A stretch of 52,141 nt of DNA from Candidatus Methylomirabilis tolerans (GTDB lineage Bacteria > Methylomirabilota > Methylomirabilia > Methylomirabilales > Methylomirabilaceae): NCBI GenBank assembly GCA_019912425.1, contig JAIOIU010000031.1:1-52141 (forward strand), in the 5' to 3' direction. The first letter of the stretch is position 1. Each line of letters opens with the position of its first letter. Positions 1 through 52,141 of the stretch are shown here, in pieces. The translations under genes were made by a program, and so were the position numbers. Below the pieces are notes generated by a model. It was not told where the DNA came from and did not search any database. It saw nothing but the letters and a program-made list of their open reading frames with translations.

Positions 1-79
1 CGGCCGGCTTGTCCTGCGCCAGCACCGGTAGGGCCATGGACCACAACAGCAGCGCTATAACCGTGCATCGGATACGCAT
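1..79 (-). CDS. Secreted protein, N-terminus only (partial)
   Basis: Only the first 26 or so codons lie in the window; the gene runs off the left edge. The visible part is a typical Sec signal peptide: a basic start (MRIR), a hydrophobic stretch with several Leu, and an ALPVLAQ-like cleavage site. The start codon is supported by an AGGAGAG ribosome binding site a few bases upstream. It follows the arylsulfatase on the same strand with an 80-base gap, so it may belong to the same exported-protein run. No function can be given from a signal peptide alone. Confidence 0.6.
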   Translation of the reverse strand, partial: MRIRCTVIALLLWSMALPVLAQDKPA

Positions 80-158
80 CACTCTCTCTCCTTTTTCCAT
101 GGTGAATGGTGAACGCCACGTGATCATGGCGTCGGTCTATGACGCTGTTGGCCGGAGA

Positions 159-2591
159 TCAGTCGGTCAGCGCCTTCTTCACGGTAGCTACCTTGCGGGC
201 CTGCTCCGCCTCCTCCTTCTCGGCGGTCTTCATGTCCTTCAGCTCGATCGTCACCTTGGCGATCTTACCGGTGAACTTAAACGGCACCGTGTAGGCCTCG
301 CTGACCGACGTGCCCTCGTCCGCACCGACGTCGGCGCCTTCGTCCGCCGAGAATGCGCAGCATTGAGTGCGATCGACCCGACCCGTGGCGACTTGTTTCC
401 CGTTGACCAAGAGCGTGCCCGTGCCGCCCTTGCCGAGGCCGCCGCCGTCAGAAGCGAACTCGAAGCGGATGGTCGCCTTCCCGGGTGGCAACGCCTGCTT
501 GGCGGTTACGGTATAGCGTTGTAGACCCAGCCAGTTGTAGGTGTATGTCGGCTTGCTGTCCTTCACGTAGAGACTCCAGCCGCCGAACCGACCCGCCTGA
601 GCAAGGATCACGCCGTTGGCTCCCTCCTTCGGGATCTCCACCTCGGCCGTGATCGTATGCGACCGGTTCTTCACGTTGATAAAGACGTTTTCCGACATCC
701 CAATCATGCCTTCGTAGACGGTCAGCGAGGTGCGACCGGCCATCAGGTCCGGCCGCCCGACCAGGGCGGCGTTCAGGCGCTCCAGGGTCCGGTCATCGAG
801 GGGGAGCACCTGGTACTTTACCGCCTCTTTCAAGAAGAGGTCCTGGAGTTCTTTCAGCTTCCCGGGGTTCTTGGTGGCCAGGTCGTTCGCCAGACTGAAG
901 TCCGTCCGCGTGTCGTATAGCTCCCACGTGTCGTTCTCAAGCGTCGCCCGGGGCTTGAATTCCCACGCCGCCCGGTGAACAGTGCCGGCCAGCCAGCCGT
1001 CGTGGTAGATGGCCCGGTTGCCGAACATCTCGAAGTACTGGGTTATGTGTCGGCTCGTGGCCTTGGGGTCGGCGAAGGTATAGGCTAGGCTCACGCCCTC
1101 GATGGGGGTCTGGACCGTCCCGTTCACACTCTTCGGCTCCGGCAGGCCGGCCGCCTCCAGGATGGTCGGCGCGATGTCGATGACGTGATGCCACTGCGAT
1201 CGCAGTTCGCCCTTCGCCGTGATGCCCGTGGGCCAGTGGATCACCATGCCATTGCGGGTGCCGCCGTAGCTCGAGGCAACTTGCTTCGTCCAGGTAAAGG
1301 GCGTATCCCCCGCCACAGCCCATCCGGCGGCGTAGTGGTTATACGTCGTCGGACCGCCGAGCTCGTCGTAATGCTTGAGGATGTTTTCGACGGTCTCGTG
1401 TACGCCGTTGAAATAGGTCATCTCGTTGTAGAGCCCGACCATGCCGCCTTCGGCGCTCGCCCCGTTGTCGCCGACGATGTAGAAGATCAGCGTGTTGTCG
1501 AGCTGGCCGGTCGCCTCGACGGCCTGGATCAGCCGACCGATCTCCGCGTCGGCGTACTCGCCGAATGCAGCAAACACTTCCATCTGGCGGGCAAAGAGCT
1601 TCTTCTCATCCGGGCTTAACGTAGCCCAGTCCTTGATGGCTTCGGGCTTGGGCGCGAGCTTCGTGCCCGCCGGTACCACACCCAGTTTAATCTGGCGGGC
1701 GAGGGTCTCTTCGCGGAGCTTGTCCCAGCCCTGGTCGAACTTACCCTTGTATTTGGCAATCCACTGCTTCGGCACGTGGTGCGGCGCGTGTGTGGCGCCG
1801 GGCGCAAAGTACACAAAGAACGGCTTGTCCGGTGTCAGCGATTTCTGATATCGCATCCAGTTAATGGCCTGGTTGGTCATGTCGGTCATGAAGTGGTAGT
1901 TTGGGTCCTTCGACGGCTCGACCTGGTTCATCCCGTCGTAGAGGAGCGGCGCCCACTGGTTGGTCTCGCCGCCGATGAAGCCGTAGAACTTATCGAAGCC
2001 CGAACGGGTCGGCCAGCGGTCAGTCGGGCCGGATGGACTCACCTCCCAGGCCGCGGTCTCGTGCGACTTGCCGAAGGCCGCCGTGCTGTAGCCGTTCAGC
2101 CGGAGCATCTCCGCCAGCGGCGCCACGCTGTTGGGGCGCCGGCCGGTCTGCCCGGGGAAGGCAGTGGCGGTCTCCGTGATCGAGCCCATGTTGTTCACGT
2201 GGTGGTTGCGGCCGGTCAGCAGCGCGGCGCGGGTCGGCGAGCAGAGCGCCGTGGTGTGGAACTCGTTATAGCGCAGCCCGGCCTCGGCGAGACGCTCTAC
2301 CGTCGGCATCCGGATGGGCCCGCCGAAGGCGCTCGACTGGCCGAACCCCATGTCGTCGATCAGCACGATGAGAACGTTGGGCGCGCTGGCCGGCGCCTTT
2401 ACCTTGAAGCGCGGCGGCGGCGCGGCATTCCGGACATCGAGCACCGTGCTGCGCGGGTACTGGGGTTCCGGGATCGGCAGTACGGTGCGATCAATCGCTG
2501 TCTGCGCCCCGGCTGTTGCAGCACACGCCACGCCCAGCGCAAGGCTCATCATAGCCTGTACGGTCATTCGGCTCATTCGCCTCATCTTCAT
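159..2591 (-). CDS. Arylsulfatase, secreted
   Basis: An 810-residue sulfatase of the alkaline-phosphatase superfamily, which hydrolyses sulfate esters in the periplasm or outside the cell. A signal peptide covers about residues 1-30 (hydrophobic stretch ending ATAGAQ). The metal-binding pair DD is at 79-80 (VLIVLIDDMGFG). The formylglycine motif CSPTRAALLTGR begins at Cys117, the residue converted to formylglycine. A further metal site lies in YIVGDNGAS. The last 200 residues form a beta-rich C-terminal region ending in a charged Lys/Glu tail, as in other large arylsulfatases. A GGAGGGAGAA sequence precedes the ATG. The DUF4410 lipoprotein gene lies 25 bases upstream on the same strand, so co-transcription is likely. 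The natural substrate cannot be told from sequence. Confidence 0.93.
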   Translation of the reverse strand: MKMRRMSRMTVQAMMSLALGVACAATAGAQTAIDRTVLPIPEPQYPRSTVLDVRNAAPPPRFKVKAPASAPNVLIVLIDDMGFGQSSAFGGPIRMPTVERLAEAGLRYNEFHTTALCSPTRAALLTGRNHHVNNMGSITETATAFPGQTGRRPNSVAPLAEMLRLNGYSTAAFGKSHETAAWEVSPSGPTDRWPTRSGFDKFYGFIGGETNQWAPLLYDGMNQVEPSKDPNYHFMTDMTNQAINWMRYQKSLTPDKPFFVYFAPGATHAPHHVPKQWIAKYKGKFDQGWDKLREETLARQIKLGVVPAGTKLAPKPEAIKDWATLSPDEKKLFARQMEVFAAFGEYADAEIGRLIQAVEATGQLDNTLIFYIVGDNGASAEGGMVGLYNEMTYFNGVHETVENILKHYDELGGPTTYNHYAAGWAVAGDTPFTWTKQVASSYGGTRNGMVIHWPTGITAKGELRSQWHHVIDIAPTILEAAGLPEPKSVNGTVQTPIEGVSLAYTFADPKATSRHITQYFEMFGNRAIYHDGWLAGTVHRAAWEFKPRATLENDTWELYDTRTDFSLANDLATKNPGKLKELQDLFLKEAVKYQVLPLDDRTLERLNAALVGRPDLMAGRTSLTVYEGMIGMSENVFINVKNRSHTITAEVEIPKEGANGVILAQAGRFGGWSLYVKDSKPTYTYNWLGLQRYTVTAKQALPPGKATIRFEFASDGGGLGKGGTGTLLVNGKQVATGRVDRTQCCAFSADEGADVGADEGTSVSEAYTVPFKFTGKIAKVTIELKDMKTAEKEEAEQARKVATVKKALTD

Positions 2592-2616
2592 TTCTCCCTC
2601 CGCGTCTGGGCTCCCC

Positions 2617-3345
2617 TCACTCGATCCACCCTTGTTGTCGCAATCTGGGCTTCATCGCCTCGACGATTGCCTTCGCAGCATCCTTGGCCCTGCCCTCGAT
2701 CTTGCTTTTACCGCTCATCTCCCCGTACGCCTTGATCCCGCCGCCCACGATGAGACCCACCGGGTTGCCGGTGGCAAGGACGACGGCGAGCGGCGCGGCG
2801 CCACCCGGTCCCTTCCCGCCGCCGGCTTCCATCGTGCCGGATCCGAGCTTGCGCAGCCCCTGCGCCGTCATCTGATACCCTTCGGCCGCCACGCTCAAGC
2901 GCGATTTCCCGGCGCCGAAGCCGATCGCCATGCGCTTGGCCCTGCTCCCCTCTTCGACCGAGAGGAGATAGCCCCGGATTACGATGTCGTTGATCTGCGG
3001 TGTTGTCTGAGTCGAAGCCCGCTCAGCAGGCAGCCCCAAGCTATGGATCTCCTCGACCAGTTTCGCCGCAATTTCAGCGCCCACCTGACGGCCGGTTTCG
3101 ATCTGCTCGGCGGTTTGAGGCGTCTGCTGTACATCGGGATGGCCGGCCAGCGCCGAGTCGGCGGGGACGTCGGCGGGCGTGGCGGCGAAGTCGTAGACCA
3201 GGATGCGATCCGGTCTGGGGAGCTTTCTTTGGGGATCAATGATCTGGCGCTCCGTGACCTTGGTCGAGGCGCACCCAGCGATGACGATCAGCATGAACAG
3301 ACATGACACGATGCGGCTTGCACTGCTGCAATACCTCGTCCTCAT
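2617..3345 (-). CDS. DUF4410 family lipoprotein
   Basis: A 242-residue outer-membrane-type lipoprotein. The start used here is the ATG at 3345, because GGAGAGCGTGAA precedes it and the protein then begins with a normal lipoprotein signal (about 25 residues) ending in the lipobox VIAGC. A longer in-frame extension upstream has no such signal. The body matches DUF4410 proteins: a RILVYDFAATP strand near the N-terminus, an IRGYLLSVEEGSRAKR segment, then a Gly-rich segment before an amphipathic C-terminus. Family function is unknown. It sits between the arylsulfatase and a DUF4105 protein in a run of exported proteins. Confidence 0.8.
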   Translation of the reverse strand: MRTRYCSSASRIVSCLFMLIVIAGCASTKVTERQIIDPQRKLPRPDRILVYDFAATPADVPADSALAGHPDVQQTPQTAEQIETGRQVGAEIAAKLVEEIHSLGLPAERASTQTTPQINDIVIRGYLLSVEEGSRAKRMAIGFGAGKSRLSVAAEGYQMTAQGLRKLGSGTMEAGGGKGPGGAAPLAVVLATGNPVGLIVGGGIKAYGEMSGKSKIEGRAKDAAKAIVEAMKPRLRQQGWIE

Positions 3346-3441
3346 TTCACGCTCTCCTCTCTTCTCCGGGAATGAATTATTCCCCGCTGTCCAGGACACG
3401 AACTTGCGAATCACCACACTACCACATGATCTTTACGCAGG

Positions 3442-4461
3442 CTACGGGTGCTTCGTGCCCGGCAGGCTGGCGCGGATCCGCAGCGAGAAATCGGCTGCGC
3501 GGTCAGCCGCCTGCGCCGCCTCATTGATGCGCGAGCGCGTTTTCAGATCCTCGAACCGCAGGCTGGTGTCGAGCCGCCCGTTGTCATACACGTATTCGGG
3601 CGTATAGCCACTCAGCAGGACCTTCCAACTGAAAGGCAGATGTCCAGGATTGACCCGCGTGTGCATGAGGATGTTGGTCGTGCAGTTTGTCGTCAGCGTG
3701 TTGTAGAACTCCGGGCGTTCCTTGAGGGCGTTGATCTTCCGCACATACTCCATGAACAAGCGCCGCCCATTCTCGATGGGCCCGCGGATCCGGTAGAGAT
3801 AGACGTCCTCTGGCGGATCTTTGCGGTAGTTGGTCCGCACCCGGATGACGTCCCGCTCGTCGGCCATCACGTAAAATAGCTCATACTGTCTGAAAAAACC
3901 CTTCACGGTTGAATACTCTTCCGAGCGCTCCTTGCGCGTTTCGATCGAGAAAGCCACGTAGTCCTGTCCAGCAAACCCGAAGCTGAGCATGATATGCGCG
4001 ATCTGTGGGCCCATCCAATAGGTCGCGACGAGATCGACCGAATCGAGTCGCCGCAGGTCGAAGGTCTTGTCGTAATAGCCTGGCGTAAAGTCGGTCTCAG
4101 TGCGGTACTCGAAATTGCGGATGTTGTGCAGGGTGACCAGGTCGCCATCGATCGTCGCATACGGCAGGACTGCGACCTCCGGCTGCCACTCCCGGCCGTT
4201 GGACGGCTGAATGGTGCTCCACCAGGCGAGCAGCAACAGAAACGCTGCTGCGAATGCGCCCGCCGCCTTCCAGCGCCGGTGCGAGAACAGCACGACGACC
4301 GCCGCCACGATCCCGGCGAGGCCGAACAGTCCGGCAACCGGGGCGCGCAATGCTTCGGTCAGCAGGCTGCCATACAACAGCGCGAGGGCGCCCCACGCCG
4401 CGGCTGCCAGGATGACGAGGGCACTCACAAGGCGCCCAAACAGTCTCGCAAGCACGCTCAT
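3442..4461 (-). CDS. DUF4105 domain membrane protein (Lnb N-terminal periplasmic domain family)
   Basis: A 339-residue protein with three hydrophobic segments in the first 110 residues followed by a periplasmic domain of the DUF4105 family. The family-typical motif NCTTNI is visible in the C-terminal third, together with an aromatic-rich segment around TDFTPGYYDKTF. The start chosen is the ATG at 4461, since AGGAGTGCG precedes it directly. An ATG four codons upstream (4473) has no ribosome binding site. Related domains are proposed to be cysteine-protease-like, but no activity has been shown for this group. It lies in the exported-protein run. Confidence 0.8.
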   Translation of the reverse strand: MSVLARLFGRLVSALVILAAAAWGALALLYGSLLTEALRAPVAGLFGLAGIVAAVVVLFSHRRWKAAGAFAAAFLLLLAWWSTIQPSNGREWQPEVAVLPYATIDGDLVTLHNIRNFEYRTETDFTPGYYDKTFDLRRLDSVDLVATYWMGPQIAHIMLSFGFAGQDYVAFSIETRKERSEEYSTVKGFFRQYELFYVMADERDVIRVRTNYRKDPPEDVYLYRIRGPIENGRRLFMEYVRKINALKERPEFYNTLTTNCTTNILMHTRVNPGHLPFSWKVLLSGYTPEYVYDNGRLDTSLRFEDLKTRSRINEAAQAADRAADFSLRIRASLPGTKHP

Positions 4462-4540
4462 CGCACTCCTCATGGGTTCGTAGCGTCGGTTGCCCTATTG
4501 CTGTTTCTGGACCTACTGCGCCGCCGCGGGCTCTCGCAGA

Positions 4541-5464
4541 CTAGTCACCAACCTCTTTCCACGAAGGGTCGGGATTGTACTCCGTCATCGCGGCTGCGAT
4601 CTTCGCGGTGTTTGGGCCGAGATCTCGTTCGTAGACTACGCCATAGTGGTTGACGATGAATGTCTTGACTCCGGTCCTACCGTAGTCCGCCGGGAAGGCC
4701 ACCATTGCGAAACCGGCGATCATCCGGCCGTTGATGACGTAGTCGTAACGGCCGGCCGGCGCGGCGGACCCCTGGCGCGTGACAATCTTGAAATAGTAGC
4801 CGTTGTACGGGTCGCCGGGCTGCCGCCCGCTCGCATCGCGAATCAGCGGCCCGATCGGGCTTGGCTCCTCGCCCTTCGCCGGATCGGCCTCCCAGTAGAG
4901 CCCGTCGTGTTTGCCCGGCGAGCTGCGGATCTTCTGCGCGAACTGCCGCACTTTCGTTCCATCGCGAGGCGTTGAGGCGTACTGCCGCTGCGCCTCGACA
5001 TAGGCGCGCAGCGTCTCAATCACAGCAAGCTCGTTCGCCCCGATCCGGCGGTTGAGGAGTTCCTCCCACCCGGCGTCGGTGTCAAAGCGCCAGGCCGATC
5101 CTTCTTTCACCAGCGGGATCGGGAACGGCCACGCCTGGTAACCAACCACGAGCGTCACGCGTCCGTCGTCCTCTGGCCTCAGCAATCGGTACTCGTCGGC
5201 GGACTCGGCAAACCGCGTACGGTTCTCGCGATCACGGGCCTTGTCCACCGTGCCGATGAGGTCGCGGTGCTTCGCACCGAAGATCTCGATCAGCGCCTGC
5301 TCGTCGTTGGTTCTCGCGGCCTCGATCAGCGCCTTCACCGCCGCCTCGGGTAGGTCGAAACGACGCTGCCCATCTGCCGTCTGTGCAATGGCGAACGTCG
5401 CCGAGAACATGAACGCTGCCACGACAAGTAGGGCCCTGACGATTATCTGTGTCATGCGTATCAT
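4541..5464 (-). CDS. DUF2950 family secreted protein
   Basis: A 307-residue protein with a clear signal peptide (ending near TFAIAQ) followed by a full-length DUF2950 domain. Family-typical segments visible are the early Asp/Glu-rich helix (DEQALIEIFG), the QAWPFPIPLVKEG strand, and the GDPYNGYYFKI and INGRMIAGFAMVAFPADYG blocks. GGGAGGCAGCC precedes the ATG. The DUF3300 gene is 12 bases upstream on the same strand; these two families are commonly neighbours, which supports both calls. Function is unknown. Confidence 0.88.
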   Translation of the reverse strand: MIRMTQIIVRALLVVAAFMFSATFAIAQTADGQRRFDLPEAAVKALIEAARTNDEQALIEIFGAKHRDLIGTVDKARDRENRTRFAESADEYRLLRPEDDGRVTLVVGYQAWPFPIPLVKEGSAWRFDTDAGWEELLNRRIGANELAVIETLRAYVEAQRQYASTPRDGTKVRQFAQKIRSSPGKHDGLYWEADPAKGEEPSPIGPLIRDASGRQPGDPYNGYYFKIVTRQGSAAPAGRYDYVINGRMIAGFAMVAFPADYGRTGVKTFIVNHYGVVYERDLGPNTAKIAAAMTEYNPDPSWKEVGD

Positions 5465-5476
5465 TGGCTGCCTCCC

Positions 5477-6646
5477 CTATCGCCGCCGTCCACCGCCCCC
5501 GCGCCCGCCAAACCCGCCGCCACTGCTGCTCCAGCCACTGCCGGACCGGCTCTGCAATCCACGCTGGCTCGCACTCGCCATATCCGCGCTTGATCCGCCT
5601 CCGCCGAACGCTCCACCACCGCGCGAGAATTGCGAGTCTCCGGGCCTTGTCCCCTGTGCGCTTCCGACTTGCCCGACCTGCGTCTGGGGGCTCCAGGGCT
5701 GACCGCTCGGTTGGCTGGCACCGGCTCCCTGCTGGCGCTGTGTCTGCGACGCGGTAGCTGACGGTTGTGGCTTGGCTTGCTCCCGCAAGGTCTGACTCGG
5801 TTGGGCCTGAGTTCCGCGCGCCGCTTCCTGTTTTTGAGTCGGGGTCTGGCTCGGCCGCTCCTGCCGCTGACCCTGCATCTCCTTTCGGTGCTCCTGCCAG
5901 TCTTCCCGAGCCTCGCGGGCGTAGTCCATCCGCTCCTCCTGCAAATCCTCAACGTCGTACCCGTAGTAGATGGTACTGCTATACCAACCGAACGCGTATG
6001 CGGTCGACGCGCCATAGTAGTATACCGGGTAGGGCGTGGGATAGTAGACAGCGACCGGTACGGACTGGGTAACCACCACGACGGATGGCTGGTACTGCGG
6101 CACGTAGATGACTTTGGGGTCGGCCTGTACGATCTTGATCACTTCCTTCTCCACGACAATGATCTGCTTATCGTCGGTCTTGAGATTGCCTACCGCGTAC
6201 ACCTTCCGCCGGAAGGCTTGGATTGCGTTGACCACATCCTTCTGCTGATTCGCTACGGCCTTGCCGAGGCGCTCCGTCCAGTCGAGATCGTCACTCATCT
6301 TTTTCACGACGTCCGGGTAGTTCAGAAGGTTGCGCACCGGCTCGGGTAGGCTCGGGTCGGGTTGCAGCTTCGGGTTGCTCTTGCGCTTTTCGAGGTAGCG
6401 CTGCGCCTTCACGATGTCCAGCGGCGTGGTAGATGCGGGCAGCAGGATCGCCAGCAGGTCATCGGGATAGAGCGCGACCGGTCCGACCAGCTTCTCCATC
6501 TCAGCCGCAGACAGCCGCGGCGCCAAGGCCGTCGCGCTCGCAGGGGCTCCTGGCGCGACCTGAGCAACGGCGCTCACCGGTACGAGCCAAGCCGCTACGA
6601 GCGACAGGATCGCCCACCGAAACGCTCGATGTGTGAATTGCCTCAT
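5477..6646 (-). CDS. DUF3300 family secreted protein with Gly/Ser/Arg-rich tail
   Basis: A 389-residue protein with a signal peptide (hydrophobic stretch ending PVSAVAQ) and a DUF3300 domain that covers roughly residues 40-200, from LVGPVALYPDDLLA to PKVIYVPQYQP. This is followed by a Tyr-rich stretch, a charged helix (EERMDYAREAREDW), a Gln/Pro-rich linker and a low-complexity Gly/Ser/Arg end (GGRGGGGRRR). The ATG at 6646 is preferred over an in-frame start ten codons upstream, because GGAGAGTGCGTGAG precedes it. It heads a likely operon with DUF2950. Function is unknown; the tail suggests surface or nucleic-acid contact, which is only a guess. Confidence 0.85.
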   Translation of the reverse strand: MRQFTHRAFRWAILSLVAAWLVPVSAVAQVAPGAPASATALAPRLSAAEMEKLVGPVALYPDDLLAILLPASTTPLDIVKAQRYLEKRKSNPKLQPDPSLPEPVRNLLNYPDVVKKMSDDLDWTERLGKAVANQQKDVVNAIQAFRRKVYAVGNLKTDDKQIIVVEKEVIKIVQADPKVIYVPQYQPSVVVVTQSVPVAVYYPTPYPVYYYGASTAYAFGWYSSTIYYGYDVEDLQEERMDYAREAREDWQEHRKEMQGQRQERPSQTPTQKQEAARGTQAQPSQTLREQAKPQPSATASQTQRQQGAGASQPSGQPWSPQTQVGQVGSAQGTRPGDSQFSRGGGAFGGGGSSADMASASQRGLQSRSGSGWSSSGGGFGGRGGGGRRR

Positions 6647-7170
6647 CTCACGCACTCTCCTTTGTGGGGTGTACACCGCAACGCTCGGCCCAACCGTCTT
6701 CCGTCACGTTCCCTCTCCCTCTTGTTAGAAACTCCCGAGCGACCATCGTGGTAAGGTCGACATCTATACTCATACGATGTCTCCTTATCAGCCACATCAA
6801 ACGATGCTCTACTGTTCAGAGCTCGAATAGTAGCTTTATAGTCCTCGCTCGTCAACTGCACCGGCCTGAGTTGAGGTAACGAGAGCGGGTAACAGTAAGG
6901 CAAGGGAAGAGTTGATAACCGAGGCGTATTGAGGGAAGGCCGTCGTAAAGTAAACCCCAAATCGAGGTAAAGGCGCAGACTCCTAATTGTCGACCTTGAT
7001 TTGACCGGCAGCAGTTTTTCCGGTAGTGTCAATCGTGGTAAAAGGCATACGGTGTCTGATAGCTTGAAACGCGGACAAGCAGTCCATGCAACCGCGTGGT
7101 GCCGGGTTACGCTACGCTAACCTGACCTACGGCGACAGCAGAATGCGATTTTCAGAGGAAGGACCCGAAC
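6647..7170. other. Intergenic region between divergent genes
   Basis: About 520 bases between the divergent DUF3300 and TlpA-like genes. Base composition is lower in GC than the neighbours and no open frame here looks real. It should carry both divergent promoters, but no promoter match was strong enough to mark. Confidence 0.4.
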
Positions 7171-7716
7171 ATGAGACGCTATCTTTCCTACTTACTATCC
7201 CCGATAGCAATCATTCTCATCATTCTCGGAATCGTCATAGGTAGTACGTCGGCCGGAACTGACCTATGGGCGGATGATGTACGGCCAGACACAGGTCACC
7301 TCGCGCCCGACTTTGCGCTCAAAACGCTTGATGGAAACATTGTTCGGCTCTCAGAGTTTCGCGGCAAGAAGGTGGTGCTGATTAATTTCTGGGCTACATG
7401 GTGTCCCCCTTGCCGGCTGGAAATGCCGACGATGCAGCAGATCTACTCCGAGTACAAAGCAGGAGGATTCGAGATCCTCGCTGTCAACATCGAGCCCGAC
7501 GCCGAACAACCCATCAACGACTTTGTCAAGGAGCTTCGTCTGACCTTTCCCGTTCTGCTCGATCCGGATATGAAGATCACTCGCAAGTTCCGAGTGATCG
7601 GGCTTCCTGTCTCGGTCCTGATCGATCGTCAAGGGATCGTTCGCGCGAAGGAGATCGGATACCATGACTGGACCAGCAGGCCTTCGCGGGCGCTAATCGA
7701 AAACCTCTTGAAGTAG
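7171..7716 (+). CDS. TlpA/ResA-like thiol-disulfide oxidoreductase, membrane anchored
   Basis: A 181-residue thioredoxin-fold protein. Residues 5-27 form one hydrophobic segment that anchors it facing the periplasm. The active site is WCPPC at Cys78 and Cys81 in the family motif NFWATWCPPCRLEMP, and the cis-Pro loop is in VIGLPVSVLID. The AhpC/TSA-like start (APDFALKTLDG) is also present. GAGGAAGG lies upstream of the ATG. Proteins of this type keep the cysteines of apocytochrome c reduced for heme attachment or reduce other periplasmic disulfides. No cytochrome-maturation genes are next to it, so the substrate is unknown. Confidence 0.9.
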   Translation: MRRYLSYLLSPIAIILIILGIVIGSTSAGTDLWADDVRPDTGHLAPDFALKTLDGNIVRLSEFRGKKVVLINFWATWCPPCRLEMPTMQQIYSEYKAGGFEILAVNIEPDAEQPINDFVKELRLTFPVLLDPDMKITRKFRVIGLPVSVLIDRQGIVRAKEIGYHDWTSRPSRALIENLLK

Positions 7717-8042
7717 CCATTATGCGTCTCCCTTAAGCAGCATCCTTATCGCCTTGCCTAGAAGATAATCAATCCCCCCCCTGTCTCATGAAATATGATT
7801 CTTAATCTTTATCCGTTACCTCGCTTCTACCATAACCGTTCGCGAATCGTTCGTCTTCAATGCTCATCGCCTAACACCGCGTTTTTCCACTACTTCCCCT
7901 CCTCCTCCCGCTACGCTTCTTACAGTATCGCTTCCAGTAATCTGTCGTGAGCGAAAACTGGCTCGCTTCTTGCCAGCCATATCCATTTGACTCGGTCAAC
8001 GGGGACTTTCTAAGCAGTCACACCCAAAGAGGGGAGGAATCG
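7717..8042. other. Intergenic region with sigma-54-type promoter
   Basis: About 325 pyrimidine-rich bases after the TlpA-like gene. No coding potential is seen. The only regulatory signal recognised is the sigma-54-type element at 7959-7974. No convincing NtrC dyad was found upstream of it. Confidence 0.4.
7959..7974 (+). promoter_or_regulatory. Sigma-54 (-24/-12) promoter candidate for porin-amtB-ANTAR genes
   Basis: The sequence TGGCTCGCTTCTTGCC has the GG and GC dinucleotides exactly ten bases apart, and matches the sigma-54 consensus (TGGCACG, four bases, TTGCW) at all but two of the fixed positions. Transcription would start near 7985, leaving a leader of about 58 bases to the ATG at 8043. 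It fits the presence of NtrB/NtrC elsewhere in the window and the nitrogen role of amtB. It is a pattern match only. Confidence 0.6.
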
Positions 8043-9443
8043 ATGAGAATGCGGAAGTCGAGACATCTGACAGCAACCAGGTTCGTGATGAGTGGAGTGC
8101 TCCTTCTCACCGCCGCAATCGCGGTACCTGCGGCGTGGGCGGAGGACGATAAAGATCGCCAAATCCGAGAGCTGCGGGAACGGCTGGAGCGACTGGAGCA
8201 AATGATTGGCGCAAAGGCCGGGGCTCTATCGACTCAGGCTGCCGCACCGACGCCGGGGGCCCTCGCTGGAGCAGCAGAGGCGCCGCAGAGCATCAGCGAT
8301 CGGGTCAGGGGCATTGAGGAGACGATCAAGTCCGTGCCTCTGCTCTCCACCATGAAGGACTGGAACTTTGGAGGGCACGTCGCCGTGTCTTACAACTATA
8401 ACTTTAGGGACCCGAAGAGCCAGAACAACAGTCTCAGACTCTTTGACGACAAGGCGAATCAGTTTGACATCAACCAGGCAGAGCTGTATGTGGAAAAACC
8501 GACGACCGAGGCTTCACCAATCGGCTTTGGGGTGGACGTACTGTTTGGACGGGACGCGAAGAAGATCCACTCCCTCGGCCTCGGCATCGACAGCGGTGAT
8601 GATCCCAACGACACCGAGCCCTTCGACCTCACTCAGGCCTATGTCACCTATAAGGTACCAATCGGCAAGGGCCTGGACCTCAAAGGCGGAAAGTTCGTAA
8701 CCCTACACGGCGCCGAGGTGATCAGGCGGACAGGCAACTTCAACATCTCCCGCTCGATGGCCTTCTCCTACGCGATCCCGTTCACCCACACGGGTGTCAT
8801 GGCAACCTATCCTGTCACTGACTGGCTTTCGACAACTCTTGGCATCGTGAACGGCTGGGACAATACGGATGACAACAACCGGGGCAAATCGTTTCACGGC
8901 GCAGCGACCGTCACACCTCCTTTCCTCAAGGATTTGACGGTTACCTTGGGGGGGACATGGGGCGCTGAGACGGTATCCAACGCGCTTGACCCCACTCGGG
9001 ACGTGGATCGTAACGGTCCGAAGCGAGGCCTCATCGACCTTATCGCAACCTATAAGCCGATCTCGCCGCTCACCCTCACGCTAAACTATGACTATGGGAG
9101 GCAGGAGGAAGCCTTCGTCGATGATGGTGATACCGCGATCTGGCACGCGGTGGCGGCCTATGCCGTCTACGATCTTACCGACAGGCTGTCGGTGGGTGTC
9201 CGGGGTGAGTACTTCAGAGACCAGGACGGTTTCCGACTCCCCAATGCAACACCTGGCAAGAAACTGGAGGTCTGGGGGACGACACTCACCGGCCGGTATA
9301 AGCTCTTCGATCACCTGTTCGCCAGCGTTGAGTATCGCCACGATGAGGCAAAAAACAACAAATTGATATTTGACCGACACAACGGAACGCAAAACGCCAA
9401 CTCGCAAAATACGATCCAGGGCGAGCTGATCTATCAGTTCTAA
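8043..9443 (+). CDS. Outer-membrane beta-barrel porin (BBP2/OmpL-like)
   Basis: A 466-residue exported protein. The ATG at 8043 is chosen because GGGGAGGAATCG precedes it; the open frame extends further upstream without a signal. The signal peptide ends near VPAAWAE. A short coiled coil follows (RQIRELRERLERLEQ), as in many porins that trimerise or touch the cell wall. The rest is made of alternating beta strands with aromatic girdle residues, ending in the typical C-terminal aromatic of outer-membrane proteins (GELIYQF). It matches the putative beta-barrel porin-2 type. It lies 97 bases before amtB and behind a sigma-54-type promoter, suggesting a role in uptake of a nitrogen compound across the outer membrane; that is an inference. 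Confidence 0.8.
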   Translation: MRMRKSRHLTATRFVMSGVLLLTAAIAVPAAWAEDDKDRQIRELRERLERLEQMIGAKAGALSTQAAAPTPGALAGAAEAPQSISDRVRGIEETIKSVPLLSTMKDWNFGGHVAVSYNYNFRDPKSQNNSLRLFDDKANQFDINQAELYVEKPTTEASPIGFGVDVLFGRDAKKIHSLGLGIDSGDDPNDTEPFDLTQAYVTYKVPIGKGLDLKGGKFVTLHGAEVIRRTGNFNISRSMAFSYAIPFTHTGVMATYPVTDWLSTTLGIVNGWDNTDDNNRGKSFHGAATVTPPFLKDLTVTLGGTWGAETVSNALDPTRDVDRNGPKRGLIDLIATYKPISPLTLTLNYDYGRQEEAFVDDGDTAIWHAVAAYAVYDLTDRLSVGVRGEYFRDQDGFRLPNATPGKKLEVWGTTLTGRYKLFDHLFASVEYRHDEAKNNKLIFDRHNGTQNANSQNTIQGELIYQF

Positions 9444-9457
9444 ATGCAACGGGCGGC

Positions 9458-9487
9458 GACGGCTGCCTCTGCCGAGAGGCAGCCGTC
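9458..9487 (+). terminator. Strong hairpin between porin and amtB
   Basis: A perfect 13-base inverted repeat (arms GACGGCTGCCTCT and AGAGGCAGCCGTC) with a 4-base loop GCCG lies 14 bases after the porin stop. There is no T run behind it, so it is more likely a partial terminator or an mRNA-stabilising hairpin that sets unequal porin and amtB levels than a full stop. Confidence 0.6.
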
Positions 9488-9540
9488 AGAATCCCACAGC
9501 GGCGTGAGGACGCGCCCTGAAGAACGTAAGGAGGCAAAAG

Positions 9541-11085
9541 ATGTTCACGCAACTGAGACGACAAGCGGTGCTGGCCATGGCCTTCATGGCCCTGCTGTTC
9601 CTCGGCTTGGCGACCACCCTTTGGGCCCAGGAGACGCCTGCACCGGCAACGACGGCTGTTGCCGAAACCGTCACCTTCACCAAGGAGATGGCCGACGCCA
9701 TCAAGGATTATAAAATTACGGTTGATACCCTCTGGGTCATGGTTGCGGCATTCCTGGTTTTCTTCATGAACCTTGGCTTCGGCATGGTGGAATCCGGACT
9801 CTGCCGGGCCAAGAATGCCGTCAATATCCTATCCAAGAACTTCATTGTCTTTGCGATCTCATCGCTGGCCTTTTATATCATTGGATGGGGATTGATGTTT
9901 GGCGACGGAAACGCTTTCGTGGGCCTGAAAGGATTGTGGTTTGTGAGCGGGGTCGACAACAGTCCCGCCACCGGCGACGCGTACCAGGGAGTCTATAGCG
10001 CCATCAACTGGACCGGCGTCCCGATCTGGGCGAAATTCTTCTTTCAACTCGTGTTCGCCGGAACGGCGGCCACCATCGTGTCCGGCGCGGTAGCCGAACG
10101 GATCAAGTATCATTCTTTCATTGTCTTCACATTCGTCATCGCCGGGGTTATCTATCCGGTCGTCGGTCACTGGGTCTGGGGCGGGGGATGGCTCCAGAAG
10201 CTTGGAATGTGGGACTTCGCCGGTTCGACGGTTGTTCACTCGGTTGGAGGATGGGCGGCGCTGGCCGGCATTCTGATGCTGGGCCCCAGAATCGGGAAGT
10301 ACACGAAAGACGGCAAGGTCAATCCGATACCAGGCCACAGCATGACAGCCGCTACAATGGGCGCCTTCGTCCTGTGGTTCGGGTGGTTTGGCTTCAATCC
10401 TGGAAGTACGATGGCCGCCACCTGGAACGATATCTCCCGCATTGCCGTCACCACGAACAGCGCGGCGGCGGCGGCGGCCTTCAGTGCCACCCTTGCCGCG
10501 TGGCTCCTGATCGGCAAGCCCGATCTTTCGATGACCCTGAACGGATGTCTGGCCGGACTGGTCGCCATTACGGCTCCCTGTGCTTTTGTAAGTGTCGGCA
10601 GCTCGGTCGTTATCGGTCTCATTGCCGGGGTGGTCGTCGTTGCGGCAGTCCTGATGTTCGACAATCTGAAGATCGATGATCCCGTGGGCGCCACGTCGGT
10701 TCACCTGGCCTGTGGGATCATGGGGACCCTGTTCGTCGGCCTGTTTGCTCAAGACAGCATCATGCCCAAGACAACCGGCAACGGGCTCTTCTTCGGGGGC
10801 GGGTTGACACTGCTGAAGGCTCAAGTGATCGGGATACTCGGCGTCGGTCTGTTCACCTTTACGATCTCACTGGCGGCTTGGGCCGTCATCAAGATGGTGA
10901 TGGGAATACGCGTCAGTCCGGAGGAGGAAATGGAAGGACTCGATTACGGCGAGCACGGGATGCTGGCCTATCCGGACTTCCAGGCGGTGACCCATTCGAT
11001 AGGCGCACCAGGATCCGTCGCGGCAGCGCCCGGATATCAGATGAGCCAGGTAGCAGTGCCAAAGAGGGCTCCGGCGCACCAATAA
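9541..11085 (+). CDS. amtB: Ammonium transporter
   Basis: A 514-residue Amt/Mep/Rh channel that conducts ammonium into the cell. A cleavable signal peptide (about residues 1-30, ending LWAQ) precedes the membrane domain of eleven helices. The pore twin histidines are visible at His233 (STVVHSVGG) and His388 (TSVHLACG), with the binding-site Asp at 225 (WDFAG). The C-terminal tail has the conserved SPEEEMEGLDYGEHG block that couples subunits and receives PII signals. AAGGAGG precedes the ATG. The upstream porin and downstream ANTAR regulator are in the same direction, the latter 23 bases away. The usual glnK partner is not present here. Confidence 0.96.
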   Translation: MFTQLRRQAVLAMAFMALLFLGLATTLWAQETPAPATTAVAETVTFTKEMADAIKDYKITVDTLWVMVAAFLVFFMNLGFGMVESGLCRAKNAVNILSKNFIVFAISSLAFYIIGWGLMFGDGNAFVGLKGLWFVSGVDNSPATGDAYQGVYSAINWTGVPIWAKFFFQLVFAGTAATIVSGAVAERIKYHSFIVFTFVIAGVIYPVVGHWVWGGGWLQKLGMWDFAGSTVVHSVGGWAALAGILMLGPRIGKYTKDGKVNPIPGHSMTAATMGAFVLWFGWFGFNPGSTMAATWNDISRIAVTTNSAAAAAAFSATLAAWLLIGKPDLSMTLNGCLAGLVAITAPCAFVSVGSSVVIGLIAGVVVVAAVLMFDNLKIDDPVGATSVHLACGIMGTLFVGLFAQDSIMPKTTGNGLFFGGGLTLLKAQVIGILGVGLFTFTISLAAWAVIKMVMGIRVSPEEEMEGLDYGEHGMLAYPDFQAVTHSIGAPGSVAAAPGYQMSQVAVPKRAPAHQ

Positions 11086-11108
11086 CCTTGCCACCCCCGC
11101 ACACTGCC

Positions 11109-11696
11109 ATGCGAAAAACGGTGGTGATCATTGATGACAGCCCCAGATCGCAAGTGACCCTCGGCGGCGCGCTCAAGCGGCTTGGGTTCGAGGTAATCGG
11201 TGAGGGGGCGAGCGGGGCTGAGGCCGTACATCTCGCTCAAAAACTGAAGCCAGACGTGCTGTTCCTGGCGGTGGGTCTCCCGGATATGGATGGCCTGACA
11301 GTGGCTGCTCATATCCTGGAGACCCTGCCCCTTCCGATCCTCATCCTCAGCAGCCATCTCGATCAGGAGTTGATCCAGCGCGCGAAGGAAACCGGTGTCA
11401 TGGCGTATCTGCCGAAACCGCTTCGCGAGGAGGAGTTGCTGCCGGCGATCGAGCTGGCGATCTCCCGGTTTGGAGAGTTCAGCGCCCTCAGAAAAGAAAA
11501 TGCGGACTTGAAGCGGATCCTTGAGGACCGGAAGCTGATTGAACGCGCAAAAGGCATTCTGATGGAACGAGAACGGATCTCCGAACAGCAGGCGTTTATG
11601 CGGATCCAAAAAACCAGTATGAATACGCGGCGCTCAATGGCCGAGATCGCTCAGGCCATCTTGTTGAGTGAAGCGGTGACCGGCAGGACGAGGTGA
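11109..11696 (+). CDS. ANTAR-domain response regulator lacking the phospho-acceptor Asp
   Basis: A 195-residue protein with an N-terminal receiver-like domain (1-120) and a C-terminal ANTAR RNA-binding domain (about 140-190: KLIERAKGILMERERISEQ, then an Ala-rich helix end). The start at 11109 gives a normal receiver N-terminus (MRKTVVIIDD). The acidic pair at 9-10 and the Lys in YLPKPL are kept. The phosphorylation Asp is replaced by Ala54 (codon GCG) in DVLFLAVGLPDMDG, so phosphorylation at the usual site is not possible. ANTAR proteins such as NasT, AmiR and EutV bind paired hairpins in leaders and prevent termination. Its place after amtB points to nitrogen genes. Whether it is always active or held by a partner cannot be told. 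Confidence 0.88.
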   Translation: MRKTVVIIDDSPRSQVTLGGALKRLGFEVIGEGASGAEAVHLAQKLKPDVLFLAVGLPDMDGLTVAAHILETLPLPILILSSHLDQELIQRAKETGVMAYLPKPLREEELLPAIELAISRFGEFSALRKENADLKRILEDRKLIERAKGILMERERISEQQAFMRIQKTSMNTRRSMAEIAQAILLSEAVTGRTR

Positions 11697-11811
11697 AGGG
11701 GCCAGTGCGGCCGACCGCAGCGCTGTGGCTGCGAGGGCGACTGTGATATTCGCGATCAACGATGATCGTATGACTCCACATGAGTGACGGCATAGTGTAA
11801 GGACACGCAAG

Positions 11812-12273
11812 ATGCAAGGGGTTCTCCACCCTCTGTCCGTACATCTCCCTATCGCCATGCTGTTCATGGCGTTTATGACGATGTGTTATTGGCTGGTCAG
11901 AGGGTTGGCCACGTCGGTCTTCGAGAACCGGATTTACAGCCTCACGCGCTTTAACACTGCTGCCGGGCTACTGTTCGTTCTCCTTTCTATAGCCACAGGA
12001 CTCCGGGACGTGCTCGCAGGTTACTGGATCGCGTTCAACTCGCCGCTCGGCAAGTGGCTCTACGTCAAGATCATCTTAGCTGTGCTGATCGTGATCATCT
12101 ACAGCGCCTTCCTCTGGCAAAGCCGTAAGAAGCCTCAGTACCTTCAAGAGGACCCAAGGGTGATGACCTGGTGTCTGACGACACAACTGGTGGGCTTCGT
12201 CCTGGTGTTAATCGTCACCGCGCTCGGAACGATGCTGGTGTTCTATCCTCATCTGCTTGCGCAACTCGGCTGA
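11812..12273 (+). CDS. DUF2231-like four-helix membrane protein
   Basis: A 153-residue protein with four hydrophobic segments. It begins with the family signature HPLSVHLPIAML and has a conserved Gly/Arg-Asp turn (ATGLRDVLAG). The gene is 38 bases before the NDH-2 gene in the same direction, so a link to the respiratory membrane is likely. The two His residues in the first helix could be heme or metal ligands, but this has not been shown for the family. The spaced start (ATG at 11812) has only a weak upstream purine stretch. Confidence 0.72.
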   Translation: MQGVLHPLSVHLPIAMLFMAFMTMCYWLVRGLATSVFENRIYSLTRFNTAAGLLFVLLSIATGLRDVLAGYWIAFNSPLGKWLYVKIILAVLIVIIYSAFLWQSRKKPQYLQEDPRVMTWCLTTQLVGFVLVLIVTALGTMLVFYPHLLAQLG

Positions 12274-12311
12274 GGAGACGAGATGAACCGGCGGATGAAA
12301 GGAATGATCGC

Positions 12312-13640
12312 ATGAATCGACAGCCCGCGCAGATCGTGGTACTCGGAGGAGGGTTCGGCGGCCTGTACGCCGCCATGACGCTTCAGCGTGAGCTGGCCGG
12401 ATCCGATACGGCCCAGATCACCCTTGTGGATCGGCGCAACTATTTCACCTTTACCCCGTTCCTGCCTGAAGTCGCCGCAGGCACCCTCGGCCGGGCGCAT
12501 GTGACCTACCCGTTCCGATTCCTTGCCCAGAAAGAACAGTTTTGCTTCATACAAGGGGCGGTGCAGGACTTTGACCTTGTGAAGCGCACGGTCCGTACGG
12601 AGACGACGGTCATTCCCTACGATTATCTGATTGTATCCTTAGGTGGCGCACCCTCCTTCTTTGGCAATCCTCAGATTGCGGCTCATGCGCTGACACTCAA
12701 CTCTGTTGACAATGCCCTGGCAATCCGGAATCACATCATCAAACTCTTCGAACAGGCAGTGGTCGAGACGAATCCGGTCCGGCGGCGTCAGCTCCTCACC
12801 TTGGTGGTCGCCGGAGCTGGGCCGTGCGGGGTCGAGGTGGTCGCCGAGTTGGACCATCTGATCCGAACGGCCCTGCTCAAATACTACCCAGTGGACCCAT
12901 CTGAGATTAGAATCCTTTTGGTCTCGAAGGGTGATCGGATCCTCCCCCACTTCGCCGGCCAACTGGCCGAGACCGGTCAGAAGGAACTAATAAAGCGTGG
13001 GATCGAGGTCAGGCTGAACACGCAAGTGACCTGGGCAAGCGAGGAGTATGTGGAGTTCGATGGCTACGAACGCATCTCTACGCGGACTCTCATCTGGGCG
13101 GCCGGCGTCACCCCCAATCCCGTATTGGCCCAGCTTCCTACTCCAAAGAGCCAGCAGGGAGGCATTGTGGTTGATGAGTTTCTGAAGCTTCCAGAGTTTC
13201 CAGAGGTGTACGTCATCGGGGATGGCGCGTCCGTCCTGGACAGACGCCGAGGACAACCGTATCCGGCCCTGGCGCCGGTTGCGATCCGCCAAGGTATTCG
13301 AGCTGCGGGAAATATCGTGAATGCCCTCCAGGGAAGGGTCGGGGAGCCGTTTCGGTTTGATTTTACCGGCAATATCGTCGGCCTCGGGCGTGGCATGGCC
13401 TTGGTCAATCTGCTGGGCATCAAGTTTCATGGCCGACTTGGGTGGTGGTTCTACCGGATGGCGCACCTCCAGCGATTGGTCAGCTTCAGGAACAAGGCGT
13501 CGCTCACCCTCACCCTTGCGCTCAATGCGATCTTCGATCGGGATATCTCCTGCGAAACCTGGTTCGATAGCGACCCAAGCCTGACCGCCGAAAGAGTTTC
13601 ACCGGCGCTCTCCGATTCCCGCGCCCCCATCACCTCCTGA
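12312..13640 (+). CDS. Type II NADH dehydrogenase (NDH-2)
   Basis: A 442-residue FAD flavoprotein of the NDH-2 family, which passes electrons from NADH to quinone at the inner membrane face without pumping protons. The FAD dinucleotide fold is at the N-terminus (VVLGGGFGGLYAA), the NAD fold is in the middle (VVAGAGPCGVEVVAEL), and the second FAD contact is VYVIGDGAS. The C-terminal part has hydrophobic and amphipathic helices that would hold it to the membrane. The ATG at 12312 is chosen because the FAD fold starts a few residues later and AAGGA lies upstream; the open frame continues upstream but overlaps the DUF2231 gene. Confidence 0.92.
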   Translation: MNRQPAQIVVLGGGFGGLYAAMTLQRELAGSDTAQITLVDRRNYFTFTPFLPEVAAGTLGRAHVTYPFRFLAQKEQFCFIQGAVQDFDLVKRTVRTETTVIPYDYLIVSLGGAPSFFGNPQIAAHALTLNSVDNALAIRNHIIKLFEQAVVETNPVRRRQLLTLVVAGAGPCGVEVVAELDHLIRTALLKYYPVDPSEIRILLVSKGDRILPHFAGQLAETGQKELIKRGIEVRLNTQVTWASEEYVEFDGYERISTRTLIWAAGVTPNPVLAQLPTPKSQQGGIVVDEFLKLPEFPEVYVIGDGASVLDRRRGQPYPALAPVAIRQGIRAAGNIVNALQGRVGEPFRFDFTGNIVGLGRGMALVNLLGIKFHGRLGWWFYRMAHLQRLVSFRNKASLTLTLALNAIFDRDISCETWFDSDPSLTAERVSPALSDSRAPITS

Positions 13641-13662
13641 CCCCTGGTCCCGTTATCACCGC

Positions 13663-13682
13663 CGCCCCCAGCCGCGATTTTC
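13663..13682. repeat. 20-bp direct repeat, copy 1
   Basis: CGCCCCCAGCCGCGATTTTC, identical to 14403-14422. The two copies bracket a pair of small genes. Confidence 0.7.
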
Positions 13683-13857
13683 GGTGATGTGAAGAACCGA
13701 AATCTCTTCGGTGTACGACGGCCCCGTAACTGTAGGGATTGTCTTGACAACCCCTGGAGAGTACAGGAGAATTGCGCTGTCAACGCCAAACCATGTGCCT
13801 ATTAGGAAGATAGTGAACCGTGTACTCAGTGATTCGGCGAACGCATAGAGGCGCGCG

Positions 13858-14091
13858 ATGCACTTCGAGGTCCTGGGCGAGATCACTGACCTCGAGACCA
13901 TCGCCGTTGGGTCTCGTATTCATGACGCACCCCGTCTCCAGAGGGTGTATGGAAAGGCGCGATGGCGCAAGATGAAGGGTAAGGCGCTGATCCGCCTTCG
14001 CAGCGGTCGGGTACGACTCGCTGAACTTCACTGGTACGAGGCGCATGGGATGAGCAGAAAGGAACTGAAGCGAAAGAGATACCTGGACTGA
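13858..14091 (+). CDS. Conserved small hypothetical protein (77 aa)
   Basis: A short basic protein beginning MHFEVLGEITDLETIAVG, with a KARWRKMKGKALIRLRSGR segment and a basic C-terminus (HGMSRKELKRKRYLD). The style (beta-rich, many Arg and Lys) resembles a widespread family of small proteins of unknown function found in many environmental bacteria. The next gene starts 4 bases after its stop, so the two are probably translated together. No function is proposed. Confidence 0.65.
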   Translation: MHFEVLGEITDLETIAVGSRIHDAPRLQRVYGKARWRKMKGKALIRLRSGRVRLAELHWYEAHGMSRKELKRKRYLD

Positions 14092-14094
14092 ACT

Positions 14095-14331
14095 ATGGCC
14101 GAGAAGAAAACGCTGTCGCGACGTTTCGCAGTCTGCGTCCAAAACAAGGGCTACGAGGCGTCCCTGGAGCGGAACAAGATTTACGTTGTGCTTCCCGACC
14201 CTGAGGCCGAGAAGGACGGCGACATTCGAGTGGTCGACGAGAGCGGCGAGGACTACCTGTATCCAGCCGACTGGTTCGCGGCGGTCGAGGTTCCTAAGGT
14301 AGTCCAAACATCCCTCTTGAAGGCCTCCTGA
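14095..14331 (+). CDS. Small hypothetical protein (78 aa), partner of preceding gene
   Basis: A 78-residue soluble protein starting MAEKKTLSRRFAVCV with an SH3-like strand pattern (NKIYVVLPDPEAEKDGDIRVVDESGED). It follows the previous small gene with only 3 bases between stop and start. The pair arrangement looks like a small two-gene module, but neither protein matches a toxin or antitoxin family that I recognise. The pair is flanked by two copies of a 20-bp direct repeat. Confidence 0.65.
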   Translation: MAEKKTLSRRFAVCVQNKGYEASLERNKIYVVLPDPEAEKDGDIRVVDESGEDYLYPADWFAAVEVPKVVQTSLLKAS

Positions 14332-14402
14332 CCAAAGTCCGGACGTCGTTCACCTCATCGCCGAGCGGCCCTAGCACCCGCAACTGTACCCCGACTCAAC
14401 CT

Positions 14403-14422
14403 CGCCCCCAGCCGCGATTTTC
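14403..14422. repeat. 20-bp direct repeat, copy 2
   Basis: Identical to 13663-13682. It lies 70 bases after the stop of the second small gene. Confidence 0.7.
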
Positions 14423-14491
14423 ACCGATCCTCGCTATTCTTTTGCTACCCATCTGTCGGCGTAGTTTCCCATAAGTCCCCTTGCTGTGATC

Positions 14492-14519
14492 GTCATTCCG
14501 GACGTGACCCGGAATCCAG
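14492..14519. repeat. Dispersed GTCATTCC repeat, partial copy
   Basis: GTCATTCCGGACGTGACCCG followed by GAATCCAG resembles the end of the 89-bp element at 21824-21912. This type of intergenic repeat is common in many bacterial genomes. Confidence 0.5.
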
Positions 14520-14617
14520 TCTTTTTGCGAGGGATCCCCGCTTTCGCAAGAATACCTCATGCGCCTCCGACGCACCCATGACCATGAAAGCGTGTGACAC
14601 CACAACTCGAGCAAACG

Positions 14618-14726
14618 GTCATTGCGAGCACCACGAAGCAATCCAACCGTTTTTCGCCTCCCAAACCACAGGCTCAGAGGGTAGAACGGTGAGATTGCCA
14701 CGCACCCTTCGGGCGCTCGCAATGAC
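14618..14726. repeat. 109-bp repeat element with 12-bp terminal inverted repeats
   Basis: The ends GTCATTGCGAGC (14618-14629) and GCTCGCAATGAC (14715-14726) are perfect inverted repeats. The inner part contains further matching blocks (GAAGCAATCC and GAGATTGCCACG). It is a non-coding, MITE-like or REP-like intergenic element; an open frame through it is an artefact. Confidence 0.65.
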
Positions 14727-14796
14727 GCGGGAAGACTTTTGGGAAGCTGACAGCTCCGGAATGAAGGCAAAGAAGCGTCAGAGATACGACCTAATA

Positions 14797-14931
14797 GAGA
14801 GTTACAATATCCGGACAGTCGAGAAGCTTTCGGGCCATCGGGATGCCGGCACGACGATGATCTACACCTATGCGTTGAACCGAGGCAATAGAGGGATTCG
14901 CGGCCCCGTGGACGCACCCGCAGGACCTTAG
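14797..14931 (+). pseudogene. C-terminal remnant of tyrosine recombinase (IntI-like)
   Basis: Forty-four codons in frame encode ESYNIRTVEKLSGHRD, then AGTTMIYTYALNRGNRG and a short end. This matches the C-terminal box of integron-type tyrosine recombinases, including the SGHRD block, the catalytic Tyr region (TTMIYT) and the LNRG tail. Nothing upstream encodes the rest of the enzyme (the catalytic Arg and the HxxR motif are absent), and the preceding bases are repeat sequence. It is a truncated relic at the left edge of the cassette-like zone. Confidence 0.75.
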
Positions 14932-15162
14932 CATTGGTCGGCCATATGAGGATTATGCCGACCGGCGGGGCGGCCTTTGTCGCTCTAGGTCGTATTGAAA
15001 TTCGGTTGACAGCTCTGCGAAATGGCAGGAGAATCTCGCATATTGTGAGGATTCATGGGCTGGTGCTATACAGACCAGCATAATCGTAGTTAGCCCGACT
15101 ATGGCGGACTGGCCTGCCTGAACTTGGCTGCTGTGGCGTCTGTTCGTTGCGAGAGGACTATG

Positions 15163-15540
15163 ATGAGCGATGAATCGACCGCCGACAAAGCGGGACTTCA
15201 GCAAGAGGACCGAAAGGAAGACGCCGGAAAACCTCTGAACCCATTTCAGCGGAACCTCGAGGCCCTTATTTCGCATATTGACAGTCTGAACGACCACAGC
15301 ACGCAAGCCATGGTTGTCATTAGCCAGTCTCACAAGCAAGCGAACCCCCTCGTCCAAGAGTTCCTCAAGACGGAGCCGAGCCCGGTCGAAAGCGAAGAAG
15401 ACGCTTTCACGATTCCAGAAGATAAGTTGACGAAGTTCCGCCGTCTTCAGCGCAAACTCGATCACGGCAGTCGGCTTCCGGTCGGGAGCGGACGTCCGTG
15501 GAGCGTAGAGCGGCGGCGGCGTTCCACAGGGTGCCGCTGA
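15163..15540 (+). CDS. Hypothetical protein (125 aa)
   Basis: Starts at the second of two adjacent ATG codons, with GAGAGGA at a suitable distance. It is hydrophilic and mostly helical (NPFQRNLEALISHIDSLNDH) and ends in an Arg-rich tail that may be out-of-frame sequence after damage. Not recognised. The overlapping minus-strand open frame looks less protein-like. It lies between the integrase relic and the P460 gene, in an accessory zone. Confidence 0.4.
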   Translation: MSDESTADKAGLQQEDRKEDAGKPLNPFQRNLEALISHIDSLNDHSTQAMVVISQSHKQANPLVQEFLKTEPSPVESEEDAFTIPEDKLTKFRRLQRKLDHGSRLPVGSGRPWSVERRRRSTGCR

Positions 15541-15668
15541 GGTTTCGTAGTAGCCACTCTTTCAAGAGCACCCCGTTCGATGGCGGTCCCGCGCGGCCCT
15601 AGCCTTCGGCCGGTGAAGCCGGGAGGAATGGTCCATCCCCGGAACGTGTTAACGTGTCCGCCGAAGCC

Positions 15669-15683
15669 GTGCGGAGTCCGCAC
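15669..15683. promoter_or_regulatory. Perfect palindrome upstream of the P460 cytochrome gene
   Basis: GTGCGGA-G-TCCGCAC is a 7+1+7 perfect palindrome ending 39 bases before the ATG of the P460 cytochrome. It could be a regulator binding site or a small hairpin; a regulator cannot be named. Confidence 0.35.
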
Positions 15684-15721
15684 CTTATGTCGTCCACCCA
15701 CTACACAATAGGAGGGACCCC

Positions 15722-16513
15722 ATGAAAAAAGTGCTCGGATTGGCCGTCGTTCTGAGCGTCGCGCCGGTTGCTCAAGCTGCTGATATTGACGTCGGCAAAG
15801 CGACCGTCGCCACCGTGTGCGCGGCCTGCCACGGCCCGACGGGGGTCAGCGTGAGCGATACCATCCCCAATCTTGCGGCCCAGCGGGCCGGCTACCTCGA
15901 AGCACAACTGAAGACGCTCAAGGAGGGCACACGCAAGAACCCTATCATGAACGCCATCGCCGCCCAACTGAGCCCGGAAGACATGGCGAACGTCGCCGCG
16001 TATTTCGCCGCGCAGCCCGGGCCGCAGGCGGGCGCCAAGTCAAGCTTTCTGCCGAACGTCGCGAAAACCCGCGTGACCTTCCCGGAGGGCTACAAGGACA
16101 CGTTTACGAAGTATCACACGACCAATTTCCCCGCGACCAAGCAGGTGCGATACTACTATGCCAACAAAGCCGCCGTGCAGGCCGCTAAAGAAGGCAAGCC
16201 GCTGCCCGACGGCTCGATGCTGTTCGCCGAGGTCTACGCGGCAAAACTCGACGCCGACAGGAAACCGCTTGTGGGCGGCGACGGCTTTTTCGTGACGGAG
16301 AAGCTCCTCTTCTACACGGCGATGGCGCGAGGAGCAGGCTGGGGCAATGAGATGCCCGATATGCTGCGTAACGGGGACTGGAACTACGCCATCTTCACCA
16401 CCGACAAGCAACACCGACCGGGAGTGAACCAGGCCGAGTGCCTCGCCTGCCACAAGCCGCTCGACAATGCAAGCTATACCTTCACGCTGAAGCAGCTCGC
16501 GGAAGCGAAATAG
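15722..16513 (+). CDS. Diheme protein: cytochrome c fused to cytochrome P460
   Basis: A 263-residue periplasmic protein. The signal peptide ends at about residue 20 (VAQAA). Residues 25-105 form a small class I cytochrome c with CAACH (Cys33, Cys36, His37). The rest is a cytochrome P460 domain, with its own CLACH (Cys240, Cys243, His244) near the C-terminus and the family-typical RYYYANKAAVQAAKEGK and DGSMLFAEVY segments. P460 proteins carry a heme cross-linked to Lys and oxidise hydroxylamine or handle NO in ammonia- and methane-oxidising bacteria. The N-terminal cytochrome could pass electrons on directly. GGAGGGACCCC precedes the ATG, with a palindrome upstream and an attC-like element downstream. 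Confidence 0.87.
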   Translation: MKKVLGLAVVLSVAPVAQAADIDVGKATVATVCAACHGPTGVSVSDTIPNLAAQRAGYLEAQLKTLKEGTRKNPIMNAIAAQLSPEDMANVAAYFAAQPGPQAGAKSSFLPNVAKTRVTFPEGYKDTFTKYHTTNFPATKQVRYYYANKAAVQAAKEGKPLPDGSMLFAEVYAAKLDADRKPLVGGDGFFVTEKLLFYTAMARGAGWGNEMPDMLRNGDWNYAIFTTDKQHRPGVNQAECLACHKPLDNASYTFTLKQLAEAK

Positions 16514-16609
16514 GCCGGGCGACGGTCGGTGCCTTGGCGGCGGCCAAGCTGCCCGCGCCGCGAATGTCCGGAACGGGTCGAATGCGGACACTTGGAGCGT
16601 CACAATGCC

Positions 16610-16670
16610 GCATAACCCATCGCATGGACGGCGACGCGAGGTAAACCGCGCGTCATGCGGGGCGTTGGAC
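16610..16670 (+). other. attC-like integron recombination site
   Basis: A 61-base imperfect palindrome. The left end GCATAAC and right end GTTGGAC fit the R'' and R' core boxes (AAC/GTT). Four unpaired bases on each side follow, like an unpaired central spacer. Then a 13-bp stem (CGCATG-ACG-CGCG against CGCG-CGT-CATGCG) has a single extra G and a 4-base GCGA bulge on one strand only, with loop AGGTAAAC. One-sided extrahelical bases are typical of attC sites. It lies 96 bases after the P460 stop. Confidence 0.55.
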
Positions 16671-16730
16671 AGACCTTGAGGTATGGTGTAGTGCCTGCGG
16701 AATGGTTAGATCCGAAAAGAGGGACGCGCG

Positions 16731-16949
16731 ATGAGTCGCTGGGTGTTGGAACCTGGACATACTGCGGTCGAGTTCTGTGTACGACACATGATGGTCACGT
16801 ACGTTAAGGGTCACTTCAAGGGCGTGCATGGCGCGCTGGAGTTCGATCCGGAGGCGCCCGCCGATCCACCCGGGCGACATCGTACGGTTGGCGCGGATTG
16901 TCCAAGCACCGGTCCGCTCGATCGCCTGACGAGGCGTGGAGCCGATTGA
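16731..16949 (+). pseudogene. Truncated YceI-family protein
   Basis: The first 44 or so codons (SRWVLEPGHTAVEFCVRHMM, then VTYVKGHFKGVHGALEFDPE) match the start of YceI-like lipocalin proteins, normally about 180 residues. After EFDPEAPAD the frame runs into unrelated Arg/Pro-rich sequence and stops at codon 73, so most of the barrel is missing. Unlike most secreted YceI members there is no signal peptide, as in the cytosolic type. AGAGGG precedes the ATG. It is probably a remnant after deletion. Confidence 0.7.
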
Positions 16950-16962
16950 CAGGAGGCCATGA

Positions 16963-17847
16963 ATGAGTCGGCGCGGCCTGTGGTCGTTCATCTTCGTTCT
17001 CATTCTTCTGCTATCCCCAACCTCCTGTCGTGGCGGGACTGAACGAAGCGCACGCGATGAAGATCTTGCGCCTATCAGCGCAGACGAACTGGTCCGGGTT
17101 AAGCGGGTCTACGATGGGGATACCCTTCTTCTTGAAGATGGCCGGAAAGTTCGGTATCTGGGTATCAACGCGCCCGAGTATCAGGAGCCATTCTACCTAA
17201 AGGCTAAACGACTCAACGAGTCGCTCGTCATGGGACGAGAAATCCGATTGGAGTTCGACCGGGAGAGAACCGACGGGTATGGCCGCGTCCTGGCCTATGT
17301 CTATGCGGGAGACGAGATGGTCAATGCCAGGTTGGTTCAGGAGGGATTGGCACACGCCTTCTTTATCGGGCCTAATCGAAAGCATAACGCCTTGCTCCTT
17401 CGACTCCAGGCCGAGGCGCAACTACACAAGGTCGGTATCTGGTCTACCAGAGGCCGGGCAAGAAATCTTAAAATTACGAACGTTCATTCTGCTGATCCGA
17501 CGAAAGGCGACCAATATCCTTCCTACGCTCGGATCGTTAACCTCAGCAACGCGTCGATCAGGTTGGCGGGCTATGTGCTGTCGAGTGAAGGGGGTCACAG
17601 ATACCTCTTCCCTGATGTGAGCGTAGAGCCGGGTTACACAGTCATCGTGTCCAACGAGTGTGAACCAGATGGGGTGAAGGCGAGAGGACAACTGGTCGTC
17701 CACTGGTGCAGCGAGGGTCCAGTCTGGGATCCGAGCGAGGACACCGCCTTTCTCACCGATCCGCGCGGGAACCTTGAGGATACATTCCATTACAAGGGTA
17801 AGCGAGTAAGAAGGTCGGCTTCCAATTCCAAAGACAAGAACCGCTGA
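16963..17847 (+). CDS. Secreted thermonuclease-like (SNase) protein with lamin-tail domain
   Basis: A 294-residue exported protein. A hydrophobic signal (residues 7-20) ends at Cys22 in PTSC, which is a weak lipobox, so it may be a lipoprotein. Residues 43-150 form a staphylococcal-nuclease fold (RVKRVYDGDTLLLEDG); Asp51, Arg64, Glu72 and Arg108 stand where the metal ligand and catalytic residues of the family are expected, while the second metal Asp is Asn69. Residues 165-280 look like a lamin-tail domain (ARIVNLSNASIRLAGYVLSS). AGGAGG lies six bases before the ATG. It may degrade nucleic acid outside the cell. Confidence 0.85.
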   Translation: MSRRGLWSFIFVLILLLSPTSCRGGTERSARDEDLAPISADELVRVKRVYDGDTLLLEDGRKVRYLGINAPEYQEPFYLKAKRLNESLVMGREIRLEFDRERTDGYGRVLAYVYAGDEMVNARLVQEGLAHAFFIGPNRKHNALLLRLQAEAQLHKVGIWSTRGRARNLKITNVHSADPTKGDQYPSYARIVNLSNASIRLAGYVLSSEGGHRYLFPDVSVEPGYTVIVSNECEPDGVKARGQLVVHWCSEGPVWDPSEDTAFLTDPRGNLEDTFHYKGKRVRRSASNSKDKNR

Positions 17848-17943
17848 GCCTGGGCCAGGGAGGATATCCACGCGATAGTATTGGGTAGATCGGAGTAATG
17901 TCTGTCGCTTGAGAATTCAGGAGAGTTGGAGTATCCTTTAGCC

Positions 17944-18261
17944 ATGGCTACAACTGTGGAAAAGCTGGCTGAGCAGGCCATGACCCTACCGACGGAGTCG
18001 CGGGCGCGGCTCGCGGACCTTCTCGTGGAAAGCTTGGATACGCAGGAGCTTGAGCACATCGACCGGCTGTGGGTTGCGGAGGCAAAGCGCAGGCGGGACG
18101 ACGTACGCAAGAGGCGCGTCAAGGCTATTCCAGGGGACGAGGCGCTCCAGAAGGTACGTGACGCCATTCGCCGATCAAATGGGATTTCCACCCGGAAGCA
18201 CTGGAGGAGTACCGGGAGGCAACCCTCTACTACGCAGAGCGCGATCCAGCCCTTGCCCTGA
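17944..18261 (+). pseudogene. Addiction-module antitoxin with lost stop codon
   Basis: The first 77 codons match small addiction-module antitoxins (TIGR02574 type): VEKLAEQAMTLPTESRARLA near the start and IPGDEALQKVRDAIRR at the end, where family members normally stop. Here the expected TGA reads TCA (18175-18177), so the frame runs on for 28 unrelated codons through the toxin gene. Restoring G at 18176 would give both the antitoxin TGA and an overlapping toxin ATG. The antitoxin may still be made with a foreign tail. The start codon has only a weak, distant GGAG. Confidence 0.75.
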
Positions 18262-18475
18262 GATTTGTCGAGGCCGTTGAGGACGCAATCCGCCGAATTC
18301 TCGAATCCCGAAACGCTGGCGAGTCCTTGACGAGGATGTCCGACGCTGCCTTACACATATCTTCCCTTACGGAATTCTGTACACCATCGAACCGGAGTTC
18401 ATCCTTATCGTTGCCGTCATGCATTGTAGTCGCGAGCCGGGTTACTGGCAGCGAAGAGTCGCGACGACACCCTGA
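18174..18475 (+). pseudogene. ParE/RelE-type toxin, start codon lost and frameshifted
   Basis: From ATC at 18174 the frame encodes KWDFHPEALEEYREATLYY, then AERDPALALRFVEAVEDAIR, a ParE-family toxin N-terminus, but the expected ATG is ATC. At about 18307-18310 the frame shifts by one base: with one more C the sequence reads ESPKRWRVLDEDVRRCL and continues through GILYTIEPEFILIVAVMH to CSREPGYWQRRV, the normal toxin end, stopping at 18475. The gene therefore has two independent lesions and is not expected to make toxin. It directly follows its antitoxin. Confidence 0.75.
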
Positions 18476-18630
18476 CCAGCGTCCGGACTCGACAAAGCAA
18501 GTCGGCCTTAGCGTTATGCGCAACGCATGAGGTCGATAAGACCGCCGAGGCTGACAGCGTTTGTCGTCCGGATCGTCTTGATCGATTAGGAGTCAGTGTA
18601 GGGTATTGCGAACCAATTCGTCGCTGAGAG

Positions 18631-19473
18631 GTGGAACTGTCTTGGGAAATCGGCCGCCGGCTTTTATCGGCCTGTAATGCGTCCCACCTAATAGTTGGAC
18701 GGCGCGAGTTCGATAAGGTGCAGACAAGCGTAACTGAAACTGCTGCCAGGCGAAGGCTGTACTTCGCCCACGCATATGGTTATGCGGGTGCTGTAGCGCA
18801 ACTTCTCCGGTCCCCCGAAGGCCGAAGCGACCTCGTCCAGTGGATCGACCGCAATTCTCCCACTTTCCGCTCGGCACTGCGAACACCTGGGAAGCGCTCG
18901 ATCCTTCACGACCTCCTTCATGCCTTGGCCTATTCCGACTGGGAACATCACACCCATCACTGGGACCTCAACTCGCTTGAACAGTTCTTCCGAGATCACG
19001 GAGAACGGATTCCCAGGGACCTTAAGAAGAAAACCGATGGCAATTACGACACGCTCCTCACTCGTCTGGAGAAGCCGCTCGCGAAGCTAGCGGATAGTGC
19101 CTTCCACATCTTGTTTGCCGACCGCAGCACACTATTGGCATTCAATGAGCTCCTCGCAAACGTGATCAGATCGCTCTCTGTCGCTCAATTCCCCGAACTT
19201 CGAGCGCAGGGGCTCCTCCGCCGACCCGCATACATTCCAACGTGGCTTAAGCGTGCGGTCTTCCACCGCGACAAAGGCCGTTGCCAAGTCTGCCATCGCG
19301 ATTTGACAGGCGTCATTAATCCAATATCAAACGCCCAGCTTGATCATATCTGGCCTCTTGCACGATCCGGCTCAAACGACGCAACAAACTTTCAGTTGCT
19401 CTGCTCGCGCTGCAACGCACGCAAGTACGCAAGCACGGGAACCACCTCCGAGGAATACTACGTCTACTGGTAA
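18631..19473 (+). CDS. HNH endonuclease domain protein
   Basis: A 280-residue protein with a helical N-terminal part of unknown role and a C-terminal HNH nuclease domain (about 205-270). Zinc ligands appear as CQVC and CSRC, and the core motif is LDHIWPLARSGSNDATNFQ with the catalytic His in DHI. The only start available is GTG at 18631, six bases after an in-frame stop, with a poor ribosome binding site, so the N-terminus may be damaged or start later. An attC-like element follows the stop by 15 bases, as in an integron cassette. It could act in phage defence or restriction; the sequence does not say. Confidence 0.75.
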   Translation: MELSWEIGRRLLSACNASHLIVGRREFDKVQTSVTETAARRRLYFAHAYGYAGAVAQLLRSPEGRSDLVQWIDRNSPTFRSALRTPGKRSILHDLLHALAYSDWEHHTHHWDLNSLEQFFRDHGERIPRDLKKKTDGNYDTLLTRLEKPLAKLADSAFHILFADRSTLLAFNELLANVIRSLSVAQFPELRAQGLLRRPAYIPTWLKRAVFHRDKGRCQVCHRDLTGVINPISNAQLDHIWPLARSGSNDATNFQLLCSRCNARKYASTGTTSEEYYVYW

Positions 19474-19488
19474 CCAAGAGTACTCGCC

Positions 19489-19603
19489 GCCCAACAAGTT
19501 GCTGATGCTGACGTCTGCGGGTTTCAGCCGCGCGGACGGCCTCAGCCGACACGGATCGTGGTAGCATCTTGCGTGGCCGCAGCGTAGCGGCCATCCGTTA
19601 GGC
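19489..19603 (+). other. Possible attC-like element after the HNH gene
   Basis: Bounded by GCCCAAC (19489-19495, fits RYYYAAC) and GTTAGGC (19597-19603, fits GTTRRRY). Inside, GCTGA and TCAGC frame a stem with CGTC/GGACG, and a perfect TGGCCGC/GCGGCCA hairpin lies near the right end. The length (115 bases) is in the upper range for attC sites and the internal symmetry is not ideal, so this is less certain than the element at 16610. Confidence 0.45.
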
Positions 19604-19658
19604 CGCTCCCTAGGGTAAGCCAGGTTTGTATCCTCTGCCAATGGAGGCAGACAAAGTA

Positions 19659-20102
19659 TTAAGGGATTCGGGCGATTTCGACGTGGAGAATTTTCAGATC
19701 CTCTGCCTCGGCTGCTCGAAGTAACCGCTCGTCGGCTGCAGCAAATGTGATGTCTTCACCGAGTGCATTCTGGAGGCTGATGGCGGAGGCCAGATGAACG
19801 GCATCGAAACCTTTGAGGGGATGACGCCGGATCAGATCGCGCGCAAGAAAGAGGGTGTCGTCGTGCAGCTCCACTCGGACGTAGGCCAGCCAATCGGCTT
19901 CAAATTGCCGGCAGGCGAGAGCATACTGGGCGTCGGAGAGGTGGTCTTCGTGGAGTTTACGGGTAAGACCGGCGTAGACTTCGGCGTAAGCAATCTTGGC
20001 GGTTGCGATGGGCCCCTTTCGTTTCACGAGGGTCTGCACCAGGGGTGAACCCTTTTCGGCAACAAACCGCTTAATAAGGGCGCTGGTGTCCAGGTAGTTC
20101 AT
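19659..20102 (-). CDS. PIN-domain toxin ribonuclease (VapC family)
   Basis: A 147-residue PIN-fold RNase, the toxin of a type II toxin-antitoxin pair. All four acidic metal-binding residues are in place: Asp5 (YLDTSALIK), Glu41 (AEVYAG), Asp100 (GFDAVHLA) and Asp124 (AAADERLL). It overlaps the antitoxin gene by 4 bases (ATGA), the usual coupling. Unlike the addiction module 1.2 kb to the left, this pair looks intact. The cellular RNA target cannot be told from sequence. Confidence 0.9.
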   Translation of the reverse strand: MNYLDTSALIKRFVAEKGSPLVQTLVKRKGPIATAKIAYAEVYAGLTRKLHEDHLSDAQYALACRQFEADWLAYVRVELHDDTLFLARDLIRRHPLKGFDAVHLASAISLQNALGEDITFAAADERLLRAAEAEDLKILHVEIARIP

Positions 20103-20380
20103 CGACGATCTTCGAGGATAGTTCTTGAAATCGGGGTTCCTGTGACTTTGGCCAGGTGGACTTTCTTCACGGGTTTTTCGGTTGGCAACGTAATCACGCC
20201 TTGAGCTGCCAGTTTGGCGAGCCTTGCCTCCCGGCTTACGATGTGCTCTGCGGACTTGATGGATTGGATGAGGGCGATCGGTTTGCCCCGTTCCGTCACG
20301 ATCACTTCCTCGCCTTTCTTCGTCCGCTGGAGGTATTGCGTAAGCCGATTTTTTAGTTCTTTCACGCCGACGCTGCTCAT
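20099..20380 (-). CDS. Phd/YefM-type antitoxin
   Basis: A 93-residue antitoxin. The N-terminal 55 residues form a Phd/YefM DNA-binding domain (VGVKELKNRLTQYLQRTKKG, then EEVIVTERGKPIALI); the C-terminal tail would wrap the PIN toxin. The ATG at 20380 is preferred because GAGGTGAT lies upstream at the right distance and the protein then starts MSSVGVKEL. The longer frame adds three residues from ATG or GTG codons. It would repress its own promoter through the palindrome at 20396-20414. Confidence 0.87.
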   Translation of the reverse strand: MSSVGVKELKNRLTQYLQRTKKGEEVIVTERGKPIALIQSIKSAEHIVSREARLAKLAAQGVITLPTEKPVKKVHLAKVTGTPISRTILEDRR

Positions 20381-20395
20381 AGACATCACCTCGCT

Positions 20396-20414
20396 AGTAG
20401 CTAGAGTAGCTACT
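20396..20414. promoter_or_regulatory. Palindromic operator of the PIN toxin-antitoxin pair
   Basis: AGTAGCTA-GAG-TAGCTACT is a perfect palindrome with 8-base arms, 16 bases upstream of the antitoxin start. It lies where the -10 region of the promoter with a TTGACA -35 box (20426-20431, minus strand) would be, so binding of the toxin-antitoxin complex would block RNA polymerase. Confidence 0.65.
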
Positions 20415-20425
20415 TATAAAAAGAC

Positions 20426-20431
20426 TGTCAA
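20426..20431 (-). promoter_or_regulatory. -35 box of the toxin-antitoxin promoter
   Basis: A perfect TTGACA on the minus strand. At a 17-base spacing the -10 hexamer would be TACTCT, inside the palindrome; it is a weak -10, consistent with a repressed promoter. Confidence 0.4.
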
Positions 20432-20512
20432 TGCTTATCATGTCTGACGGACGGCAAGGATTACGAGTCGGTGCGGAGTTGAAGAAGTAAATCCCGTGGT
20501 GTCCCTCGACCT

Positions 20513-21529
20513 TCACTTTAGGGCCTTTTCAAGGATCTTTCGAAGCTCGGTGCTGGGTTTCGCAAAACCGAATCGATCATTGGGAGAAACGCTATACACC
20601 ATCCCCACTACCTCACGTTTCAGATTAAGCAGCGGCGCCCCACTGCAGCCTTGTTGAATCCCGTCGGACTGAAAGTCGGCACTGAACGCCTGGCCGCCAT
20701 TCAGCGACTTTTCGAAGATTCCGACCCGTCCCCGGATGTCCCCGATCGGCCCACACACGGTGCCGATCACTGTTTCGTTCTGGAGAAGTTCAGGCCGATC
20801 CGGTAGGGTAGCTGTCGGAAGTGGTCGAGTAACTCTCTGCAGTCGGAGCAGCAGGATGTCGGAACTCCCCAGGCGCCTTGCGATGTCGGCAGCATATTCC
20901 CTGCTCAGGTGCATGACTCGGATACTGCCCCCCCTGTCCAGATGCGCGTTGGTCAGTACATACCCTCGAGCGTCCGCGATAAATCCGTGCGCAAAGCTTT
21001 TGACGATTCCTTCACCATCGACATTCTCAACGGTCACGAGGAACGGCGGCGCCTGCTCCAGCGTCCGCCGCATCTCTTCTTCCTCAGGGCGCACGAGATT
21101 GATACTCTCTTTCTCCGCCTCTTTTTGAATCTTCTCGATAGCCTGAATGGCATTGACGCGCTGATTGAGATCCTCGATGCTTCGGGCAATCCGGATCGCC
21201 TCATCGATCTCGCCGCATTCCCCCGCAAGTGAGACGGCAATCCAGTACTGCTGCATGGAACGCGCTAACGGTGAGGCGATGACTCGTGACAGTGTTAAGG
21301 CCTCCTGAAGTACTCGGATGCCGGGCTCTTTAGGAAATGATAGACACATCATCTTGCCGATGCCTGCAAGCGATTGCGTCTGCTCTTCCTTGTCACGTAT
21401 CGAATGGGCCTGTTCCAACAGAGCGGAAAACCTTTTCTCGATCGCCGTCTGAGCCTCACCCCAGCTCAATCCGGGCGCGATGAGTGTAAGGCCCAAGAGC
21501 AAGACCATCATCCGCATTTGCCGTTCCAT
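20513..21529 (-). CDS. Trypsin-like serine protease with N-terminal helical domain, secreted
   Basis: A 338-residue exported protein. The signal peptide ends near LSWGEA (residue 26). Residues 27-145 are helical repeats (SLAGIGKMM, YWIAVSLAGECG, ARSIEDLNQRVNAIQ). Residues 165-338 form a trypsin-like domain with a complete triad: His196 (TNAHLDRG), Asp224 (SDILLLRL) and Ser296 (QQGCSGAPLL). No PDZ domain follows, unlike DegP/HtrA. The gene stands alone on the minus strand, so its substrate is unknown. The first ATG with a GGGGGA stretch just before it is used. Confidence 0.85.
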   Translation of the reverse strand: MERQMRMMVLLLGLTLIAPGLSWGEAQTAIEKRFSALLEQAHSIRDKEEQTQSLAGIGKMMCLSFPKEPGIRVLQEALTLSRVIASPLARSMQQYWIAVSLAGECGEIDEAIRIARSIEDLNQRVNAIQAIEKIQKEAEKESINLVRPEEEEMRRTLEQAPPFLVTVENVDGEGIVKSFAHGFIADARGYVLTNAHLDRGGSIRVMHLSREYAADIARRLGSSDILLLRLQRVTRPLPTATLPDRPELLQNETVIGTVCGPIGDIRGRVGIFEKSLNGGQAFSADFQSDGIQQGCSGAPLLNLKREVVGMVYSVSPNDRFGFAKPSTELRKILEKALK

Positions 21530-21987
21530 TCCCCCGCCCCCCTATTTCGCCTCCGAAAAGAGACTCTTTGATGTCTCTATCCGCGGAGAGAATTGTAACA
21601 CAAAAGGCGCTGAGCCATTTTCCGAAACCGTTCCGGATCGCTGCCACTATTTTCGCCATCACCCATGCGGATTGAACGTCGGATGACCATTGGCGCAGTG
21701 GCTCGGATAAGCAGAATCTGTTGTAGAATCACTTAACCCGCATCTCTCCTGACTCTACATCATTACCGCATTATCCTTTCTCGTGCAGTGTACCCAGCGC
21801 CTTATTGCATTGATTTCGAGGCCGTCATTCCTGCGAAAGCAGGAATCCAGCGTAGAAAGCACTGGATTCCCCCGGATCAAGTACGGGGCAGGCTTGTCAA
21901 GCCCGGAATGACAATCACAGTAAAAGGATTTCTGGGATACTGCACTAGACGGCTCTACGCTTTCAACTCCTCGCAGATCAGTACGGT
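21530..21987. other. Intergenic region upstream of nirBD
   Basis: No coding signal. It contains the 89-bp repeat at 21824-21912 and leads into the sigma-54-type promoter and leader of nirBD. Confidence 0.4.
21824..21912. repeat. 89-bp dispersed intergenic repeat
   Basis: The ends GTCATTCC and GGAATGAC are inverted repeats. The last 49 bases (21864-21912) match 39933-39981 with 7 differences, and the outer end resembles 14492-14519. The blocks TTCCTGCGAAAGCAGGAATC form an inner hairpin. Repeats of this style are found between genes in many bacteria. Confidence 0.65.
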
Positions 21988-22003
21988 TGGTCCCGCTCTT
22001 GCA
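21988..22003 (+). promoter_or_regulatory. Sigma-54 (-24/-12) promoter candidate for nirBD
   Basis: TGGTCCCGCTCTTGCA has GG and GC ten bases apart and a perfect -12 block (TTGCA); the -24 block keeps TGG. Transcription would start near 22014, giving a leader of about 115 bases that includes both hairpins at 22036-22105. This suits NtrC control. Confidence 0.6.
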
Positions 22004-22035
22004 TTCTACGTCCCGGTAAGAAGATTCACATGATC

Positions 22036-22105
22036 TTGCTGCCGGCAGAAAGGCCGGTAGCAAAACTGGCAAAGGCGCCGCGGGAACGTGTCATGTGGCG
22101 CCTTT
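22036..22105 (+). promoter_or_regulatory. nirBD leader: hexaloop hairpin followed by terminator-like hairpin
   Basis: First hairpin 22036-22063: an 11-bp stem (TTGCTGCCGGC with GCCGGTAGCAA, one G-T pair) closed by the six-base loop AGAAAG. After 7 bases comes a second hairpin with 9-bp arms AAAGGCGCC (22071-22079) and GGCGCCTTT (22097-22105), followed by CTTCTT. A hexaloop hairpin before a terminator is the general layout of ANTAR-controlled leaders; the loop has A at position 1 but not the G usually seen at position 4. The ribosome binding site is 15 bases further on. Confidence 0.5.
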
Positions 22106-22129
22106 CTTCTTGGACAGCGGAGGGAGAGG

Positions 22130-24856
22130 ATGGAGAAACTAAGAAAGCTGGTCGTCATTGGCAACGGCATGGCCGGGGCCAAGGTTGTTCAAGAGATCCT
22201 ATCTCGGGATCGTGAACGGTTTCACGTCGTGATGTTCGGCACGGAACCGTACGGCAACTACGACCGTACCCTCCTCTCGGATGTCCTGACCGGCGCGAAG
22301 GACGCCAAGGGGATTTTTCTGAACTCACTCGACTGGTACCGCGACCATGGCATCACGCTGCACGCCGGGGTGACCGCCACAGCGATCGATCGTGACAACA
22401 AGGTGGTGAGGGGCAGCGGTGGTGTGGAGGAGTCGTACGATACCCTGATCATCGCCACCGGCAGCCGACCGTTTGTGCCTCCCGTGGACGGGTCGGAGAA
22501 GACCGGCGTCTTCGTCTATCGGACGCTCGATGACTGCCAGGCGATTGAGGCATACGCGAGGGGGTGTCGGAGGGCTGCCGTCATCGGCGGCGGTCTGCTG
22601 GGTCTGGAGGCTGCGCGAGGCCTGCTCTCCCTCGGGCTCGAGGTTACGGTCGTCGAAATGATGCCGTGGTTGATGGCGCAGCAATTGGATACTGAGGGAG
22701 GCGCGCTCCTGCGACAAATGATGGAGCAGATGGATGTGCAGGTGTTGCTCGAAAAGACCACGACGCGTGTGCTCGGGGAGAAGCGGGTCACGGGCCTGGA
22801 GTTTCGGGACGGTACGGCGCTTGACACCGATATGGTCGTGGTGAGCTGCGGCATCCGGCCCAATGCCGAACTCGCCGGGGCGTCCGGACTTGCGGTGGAT
22901 CGAGGAATCCTCGTGAATGACCAGATGCAGACCTCCGATCCTGACATCTACGCCGTCGGTGAGTGCGTACAGCATCGCGGGAAGCTCTATGGCCTCGTGG
23001 CGCCTCTGTATGAGCAGGCCAGGGTAGCGGCAGAGTATCTGGCCGGCAGTTTCTCCAATGTTGAGTACCAGGGCTCCAAGCCCGTCAGCAAGCTGAAGGT
23101 CATGGGCGTGCAACTCGTCTCTATCGGCGAGACGAGCCCCGCCGATCCCCAAGACGAGGTCGTCAGTTACATCGAGCCGGCACGAGGCGTCTATAAGAAG
23201 ATGGTCATACGCGAGAATCGGCTCGTCGGCACCATCCTGTTGGGAGAGACGGACACGGCCGGGGTGCTCACCCAGATGTTCCTGCTGGGCGCGGAACTGC
23301 CGGAGCGGCGGGCCGATCTGCTCTTCGGCACCTCCACCGGCGCCCCGATCCTCTCGGTATTTGACCTCCCAGATCATGCCCAGATCTGTCACTGTCATGG
23401 GGTCTCCAAGGGTCAGATCAAGGAGGCGATCGAGTTCGGCAAGTGCCGATCAGTCTCGCAGATCGGGGTGCACACGAGGGCCGGCACCAGTTGCGGGGGG
23501 TGCAAGAAGCTCATTGAACAGCTCCTCGAGGTTTATGCCGGAGAAGTAGCAGAGGACCCTACCGAGCACTGGTATGTGCCAAGCCTCCCGATGACCAAGC
23601 CGGAGTTGGTTGCCGCCATCAAGGCCAAGGAGCTAAAGAGTGTCAGCGCGGTCTTTCGCGAATTGAACGGCGGACAGGAAGAGCCGAGCCACAAGACGGC
23701 ACTCGCGTCGCTTCTCAAAACTATCTGGAATGGAGAGTACGAAGACGAGCGCGACGCCCGATTTATCAATGACCGTGTACACGCCAACATTCAGAAGGAT
23801 GGGACGTTCTCGGTCGTTCCGCGAATCGACGGCGGCATCACATCGCCGGCGCAACTCCGGCGCATTGCCGACGTGGCGGAGAAGTACCAGATTGCCGCAG
23901 TCAAGCTTACCGGCGGCCAGCGGATCGCTCTGGCGGGCGCGAGGAAGGAGCAGCTCCCTGATATCTGGAAGGATCTGGACATGCCCAGCGGTCACGCCTA
24001 CGCCAAGGCGGTCCGCTCGTGTAAGACCTGTGTGGGGTCCGACTTCTGTCGATTCGGGCTGGGCGATTCCGTTGCGCTGGGGATCAAGGTCGAGCAGCGG
24101 TTCAAGGGGATCGAGACCCCGCACAAGATGAAGCTCTCCGTCAGCGGCTGCCCGCGCAACTGCGCCGAGGCCACGATCAAAGACGTTGGGGTCGTCGCCA
24201 TCGAGGGCGGCTGGCAGATATACGTGGGCGGCGGCGCCGGGACCAGGGTCCGGGCCGCAGACCTGCTGTGCACGGTCGCGACGCACGAAGAGGTCCTGAA
24301 ATACATGGGTCGCTTCATCCAGTATTACCGGGAACACGGGAAGTACATGGAGCGAGCATACGGGGTCGTCGAACGGTTCGGCATTGAGCGGCTCCGCGAG
24401 CTGCTCATCAAGGACGTGGACGGGATCGGTGAGCGGCTGGATGCCGAGATCGAACGGGCGGTCGAGGCCTACACAGACCCCTGGGCCGAAGCGAATGAAC
24501 CCGTGCATCCGGCCCAGTTCAGTGAACCCGTACGTGTGGATGAGGAGGTCAAGGGGATACCGCTAGGCCCGGTCGACGCGATCGCGCTCGGCCAAGGCCG
24601 TAATTACGTGGTAGACGGCTGCGGTATCGCCGTCTTCCGTCAGCGCGATGGGCAGTTGTTCGCCACACAGCAGACATGCCCGCACCGAGGAGGCCCACTC
24701 GCTGACGGAATCATCGGAGATGGAAAGGTCATCTGCCCGCTTCACGCCAGGAAGTTTGATCTGAAGACGGGCGAATCTGTTGACGGGGACTGCTGCACCA
24801 TCCAGACCTATCCGATTCGCTCAGAAGAGGGTGAGATCGTTCTCGCGAAGGGATGA
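22130..24856 (+). CDS. nirB: Assimilatory NAD(P)H nitrite reductase, NirB-NirD fusion
   Basis: A 908-residue enzyme that reduces nitrite to ammonium in the cytoplasm. The ATG at 22130 follows GGAGGGAGAGG. Domains in order: FAD fold (VVIGNGMAG) and NAD fold (AAVIGGGLLGLEAARG); a BFD-type [2Fe-2S] domain from about 420 (CHCHG, CGGC); the nitrite/sulfite reductase ferredoxin half-domain; a siroheme-[4Fe-4S] site with Cys634-x5-Cys640 (CVGSDFC) and Cys674-x3-Cys678 (CPRNC); and a C-terminal Rieske-type NirD domain with Cys850-x-His852 and Cys869-x2-His872. NirD is normally a separate small subunit, so this is a fused form. Ammonium made here would enter GltBD via glutamine synthetase, which is not in the window. 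Confidence 0.95.
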   Translation: MEKLRKLVVIGNGMAGAKVVQEILSRDRERFHVVMFGTEPYGNYDRTLLSDVLTGAKDAKGIFLNSLDWYRDHGITLHAGVTATAIDRDNKVVRGSGGVEESYDTLIIATGSRPFVPPVDGSEKTGVFVYRTLDDCQAIEAYARGCRRAAVIGGGLLGLEAARGLLSLGLEVTVVEMMPWLMAQQLDTEGGALLRQMMEQMDVQVLLEKTTTRVLGEKRVTGLEFRDGTALDTDMVVVSCGIRPNAELAGASGLAVDRGILVNDQMQTSDPDIYAVGECVQHRGKLYGLVAPLYEQARVAAEYLAGSFSNVEYQGSKPVSKLKVMGVQLVSIGETSPADPQDEVVSYIEPARGVYKKMVIRENRLVGTILLGETDTAGVLTQMFLLGAELPERRADLLFGTSTGAPILSVFDLPDHAQICHCHGVSKGQIKEAIEFGKCRSVSQIGVHTRAGTSCGGCKKLIEQLLEVYAGEVAEDPTEHWYVPSLPMTKPELVAAIKAKELKSVSAVFRELNGGQEEPSHKTALASLLKTIWNGEYEDERDARFINDRVHANIQKDGTFSVVPRIDGGITSPAQLRRIADVAEKYQIAAVKLTGGQRIALAGARKEQLPDIWKDLDMPSGHAYAKAVRSCKTCVGSDFCRFGLGDSVALGIKVEQRFKGIETPHKMKLSVSGCPRNCAEATIKDVGVVAIEGGWQIYVGGGAGTRVRAADLLCTVATHEEVLKYMGRFIQYYREHGKYMERAYGVVERFGIERLRELLIKDVDGIGERLDAEIERAVEAYTDPWAEANEPVHPAQFSEPVRVDEEVKGIPLGPVDAIALGQGRNYVVDGCGIAVFRQRDGQLFATQQTCPHRGGPLADGIIGDGKVICPLHARKFDLKTGESVDGDCCTIQTYPIRSEEGEIVLAKG

Positions 24857-24861
24857 GACGG

Positions 24862-25131
24862 TTACCTGGGTCGTGAATTCTCCGGACGATTACCTTGCAT
24901 TTTTCTGACGAGGACATTCTTGAACTGCCTCGTTTTACGCTTAAATCGAACCAGCAGCCGTCTGGCCCAGACGAACTCTGTAGCCAGGATTGCCAAGCCG
25001 AGGGGAATGACGAGCGTAGCGGGTCCAGGGAGCACAATGAGGACAATGCCGAGCACCAGAACCGTGAACCCGATCACGATGACGATGGCGCGCTTAGCCT
25101 GTTTCAGCGTGCTGATGACAAAGCTATGCAT
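24862..25131 (-). CDS. PGPGW-type small transmembrane protein
   Basis: An 89-residue protein with two hydrophobic segments around a Pro-Gly turn (VLPGPATLVIPLGLAILATE), as in the PGPGW family, and a basic tail (RFKRKTRQFK). It ends 5 bases from the convergent nirBD stop and follows purC by 11 bases on the same strand, so it is probably co-transcribed with purC. Function is unknown. Confidence 0.75.
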   Translation of the reverse strand: MHSFVISTLKQAKRAIVIVIGFTVLVLGIVLIVLPGPATLVIPLGLAILATEFVWARRLLVRFKRKTRQFKNVLVRKMQGNRPENSRPR

Positions 25132-25142
25132 GAGAGGTCTGC

Positions 25143-26024
25143 TCAGGTCAGCCGTCTAAGGGCTTCTCGGTACTTCTCGCTGGTCCGCTCCACAATCTCA
25201 CGAGGCAGTTCAGGGGCCGGCGCCTTCATATTCCAGGCGATCGATTTTAAGTAATCCCGTACAAACTGCTTATCGAAGCTCGGCTGGGATCGACCCGCTG
25301 CGTAGCTGTCGCAGGGCCAGAAACGGGAGGAATCAGGCGTGAGAGCTTCGTCGATAAGAAGGAGGTTACCGTCATGCAATCCAAACTCGAATTTTGTATC
25401 GGCAATGATGATCCCGCGTTCCAGGGCATACGTCCGAGCCCGCTCATACAGGGCCAGGCTTACGTCTCGTACCCGTTCGGCCAACTCCACGTCAAGCTGG
25501 GCTGCTGCCTCATCAAACGTGATGTTCACATCATGCGCCCCCTGCTCCGCCTTTGTTGAGGGCGTAAAGAGGGATGGGTTGAGACGGCATGACTCTACGA
25601 GGCCGGTAGGCAACGGGATGCCGCAGACCGCTCCGGTCTTCTGGTACTCTATCCAGCCCGATCCGGTGAGATAGCCCCGGACAATACACTCAATGGGGAG
25701 AGGCTTCGTCTTTCTGACCAGCATACTCCGACCCGCAAGCGTCTCTCGATAAGGCCGGCAGGCCTCCGGGTATGCTTCTACCTCTGTAGTGATAAGGTGG
25801 TTCGGCGTCAGATCCGCTGTCATATGGAACCAGAACTCGGAAAGCGCAGTAAGGACGCTTCCCTTCCCTGGAATGGCTGTCGGCAAGACAACATCAAAGG
25901 CGGAAATCCGGTCTGTCGCGACCAACAGGAGGCGATCGCCAAAGTCGTAGATATCCCGGACCTTCCCCCTCGCACATAGGACGAGGTCCGGAAACTCTGT
26001 TTGCAACACGATCGGCTCGGCCAT
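25143..26024 (-). CDS. purC: Phosphoribosylaminoimidazole-succinocarboxamide synthase (SAICAR synthetase)
   Basis: A 293-residue enzyme of purine biosynthesis that joins aspartate to CAIR with ATP. Family motifs visible are [20 protein letters not shown] and [16 protein letters not shown] in the ATP-binding lobe, [10 protein letters not shown] in the middle, and [13 protein letters not shown] with [16 protein letters not shown] in the C-terminal half. Length fits the single-domain bacterial form of the longer (about 295-residue) type. It is followed closely by a small membrane protein gene. No other pur genes are nearby. Confidence 0.96.
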
Positions 26025-26468
26025 ATCAATCGCAGCCGTTTCGGCTATGCCCTCTCATCCCACGCACAATCATGCGCTGGGCTTTCAGATTCAGGTGGAA
26101 AGCTAGTGCAGCTTTACCGTTTTCGCTCGGTTTCGACTGAATGTGGAACAGTTTCGGTATAAAGTCAAATAAGAAATTTTTAAAATATCTATAGACAATT
26201 GTTTATAATTTCACGTAAGAATAGAGGCGTTCCCGTAAACCTCTTGTTGTGCTTCGACGGACTCAGCGCGGACGGGTCAACATCCATCTTTTCAATCCCA
26301 GTAGGGTTGATTCCCCGCGGCTTGCCGCGCAGATATTTTTTGTTTTTGGTGTTTGATGCCCCGCAGCAAGCTGCGGGGTAATTCACTGTCTATTCCGTTC
26401 ACCCTGAGCATATCGAAGGGTGAACGGGGATTCGCGGGACAGGCTCAATAGAGAGACGGATTATCATC
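26025..26468. repeat. Intergenic region with three hairpin repeats
   Basis: About 440 bases with no gene. Three inverted repeats stand in a row: CGCGGC-TT-GCCGCG at 26316-26329, CCCCGCAG-CAAG-CTGCGGGG at 26359-26378, and GTTCACCCT ... AGGGTGAAC at 26397-26425. The last belongs to the same family as 31261-31290. These are dispersed intergenic repeats of a type seen in many genomes; the T-rich stretch after the first could end transcription. Confidence 0.55.
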
Positions 26469-27407
26469 ATGACCTTTCATCAGCTTCGCGTCTTTCTGGC
26501 AGTCGCCAGGCACCAGAGCTACTCCCGCGCGGCCGAGGAGCTCTTGTTGACCCAGCCCGCCGTCTCGGCGCAGGTTCGCGAGCTGGAGCGGACCCTCGAT
26601 GCGACCTTCTTCGAACGGGTTGGCCGGACCATTGTCTTGACCGAGGCGGGTAAGGAGCTTATGGTCTACGCCGAAAGGATCTGTGTACTGATCGACGAAG
26701 CCAGACTGGCGATGGAAGAACTCGACGGCCTGAAGCGCGGGCGAATTGCCGTCGCCGCCGTGAGCACCGCAGGCGCCTATGTCCTGCCGTCATTGCTCGG
26801 AGCATTTCAGAAGCAGTACCCCGGCATCAGCATCAACCTCGAGGTCACAAATCGCGCGCTTGCGCGAGACCGCCTCCTGCACAATGAGGTTGACCTTGTC
26901 GTCATGGGGCGTCCTCCAGAGGAAGTTCCGCATGTGGCCGAGCCGTTTCTTGCCGACGAGATCGTGGTCGTCGCCGGCCCCTCCCATCCGCTCGCAACGA
27001 CTAAGCGGATTTCGGTAGATCGCCTTGCCCGGGAGGTCTTTATCGCGCGTGAGGTAGGCTCAGGCACCCGTCTCAACGCCGATGAATTCTTCCGCCAGCA
27101 AGGGGTGAAGTTGCGGGTTGGGTTAGAGCTGGGGGATAATAGCGCCGTGAAGGAGGCTGTGGCTGCCGGACTCGGGATTGCCCTGCTCTCTCGTCATGTC
27201 CTTCGCATGGAGATCACGCTCAAACGTCTGGTTGTGCTGGATGTCCAGGGACTTCCCCTGCGGCGACAGTGGTTTGTGGTGCATCGGGAAGACAAGCATC
27301 TCAGTCGGGCGGCGATCGCTTTCAAGGCATTTCTCCTCACCTCGGCCGAGGCGGTATTGGCATCTACAGCTCGACCCCGGCGTATCAAAAGCCGCGCGCG
27401 CAACTGA
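26469..27407 (+). CDS. LysR-family transcriptional regulator (CbbR-like)
   Basis: A 312-residue regulator. The winged helix-turn-helix covers residues 1-60 (FHQLRVFLAVARHQSYSRAA, TQPAVSAQVRELE), followed by a linker helix and an effector-binding domain of two lobes (about 90-300). The pattern of the effector domain is close to CbbR/CysB-type regulators that control carbon fixation or sulfur genes, but no target gene lies beside it, so the ligand is unknown. It ends 18 bases before the convergent ntrC stop. No strong ribosome binding site is seen before the ATG. Confidence 0.85.
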   Translation: MTFHQLRVFLAVARHQSYSRAAEELLLTQPAVSAQVRELERTLDATFFERVGRTIVLTEAGKELMVYAERICVLIDEARLAMEELDGLKRGRIAVAAVSTAGAYVLPSLLGAFQKQYPGISINLEVTNRALARDRLLHNEVDLVVMGRPPEEVPHVAEPFLADEIVVVAGPSHPLATTKRISVDRLAREVFIAREVGSGTRLNADEFFRQQGVKLRVGLELGDNSAVKEAVAAGLGIALLSRHVLRMEITLKRLVVLDVQGLPLRRQWFVVHREDKHLSRAAIAFKAFLLTSAEAVLASTARPRRIKSRARN

Positions 27408-27425
27408 ATCGCGACTGCGTAACAC

Positions 27426-28889
27426 TTATCCTTCCATCTTTTCTTCGTCGCCGCGGACAGGCGCGATTCCAAGCTCGCGAAGTTTCTTTCGGAGCGTATT
27501 GCGATTGATCCCGAGTAATTCGGCTGCCCGAAGCTGATTTCCGCCGGTCCTCTCCAGAACGCGCAACAGGAGGGGTCGCTCCAGCGTAGCGAGGAAGTAC
27601 GCATAGATCTGCCCGTCCCGTTCCTGTCTCAGGCGAGACAGTTCGCCTGTAATCCCTTGAGACAGTATCCGCTCAAAGGACGATCTTCCACCACCGGCGT
27701 CGATTTCTTCTGCGCGCAGGAGAGCGGCAGGCAAATGCTCCGGTAGGATGAGAGAGGTTGGGGCTAGCGCACATGCCCGTTTGACGGCGTTCTCCAGCTC
27801 ACGGATATTTCCTGGCCAGCGATACGCGAGCATCAGCTCAAGCGTCTCCGGCGGTACAGTCTTTGGCTCCTGCTTCTGTTCTTCCGCAAACAGATGAAGA
27901 AAGTGGTTGACGAGCAGCGGGATATCTTCGATGCGTTCTCGGAGAGGTGGAAGATTGATGGCCACCACGTTCAGGCGGTAGTAGAGATCCTCCCGGAAGC
28001 TCTTTTGCGCGACGGCGGCCTCCAGATTCTGGTTGGTGGCGGCGATGACCCTTACATCCGCAGCGTGCGGCCGTTCGCCCCCCACCCGTTCAAACTGCCG
28101 CTCTTGGAGCACGCGCAGGATTTTGGCCTGCAGCCCGATGGCCATGTCCCCGATCTCATCAAGGAAGATCGTCCCGCCCTCAGCCAGCTCAAACTTACCA
28201 TGTCGAAGGGTGCTGGCTCCCGTAAAGGCGCCACGCTCATGACCGAACAGCTCGCTTTCCAGAAGCTCGCGAGGGATGGCGGCACAGTTAACGGCCACAA
28301 ACGAACGCGCAGAACGTCGACTGTTATAATGAATCGCTTGAGCCAGCAACTCCTTACCGGTGCCGCTTTCTCCCCTGATGAGGACCGTCAGGTCGCTAGC
28401 GGCCATTTTTCCCACCAGCTTGAAGATCTGCTGCATAGCAGGACAGAGACCGACCACCCCCCCAAAGTCAAAGGACCGACTGCCGAGGGTCTCCATCTGC
28501 GCCACCCGCTCGGTGAGTTCACGGATCTCGAAGACCCGCCGCACGACAATCGCGAGCTCATCGAAGTCAAACGGCTTGGTAATATAGTCGTAGGCCCCGC
28601 GTTTCATCGCCTGGACTGCAGCCTGCAGTGTGCCGAAGGCGGTCATGATGATAACGGGAAGCTCGGGGCGGGTCTCTTTGATCCTGCTGAGGGTCTCCAG
28701 CCCATCTGCCCCCGGCATCTTGATGTCCATAAGGACAAGGTCGATGCCCGGATCTGTGGCCCGTCTGAACCCTTCCAACCCATCGGCGGCTGCTACAACC
28801 TGATGTCCTTCGCGCTCAAGCGCCTTGCGCAGGGCCCAACGGATGTTCTCTTCGTCATCAACCACAAGAATCCGTCGCGTGCCGATCAT
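27426..28889 (-). CDS. ntrC: Nitrogen regulation response regulator, sigma-54 activator
   Basis: A 487-residue activator that remodels sigma-54 RNA polymerase. Domains: receiver (1-120) with acidic residues at 11-12 and phospho-acceptor Asp55 (LVLMDIKMPG); AAA+ domain with Walker A GESGTGKE at 173-180 and the sigma-54-contacting loop GAFTGA at 220-225; C-terminal Fis-type HTH (GGNQLRAAELLGINRNTLRK). The kinase gene upstream overlaps by 4 bases. It is the natural activator for the two sigma-54-type promoters at 7959 and 21988, which is an inference. Confidence 0.93.
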   Translation of the reverse strand: MIGTRRILVVDDEENIRWALRKALEREGHQVVAAADGLEGFRRATDPGIDLVLMDIKMPGADGLETLSRIKETRPELPVIIMTAFGTLQAAVQAMKRGAYDYITKPFDFDELAIVVRRVFEIRELTERVAQMETLGSRSFDFGGVVGLCPAMQQIFKLVGKMAASDLTVLIRGESGTGKELLAQAIHYNSRRSARSFVAVNCAAIPRELLESELFGHERGAFTGASTLRHGKFELAEGGTIFLDEIGDMAIGLQAKILRVLQERQFERVGGERPHAADVRVIAATNQNLEAAVAQKSFREDLYYRLNVVAINLPPLRERIEDIPLLVNHFLHLFAEEQKQEPKTVPPETLELMLAYRWPGNIRELENAVKRACALAPTSLILPEHLPAALLRAEEIDAGGGRSSFERILSQGITGELSRLRQERDGQIYAYFLATLERPLLLRVLERTGGNQLRAAELLGINRNTLRKKLRELGIAPVRGDEEKMEG

Positions 28890-30103
28890 GGCCTGACGCC
28901 CTGCGTGGCTCGATGAGCTTCATCATGAGGTGCAACGGCTTCGGGTTGCTTCGCCAGGGGAAGCCACACTCGAAACCTGCTGCCCCTGTCCGGTAAGCTT
29001 GCCGCCTCCATGGCCCCACCATGGTCCTCCACGATCCGCAGACAAATGGCCAGCCCCAACCCGGTCCCCCTCTCTTTGGTGGTGAAGAAAGGGGTAAACA
29101 GATGGCGCTCGATCTCAGAATCGAATCCGCTCCCCTGATCGGCAATCTCGGCCACGGCTACCGATCGGCCTTCACAGCGCTTGGCGGATCGCTCATACCA
29201 CGTCCGAACGGTAAGCGCTCCTCCGCCCGGCATCGCCTCTACCCCATTACGGATCAGGTTCAGAAAGAGTTGTCGGATCTCAGAGGGATCGGCGAGGATG
29301 TCAGGAAGCTGCGGATCATACTGACGTTGCACCGTGATATGAGCAGCGCCCAGCGGCGCCCGCTCTAAAAAGAGAAGGCTATCGAGGACCTCGTGCAGGT
29401 TGCATGAGCGCAGAACCGGACCTCGAGGCGTGGCAAACGACAAGAGCTGCTCGACAATCGCGCCGAGCCGATCCACCTCTTTCACGATCACCGAGGTGTA
29501 TTCTCTCAGCGCGAGAGGAAAGTCACGTTCGCCCTCGAGAAGTTGCGCCGCCCCTCTGAGGCCGGCCAGCGGATTTCGGATCTCGTGCGCCACCCCTGCG
29601 GCCACCGTCCCGAGCGCTGCCAGGCGGTCTGATCGCTGTAAACGTTCCTCAAGCTCTTTGATCCCTGTCTGGTCCCGAAGTGCCAGGACGGTGCCCCGCG
29701 CCTGTCCCTTACCATCGCTAATCAGAGAGGCAACGGCACTGACGACCACCTGCGAGCCGTCCTGTCTCGTCAATCTGGCATCGAAATCGGTCCGGGTCCG
29801 GCCGCTCTCCATAGTTTTCCGTACTAACTCCTGCAGTGAGCGATCATGCGGCAATATCTGCTCGAAGGGCCTACCATGAAGCATTTGGGCCGATACTCCG
29901 GCCAGTTCCTCCGCCGCCTGATTGATTGAGCGAATATGTCCATCCGGCTCGATGATAATAATACCGTCTTGCAGGCTGCCCAGTAGATCCTCGTAATAGG
30001 CCCGCATCGATTCAATGGAAACGCTGAGTTCCTCGCAACGACGCCTAAGTTCTTTCAGCGTCGACGTACCGGATTTCTCATGCGCTTCAGATCTCCCAGG
30101 CAT
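28886..30103 (-). CDS. ntrB: Nitrogen regulation sensor histidine kinase
   Basis: A 405-residue soluble kinase, partner of NtrC. The ATG at 30103 is chosen because GAGAGG lies seven bases upstream; the frame runs further without a signal. Domains: a coiled N-terminal stretch, a PAS domain (about 40-150: LGSLQDGIIIIEPDGHIRSI), HisKA with the phosphorylated His173 (AAGVAHEIRNPLAGLRG) and a HATPase_c domain (NLIRNGVEAMPGGG, IADQGSGF, ERGTGLGLAICLRI). No membrane segment is present, as expected for NtrB. Its stop overlaps the ntrC start (ATGA). PII protein is its usual input; no glnB/glnK gene is in the window. Confidence 0.92.
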   Translation of the reverse strand: MPGRSEAHEKSGTSTLKELRRRCEELSVSIESMRAYYEDLLGSLQDGIIIIEPDGHIRSINQAAEELAGVSAQMLHGRPFEQILPHDRSLQELVRKTMESGRTRTDFDARLTRQDGSQVVVSAVASLISDGKGQARGTVLALRDQTGIKELEERLQRSDRLAALGTVAAGVAHEIRNPLAGLRGAAQLLEGERDFPLALREYTSVIVKEVDRLGAIVEQLLSFATPRGPVLRSCNLHEVLDSLLFLERAPLGAAHITVQRQYDPQLPDILADPSEIRQLFLNLIRNGVEAMPGGGALTVRTWYERSAKRCEGRSVAVAEIADQGSGFDSEIERHLFTPFFTTKERGTGLGLAICLRIVEDHGGAMEAASLPDRGSRFRVWLPLAKQPEAVAPHDEAHRATQGVRP

Positions 30104-30457
30104 ATTGCAACCTCTCTCGTGAAGCCATGCTAGCTGATTTCTTGCGTAGTGACAAGTCGACACTGCCGCTTGACCCAGACAGAACCTTACTACGGATACC
30201 ATGTAATGAGCATCGGTATCGACATCTCAACAACAGGTCTGGTCGGACTCAAGATACAGTGCATGTGCGCACTGTTTGGTGGCAAGAGATAACGGATCAA
30301 ATAGGTAAGGCGGTCGAGAGGAGCGTAGTGATGCGAAGGTGGAGACGAGACAGTACACAGCTCCGTCAACGTGTCGAGCACAGCAGGGAACCCTTCAGGA
30401 TCCACCTGACTGCGAGGCAAATAGGAAAACGTAGGCGACTACCGCCCTGCGCGGAAC
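30104..30457. other. Intergenic region upstream of ntrB
   Basis: About 350 bases between ntrB and a small HTH gene, both on the minus strand. It must hold the ntrBC promoter, but I see no clear sigma-70 or sigma-54 match on the minus strand. The block GTGCATGTGCGCAC near 30260 is a partial palindrome. No gene is supported. Confidence 0.35.
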
Positions 30458-30667
30458 CTAGCGCGAATGCTTTTGCTCGTGGGCTCGCTGGCTGTTGACG
30501 ATCCATTCTTCGATGGCCTCTTTCTTGAATCGCCAGACGTTTCCCAACTTCCAAGCCGGAAGCGTCCCCTCCCGCGCCATTCGGTAGACTGTCGATTTAT
30601 TGAGTCGGAGGAAGCGAGCAACCTCCTCCAGGGTCATGATCGTTGGTCGTCGCTCCTGCTTCTGCAT
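30458..30667 (-). CDS. Excisionase/MerR-like small DNA-binding protein
   Basis: A 69-residue HTH_17-type protein: MTLEEVARFLRLNKSTVYRM then AREGTLPAWKLGNVWRFKK, the standard excisionase-family winged helix. GGGGAGCGACAC precedes the ATG at 30667; a second ATG ten codons on could also serve. Proteins of this type are found in phage excision modules and as small regulators. No integrase or phage gene is next to it, so a regulatory role is equally possible. Confidence 0.8.
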   Translation of the reverse strand: MQKQERRPTIMTLEEVARFLRLNKSTVYRMAREGTLPAWKLGNVWRFKKEAIEEWIVNSQRAHEQKHSR

Positions 30668-30931
30668 GTGTCGCTCCCCTTTTATCGATTAGTTCTGCGG
30701 GCTCAGTTGCCCACCGCTGCCGTCATTGGCAGTTACCGATCCCATCGTTCACCCCGATCAGGCCTTGAACTTACTACGCATAACTTTAGATGGCGAAGAT
30801 TGACCCTGTCAAGTATTTTCTGACATTCCAGTCGCTGATACTCTAAATTAGTTGAGAGTAAAGGCCGTTGATCGCCTGCGCAAAGGAATCTCGATAAAAA
30901 GAAAAAAATTGAGGGCGACAAAGAGAAGGTG

Positions 30932-31165
30932 CTACTCTACCACAACGTTCGTGGTAGTGCGAAGCACCCCGGATACCGCCTGGATCTGCGAGATGATCGT
31001 AATTCCCAACGCGTTGATATCGGGTCCCTCCACGAAGGCAATGACATCGTGTGGACCGGTCACGGCGCGAGAGAGTTTCACCCCAGGAATGCCAGCCACC
31101 AGCTTGGCCACGTCCTTGGACCGACCCGCTGCACACTCAAGGAAGACAAACGCAGATACGGTCAC
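30932..31165 (-). CDS. Stand-alone Lrp/AsnC ligand-binding domain protein
   Basis: A 77-residue protein made only of the RAM domain of Lrp/AsnC regulators (VSAFVFLECAAGRSKDVAK, VKLSRAVTGPHDVIAFVEG), without the DNA-binding part. Start is GTG at 31165, with AAGGAG seven bases upstream. Such stand-alone domains form dimeric alpha-beta barrels, sense amino acids or pair with full-length regulators. No partner is visible nearby. Confidence 0.8.
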   Translation of the reverse strand: MTVSAFVFLECAAGRSKDVAKLVAGIPGVKLSRAVTGPHDVIAFVEGPDINALGITIISQIQAVSGVLRTTTNVVVE

Positions 31166-31827
31166 CCTAATTCTCCTTCCCGCCCCGCATCATCATCGCC
31201 TTCCTCAACCGCTAACCGTACCTGGCATAGCGTTCCACGATACCTTTGTAATTCGTTCATGGTGAGCCCTTCGAGACGCTCAGGGTAAACAGTTGTGCAA
31301 CGAAGCGCCGAATACACTACAATGACACATTGACTAACACCTTCAGAACGAAACTGCAACAAAAAAATACCGCCTCGTGAATCCGTCTGGTGAAAAATTG
31401 TCCAAGCTTCGTTTTGCCCGTTAGTGACCCCGCAAAACGGCTTGGCGGTATGCCTTGCACAAGATCGAATGACTCAGGCTATAAGTGTCGGCTACTTTTC
31501 ACGTCGGATTCAGGATATAATCGGCCGTCAGCATCAGGCGTACAGCGTAAAACGGAAGGTACCGGAAGAGTACGCCTCACGCCCTTTGCGGGCAGACTGA
31601 GCGCTCACGGCTAACCGCGATTTTACTCAGAACATCGCTCCCCACCCGTCCCCTCCCCCGCCGAGTGGGGAGAGGGTGAGAGAAGGTGTGAAGCGATTTT
31701 TCATGATACCTGGATACAGGCTTCCGCCGGCATGGCGCACTCGCGGCCAGCCGCGGGGAATAAACCCTCAGTGGATTCGGCCTGAGTGGTCGTTGCAATG
31801 ATCGCGGGCATCAAAACAGGAGGAGCG
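31166..31827. other. Intergenic region with degenerate repeats
   Basis: About 660 bases without a supported gene. It contains a copy of the CCCTGAGC...TCGAAGGG repeat family at 31261-31290 and a pyrimidine-rich block near 31640-31660 (CTCCCCACCCGTCCCCTCCC). CCGCGGGGAATAA near 31754 resembles the repeat at 26316. Short open frames here do not look like proteins. Confidence 0.4.
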
Positions 31828-32649
31828 ATGAAGGTTACAGCTAACGGTATCGACATCCACTACACGATCGAGGGAGAGGGGCAGGTAGTAACCATGAGTC
31901 ATGCCCTTGGATGTAACCTCTCAATGTGGGAGGAGCAGGCCCACGCGCTTCGTGGACGCTACCGGGTGCTCAGATATGACACGCGAGGCCACGGCCAAAC
32001 CAGCGCATCGCCCGGCCCTTACAGCCTCGAACAGATGGCTGACGATGTGCACGGCCTGCTCAACGTGCTTGGCGTCACACAGACGCACTTTGTAGGCATT
32101 TCAATGGGTGGAATGATCGGTCAGCTCTTCGCGCTCAAATACCCCAACATGCTTCTGAGTCTGACCCTGTGCTCCACCACCAGCCACTACCCGGCCACCA
32201 TCCGTACGGCCTGGGAGGACCGGATTCGCACGGTGGACGCAAAAGGAATAGAGCCGATGGTCGAGCCTGCCATTCAGCGCTGGTTTACCCCGGCTTTTCG
32301 GGAACGCCGGTCTGATATCATGGAACGCGTACGAACCATGCTTCGAAGTACACCTCCGCAAGGATATATCGGCTGTTGCCACGCAATCCCCGCGATAGAC
32401 GTGACCGATCGTCTCGGTGAGGTTCGATGTCAGGCTCTCGTCGTCGCGGGCGAAGACGATCCTGGAACCCCGATTGCGATGGCGCAGGAGATCCATGCGG
32501 CCCTCCCCTCCTCCGAACTGGCCGTCCTGCGTCCCGCTTCGCATCTGTGCAACCTGGAACAGCGCGAGGCGTTCAACCAGACCCTGCTTAGCTTTCTCGA
32601 CAAGGTGACTGAGAAACGCGACCCGAATGAACCGTGTGGCTCAGATTAA
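31828..32649 (+). CDS. Alpha/beta hydrolase, 3-oxoadipate enol-lactonase-like
   Basis: A 273-residue alpha/beta hydrolase. The nucleophile is Ser92 in GISMGGM, the acid is Asp210 or Asp211 in VVAGEDDPGTP, and the base is His239 in PASHLCNLEQ. The order and spacing are like PcaD (beta-ketoadipate enol-lactone hydrolase), and the start MKVTANGIDIHYTIEGEG is typical. No aromatic-degradation genes are near, so the true substrate may differ. The ATG at 31828 is used because AGGAGG precedes it; the frame extends 14 codons further up. A strong terminator follows. Confidence 0.85.
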   Translation: MKVTANGIDIHYTIEGEGQVVTMSHALGCNLSMWEEQAHALRGRYRVLRYDTRGHGQTSASPGPYSLEQMADDVHGLLNVLGVTQTHFVGISMGGMIGQLFALKYPNMLLSLTLCSTTSHYPATIRTAWEDRIRTVDAKGIEPMVEPAIQRWFTPAFRERRSDIMERVRTMLRSTPPQGYIGCCHAIPAIDVTDRLGEVRCQALVVAGEDDPGTPIAMAQEIHAALPSSELAVLRPASHLCNLEQREAFNQTLLSFLDKVTEKRDPNEPCGSD

Positions 32650-32684
32650 CCTGGGCACGCTGAAGACGGACAGGGCCCACAAAA

Positions 32685-32723
32685 AACAGAAAGGAGGTCC
32701 CGCCTCTGGACCTCCTTTCTGTT
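32685..32723. terminator. Bidirectional terminator hairpin
   Basis: Arms AACAGAAAGGAGGTCC and GGACCTCCTTTCTGTT (16 bases each) pair perfectly around a 7-base loop. An A run (32681-32686) on the left would give a U tract on the minus-strand transcript. It lies between two convergent genes, so it probably ends both. Confidence 0.75.
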
Positions 32724-32747
32724 GAGAGCCGCCGTAGCTCGTGAGAT

Positions 32748-33035
32748 CTACTCGATGACCTCCATGATTCGACTCTGAACATTTGAGGCTAACGTCATCA
32801 GCTCGCTGCGGAGCGCCTTGCGCTCATCGAGAACCAAAATTTTATCGAAGTTGCTGAAATCGCCCACCTCAATGGTAATGACTCGCTCCAACTTATTCGC
32901 CAAGTGGTCCCCATAGACGTGAAACCTCGAGACCCCCTGGTTGGCGAGCCAAAATTTTTTCATTTTGCCGATTAAGAAAGCATCCAATGCCTCTTCCTGC
33001 CCTGGCTGGACTTCACACATGATGTGGTAGATCAT
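32748..33035 (-). CDS. Small hypothetical protein, dimeric alpha-beta-barrel-like (95 aa)
   Basis: A 95-residue protein (MIYHIMCEVQPGQEEALDAF, ISMSNFDK-type middle as EVGDFSNFDKILV). The pattern of strand, PGQE-helix and strand resembles the ABM-type dimeric alpha-beta barrel, but the family is not certain. AAAAGGAGGGGGAACG precedes the ATG, a strong ribosome binding site that supports expression. It stands alone between the terminator and the large gap before gltB. Confidence 0.65.
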   Translation of the reverse strand: MIYHIMCEVQPGQEEALDAFLIGKMKKFWLANQGVSRFHVYGDHLANKLERVITIEVGDFSNFDKILVLDERKALRSELMTLASNVQSRIMEVIE

Positions 33036-33865
33036 CGTTCCCCCTCCTTTTCACCGGGTCTAGATTACGGTAGCCTCTCATTCTCCCCACGCGCTTCGTC
33101 CCGAAACGGCCCAACAAAAAACAGCGCCCTTTACGCAGTAACCCGTTCGCAAAGAACTGTTTACACTTTTCCATCGACCTCTGTCAATCAAATTATAGCG
33201 GACTTGATCCCTCGCTTGGGTCATGGGCCACCTCGACGGGCGAACCGAATAACAATTCCACGGTTATAATATATTCACATCATTGCAAAACAGCTAGTGT
33301 CCTAATCTGCAATTGTCTCCCCCTCTCTCAACCCCGTACAGCCACCACCTAATAAGAGAAAATTCGGCTAAGTTTCATAGCATTCATTTAATTTAATTGG
33401 TTACGATATATTCATTGATATATTACATGATATCTTCGCGCCCCGTTACTCATGAGGATCCGTTGGCGTTATCGACGGGATACTTTTTCAAGAGTTCAAA
33501 GAGACGCCGAGCCCTCGCGACTTTCCGCTTGACAGCGGGATCGAAGCACGCTATCAACTATCCCCAATCTGCTAGGAATCTCCCCAGCCGGTTTTTTCCC
33601 CTCACCTTCCGGAGAGAGGGGACCTGAGAAGGAGAACGTGTCCTATTGCCCGGCTTGACTGTTTTTCACGTGACTTATCATACGGTTTCGGCTATATTAT
33701 TCTGAAAATTGTCTACCGCTGAAATCCCCTCTCGGGTCCTCCCCATTTTTTGATAAAGGTGGGTTGGGGGGATTTTTATGATGTATGAGTAGCCCCTTCC
33801 GGGGCCATGACTATTCAGTAATATTTTTATTGATCGACCACTTCAAAGAGTGGAAGGAGAGTTTG
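33036..33865. other. Long AT-richer gap upstream of gltB
   Basis: About 830 bases with clearly lower GC than the neighbours. No open frame looks real. The right end must hold the gltBD promoter. No sigma-54-type GG-N10-GC match was found here. Confidence 0.4.
33670..33698 (+). promoter_or_regulatory. Sigma-70-type promoter candidate for gltBD
   Basis: GTGACT, 17 bases, TATATT: four of six and five of six matches to the -35 and -10 consensus. It would give a leader of about 160 bases before the GTG at 33866. Pattern match only. Confidence 0.35.
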
Positions 33866-36800
33866 GTGACTGACCAGACGGATTCAGTGTCTGTGGCCCC
33901 TTACGGTATCCCACCCAAACAGGGCCTGTACGACCCGACCTACGAGCATGATGCCTGCGGTGTCGGCTTCGTGGTGGATATCAAGGGTCGTCAATCCCAC
34001 ACAATCATCCAACAGTCACTCACGATCTTAAAGAACCTGCTTCATCGCGGTGCCAGCGGCTGTGAGCCGAATACAGGCGATGGGGCCGGCATTCTCATTC
34101 AGATGCCTCACGCCTTTCTCGCCCGCGAGTGCGCCAGAATCGGGATCACCCTGCCCGCGCCGAAGCAGTACGGTGCGGGGCTGGTCTTCCTGCCCACTGA
34201 CCCTTCGCAGGCCGCAAAATGCCAGGCGATCTTCGAGGACCTGATCGTAGAAGAAGGGCAGACGCTCCTGGGGTGGCGGGATGTACCGACAGACAGCTCA
34301 CCGATCGGCCCCAGTGCCAAGGTCTCCGAGCCGATCTTCAAGCAGATCTTCATCGGTCGCAATCCGGCTCTCCAGGACGATCGGGCGTTCGAACGGAAGC
34401 TCTACGTCATCCGTAAGCAGGTTGAGCACGTGGTCTACGGCTCGACCCTGTCGCAGCGGAAACTCTTCTACATACCAAGCCTCTCCTCAAATACGCTAAC
34501 CTATAAGGGGATGCTGATAGGGAACCAGATCGAGACGATCTTTCCGGACATCACAGACCCGGCTGTCGAATCGGCGCTGGCGTTGGTCCACCAGCGCTTT
34601 TCGACCAATACCTTCCCCTCCTGGCCACTGGCGCATCCCTACCGGTACATGGCTCACAACGGCGAGATCAACACGCTGCGCGGTAACATCAACTGGATGC
34701 GCGCTCGCGAGGCGCTGTGCGAGTCCGAACTACTGCCTGACCTCAAGAAAATCTTTCCGATTGTGCTGGAAGGCGGAAGCGACTCAGCGGTTTTCGACAA
34801 CGTCCTCGAGTTTCTGGTGATGGCCGGGCGTCCCCTGCCCCACGCCATCCTCATGATGATTCCGGAGGCCTGGAGCGGCCACGAATCGATGAGCGAGGAA
34901 CGAAAGGCGTTCTATGAGTATCATAGCTGCCTGATGGAGCCCTGGGACGGGCCGGCATCGATCGCCTTTACCGATGGGACGGTGATCGGGGCGGTGCTGG
35001 ACCGGAACGGACTGCGCCCGTCGCGATACTACGTCACGAAGGACGGCATGGTGGTCATGGCCTCCGAGGTAGGGGTACTGGACATCCCGCCCGAAAATGT
35101 GCTGATCAAAGAGCGCCTACACCCTGGCCGGATTTTTCTGGTGGACACCGCCCAGGGGAGGATCATCGACGACACCGAGTTGAAGCACGGCTTTGCGACC
35201 GAGCACCCGTATCAGGAGTGGCTCGAGGCGAACCTCGTCCCGCTGGAGGAGTTACTGACGCCCCCTCACGTCCATGAGCCGGACCATGAAACGGTGCTGC
35301 AGCGGCAACAGCTCTTCGGTTATACCCACGAAGACCTTCGGCTCCTGATCGGACCGATGGCCTTGAAGGGTGAGGAGCCGGTCGGCTCTATGGGGACCGA
35401 CACGCCGCTCGCCGTCCTCTCCAACCGCCCGCGTCTGCTCTATGATTATTTCCAGCAGCTCTTCGCCCAGGTGACCAACCCCCCGCTGGACGCGATTCGG
35501 GAGGAGTTGGTGACGCAGATGGCAACCACCATCGGACCGGAACGGAATCTGCTCACACCGGAACCTGAAAGCTGTCGGCAGATCAAATTGAAAACGCCGG
35601 TCCTGGACAACGAGGAGTTGGCGCGGATCCGCTATACGGATCTGCCGGGCTTCAGATCGATCACGCTGCCGATGCTGTTCCCGGTGACCGAAGACGGCAA
35701 GGGCCTCGAACAGGCACTGGAGGAGCTATGCGGCAAGGCGAGCCAGGCTGTCGCTGATGGCTACACCTTTCTCATTTTATCCGATCGTGGTGTGTGTAAA
35801 GAGCTGGCCCCAATCCCGGCCCTCCTCGCCACTGCCAGTGTTCATCATCACCTGGTCCGGGAAGGAACCCGGACGCGGGTGGGACTGGTGATCGAGAGCG
35901 GTGAGCCGCGTGAGGTTCATCATGCGGCACTGCTCATCGGGTATGGCGCGGGCGCCATCAACCCGTACCTGGCTTTCGAGACCCTCGACGACATGATCCG
36001 TGAGGGGCTGCTGCCGGGAATGGACCACAAGAAGGCCGTCAAGCACTACATCAAGGCGCTCAACAAGGGCATCCTGAAGGTCATCTCCAAGATGGGAATC
36101 TCTACGATCCAGTCTTATCGCGGCGCCCAAATCTTCGAGGCAATCGGGCTGAACAAGGCGTTTGTGGACCGGTGCCTTACCTGGACGGCCTCCCGAATCG
36201 GCGGCATCGGAATCGACGAGATTTCCGAAGAGGTGATCCTCCGCCATCGCAAGGCCTTCCCTGACCGGCCTGTCGGTGAGCCAAACCTTGAATGGGGCGG
36301 TGAATACCAGTGGCGGCGGGACGGCGAGTATCATCTCCTGAACCCAGAGACGGTCGCGAAGCTCCAGTACTCTACACGGACCGGCCAGTATACGGTCTTC
36401 AAAGAGTACTCAGAGATGGTGAACAACCATAGTCAGAATCTGTGTACCCTCCGTGGGCTCATGGAGTTCAAGCAGGCTGATCAGCCAATCCCGATCGAGG
36501 AGGTTGAGCCCGTCGAGTCTATTCTCAGGCGCTTCGCCACTGGAGCCATGTCGTACGGTTCCATCAGCCAGGAGGCTCACGAGACGCTGGCGATTGCCAT
36601 GAACCGGCTGGGCGCCAGGTCGAATACCGGAGAGGGGGGGGAGGACCCGGCCCGCTTCACACCGGATCCCAACGGCGACTGGCGACGCAGCGCCATCAAG
36701 CAAGTAGCCTCCGGCCGCTTCGGAGTCACCAGCGAGTATCTGGTCAATGCCACCGACCTGCAGATCAAGATGGCGCAGGGCAGTAAGCCTGGTGAGGGAG

Positions 36801-38455
36801 GTCAACTCCCAGGCGCGAAAGTCTATCCGTGGGTCGCCAAGGTGCGGCATTCGACCCCTGGCGTAGGTCTGATCTCTCCGCCGCCACACCATGACATCTA
36901 CTCTATCGAGGACCTTAAACAGCTCATCCATGACTTGAAGAATAGTAACCCAACTGCCCGCATTCACGTGAAACTTGTCGCTGAAGTCGGGGTCGGGACG
37001 ATCGCGGCAGGGGTGGCTAAGGCCTTCTCTGATGTGGTCCTGATCTCTGGATTCGATGGCGGGACGGGGGCCTCCCCGTTGGGCTCCATCAAGCATGCCG
37101 GCCTGCCTTGGGAGTTGGGATTGGCCGAGACCCAGCAGGTGCTGGTGATGAACAAGCTCCGGGATCGGATCGCCGTCCAGGTCGATGGTCAGATGAAGAC
37201 CGGGCGGGACGTCATCATTGCCGCGCTGCTGGGCGCCGAAGAGTACGGCTTTTCCACAGCACCGCTGGTCGTATCGGGTTGTATCATGATGCGCGTCTGC
37301 CATCTGAACACCTGCCCGGTTGGGGTCGCCACTCAGGATCCCGAGTTGAGGAAGAACTTCTCCGGAAAGCCCGAGTATGTCGAAACCTTCTTCCGCTTCA
37401 TCGCGGCCGAGGTACGTGAGTTGATGGCCAAACTTGGCTTCCGCACCATGGATGAGATGATCGGCCGCGTAGATCGGCTCGATATGAAGACAGCGGTCGA
37501 GCACTGGAAGGCGAAGGGACTGGACTACTCCTCGATTCTCTATCGTCCGGAGGTCGGGCCGGAGGTGGCCATCCGGAAGGTGCGAGAGCAAGACCATGGC
37601 CTGGAGCAGTCGTTGGACATGACCACTATCGTCCCGCTCTGCCAGCCCGCGCTCGAACGGCGTGAGCCGGTCGGCCTGCGCCTGCCGATCAGGAACGTCA
37701 ACCGCACGGTCGGCACCATCCTGGGCTTCCAAGTGACCAGCCGCTACGGAGGCGAGGGGCTCCCCGAGGACACGATCCGGATCCACTTCACCGGATCGGC
37801 CGGTCAAAGCTTTGGCGCCTTCATCCCCCAAGGAATCACGCTGGCCTTGGAGGGCGACAGCAACGACTACCTGGGCAAGGGGTTGTCGGGCGGCAAGATC
37901 GTCGTCTTTCCGCCCCGCGAGGCCACATTCGTCCCCGAAGAGAATATCCTGGTCGGCAACGTGGTGCTGTACGGCGCCACAAAGGGCGAGGTTTATCTTC
38001 GCGGGGTTGCCGGCGAACGATTCGCGGTGCGCAACAGCGGCGCCCATGCGGTGGTAGAGGGCGTCGGCGACCACGGCTGCGAGTACATGACCGGCGGCCG
38101 CATCGTCGTCATTGGGAAGACCGGACGCAACTTCGCTGCGGGGATGTCCGGAGGCGTTGCCTACGTTCTGGACGAAGCCGGCGACTTCAAGGCCCGCTGT
38201 AACCTCAGCATGGTTGATCTGGAGGCCTTGGATGTCGAAGAGGAGATCGAAGAGGTCAAGACACTCCTCCGCCGCCACCTTCGCTATACCGGCAGTACGG
38301 TGGCCGAGCGGATTCTCGGGAGTTGGCAGGCAATGGAAGCGAAATTCATCAAAGTGATACCAAAGGATTACAAGCGGGCGATGAAGGCAATGAAACGCGC
38401 TGAGATCGAAGGGATCCCCTGGGAACAGGCGGTGATGATGGGCGCCCATGGGTAA
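33866..38455 (+). CDS. gltB: Glutamate synthase large subunit (GOGAT)
   Basis: A 1529-residue enzyme that makes glutamate from glutamine and 2-oxoglutarate. The start is GTG at 33866, with AAGGAG six bases upstream; the frame extends 27 codons more without a signal. The first 30 residues are a propeptide (TYEHDA) removed to expose the catalytic Cys31 (CGVGFV) of the class II glutaminase domain. The central and FMN-binding domains follow ([18 protein letters not shown]), with the [3Fe-4S] cysteines 1139, 1145 and 1150 ([12 protein letters not shown]). A GXGXG beta-helix domain closes the protein. The last 8 bases overlap gltD, so both subunits are translated together. Confidence 0.97.
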
Positions 38456-39893
38456 GCCGACCGGTTTCATCGAGTTCAAGCGCGAAAAGCAGCCATACCG
38501 GCCGGTGGAGGAGCGGATCCAAGACTGGCAACAGGTAATGCTGCCGTGGCCGGCAGAGGTGCTGAAGCGGCAAGGGGCGCGCTGCATGGACTGCGGTATT
38601 CCGTTCTGCCATCAGGGCTGCCCGCTGGGCAATATCATCCCGGACTGGAATGACCTGGTCTACCGCGACCGGTGGCAGGACGCCATCGAGCGGCTACACG
38701 CCACCAATAACTTCCCGGAGTTTACCGGAACCGCCTGCCCGGCACCCTGCGAGGGATCGTGCGTCCTTGGGATCAACAACGACCCTGTGACGATCAAGGC
38801 GATCGAGCTGGCCATTGTCGAGCACGCCTTCGAGGCAGGATGGATCAGGCCGGAGCCTCCCGCCGTTCGCACCGGGAAAAAGGTGGCAGTGGTGGGCTCT
38901 GGTCCGGCAGGACTCGCGGCGGCCCAGCAACTCAACCGCGCCGGTCATTGGGTGACGGTCTTCGAGCGGGCCGACCGGATCGGCGGTCTGTTGCGCTATG
39001 GGATTCCGGAGTTCAAACTGGAGAAGCGGGTGCTGGACCGACGGCTTGATCAGATGGCAAAGGAGGAGATTCAGTTCCGTGTTCAGGCGAACGTCGGAGT
39101 GAATGTGGCGGTTGAGGAACTTCGTCGTGACTTCGATGCCATCCTCCTCGCTGGAGGAGCCACCGCGCCGCGCGATCTCGTAGTCCCCGGACGTGAGTTG
39201 CACGGAATCCACTTCGCCATGGAGTACCTGACACTTCAGAACCGGAGATGCCAGGGCGAGGTCATCCCTGATGAGGTATTTATTACCGCCAGCGGCAAGC
39301 GCGTCGTCGTCATCGGTGGCGGCGACACCGGCGCCGACTGCCTGGGGACTGCCCTCCGCCAGGGGGCCGTGTCCGTCCACCAATTCGAGTTGCTCCCCCA
39401 GCCGCCTGATACCCGGGCGTCGGATAACCCCTGGCCTCAATGGCCGATTATTTTCCGCACCTCCTCTGCGCACGCGGAGGGTGGTACCCGCGAGTACTCG
39501 GTCTCTACAACTCACTTTTCCGGAGAAAACGGCCGGGTCACAAAGCTACACGCGCATCGGGTCGAAATGATCACGGAAAACGGGCGGATGGCCTTCAGAG
39601 CGATCCCGGGTACCGAGTTCGAGGAGGAGGTGGACCTGGTGCTGCTGGCTATGGGTTTCCTGGGGCCTGAGCGGGGCGGACTGCTGAGCGAACTCGACGT
39701 GAGACTTACCGACCGCGGCAACGTCTGGCGGGATAAGGACTGGATGACCAGTACACCGGGCGTCTTTACGGCCGGCGACATGCAGCGCGGCCAATCGTTG
39801 ATTGTCTGGGCCATTGCCGAAGGCCGCAGCGCCGCCCGCGGCATCGATCACTACCTCATGGGTCGCTCTACTCTCCCTGCATCAATCCGTTAA
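38448..39893 (+). CDS. gltD: Glutamate synthase small subunit
   Basis: A 481-residue flavoprotein that carries electrons from NAD(P)H to GltB. Two cysteine groups for [4Fe-4S] clusters stand at 46, 49, 54, 58 ([13 protein letters not shown]) and 97, 101, 105 (CPAPCEGSC). The FAD fold is [18 protein letters not shown] and the NAD(P) fold is [14 protein letters not shown]. The C-terminal FAD contact is [18 protein letters not shown]. The start lies inside the end of gltB in another frame (8-base overlap). No gene follows closely; a repeat copy starts 40 bases after the stop. Confidence 0.97.
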
Positions 39894-39932
39894 ATCCATC
39901 AGACGCTCAAAGGCGAGAATCCGGAAAGATGC

Positions 39933-39981
39933 GGATTCCCCCGTATCAAGTACGGGGAAGACGTGTCAAGCCAGGAAGGAC
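39933..39981. repeat. Dispersed repeat, partial copy
   Basis: 49 bases matching 21864-21912 with 7 differences. Only one half of the 89-bp element is present. It lies between gltD and the YqgE gene. Confidence 0.6.
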
Positions 39982-40005
39982 GAACTGCCTGAGACGTATG
40001 TCGCA

Positions 40006-40731
40006 ATGAACAAATCCAGTCTGAACATTGCCGAATGGCGACGGAGGCACCCGCCTCTCGCCAAGAGCTGTAGCGAGCCGTGTCGAACCGTCGGCTTCCT
40101 GCTGCTGCGGTCCCCTGCAGTCCTGACTGCTATTGTGGGACTGCTGATATCGGGATCTGGCCTTCGGGACGCAGATGCCACGGCCAGGACGGCCGCTCCC
40201 GCCCAAGCCCCCACTCTCACTGGTCAACTTCTCGTTGCCAAGGACGAACTTCGGGACCCGAGATTTGTACGCTCCGTGGTCTATATCATCCACCATGACG
40301 CGACCGGAGCGATTGGTCTCATCCTGAACAGGCCGGTCGCGGAGGCATCGCTGTCTGAACTGCTGGAACAGGCCGGGTTGGAAAGCGCGGGGGTGAAGGG
40401 GAAGATCCGCGTGCACTTTGGAGGGCCGATCGAACCCGAACAGGGATTCGTCCTGCATACCACGGACTACAGGATCGACAGCACCAAGGTCGTTAAGAAC
40501 GGCATCGCGGTGACGGCTCAACCAAAGATTCTCCAAGCCATAGGCACCGGGGTCGGCCCACGCAAGAGCCTCTTTGCGCTAGGCTATGCCGGTTGGGCCC
40601 CAGGCCAACTTGAGGTCGAAATTAACGCAGGAGCATGGGAGATCATTCCGGCCGACGAAGCGCTTGTGTTCGATGAGAACTCCGAGACGAAGTGGGATCG
40701 CGCCATGGCCAGACGGATGATTCGTCTCTGA
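40006..40731 (+). CDS. YqgE/AlgH family protein with N-terminal membrane segment
   Basis: A 241-residue protein. Residues 55-241 form a YqgE/AlgH (DUF179) domain: LTGQLLVAKDELRDPRFVRS, VYIIHHDATGAIGLILNRP, FGGPIEPEQGFVLH, LGYAGWAPGQLEVE. Usual family members are about 187 residues and cytosolic; here about 50 extra residues come first, with a hydrophobic segment (VLTAIVGLLISGSGL), so this copy may be exported or membrane-tethered. The ATG at 40006 has only a weak purine stretch before it. Family function is not settled. Confidence 0.8.
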   Translation: MNKSSLNIAEWRRRHPPLAKSCSEPCRTVGFLLLRSPAVLTAIVGLLISGSGLRDADATARTAAPAQAPTLTGQLLVAKDELRDPRFVRSVVYIIHHDATGAIGLILNRPVAEASLSELLEQAGLESAGVKGKIRVHFGGPIEPEQGFVLHTTDYRIDSTKVVKNGIAVTAQPKILQAIGTGVGPRKSLFALGYAGWAPGQLEVEINAGAWEIIPADEALVFDENSETKWDRAMARRMIRL

Positions 40732-40978
40732 TTGTTCATCTCATTCCATCCGAAGCCAAGTTGCAATTACGAGCGACTGAAAGGAACGGGGCAATCCCGT
40801 AGTGCCTGAGCTCAACCATTCTCTCTCATGAACCGCTCCGACCCCATCGCGTCTCTCTAAATATTGGGGGATCGCCTCTCGGCAGCTCTTTTTATCAATC
40901 GATTGTTAATTCTGGCCATCGTCAGTAGTTCGATGGTTTGATGATCCTGCACGGAGGCGTCCAGAGGATGAACGTCAA

Positions 40979-41596
40979 TCAGGGGAACAGACCGGCGCTC
41001 CCTGCCGCAATCTTGAGAAAGACGAAGTACACCAGCATCAGGACTAGGCCCAATGGCACCCCAATCGCCACCCATTCCCTGCTTGTGATACCGAGTTTGC
41101 CGGCACAGATGATATTGGGGATATTGCCTGGTATCAGCATGCCGCCGGACACCAACAGTCCCATCAGAAGGAACTTGATCTTCGCGAGACTCATCAGAGG
41201 TGAGATTTCAGCGGTAGCCAATGTGGCATCATCCAAAACGGCCGAGATCATATTCACCCAGTACAGCCCTGCCTCAGGCATCCTGACAAGATACCGATCG
41301 ACCAGGGGCGCGAACCCATGCCCGAGAAGCAGGAGGGCCGCAACAAAGATATACACCTTTGCCGCTCGAATGGTGATGTCCGGATAGCTTTCTGGTGCAT
41401 CCTCGACCAGCCCCTCCTCCACCCTGACTCGACGTCCCACAAATACGGCGACAAGCAGTCCCAAGAGGACAATCCCTGCGACTCTCCAGGGCCAAAGGAG
41501 CCGCGCCAAAGAGAAAAACCCGGCGTAGTGTGGAGGGCCAGAGAGCTTGGCCGTTGCGATGGTGGAGAGTGGCTCCCCGATAGGCGTGAGCGCCGC
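40979..41596 (-). pseudogene. DUF1646 permease-like protein, N-terminal half lost
   Basis: From [19 protein letters not shown] onward the frame matches the C-terminal half of DUF1646 membrane proteins (about 350 residues when complete), with hydrophobic helices and conserved blocks [20 protein letters not shown] and [14 protein letters not shown]. The N-terminal helices are missing. Upstream in the same frame, the sequence turns into a piece of gpsA, so the open frame that starts at 41656 is a deletion join. A working transporter is unlikely. Confidence 0.7.
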
Positions 41597-42063
41597 ACCT
41601 CTGCCGAGCGCCAATCCGAGTTGCCGATTGCACGAGAGGTCTCCGGTACACGTCAATACGAGGTCTCCAAGTCCCGCAAGTCTGAAAAATGTCTCGGCGC
41701 GCGCCCACGGCTACACCGAGCCGGGTCATTTCGTGTAACCCCCGTGTAATGAGGGCGGCCAGCGCATTATGCCCAAGTTCAAGGCCGTCCACTATCCCGG
41801 CTGCGATAGTAATCACGTTCTTGACCGCTCCCCCCCAACTCTACGCCTCACGGGTCACTTCCGGCATAGACGCGAAAGGCTGCCGTGCTGAGCAAGCCCT
41901 GAACCCATGTTGCCACGGCAGGCTCAGATGACGCCGCGACCGCCGCCGCCGGCAGTCCTCTGCTGACCTCCTTCGCGAAGGTGGGACCTGAGAGCACGGC
42001 CAGCGTCCGTCTCGCTGAAGCGACCTCATGTAATACCTGCAGCATAGTCAGGCAACTCTTAGG
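41597..42063 (-). pseudogene. gpsA: Glycerol-3-phosphate dehydrogenase fragment (gpsA), several lesions
   Basis: Pieces in successive frames match the middle and C-terminal part of GpsA: TLAVLSGPTFAKEVSRGLPA, then GVELGG and [20 protein letters not shown], then [20 protein letters not shown]. Lesions: an in-frame TGA after GSDP (near 41850), one extra base in a G run (41830-41836) and a frame change near 41695. The N-terminal NAD fold is absent; the fragment begins right at the end of lgt. The C-terminal end is joined to DUF1646. A functional gpsA must be elsewhere if the cell needs it. Confidence 0.75.
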
Positions 42064-42847
42064 GTCGAGGGCGTTTGGCAGCAGCACGCAACCAGGCGAG
42101 TCCGACCAGTGAAACAGCAATCAAGGCGAGGCTCATCACCTGCGCCGCGCGCAACGATCCCAACATCAAGCTGTCGATCCGGAGTCCCTCAACAAAGAAT
42201 CGCCCGACCGAATACAGCGCAATATAACAGAGCAGTAGCGCGCCGGGCATCCGCTGTAGCCGACGGCGAAGCAGGAAGTAAAGGAGCGAGAAGACCAGGA
42301 AGTTCCAGAGCGATTCGTACAGAAACGTCGGATGAAAATACTCAAAGGTAGCCAGATCGGGAGGTCGGTGGTATGGCTCAATGTAGAGCTTCCACGGCAG
42401 ATCGGTCGGGGTTCCGAAGGCCTCCTGATTAAAAAAGTTTCCCCACCGGCCGATCGCCTGTCCGAGCGGAGCGGAAGGGGCCATGATGTCCAGGTAGGTC
42501 AGCACGGGCAACTTCTTGCGAATGGAATAGATGACCGCAGTCAATCCCCCGGCCAACAGACCACCGTGGATCGCCAGTCCACCCTCCCATACCGCCAGGA
42601 TCTTCAGCGGCCAGGAACTATAGTAACCCCAATTGAACAGGACATAGTACAGCCGCGCACCTATCAAGCCCGCTATCACGCCGTACACGATGACGTTCAG
42701 AAGCTGATCAGGATCCTCCCCCCGTCGGATCGCCTCGCGCTGCGCCAGCCAGGTCCCGAGCAAGACACCGGTGGCGAAGAGAAGGCCATACCAGCGGATG
42801 GAAAGCGGACCGATCTGCAGCACGAACGGGCCTGGCGATGCGAACAT
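42059..42847 (-). CDS. lgt: Prolipoprotein diacylglyceryl transferase
   Basis: A 262-residue membrane enzyme with seven hydrophobic segments. It attaches diacylglycerol to the lipobox Cys of prolipoproteins, the first step of lipoprotein maturation. The Lgt signature GQAIGRWGNFFNQEAFG is at 129-145, with the essential Arg134; HGGL (His94) and the C-terminal GRFFVEGLR are also present. Several lipoproteins in this window (DUF4410, cytochrome c, sphingomyelinase-like) would be its substrates. Its last bases touch the gpsA fragment. Confidence 0.95.
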   Translation of the reverse strand: MFASPGPFVLQIGPLSIRWYGLLFATGVLLGTWLAQREAIRRGEDPDQLLNVIVYGVIAGLIGARLYYVLFNWGYYSSWPLKILAVWEGGLAIHGGLLAGGLTAVIYSIRKKLPVLTYLDIMAPSAPLGQAIGRWGNFFNQEAFGTPTDLPWKLYIEPYHRPPDLATFEYFHPTFLYESLWNFLVFSLLYFLLRRRLQRMPGALLLCYIALYSVGRFFVEGLRIDSLMLGSLRAAQVMSLALIAVSLVGLAWLRAAAKRPRP

Positions 42848-42957
42848 ATGGATCTCAGTAGGGGTTGGCGCCGGATTTCTCAGCGGATTACGTTCGGGCT
42901 CACTTTAACCACAAATCGAGTGAAGTCAAGGTAAATCTGGCAACCTGAGAATAGAGA

Positions 42958-43893
42958 TCAGGCCGCCCGCCGTTGAAGGATGGTAGCGAGATAGACAACA
43001 TAGAGCGCCAACAGCAAAACACCTCGCCTCCGTTCAATGAAGCCAGTACGCGTAGGGTAAGAGAACACCAAGGCCAGAAGACCAAACACCAATGTAATAG
43101 CGACCTCACGCCACGCAACCGTTATGGGGTAAATAATGGACGCGACAGCGACGATAAAAATGCCATTGAAGATATTGCTACCAAGAATTGTTCCCAGGCT
43201 CACCTCGTCGTGTCCACGAAGCTTTGCAATGACTGTTATCACGAGTTCCGGCACGGAGGTGCCCACTGCTACAATAATTGCCCCGATAATGAATTCGTCG
43301 ATACCAAAGGCAATGGCGATGCCTCTTGCTCCCGCGACAATGAGATGTCCGGCACCGACAAGAGATACAAGGCCGACGACGCACGAAAGACCAACCAGCC
43401 AGCCCCGATGTTCTCCAAGAAGTATTTCTGCGGCGCTCCGTTGTTTTCGAGCCTCGATAATCGCCGCGACAAGCCAAGCGAGAAACATGCTCAACATCAG
43501 TACACCGTCGAATCGCGAGATCTCACCATCCAGAAACAGAACACCAGTGATTATGGGGATCAACAGCGCTACCGGAAAATCCCGTTTTACGCTGTCACGA
43601 GAACTTTGGATTCCAGAAATTACCAAAGCAAGACCGAGAATCAGGGCAACATTCACAACGTTACTGCCGAGGGCGTCGCCGAAGGCGATTTGGGGCTTTC
43701 CTGCCATAGCGGCATTTATGGAGACTGACAATTCCGGACTCGATGTGGCGAATGCTGCAACAGTCGCGCCGATAATACCCGGAGTCACCCGCGCCCAATG
43801 AGCGACGCCGACCGCGCCGCGAACAAAAAGCTCCCCGCCTATTCCGGCACATATAACACCCAAAATCAAAGCGGCGTAATCGTTCATTGTCAC
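42958..43893 (-). CDS. CaCA-family sodium/calcium exchanger (YrbG-like)
   Basis: A 311-residue membrane protein with about ten helices and the two inverted alpha repeats of the cation/Ca2+ exchanger family: ATVAAFATSSPELSVSI with FGDALGSNVVNVALILG, and VAVGTSVPELVITVI with SLGTILGSNIFNGIF. The acidic residue of each SPEL/VPEL block is the ion-binding Glu. It lies 92 bases after nhaA on the same strand, so Na+ handling may link the two. The exact ion is not shown. Confidence 0.88.
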   Translation of the reverse strand: MTMNDYAALILGVICAGIGGELFVRGAVGVAHWARVTPGIIGATVAAFATSSPELSVSINAAMAGKPQIAFGDALGSNVVNVALILGLALVISGIQSSRDSVKRDFPVALLIPIITGVLFLDGEISRFDGVLMLSMFLAWLVAAIIEARKQRSAAEILLGEHRGWLVGLSCVVGLVSLVGAGHLIVAGARGIAIAFGIDEFIIGAIIVAVGTSVPELVITVIAKLRGHDEVSLGTILGSNIFNGIFIVAVASIIYPITVAWREVAITLVFGLLALVFSYPTRTGFIERRRGVLLLALYVVYLATILQRRAA

Positions 43894-43985
43894 CCGAATT
43901 GTTTTACCAGTCTCACGCCGGGCTTAAGATAAGGCGGAGAGCAAGAATAACTCGGACGCTGTCGGCACTCGCCCAAACGCCTTGG

Positions 43986-45335
43986 CTAGGCGGCGCGTCT
44001 CGCCGAGCGCACAGGCTTTGGAAGCAGCCAAAACAGGAGCAGGCTCCCTGTCACCGCGCACAATGCCGACCCGGACAGAATCCCCACCTTCGCGGCATTG
44101 AGCAACGCACCCTCCAACGCCAAGCTTGCAATGAATAGGGCCATTGTGAAACCAATGCCTGCCAGTATGCCGCCCGCTGTGAGGATGCTCCAGTTCACAC
44201 CAGCGGGCAACCTGGCAATGCCCACACGCACCGCCAGCCAACTAAAACTTACAATGCCTACAGGCTTGCCGACTCCTAAGCCTACCATAACCGCCACCGC
44301 AACGGGTTCACGAAAGTCCGTAACGTTGATCGATACCCCAGCATTTGCCAAAGCAAAGAGGGGCATGATCACAAAGCTCACCCACGGGTGCAGCGCGGTC
44401 TCAAGCCGTTCAAGGGGAGACAACATCTCTCGTGCCGCCACCTGGATATCACGCAACGCCGCGTGGTTCTTCCCCTCATTACTCCAGCGTTCCCCTTCAA
44501 CATACGCAGTAAACTGCTGGACGATCGCGTGCAAGCGGCCCGCGCTGACCCACACATGGGCCGGCGTGAGCAGACCCAAGATCACGCCGGCAATCGTGGC
44601 ATGGACCCCGGATGCATGGAACGCCAACCAGATCACTACCCCAACGATACAATAGATCGGGACGCTGCGCACCCCAAGGCGGGCCATCCCTCTTACGACA
44701 CCAAGACCCAGCAAGCCCAAGAAAAGCGCAGCGAGGTTGATGTGGCTTGTATAGCCGATAGCGATGACGAGGATGGCGCCAATGTCGTCAGCGATCGCCA
44801 GCGAAAGGAGGACAATACGCAAACCCGCTGGGACCCGTGTCCCCAGGACCGCCAGACAACCAACGACAAAAGCGATGTCGGTCGCCATGGGAATACCCCA
44901 GCCGTGCTCGCCGGGCTGTCCGAGTTGGCCCGCGAGATAGAGAGTAGCCGGTACGACCATGCCGCCAGCCGCTGCAATGATGGGGAGCGCGGCCGTTCGA
45001 AGGTCTCTGAGTTCCCCAAGGACTAATTCGCGTTTGACTTCTAAGCCAACCACGAAAAAGAAAATCGCCATCAGACCGTCATTGATCCAATGCCTTAAGG
45101 AGTGGTTCATCTCAAACGCACCAAACGTAAGACCGAATGGAGTCTTCCACAGGCTCAGAAAGACATCTGCAAAAGGCGAATTGGCGAGACCGAGCGCAAT
45201 ACATGTTACGAACAGCAGGAGAATCCCACTGGCTGCCTCGATACGTAAAAAGCGCGCGAGCGGCTCGATGATGCGATCGACCGGTTTCGCGGGCAGGCGA
45301 GCAAGGTCGTTAGGATGTTCAGGTTGTTGCAACAT
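43986..45335 (-). CDS. nhaA: Na+/H+ antiporter
   Basis: A 449-residue antiporter of the NhaA type, which expels Na+ in exchange for protons. Landmarks: FFFVVGLEVKRELVLGELRD, the helix IV segment GIPMATDIAFVVG with Asp153, and the double Asp183-Asp184 of the ion site (LAIADDIGAI). The C-terminal helices GKPVGIVSFSWLAV and GIGFTMALFIASLA are complete. The N-terminal 30 residues are hydrophilic and longer than in E. coli. It precedes the CaCA exchanger. Confidence 0.95.
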   Translation of the reverse strand: MLQQPEHPNDLARLPAKPVDRIIEPLARFLRIEAASGILLLFVTCIALGLANSPFADVFLSLWKTPFGLTFGAFEMNHSLRHWINDGLMAIFFFVVGLEVKRELVLGELRDLRTAALPIIAAAGGMVVPATLYLAGQLGQPGEHGWGIPMATDIAFVVGCLAVLGTRVPAGLRIVLLSLAIADDIGAILVIAIGYTSHINLAALFLGLLGLGVVRGMARLGVRSVPIYCIVGVVIWLAFHASGVHATIAGVILGLLTPAHVWVSAGRLHAIVQQFTAYVEGERWSNEGKNHAALRDIQVAAREMLSPLERLETALHPWVSFVIMPLFALANAGVSINVTDFREPVAVAVMVGLGVGKPVGIVSFSWLAVRVGIARLPAGVNWSILTAGGILAGIGFTMALFIASLALEGALLNAAKVGILSGSALCAVTGSLLLFWLLPKPVRSARRAA

Positions 45336-45406
45336 GCCTCGATTTCAATTCTGACAAGGTCTCTCCCGATACATCAAAGAGGGATACGTGGCCTAAGGAA
45401 TACGCC

Positions 45407-45829
45407 CTATTCCTGCTGAATCGAGCTCAGGTAGTCAGTAAGGGCTCGTGTGTGCAGAAGAGAGATGTAGCCAGGGTAGTCTCCCGGCCGATGCTCGGTC
45501 TCGAACACCGCTCCCCAGACGGGCATCTCCCTGGTGCCGTGCTCGGCTACTACGCGCCTGCCGTCGATGATTTGCATCACATAGCTCTCATCAAATTGCC
45601 CGCCGTGGCGCTTCGCGATCAGCCGAAGGTCGGATGGGAGTCGCCGTAGGGAGGCAGCCAACGCACCGTTCCCGTCCCCGGACTCGCCGTGGCACGAGGC
45701 GCAATGCCGAAGATAGAGGGCCTGTCCGGTAGGCGGCTCCGGAGCGCTCCGGCACGAGGCAAGCATCAGACTCGCAGCGAACGTAAGGACAACGACTCTC
45801 TTGGCGATCTTCGTCAGCTTGCCGATCAT
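45407..45829 (-). CDS. Cytochrome c lipoprotein
   Basis: A 140-residue class I cytochrome c. The ATG at 45829 follows AAAGGGAGACTCAAA; the longer frame adds ten residues without support. The signal peptide ends in the lipobox LMLASC, so it is lipid-anchored on the periplasmic side. The heme motif is CASCH (QALYLRHCASCHGESGDGNG) and the likely axial Met is in REMPVWG. It probably shuttles electrons between respiratory complexes. The neighbour upstream is an empty region with a minus-strand terminator. Confidence 0.88.
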   Translation of the reverse strand: MIGKLTKIAKRVVVLTFAASLMLASCRSAPEPPTGQALYLRHCASCHGESGDGNGALAASLRRLPSDLRLIAKRHGGQFDESYVMQIIDGRRVVAEHGTREMPVWGAVFETEHRPGDYPGYISLLHTRALTDYLSSIQQE

Positions 45830-46694
45830 TTTGAGTCTCCCTTTGCGCCGTCCGGCCAAGCGACGATTGAGATTCGCAGCGGCTCGGTGAGCGCCTCTCC
45901 GACAGCAGGTACCCTACGATCGACTGGATTTACAATCGCAAACCAACAAAATAAAAAGCCGCCTCCGCTTTTCGCGGATGGCGGCCCGACCACCCTCTCT
46001 CCTCCGGAAATAGATCTATCTCCGGACCTCTTAGGATACATCCATGACAATTTTTATATCATGGAAATGAGTGTGGTGACCAGCAAAAAACCCCCAACAT
46101 GTTGCACAGATTAGCGCGAAGCCGATTGATCTTGCCATGACTCCAGTTAACAGGCTGTACCCATCCATCGGAGAAGCGGCAATCGCGCCCCAAGAGCCCA
46201 ATGTGTCGAAGCTATGCGTCAAACTTGAGCGCCGCCTCGCCGACGCTTTACACTTTGTTGTCGGCGGTAGGACAGAGAAAATAATGTGCTGCTAAATCCT
46301 TCCTGTGTAAACACTTCCGTATGATGAGTCGGGAAGACAATCGAACCTTTTCTGCCGAAAGGGTGATCTCAGCCACTCATCATCAGCGGACTCCCACCTG
46401 TAGGCGCTACTTCTCAAACCCGGTCGTCGCCGATCCGCTGCCTGTTCAGTGGAACCAGAGGAGAAAGACGTGGCTTATCGCTTTTTGCACTGATTTTTGC
46501 CGTACAGCGTCGCGAATGGCCGGTCACCACATCACCCTCCTTGTGCCTCACTTTTCACAGCCTCCTGGGAGGTCCTGGGATACGCGTGCAGGGAACCCGT
46601 GTGGCAACTAAATTGCCCACTCATTATTATGGGACGATCGTGTAGAAACGACGGTTCGTTTTCTCTAGCTAACCCTATCGGAAGGAGTAAAGCG
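45830..46694. other. Gene-poor region upstream of cytochrome c
   Basis: About 865 bases. Apart from the terminator at 45948-45985 nothing is supported. Short open frames on both strands (for example around 46031-46222 minus) lack good start signals and protein-like composition. It may be decayed sequence, as in the neighbouring pseudogenes. Confidence 0.4.
45948..45985 (-). terminator. Rho-independent terminator without a clear upstream gene
   Basis: On the minus strand a hairpin (GCCGCC...CCGC / GCGG...GGCGGC, loop GAAAA, 45958-45985) is followed by TTTTTATTTT. It has the form of a normal terminator, yet no gene on the minus strand ends just before it. It may mark a gene that was lost. Confidence 0.6.
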
Positions 46695-47246
46695 ATGCAA
46701 GGGCTCTAGAAGAGCCTTTTGGTAACCACCCTCTGCGTGGCACTATCGGTGTTCATGTTCGAGGGTGTCAGCCATGCGAATGGCGGCAGCCATGTAAAGC
46801 TCAAGGCCAGGGCGGAGCTCGAGCCGTTCGGCGCATCACCGGAGCCGGACGCCGAGGGAAAGGCGAGACACAACAAGAAGGTGAACAAGAAAGGAGTGTT
46901 AAAGTAAAGATGAGTTCATAGCGACAGTGGAGATTCCGATCGATCCTGCCTCTGCCTTAGGGATCGTAGACAGGGCTTCGGCAGAGAACGCCGACATTCG
47001 CCTGATCTTGAGCCGTGAGGTGCCCCTTTTGCGGAGTGCCTTCTCGAGTTCCGAGAATTCGATGGCGATGACGAGGCGAAGTTCATGGTTGATGTACGGA
47101 TAAAGAACGGCGCACTGGGAGAGAAGAAGGGCGCTTGTAACGTGTCCACTAGGCCCGGTGTCCCGGATGCGCAAGCCGGTGATGTCGCCACAGCTCGAAC
47201 CGGAGGCATTGATTTCCTGCAGGGCACCTTCGAGCCTCACCGCTGA
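46695..47246 (+). pseudogene. Broken gene for a secreted protein (three lesions)
   Basis: GGAAGGAGTAAAGCG precedes an ATG at 46695, but codon 5 is TAG (46707-46709). The same frame then gives a signal peptide (SLLVTTLCVALSVFMFEGVS) and KLKARAELEPFGASPEPDAE, stopping at 46907. One base later in frame the sequence continues as DEFIATVEIPIDPASALGIV, and after another shift near 47021 as AECLLEFREFDGDDEAKF through GGIDFLQGTFEPHR to a stop at 47246. The pieces join into one secreted protein of about 180 residues that I do not recognise. It is not expected to work. Confidence 0.7.
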
Positions 47247-47251
47247 GCATC

Positions 47252-48498
47252 TCATCCTTCGACACTCCTACTGCCGCGGCAAGGGGGCCGGATTGTCACC
47301 AGGTCCTCTTGAACCTTCGCGAAAGGCCGTGTCGTCAATTCCCACGGCACGGCCTTCTGCTGGACCCAGGAATGCATCGGAGTTGCGAAGAAGGCCGATG
47401 CCCCAAATATGCTGATTTCAGCGTGCGGGGGAGTGCTGCGCCGCGATTCGTCAATCGCCCACGACCTGCTCACATGCGCGCCGCTCAACCTGCGCATGAC
47501 GTCATGGACCTTAAGCCCGCCGAGGTCAAGGATATTCTCGATGAGCAGCAGCCGACGGAATGGAATCAGCCCGAGCCGCTCGGTGCGCCCGAACAGCGGC
47601 TTCAGGTCGGCGCGGCGCCGCCAGAGCAGCGAGACGATCACGCAAATCGCGAGGATATCGATGATGAGCGCCAGCGAGACCGCAACGGGGATTGTGTAGA
47701 CTTCGCTGAGTAGCATTTTGACGCCCAGGATCAGGATGACCGAGGCGAATCCATAGTGCATGAAATAGAACATCTACATGAAGCCTGCGACCGCGAAGTA
47801 GAGCGCCCGCAGACCGAGCATGGCAAAGATGTTCGACGTGTAGACGATGAACGGATCGGGCGTAATCGCGAAGATGGCAGGGATCGAATCGACAACGAAG
47901 ATGATGTCGGACGACTCGATGGCCAGCAACGCCACGAACAGCGGCGTGGCGACGAACCGGCCGTTCTGACGAGTGAAGAACCGGTTGCCCTCGTAGCGGT
48001 CGATCACCGGGAAGAACCGCTGAAACGTGCGAATGACCCAGTGCTTTTCCGGGTCGTATTTAGCCTCCTTCTTGCGCATCATACCGATGCCGGTGGCCAC
48101 CAGGAACGTGCCGAAAACGTAGATGGTCCAGTGGAAGCGCTCCATCAGCGCCATACCCCAGACGATGAAGAGCACGCGCATGCCGACCGCGCCGACGATT
48201 CCCCAAAACAGTACCTTGTGCTGATATGCCGGTGGGACACGGAAGTAGTTGAAGATCAGGAGGAAGACGAAGACATTGTCGATGCTGAGGGACTTCTCGA
48301 CGAGGAAGCCGGTGAAGAATTCCAGGCCCGCCTCCAAGCCGCGCCCGTGAAACCAGACGACGCCCATATTGAAGAGCAGCGCCAGGCCGGTCCAGAGGGC
48401 GAACCCGGCCGGCGCTGGAAGAGCCCGAGGTCCGGCGCGAGCATCGCCAGGATAAAGAGGGTGAAGCCGCCCCAGAGGACCAGTTGGCTGTCGAGCAT
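47252..48498 (-). pseudogene. TerC-family membrane protein, broken by deletion/frameshift and an amber codon
   Basis: The true start looks to be ATG 48498 (MLDSQLVLWGGFTLFILAML). Near 48425 the frame changes and about ten residues of the usual sequence are missing; the next frame continues GFALWTGLALLFN, LEFFTGFLVEKSLSIDNVFV, LLAIESSDIIFVVDSIPAIF to AGFM, where a TAG (47774-47776) interrupts. The same frame then goes on with MFYFMHYGFASVILILGVKM, the normal TerC C-terminus. After that comes GRTERLGLIPFRRLLLIENI and LDLGGLKVHDVMRRLSGAHV, like the start of a CBS domain, which then degrades. TerC proteins are linked to metal efflux and tellurite resistance. Confidence 0.8.
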
Positions 48499-48509
48499 GG
48501 ACAAAGGGT

Positions 48510-48848
48510 TCACTGGGTGCAGCCTTGAAAGGCTTCGCCGAGGTAGACACCCGACACCGCTACGATCCGGGGAATGCGGTACCGGTCGCCCCAGCGGGCG
48601 GCCGGCATGATCGCGGCGGCCACTATCGCGGCGGTAAGCAGGAGCAACCAGATCCGCCAGGTCTCCATGACTACCCAGACACCAAAACCCGCCACGACTA
48701 TGCGGCCGATCGTCGCCCATGAAACTGCCCCGTTGGTGCTTATGATCACACCCTCGTCAACGCCTATCCTCCCACGCGAGTGAATATCTCGGGCGTCTTC
48801 ACAGCCCGGTCCGGCGCAGATACTGCAGTCGTGAACCGTGGCCAGCAC
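48510..48848 (-). CDS. Hypothetical membrane protein (up to 112 aa)
   Basis: A frame with two adjacent hydrophobic segments (IGRIVVAGFGVWVVMETWRI, WLLLLTAAIVAAAIMP). The start is unclear: GTG 48848 gives 112 residues, while a GTG at about residue 34 preceded by GAGG would give a shorter protein. It lies 12 bases before the damaged terC on the same strand. Not recognised; it may itself be a remnant. Confidence 0.35.
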   Translation of the reverse strand: MLATVHDCSICAGPGCEDARDIHSRGRIGVDEGVIISTNGAVSWATIGRIVVAGFGVWVVMETWRIWLLLLTAAIVAAAIMPAARWGDRYRIPRIVAVSGVYLGEAFQGCTQ

Positions 48849-48930
48849 CTGACCGGGACCGGGTTTGGACGCAGGATCTGCCCGGATTTCCCAATGTACT
48901 CGAATAAGGTTGGGAAAGCAGGATCGTTCG

Positions 48931-51465
48931 CTAGTTAATTCGCCAGCGATTCATGTTAAACTTTCGCAAATAGTATTCGCCGCCTGCCCACTCCCACTGC
49001 AGCCTCGTTTGTCTGTCGGCGATCTTCCAGTTGTCCGGGATCTGATCCATATCCATTCCCATGTTCCAGACTTCGAGTGATACCGGCGGCGAGGTGTCGT
49101 CGTCACCCCAATCGTCCTGTTCCACCATACGAATCTTTACCGACTCGAGAAAGCCGATGACGCCCAGTTGTCTGTCCCACACCTTAGAGTCCTTCCAGTC
49201 GTTGCAGTCGAACTCGACATACCCGGAAGCGGGAATCCTGGTCCAACCCTGACCATCGACGTTGACCTCCATATGGATCTCGTCAGCGCTATATTCATTT
49301 CCCAGGAATCCGTTCGTCTCGTCTTTGCAGATGAGGACGGGGATCCCTGGGCCTACCGTGCTACCACCGAACAGCGTCAGGTTGGTGCGCCAGCCCACGG
49401 CGAGGGAGTGCCCCTGAAGATTGGCCACCGGCCGTTTGATACGCAGGTATAATGTCTGATTCTGATGTGTCCGGCTGTTGTAGATTGCACCGTTGTCCTG
49501 CGCCAGTGGCCCGCTCAGCGGGTTTCCGCCCAAATCGGTGAGAGGCGTGATACCATCGTCTTGAACGAACGCGATCATTGGCGTGGCGCGGGCCCCAGAA
49601 AGGGACCGGCTGAAGAACTTGAGAGACTGGGCCTTACCTGAATCAGCCTGATCCTGGACCCTGACTCGGAACCAGGCGGCGTCTTCGGCATTGAGCGGTC
49701 TCCCGCTGAGGAAGGCAAACTCCTGCGGGCTATTGGGCAAGAGATCGCACGCATCGTCCTTGGCGGCACAGTTGAACTTGTAAAAGGCCACAGCGTACCT
49801 TCCCTGCCACGTGCGCTGCTTACTGAACACGCGCACATAGTGAGGGCCGGTGGGCAAGACAAACTTTTGCGCGTCCACCAGGCTACACGGGAACTCACCC
49901 GTAGCGCCATGGAGTGCAATGGTGTCCAGTACCGGAACTCCGGTGCCGCAGGCGGCGATCTTGGTCTTTTCCAGTTGGTAGGCGCCGGCCAGCGGTACGG
50001 ATAAGTTGGCCGGGGAATAGATCTCGTAATGCAATAGCGGGGTATCGGCTGCATTGATGCCGGTGATGGCAATAGCATAGGTGCCGGGTGCGTCCAGGCG
50101 AAACCACTGCATGCTGCCGCGATGCTTGAGTTCGTAATGCTGCCATGATGTACGTCTAAGTCCCTGTACGATTGTCCCAAGGTCTGCGCCATCTACTTCC
50201 TGCGCCAGCCTCGGGTTGCACTGGGGCGCAAACAGATTGATGTCCGCCGCCACCGGGCGGTGGTTGCTCAACCCCTCCAACTCCTGGGGAATCCAGATAT
50301 GTTGCACGCAGGTGACGGGTAGATCAGTGCCCACCCTGGGGATTTCCCCGTTGTTGTGGTTCAGGGTCTGTCCTGCGGCTGCGTTGGCGATCGGACGGCT
50401 GACGAGGATGTAGTCGAGACGTTCATTTTTGTTGTAGCGCGTGTGGCCCTGGTCCTGGGGTGAGGTAGTCTCGGCCCAGCTATCGTAGAGCGGTGTGACA
50501 CCGGCTTGGGCCGGTGCCTTGAAACGATCCACCCATTCCTGCGTTGCATCGGCAAGGACATCAGCGGGCAAACCGAGGACCCGGCTGACGCCGCCCAGAC
50601 CGTCGATATTGAGATCGCCCAATGCCACCAACCTTTCGGTATCCGTCCACGAGGCGAACGTCTTCCCAAGCGTCGTCTCCACGATGTCCTGCATGTCGGC
50701 TAGTTGTTTCTGACGCACTTCCGGCCGCGTTGAATCACCACTATCGGCCTGAAGGTGGGTGAACAGCACGTTAAGAGAGCCCTTTGACGGCCACTCCACC
50801 TGGATCAGCGCCACGCCCTTGGCCGCCCGGCAATCCGCAAAGGCGAAGGCACAGTCGTCAAATTCCTTGAAGGCAAGGCCCTTGTGGATCCACCATGGCT
50901 TAAAGTCTGTGGCCTCGTAGTCGTCCTTCACAAAAGGCAATTTTCGGAAGGGGAGCTTACTGAACAGCATCAGGCCACTGTCCTCGAAATTGCCACCGAA
51001 AAAGCCCCAATTCTTTTTCAGTCGGATCATGTCCAGACCGGACGTGCTGATGTATTTCACATAGTTCGGATAAGTCCCACCAAGCTTTTTTTCCAACACG
51101 TCCCTGGTGTCCTCATCCCACACCTCATTGAAGGCCACGATGTCATACTTCTCGCTGGCCTCCGCCACCGCTGTACCGAGCTGCTCCGCACGCGATTCAA
51201 AGTTGGCATCAAGTAAATGGCATATGGGATCCCACGTGCACAACACTAACCGCGGCAGCAGGTAGGTATTGTAGGTAAGAATGCGCAGGGAGTCGCCGGT
51301 CACAACCAACTTGCCCGCTGACGGTTGATGCGTAGGAATACGCTGTGAGTTCTCGATATCGGTCAACACTTCCGTTGCCGGTTGACTGAATGTGACACCA
51401 CACCCGACAGTCACAACATTCAGTAGCAGTGTGACCGCGGCTAATAGCCTTCTCTTATATCTCAT
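48931..51465 (-). CDS. Large lipoprotein with sphingomyelinase-like endonuclease/exonuclease/phosphatase domain
   Basis: An 844-residue exported protein. A short signal ends in the lipobox TVGC (Cys22). Residues 58-410 form a DNase I-like phosphodiesterase domain: Asn66 (LTYNTYLLP), Glu114 (FNEVWD), His237 (FTHLQAD), Asp284/Asn286 (LGDLNIDG), Asp351 (RLDYILV) and His402 (SNHRPVAADINL), the full catalytic set. The pattern is close to bacterial neutral sphingomyelinases. Residues 415-844 are beta-rich and include domains like those of carbohydrate-binding or pre-peptidase type (WFRLDAPGTYAIAITG). It could cleave phospholipid head groups outside the cell; substrate is not proven. Confidence 0.87.
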   Translation of the reverse strand: MRYKRRLLAAVTLLLNVVTVGCGVTFSQPATEVLTDIENSQRIPTHQPSAGKLVVTGDSLRILTYNTYLLPRLVLCTWDPICHLLDANFESRAEQLGTAVAEASEKYDIVAFNEVWDEDTRDVLEKKLGGTYPNYVKYISTSGLDMIRLKKNWGFFGGNFEDSGLMLFSKLPFRKLPFVKDDYEATDFKPWWIHKGLAFKEFDDCAFAFADCRAAKGVALIQVEWPSKGSLNVLFTHLQADSGDSTRPEVRQKQLADMQDIVETTLGKTFASWTDTERLVALGDLNIDGLGGVSRVLGLPADVLADATQEWVDRFKAPAQAGVTPLYDSWAETTSPQDQGHTRYNKNERLDYILVSRPIANAAAGQTLNHNNGEIPRVGTDLPVTCVQHIWIPQELEGLSNHRPVAADINLFAPQCNPRLAQEVDGADLGTIVQGLRRTSWQHYELKHRGSMQWFRLDAPGTYAIAITGINAADTPLLHYEIYSPANLSVPLAGAYQLEKTKIAACGTGVPVLDTIALHGATGEFPCSLVDAQKFVLPTGPHYVRVFSKQRTWQGRYAVAFYKFNCAAKDDACDLLPNSPQEFAFLSGRPLNAEDAAWFRVRVQDQADSGKAQSLKFFSRSLSGARATPMIAFVQDDGITPLTDLGGNPLSGPLAQDNGAIYNSRTHQNQTLYLRIKRPVANLQGHSLAVGWRTNLTLFGGSTVGPGIPVLICKDETNGFLGNEYSADEIHMEVNVDGQGWTRIPASGYVEFDCNDWKDSKVWDRQLGVIGFLESVKIRMVEQDDWGDDDTSPPVSLEVWNMGMDMDQIPDNWKIADRQTRLQWEWAGGEYYLRKFNMNRWRIN

Positions 51466-51571
51466 TCTTCACTGCAGTCCGGTTGCGTGTTGTGAGCATC
51501 TACCGGAGAGTATCATAGTCGATGATACATTCCCCATTTATAGCGACTAAATTTTGGGATTGACTCAGGAG

Positions 51572-51610
51572 GTGAGCATAACGAGGACCTACACCCATGC
51601 TCTGAACTGA
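51572..51610 (+). pseudogene. Very short tyrosine-recombinase C-terminal remnant
   Basis: Twelve codons VSITRTYTHALN and a stop resemble the DVSTTMIYTHALN box around the catalytic Tyr of IntI-like integrases. Nothing else of the enzyme is nearby. The match is short, so it could be chance. Confidence 0.4.
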
Positions 51611-51645
51611 GAATGCAGAAGGCGGACCGCGTCCACGCTTCCGGT

Positions 51646-52141
51646 TTATTGCGCAGACATCGTCGTTTCCGAGGAGCGCCAGACCTGCATCGGATTCTGT
51701 CCGGCCTGTCCGGCCATTCTCGCGCCTCGCAGTAGCTTACGGATTGCGGCCCAATAACTAGGCACGATCGTGCTCCTGTAGACCGAGTCCCCGGCCGATT
51801 GCTCCATTAAACGGCGATGGGCTTCTCCCATTGAATGATACGGCATCAACGGGAAGGCGTGATGGAGGGTGTGGTAGCGCAATCCCACGGGGAAAAGAAG
51901 CAGCGTCAAGAGGGAGCCGTCGCCGGTCATTGTCAGAATAGCCACAGGGCTGCTGTCGATGAGAAAGGCTAACTGCTCCTCCGCTTGGCGCCGAGCCACG
52001 ACTTCCTCTTCAATCCGCCGGACGTGTTCCATCTCCCCTCGGCGGCTCCTGATCACCTCATGGACGAACAACCCCGCCCCTGTCAATGCGGCGAAAGCCG
52101 ACACGTCGCTGAGCAGTCCGACGCTGAGAGCAGTGGGAAAA
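51646..52141 (-). pseudogene. Deletion fusion: histidine kinase N-terminus joined to fatty acid desaturase C-terminus (partial)
   Basis: The frame enters from the right edge of the window with a membrane segment (ALTGAGLFVHEVI), a charged helix (RRIEEEVVARRQAEEQLAFL) and the start of a PAS domain (IDSSPVAILTMTGDGSLL), as in sensor kinases. It then switches in the same frame to LLFPVGLRYHTLHHAFPLMP and YHSMGEAHRRLMEQ, the C-terminal His box (HTLHH) of a membrane fatty acid desaturase. The rest of the kinase and the first two His boxes are absent. This is not a natural domain order; a deletion joined two genes. Confidence 0.72.

Follow-up and report, generated by a model that had tools for sequence, protein, structure and literature searches.

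The window (the whole 52,141-nucleotide stretch of DNA analysed here) is contig C31 of the 2.65-Mb genome of Candidatus Methylomirabilis tolerans. Its plus strand carries a nirBD gene (22130–24856) in which the NirB and NirD domains are fused in one 908-amino-acid frame (TIGR02374 and TIGR02378, both above cut-off), and the same nirBD is found on a 23,928-base contig of the same-species genome G060 (Candidatus Methylomirabilis sp. Ru_enrich_MO2). The two domains also share one frame in genome G001, and a stop codon separates them in other Methylomirabilis.

Anatomy of the nirBD leader

The leader begins with a sigma-54 type promoter, TTGGTCCCGCTCTTGCA (21987–22003, plus strand), which can be written as TTGG-TCCCGCTC-TTGCA for its −24/−12 elements; the TGG-N10-GC motif at 21988–22002 is the one that a sequence-only reading of this DNA had placed at 21988–22003. 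It is the sole match without mismatch in the window, where 0.42 matches would be expected at up to one mismatch, and the genome has one rpoN gene; the element and the gene together fit a predicted sigma-54 promoter. A palindromic intergenic repeat-like stretch (21824–21912; GTCATTCCTGCGAAAGCAGGAATCCAG ... GGAATGAC) lies just 5′ of it. Hairpin P1 (22036–22063, plus strand) follows; it is an 11 bp stem (22036–22046/22053–22063) that carries, exactly where the earlier reading had it, the hexaloop AGAAAG (22047–22052; A at loop positions 1 and 4) closed by a C:G pair. The same reading found no second hexaloop, but one is present within the terminator arm: P2 (22067–22080, plus strand), TGGC-AAAGGC-GCCG, has a short 4 bp stem that includes one G-U pair, and a C:G-closed loop AAAGGC (22071–22076) with A at position 1 and G at position 4. 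The linker between P1 and P2 is 3–5 nt, according to where the P1 stem is taken to end, and the two loops are 24 nt apart.

The intrinsic terminator hairpin (22071–22105, plus strand; AAAGGCGCCGC/GTGGCGCCTTT) had been described as a 9 bp hairpin with a pyrimidine-rich tail, followed by the ribosome binding site. All three elements are there; the stem is longer than proposed, since its core AAAGGCGCC/GGCGCCTTT (22071–22079/22097–22105) extends to as many as 11 pairs (22071–22081/22095–22105). Directly 3′ of the hairpin is CTTCTTGG, the T-rich tail (TTTCTTCTT) occupies 22103–22111, and the Shine-Dalgarno region GGAGGGAGAGG (22119–22129) leads into the nirBD ATG at 22130, all on the plus strand. 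The terminator uses the P2 loop and 3′ arm as its own 5′ arm, and P2 and the terminator therefore exclude each other.

The window leader folds more stably than its shuffled versions (−51 kcal/mol, z −3.28). When folding is followed on the growing transcript, P1 and P2 form first and the terminator displaces P2 once its 3′ arm has been made. The terminator form is favored in every one of the 20 leaders compared (see below), being 4.5–17.6 kcal/mol lower in energy, and thus "off" is the predicted default state. Type-1 leaders (defined below) might have in addition a clamp helix, P0, formed by the inverted repeat CACATGAT (22027–22034) with GTCATGTG (22090–22097), both on the plus strand, which would enclose P1 and P2 and occupy part of the inner stem of the terminator. 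It appears in P2-forced and intermediate-length folds of the window leader and in G004, where it brings the cost of the antiterminator to 5.6 and 4.5 kcal/mol, respectively, among the smaller values observed; these are two closely related sequences, so that P0 should be regarded as a possible helix.

Such an arrangement is not readily produced by chance. When the window leader was dinucleotide-shuffled 4000 times, P2 with its A1/G4 loop plus a terminator arose four times, and P1 (at 20–28 nt) plus P2 plus an overlapping terminator never. A family descriptor for the complete plan has one match on the two strands of the window, the nirBD leader itself, and none in 100 Markov surrogates of 52 kb (5.2 Mb); on both strands of 0.99 Mb of fetched DNA it returned nirA and nirB leaders and only two chance sites. 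This descriptor was derived from and tuned on these leaders, and therefore these figures measure its specificity and are not independent discovery. Over the whole genome, a restricted P2-terminator pattern matched the nirBD site and two others, against three for a reversed-pattern control. A site at 47322 that came up in a loose scan was set aside, as it lacks a P1 and falls in an ORF region. Rfam searches of the leader at gathering and permissive thresholds produced no useful match, and no family passed its threshold there.

The NasT-like protein and its genomic context

The window also encodes a 195-amino-acid NasT-like receiver-ANTAR protein (11109–11696, plus strand), about 10 kb from the nirBD leader. 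The sequence-only reading had recognized an ANTAR protein in the window; it is in fact the sole one of the genome (E 1.4e-21). Among solved structures, its best relatives are 1s8n (Rv1626), a putative antiterminator, and the response regulator 6wsh. The gene is the last of a cluster that begins with an outer-membrane porin (BBP2; 8043–9443, plus strand) and continues with the ammonium transporter gene amtB (9541–11085, plus strand) directly upstream of nasT. The cluster is preceded by a sigma-54 like promoter (CTGGCTCGCTTCTTGCC; 7958–7974, plus strand), and a similar element lies before the porin gene in G005, G006 and G013; no ANTAR-type leader was seen by eye before the porin-amtB-nasT genes of relatives. 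At nearly every Methylomirabilis locus seen, nasT follows amtB. The amtB and nasT genes (9541–11696) differ by about 6% at the amino acid level between the same-species genomes G000 and G060, while the flanking genes are 99–100% identical; this segment looks like a recombination tract.

The phospho-acceptor position of the receiver, residue 54, is alanine in the window protein, as it is throughout the 36 receiver-ANTAR sequences aligned from the class, in which the acidic pair and the lysine are mostly kept. Four proteobacterial NasT proteins have the aspartate and lack the lysine. The NasS/NrtA family (PF13379, NMT1_2) has no match in the window genome, in a search that was positive in 12 of 14 control genomes, and it is absent from 12 of the 15 genomes of the genus. 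The genome has one PII gene, which lies elsewhere. On the minus strand, 5 kb from the leader, lie genes for an NtrC-like sigma-54 activator (27426–28889; TIGR01818 at 546.8 bits, just below the 558.6 cut-off) and an NtrB-like PAS histidine kinase (28886–30202). Farther to the right, an nhaA-I RNA motif (RF03057; 45.4 bits, above cut-off) is found at 45976–46029 on the minus strand, upstream of an nhaA antiporter gene (43986–45335, minus strand).

Leaders in other Methylomirabilota genomes

The full plan of sigma-54 promoter, P1, P2 overlapping a terminator and ribosome binding site is present before nirBD in eight Methylomirabilis genomes, and before nirA in two more (G007 and G011), right after porin-amtB-nasT. 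The nirBD leaders are of two dissimilar sequence types. Type 1 (the window species and G004) reads TTGGTCCC(G/C)CTCTTGCA; type 2 (G001, G005, G008, G010 and G013) reads TTGGCAT(C/T)GTAATTGCG, with P1 hairpins like CACCC-GAGGCT-GGGTG and, within AACGACGCCGGTTCC...GGGACCGGCATCGTT, P2 hairpins like CGGC-AACGAC-GCCG. In spite of this dissimilarity, exactly 24 nt lie between the P1 and P2 loops in every intact nirBD leader, seven of which are distinct. The leader type is independent of NirB similarity: the G004 NirB is 91% identical to that of the window and its leader is type 1, yet the G001 NirB is 94% identical and its leader is type 2. In the G010 leader (L010/L079), some 200 nt of additional repeat-like sequence is inserted between terminator and nirB.

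Genomes of the genus with an intact nirBD or nirA leader carry nasT, and G009 (99% complete) has neither; in G012 (80% complete) part of nirB lies at a contig end with its leader off the contig, and nasT was not found. The leader in G006, a Ca. M. oxyfera-like genome, retains the promoter and a damaged P1 and has lost the shared P2/terminator arm (L007/L072), which would make it a naturally occurring loss of the switch. That genome also contains a 97-residue C-terminal nirA remnant (C1:1454779–1455069), about 8 kb from nasT, consistent with loss of nirA after nirBD took over. The G007 leader heads a unit of nirA, an NMT1_2 (NrtA-like) protein gene, two ABC ATPase genes and a molybdopterin oxidoreductase gene, and in both G007 and G093 the ANTAR gene lies directly before the leader-nirA unit.

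In 12 further genomes of the class, nirA has its own leader of the same plan; where nirA comes directly after another gene, as in the remaining nirA genomes, no such leader was seen. Twenty leaders were compared. All have the closing C:G pair in both stems, their loops are 21–26 nt apart, and in 19 the −24/−12 element lies 39–60 nt before the P1 loop. The P2 loop has A (15 leaders) or G (five) at position 1, and A at position 2 and G at position 4 in all 20. In the P1 loop, position 4 is G in 15 of 20 and position 2 is A in 15 of 20, and two leaders (L118 and L120) have no six-base P1 loop. The P1 A4 of the window, over which the sequence-only reading had hesitated, is indeed a departure from this pattern; within Methylomirabilis it is confined to the window species, and in the wider class L112 has it too, with an intact P2.

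Covariation was measured on 15 leaders, excluding the window and the other type-1 leaders (three in all, left out because MAFFT misregisters their P1). All cells of both stems are paired (100%), six pairs have changed on both sides, and the covariation score is 0.593, versus 0.203 for shuffled alignments (sd 0.035) and at most 0.139 when slid. The hairpins are thus conserved in relatives, the outcome opposite to the one that would have spoken against an ANTAR leader. A covariance model (R1), trained without the type-1 leaders, gave the G007 leader 18.0 bits and found the G011 nirA leader, which was not in training (27.8 bits), 100 bp after the G011 ANTAR gene. Chance matches to R1 reach 35.4 bits, and by itself the model therefore lacks the specificity for genome-wide use; matches in G047:C215, G069:C286, G073:C316, G041, G071, G059, G090 and others are coding-like and not before nitrogen genes, and were dismissed as chance, leaving G011 as the only real one among new matches outside the known leaders. 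The window leader itself scores 10.2 bits (E 2.8), which is not significant and is below other sites in the window, and its placement in the family therefore comes from its anatomy and from the bridge that G004 and G007 provide, rather than from the model.

Proposed control of nirBD and relation to known systems

It seems very likely that the nirBD leader is an ANTAR-type transcription-antitermination switch, as the sequence-only reading had suggested; the overlap of P2 with the terminator is what the ANTAR model requires (PMC3369931). That the NasT-like protein binds, which way the control runs, the input from nitrogen limitation and the signal for activation are all inferred. Sigma-54 polymerase would start near 22014, probably driven by the NtrBC-like pair (27426–30202) under nitrogen scarcity. 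By default the RNA would fold into P1 and the terminator (22071–22105), and transcription would stop before nirB. An active NasT-like protein could bind the P1 and P2 loops as a dimer; P2 then should occupy the stretch needed by the terminator, which consequently could not form, and nirBD would be read through. Since alanine stands in place of the aspartate in every receiver-ANTAR sequence aligned from the class, and since the window genome yielded no NasS, the NasT-like protein is probably activated by some other protein partner or by a ligand, and not through aspartate phosphorylation.

Might the window leader instead be a decaying member of the family, in which the change of P1 G4 to A weakened or abolished NasT binding and left a mostly constitutive attenuator? 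The restriction of A4 to this one species of the genus, the non-significant score with the relatives' model and the outright loss of the P2/terminator arm in G006 would all fit, and a G-to-A change at loop position 4 (G32A) lowered induction in the EutV/eutP system (PMC3369931). The state of the rest of the leader argues otherwise: no other nirBD leader has a perfect P1 stem as long as the 11 bp of the window, one of its pairs differs from G004 on both sides (G-C to A-U), P2, the terminator and nasT are intact, and L112 combines A4 with an intact P2. We consider decay improbable.

A plain attenuator, or a pair of RNA-stability hairpins unrelated to ANTAR proteins, has still less in its favor. 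Strong G+C-rich hairpins are common and ANTAR binding is a prediction here, but the loop bases, the closing C:G pairs, the spacing and the overlap with the terminator are all kept across the class despite sequence divergence, which makes this reading very improbable. There is almost no chance that the hairpin belongs to an upstream gene and lies outside the nirBD leader: it has a terminator-like shape and a T-rich tail, but the nearest upstream gene (20513–21529) is on the minus strand, and this orientation was taken as grounds for rejection. The sigma-54 element 60 nt before the P1 loop and recurrence of the plan at other loci also speak against it.

With the ANTAR-type switch as the preferred reading, the leader and its relatives extend ANTAR antitermination, by predicted function, to the Methylomirabilota, including nitrite-dependent methane oxidisers. 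These organisms are surrounded by much nitrite, yet need to make ammonium for growth. The arrangement predicts that their assimilatory nitrite reductase is controlled in two stages. The intact, altered (A4) and broken leaders within one genus, together with a swap of target enzyme from nirA to nirBD through which the leader plan was retained, constitute a natural experiment. The system also raises the question of what switches an ANTAR protein that has neither a phospho-acceptor nor a NasS. One tentative and rather doubtful answer is that the Methylomirabilota switch was freed from NasS and from receiver phosphorylation and, in Methylomirabilis, was rewired to the ammonium transporter, with nasT in the place after amtB that glnK frequently has, AmtB or PII holding and releasing the pseudo-receiver, and the leader plan retained when NirBD replaced the nirA target. 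We found no report of ANTAR antitermination in Methylomirabilota in the literature covered.

Known ANTAR antiterminators need a pair of hexaloop hairpins, of which the downstream one sits at the 5′ base of the terminator (PMC3369931). The eut/EutV, nasF/NasR and amiE/AmiR RNAs (Ramesh 2012, PMC3369931) resemble the window leader in their two hexaloop hairpins (stems of at least 3 bp; 11 bp and 4 bp here), C:G closing pairs, A1/G4 in P2, overlap of P2 with the 5′ base of the terminator and position upstream of nitrogen genes. The 3–5 nt linker, set beside 5–12 nt in eut leaders and the 2–25 nt accepted in actinobacteria, was counted as compatible. The window P1 differs from those RNAs in its A4, and the Methylomirabilota class as a whole in allowing G1 and commonly having A2; the class loop pattern comes near to the rule obtained by SELEX for NasR, in which a C:G pair closes a loop with A1/G4 (PMC7496416). 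EutV is activated by phosphorylation, in contrast to the window protein with no phospho-acceptor aspartate. In having a REC-ANTAR protein and a nitrite reductase target, the system is like the NasS-NasT controlled nas, nirA and nirB leaders of proteobacteria (PMC3795266, PMC6759348), but the window genome yielded no NasS, its nasT is linked with amtB, and the receivers have degenerated differently (alanine for aspartate with the acidic pair and lysine kept, as opposed to aspartate kept and lysine lost). The Methylocella tundrae plasmid p1 provides the same plan within a NasS-NasT locus (nasT-nasS-nirB): between nasS and nirB are a sigma-54 element (TTGGCTCGGTTCTTGCT), a P1 (GCGTCC-AATGGC-GGGCGC) and a P2 (AGC-AAAGCT-GCT) before a T-run terminator, with loops 21 nt apart. 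Finally, Klebsiella oxytoca NasR has its own nitrate-sensing NIT domain, whereas the ANTAR domain of the window protein follows a receiver-like domain; nasF is under dual control by general nitrogen control (Ntr) and ANTAR antitermination (PMC5424462), the same combination that is predicted here for nirBD.
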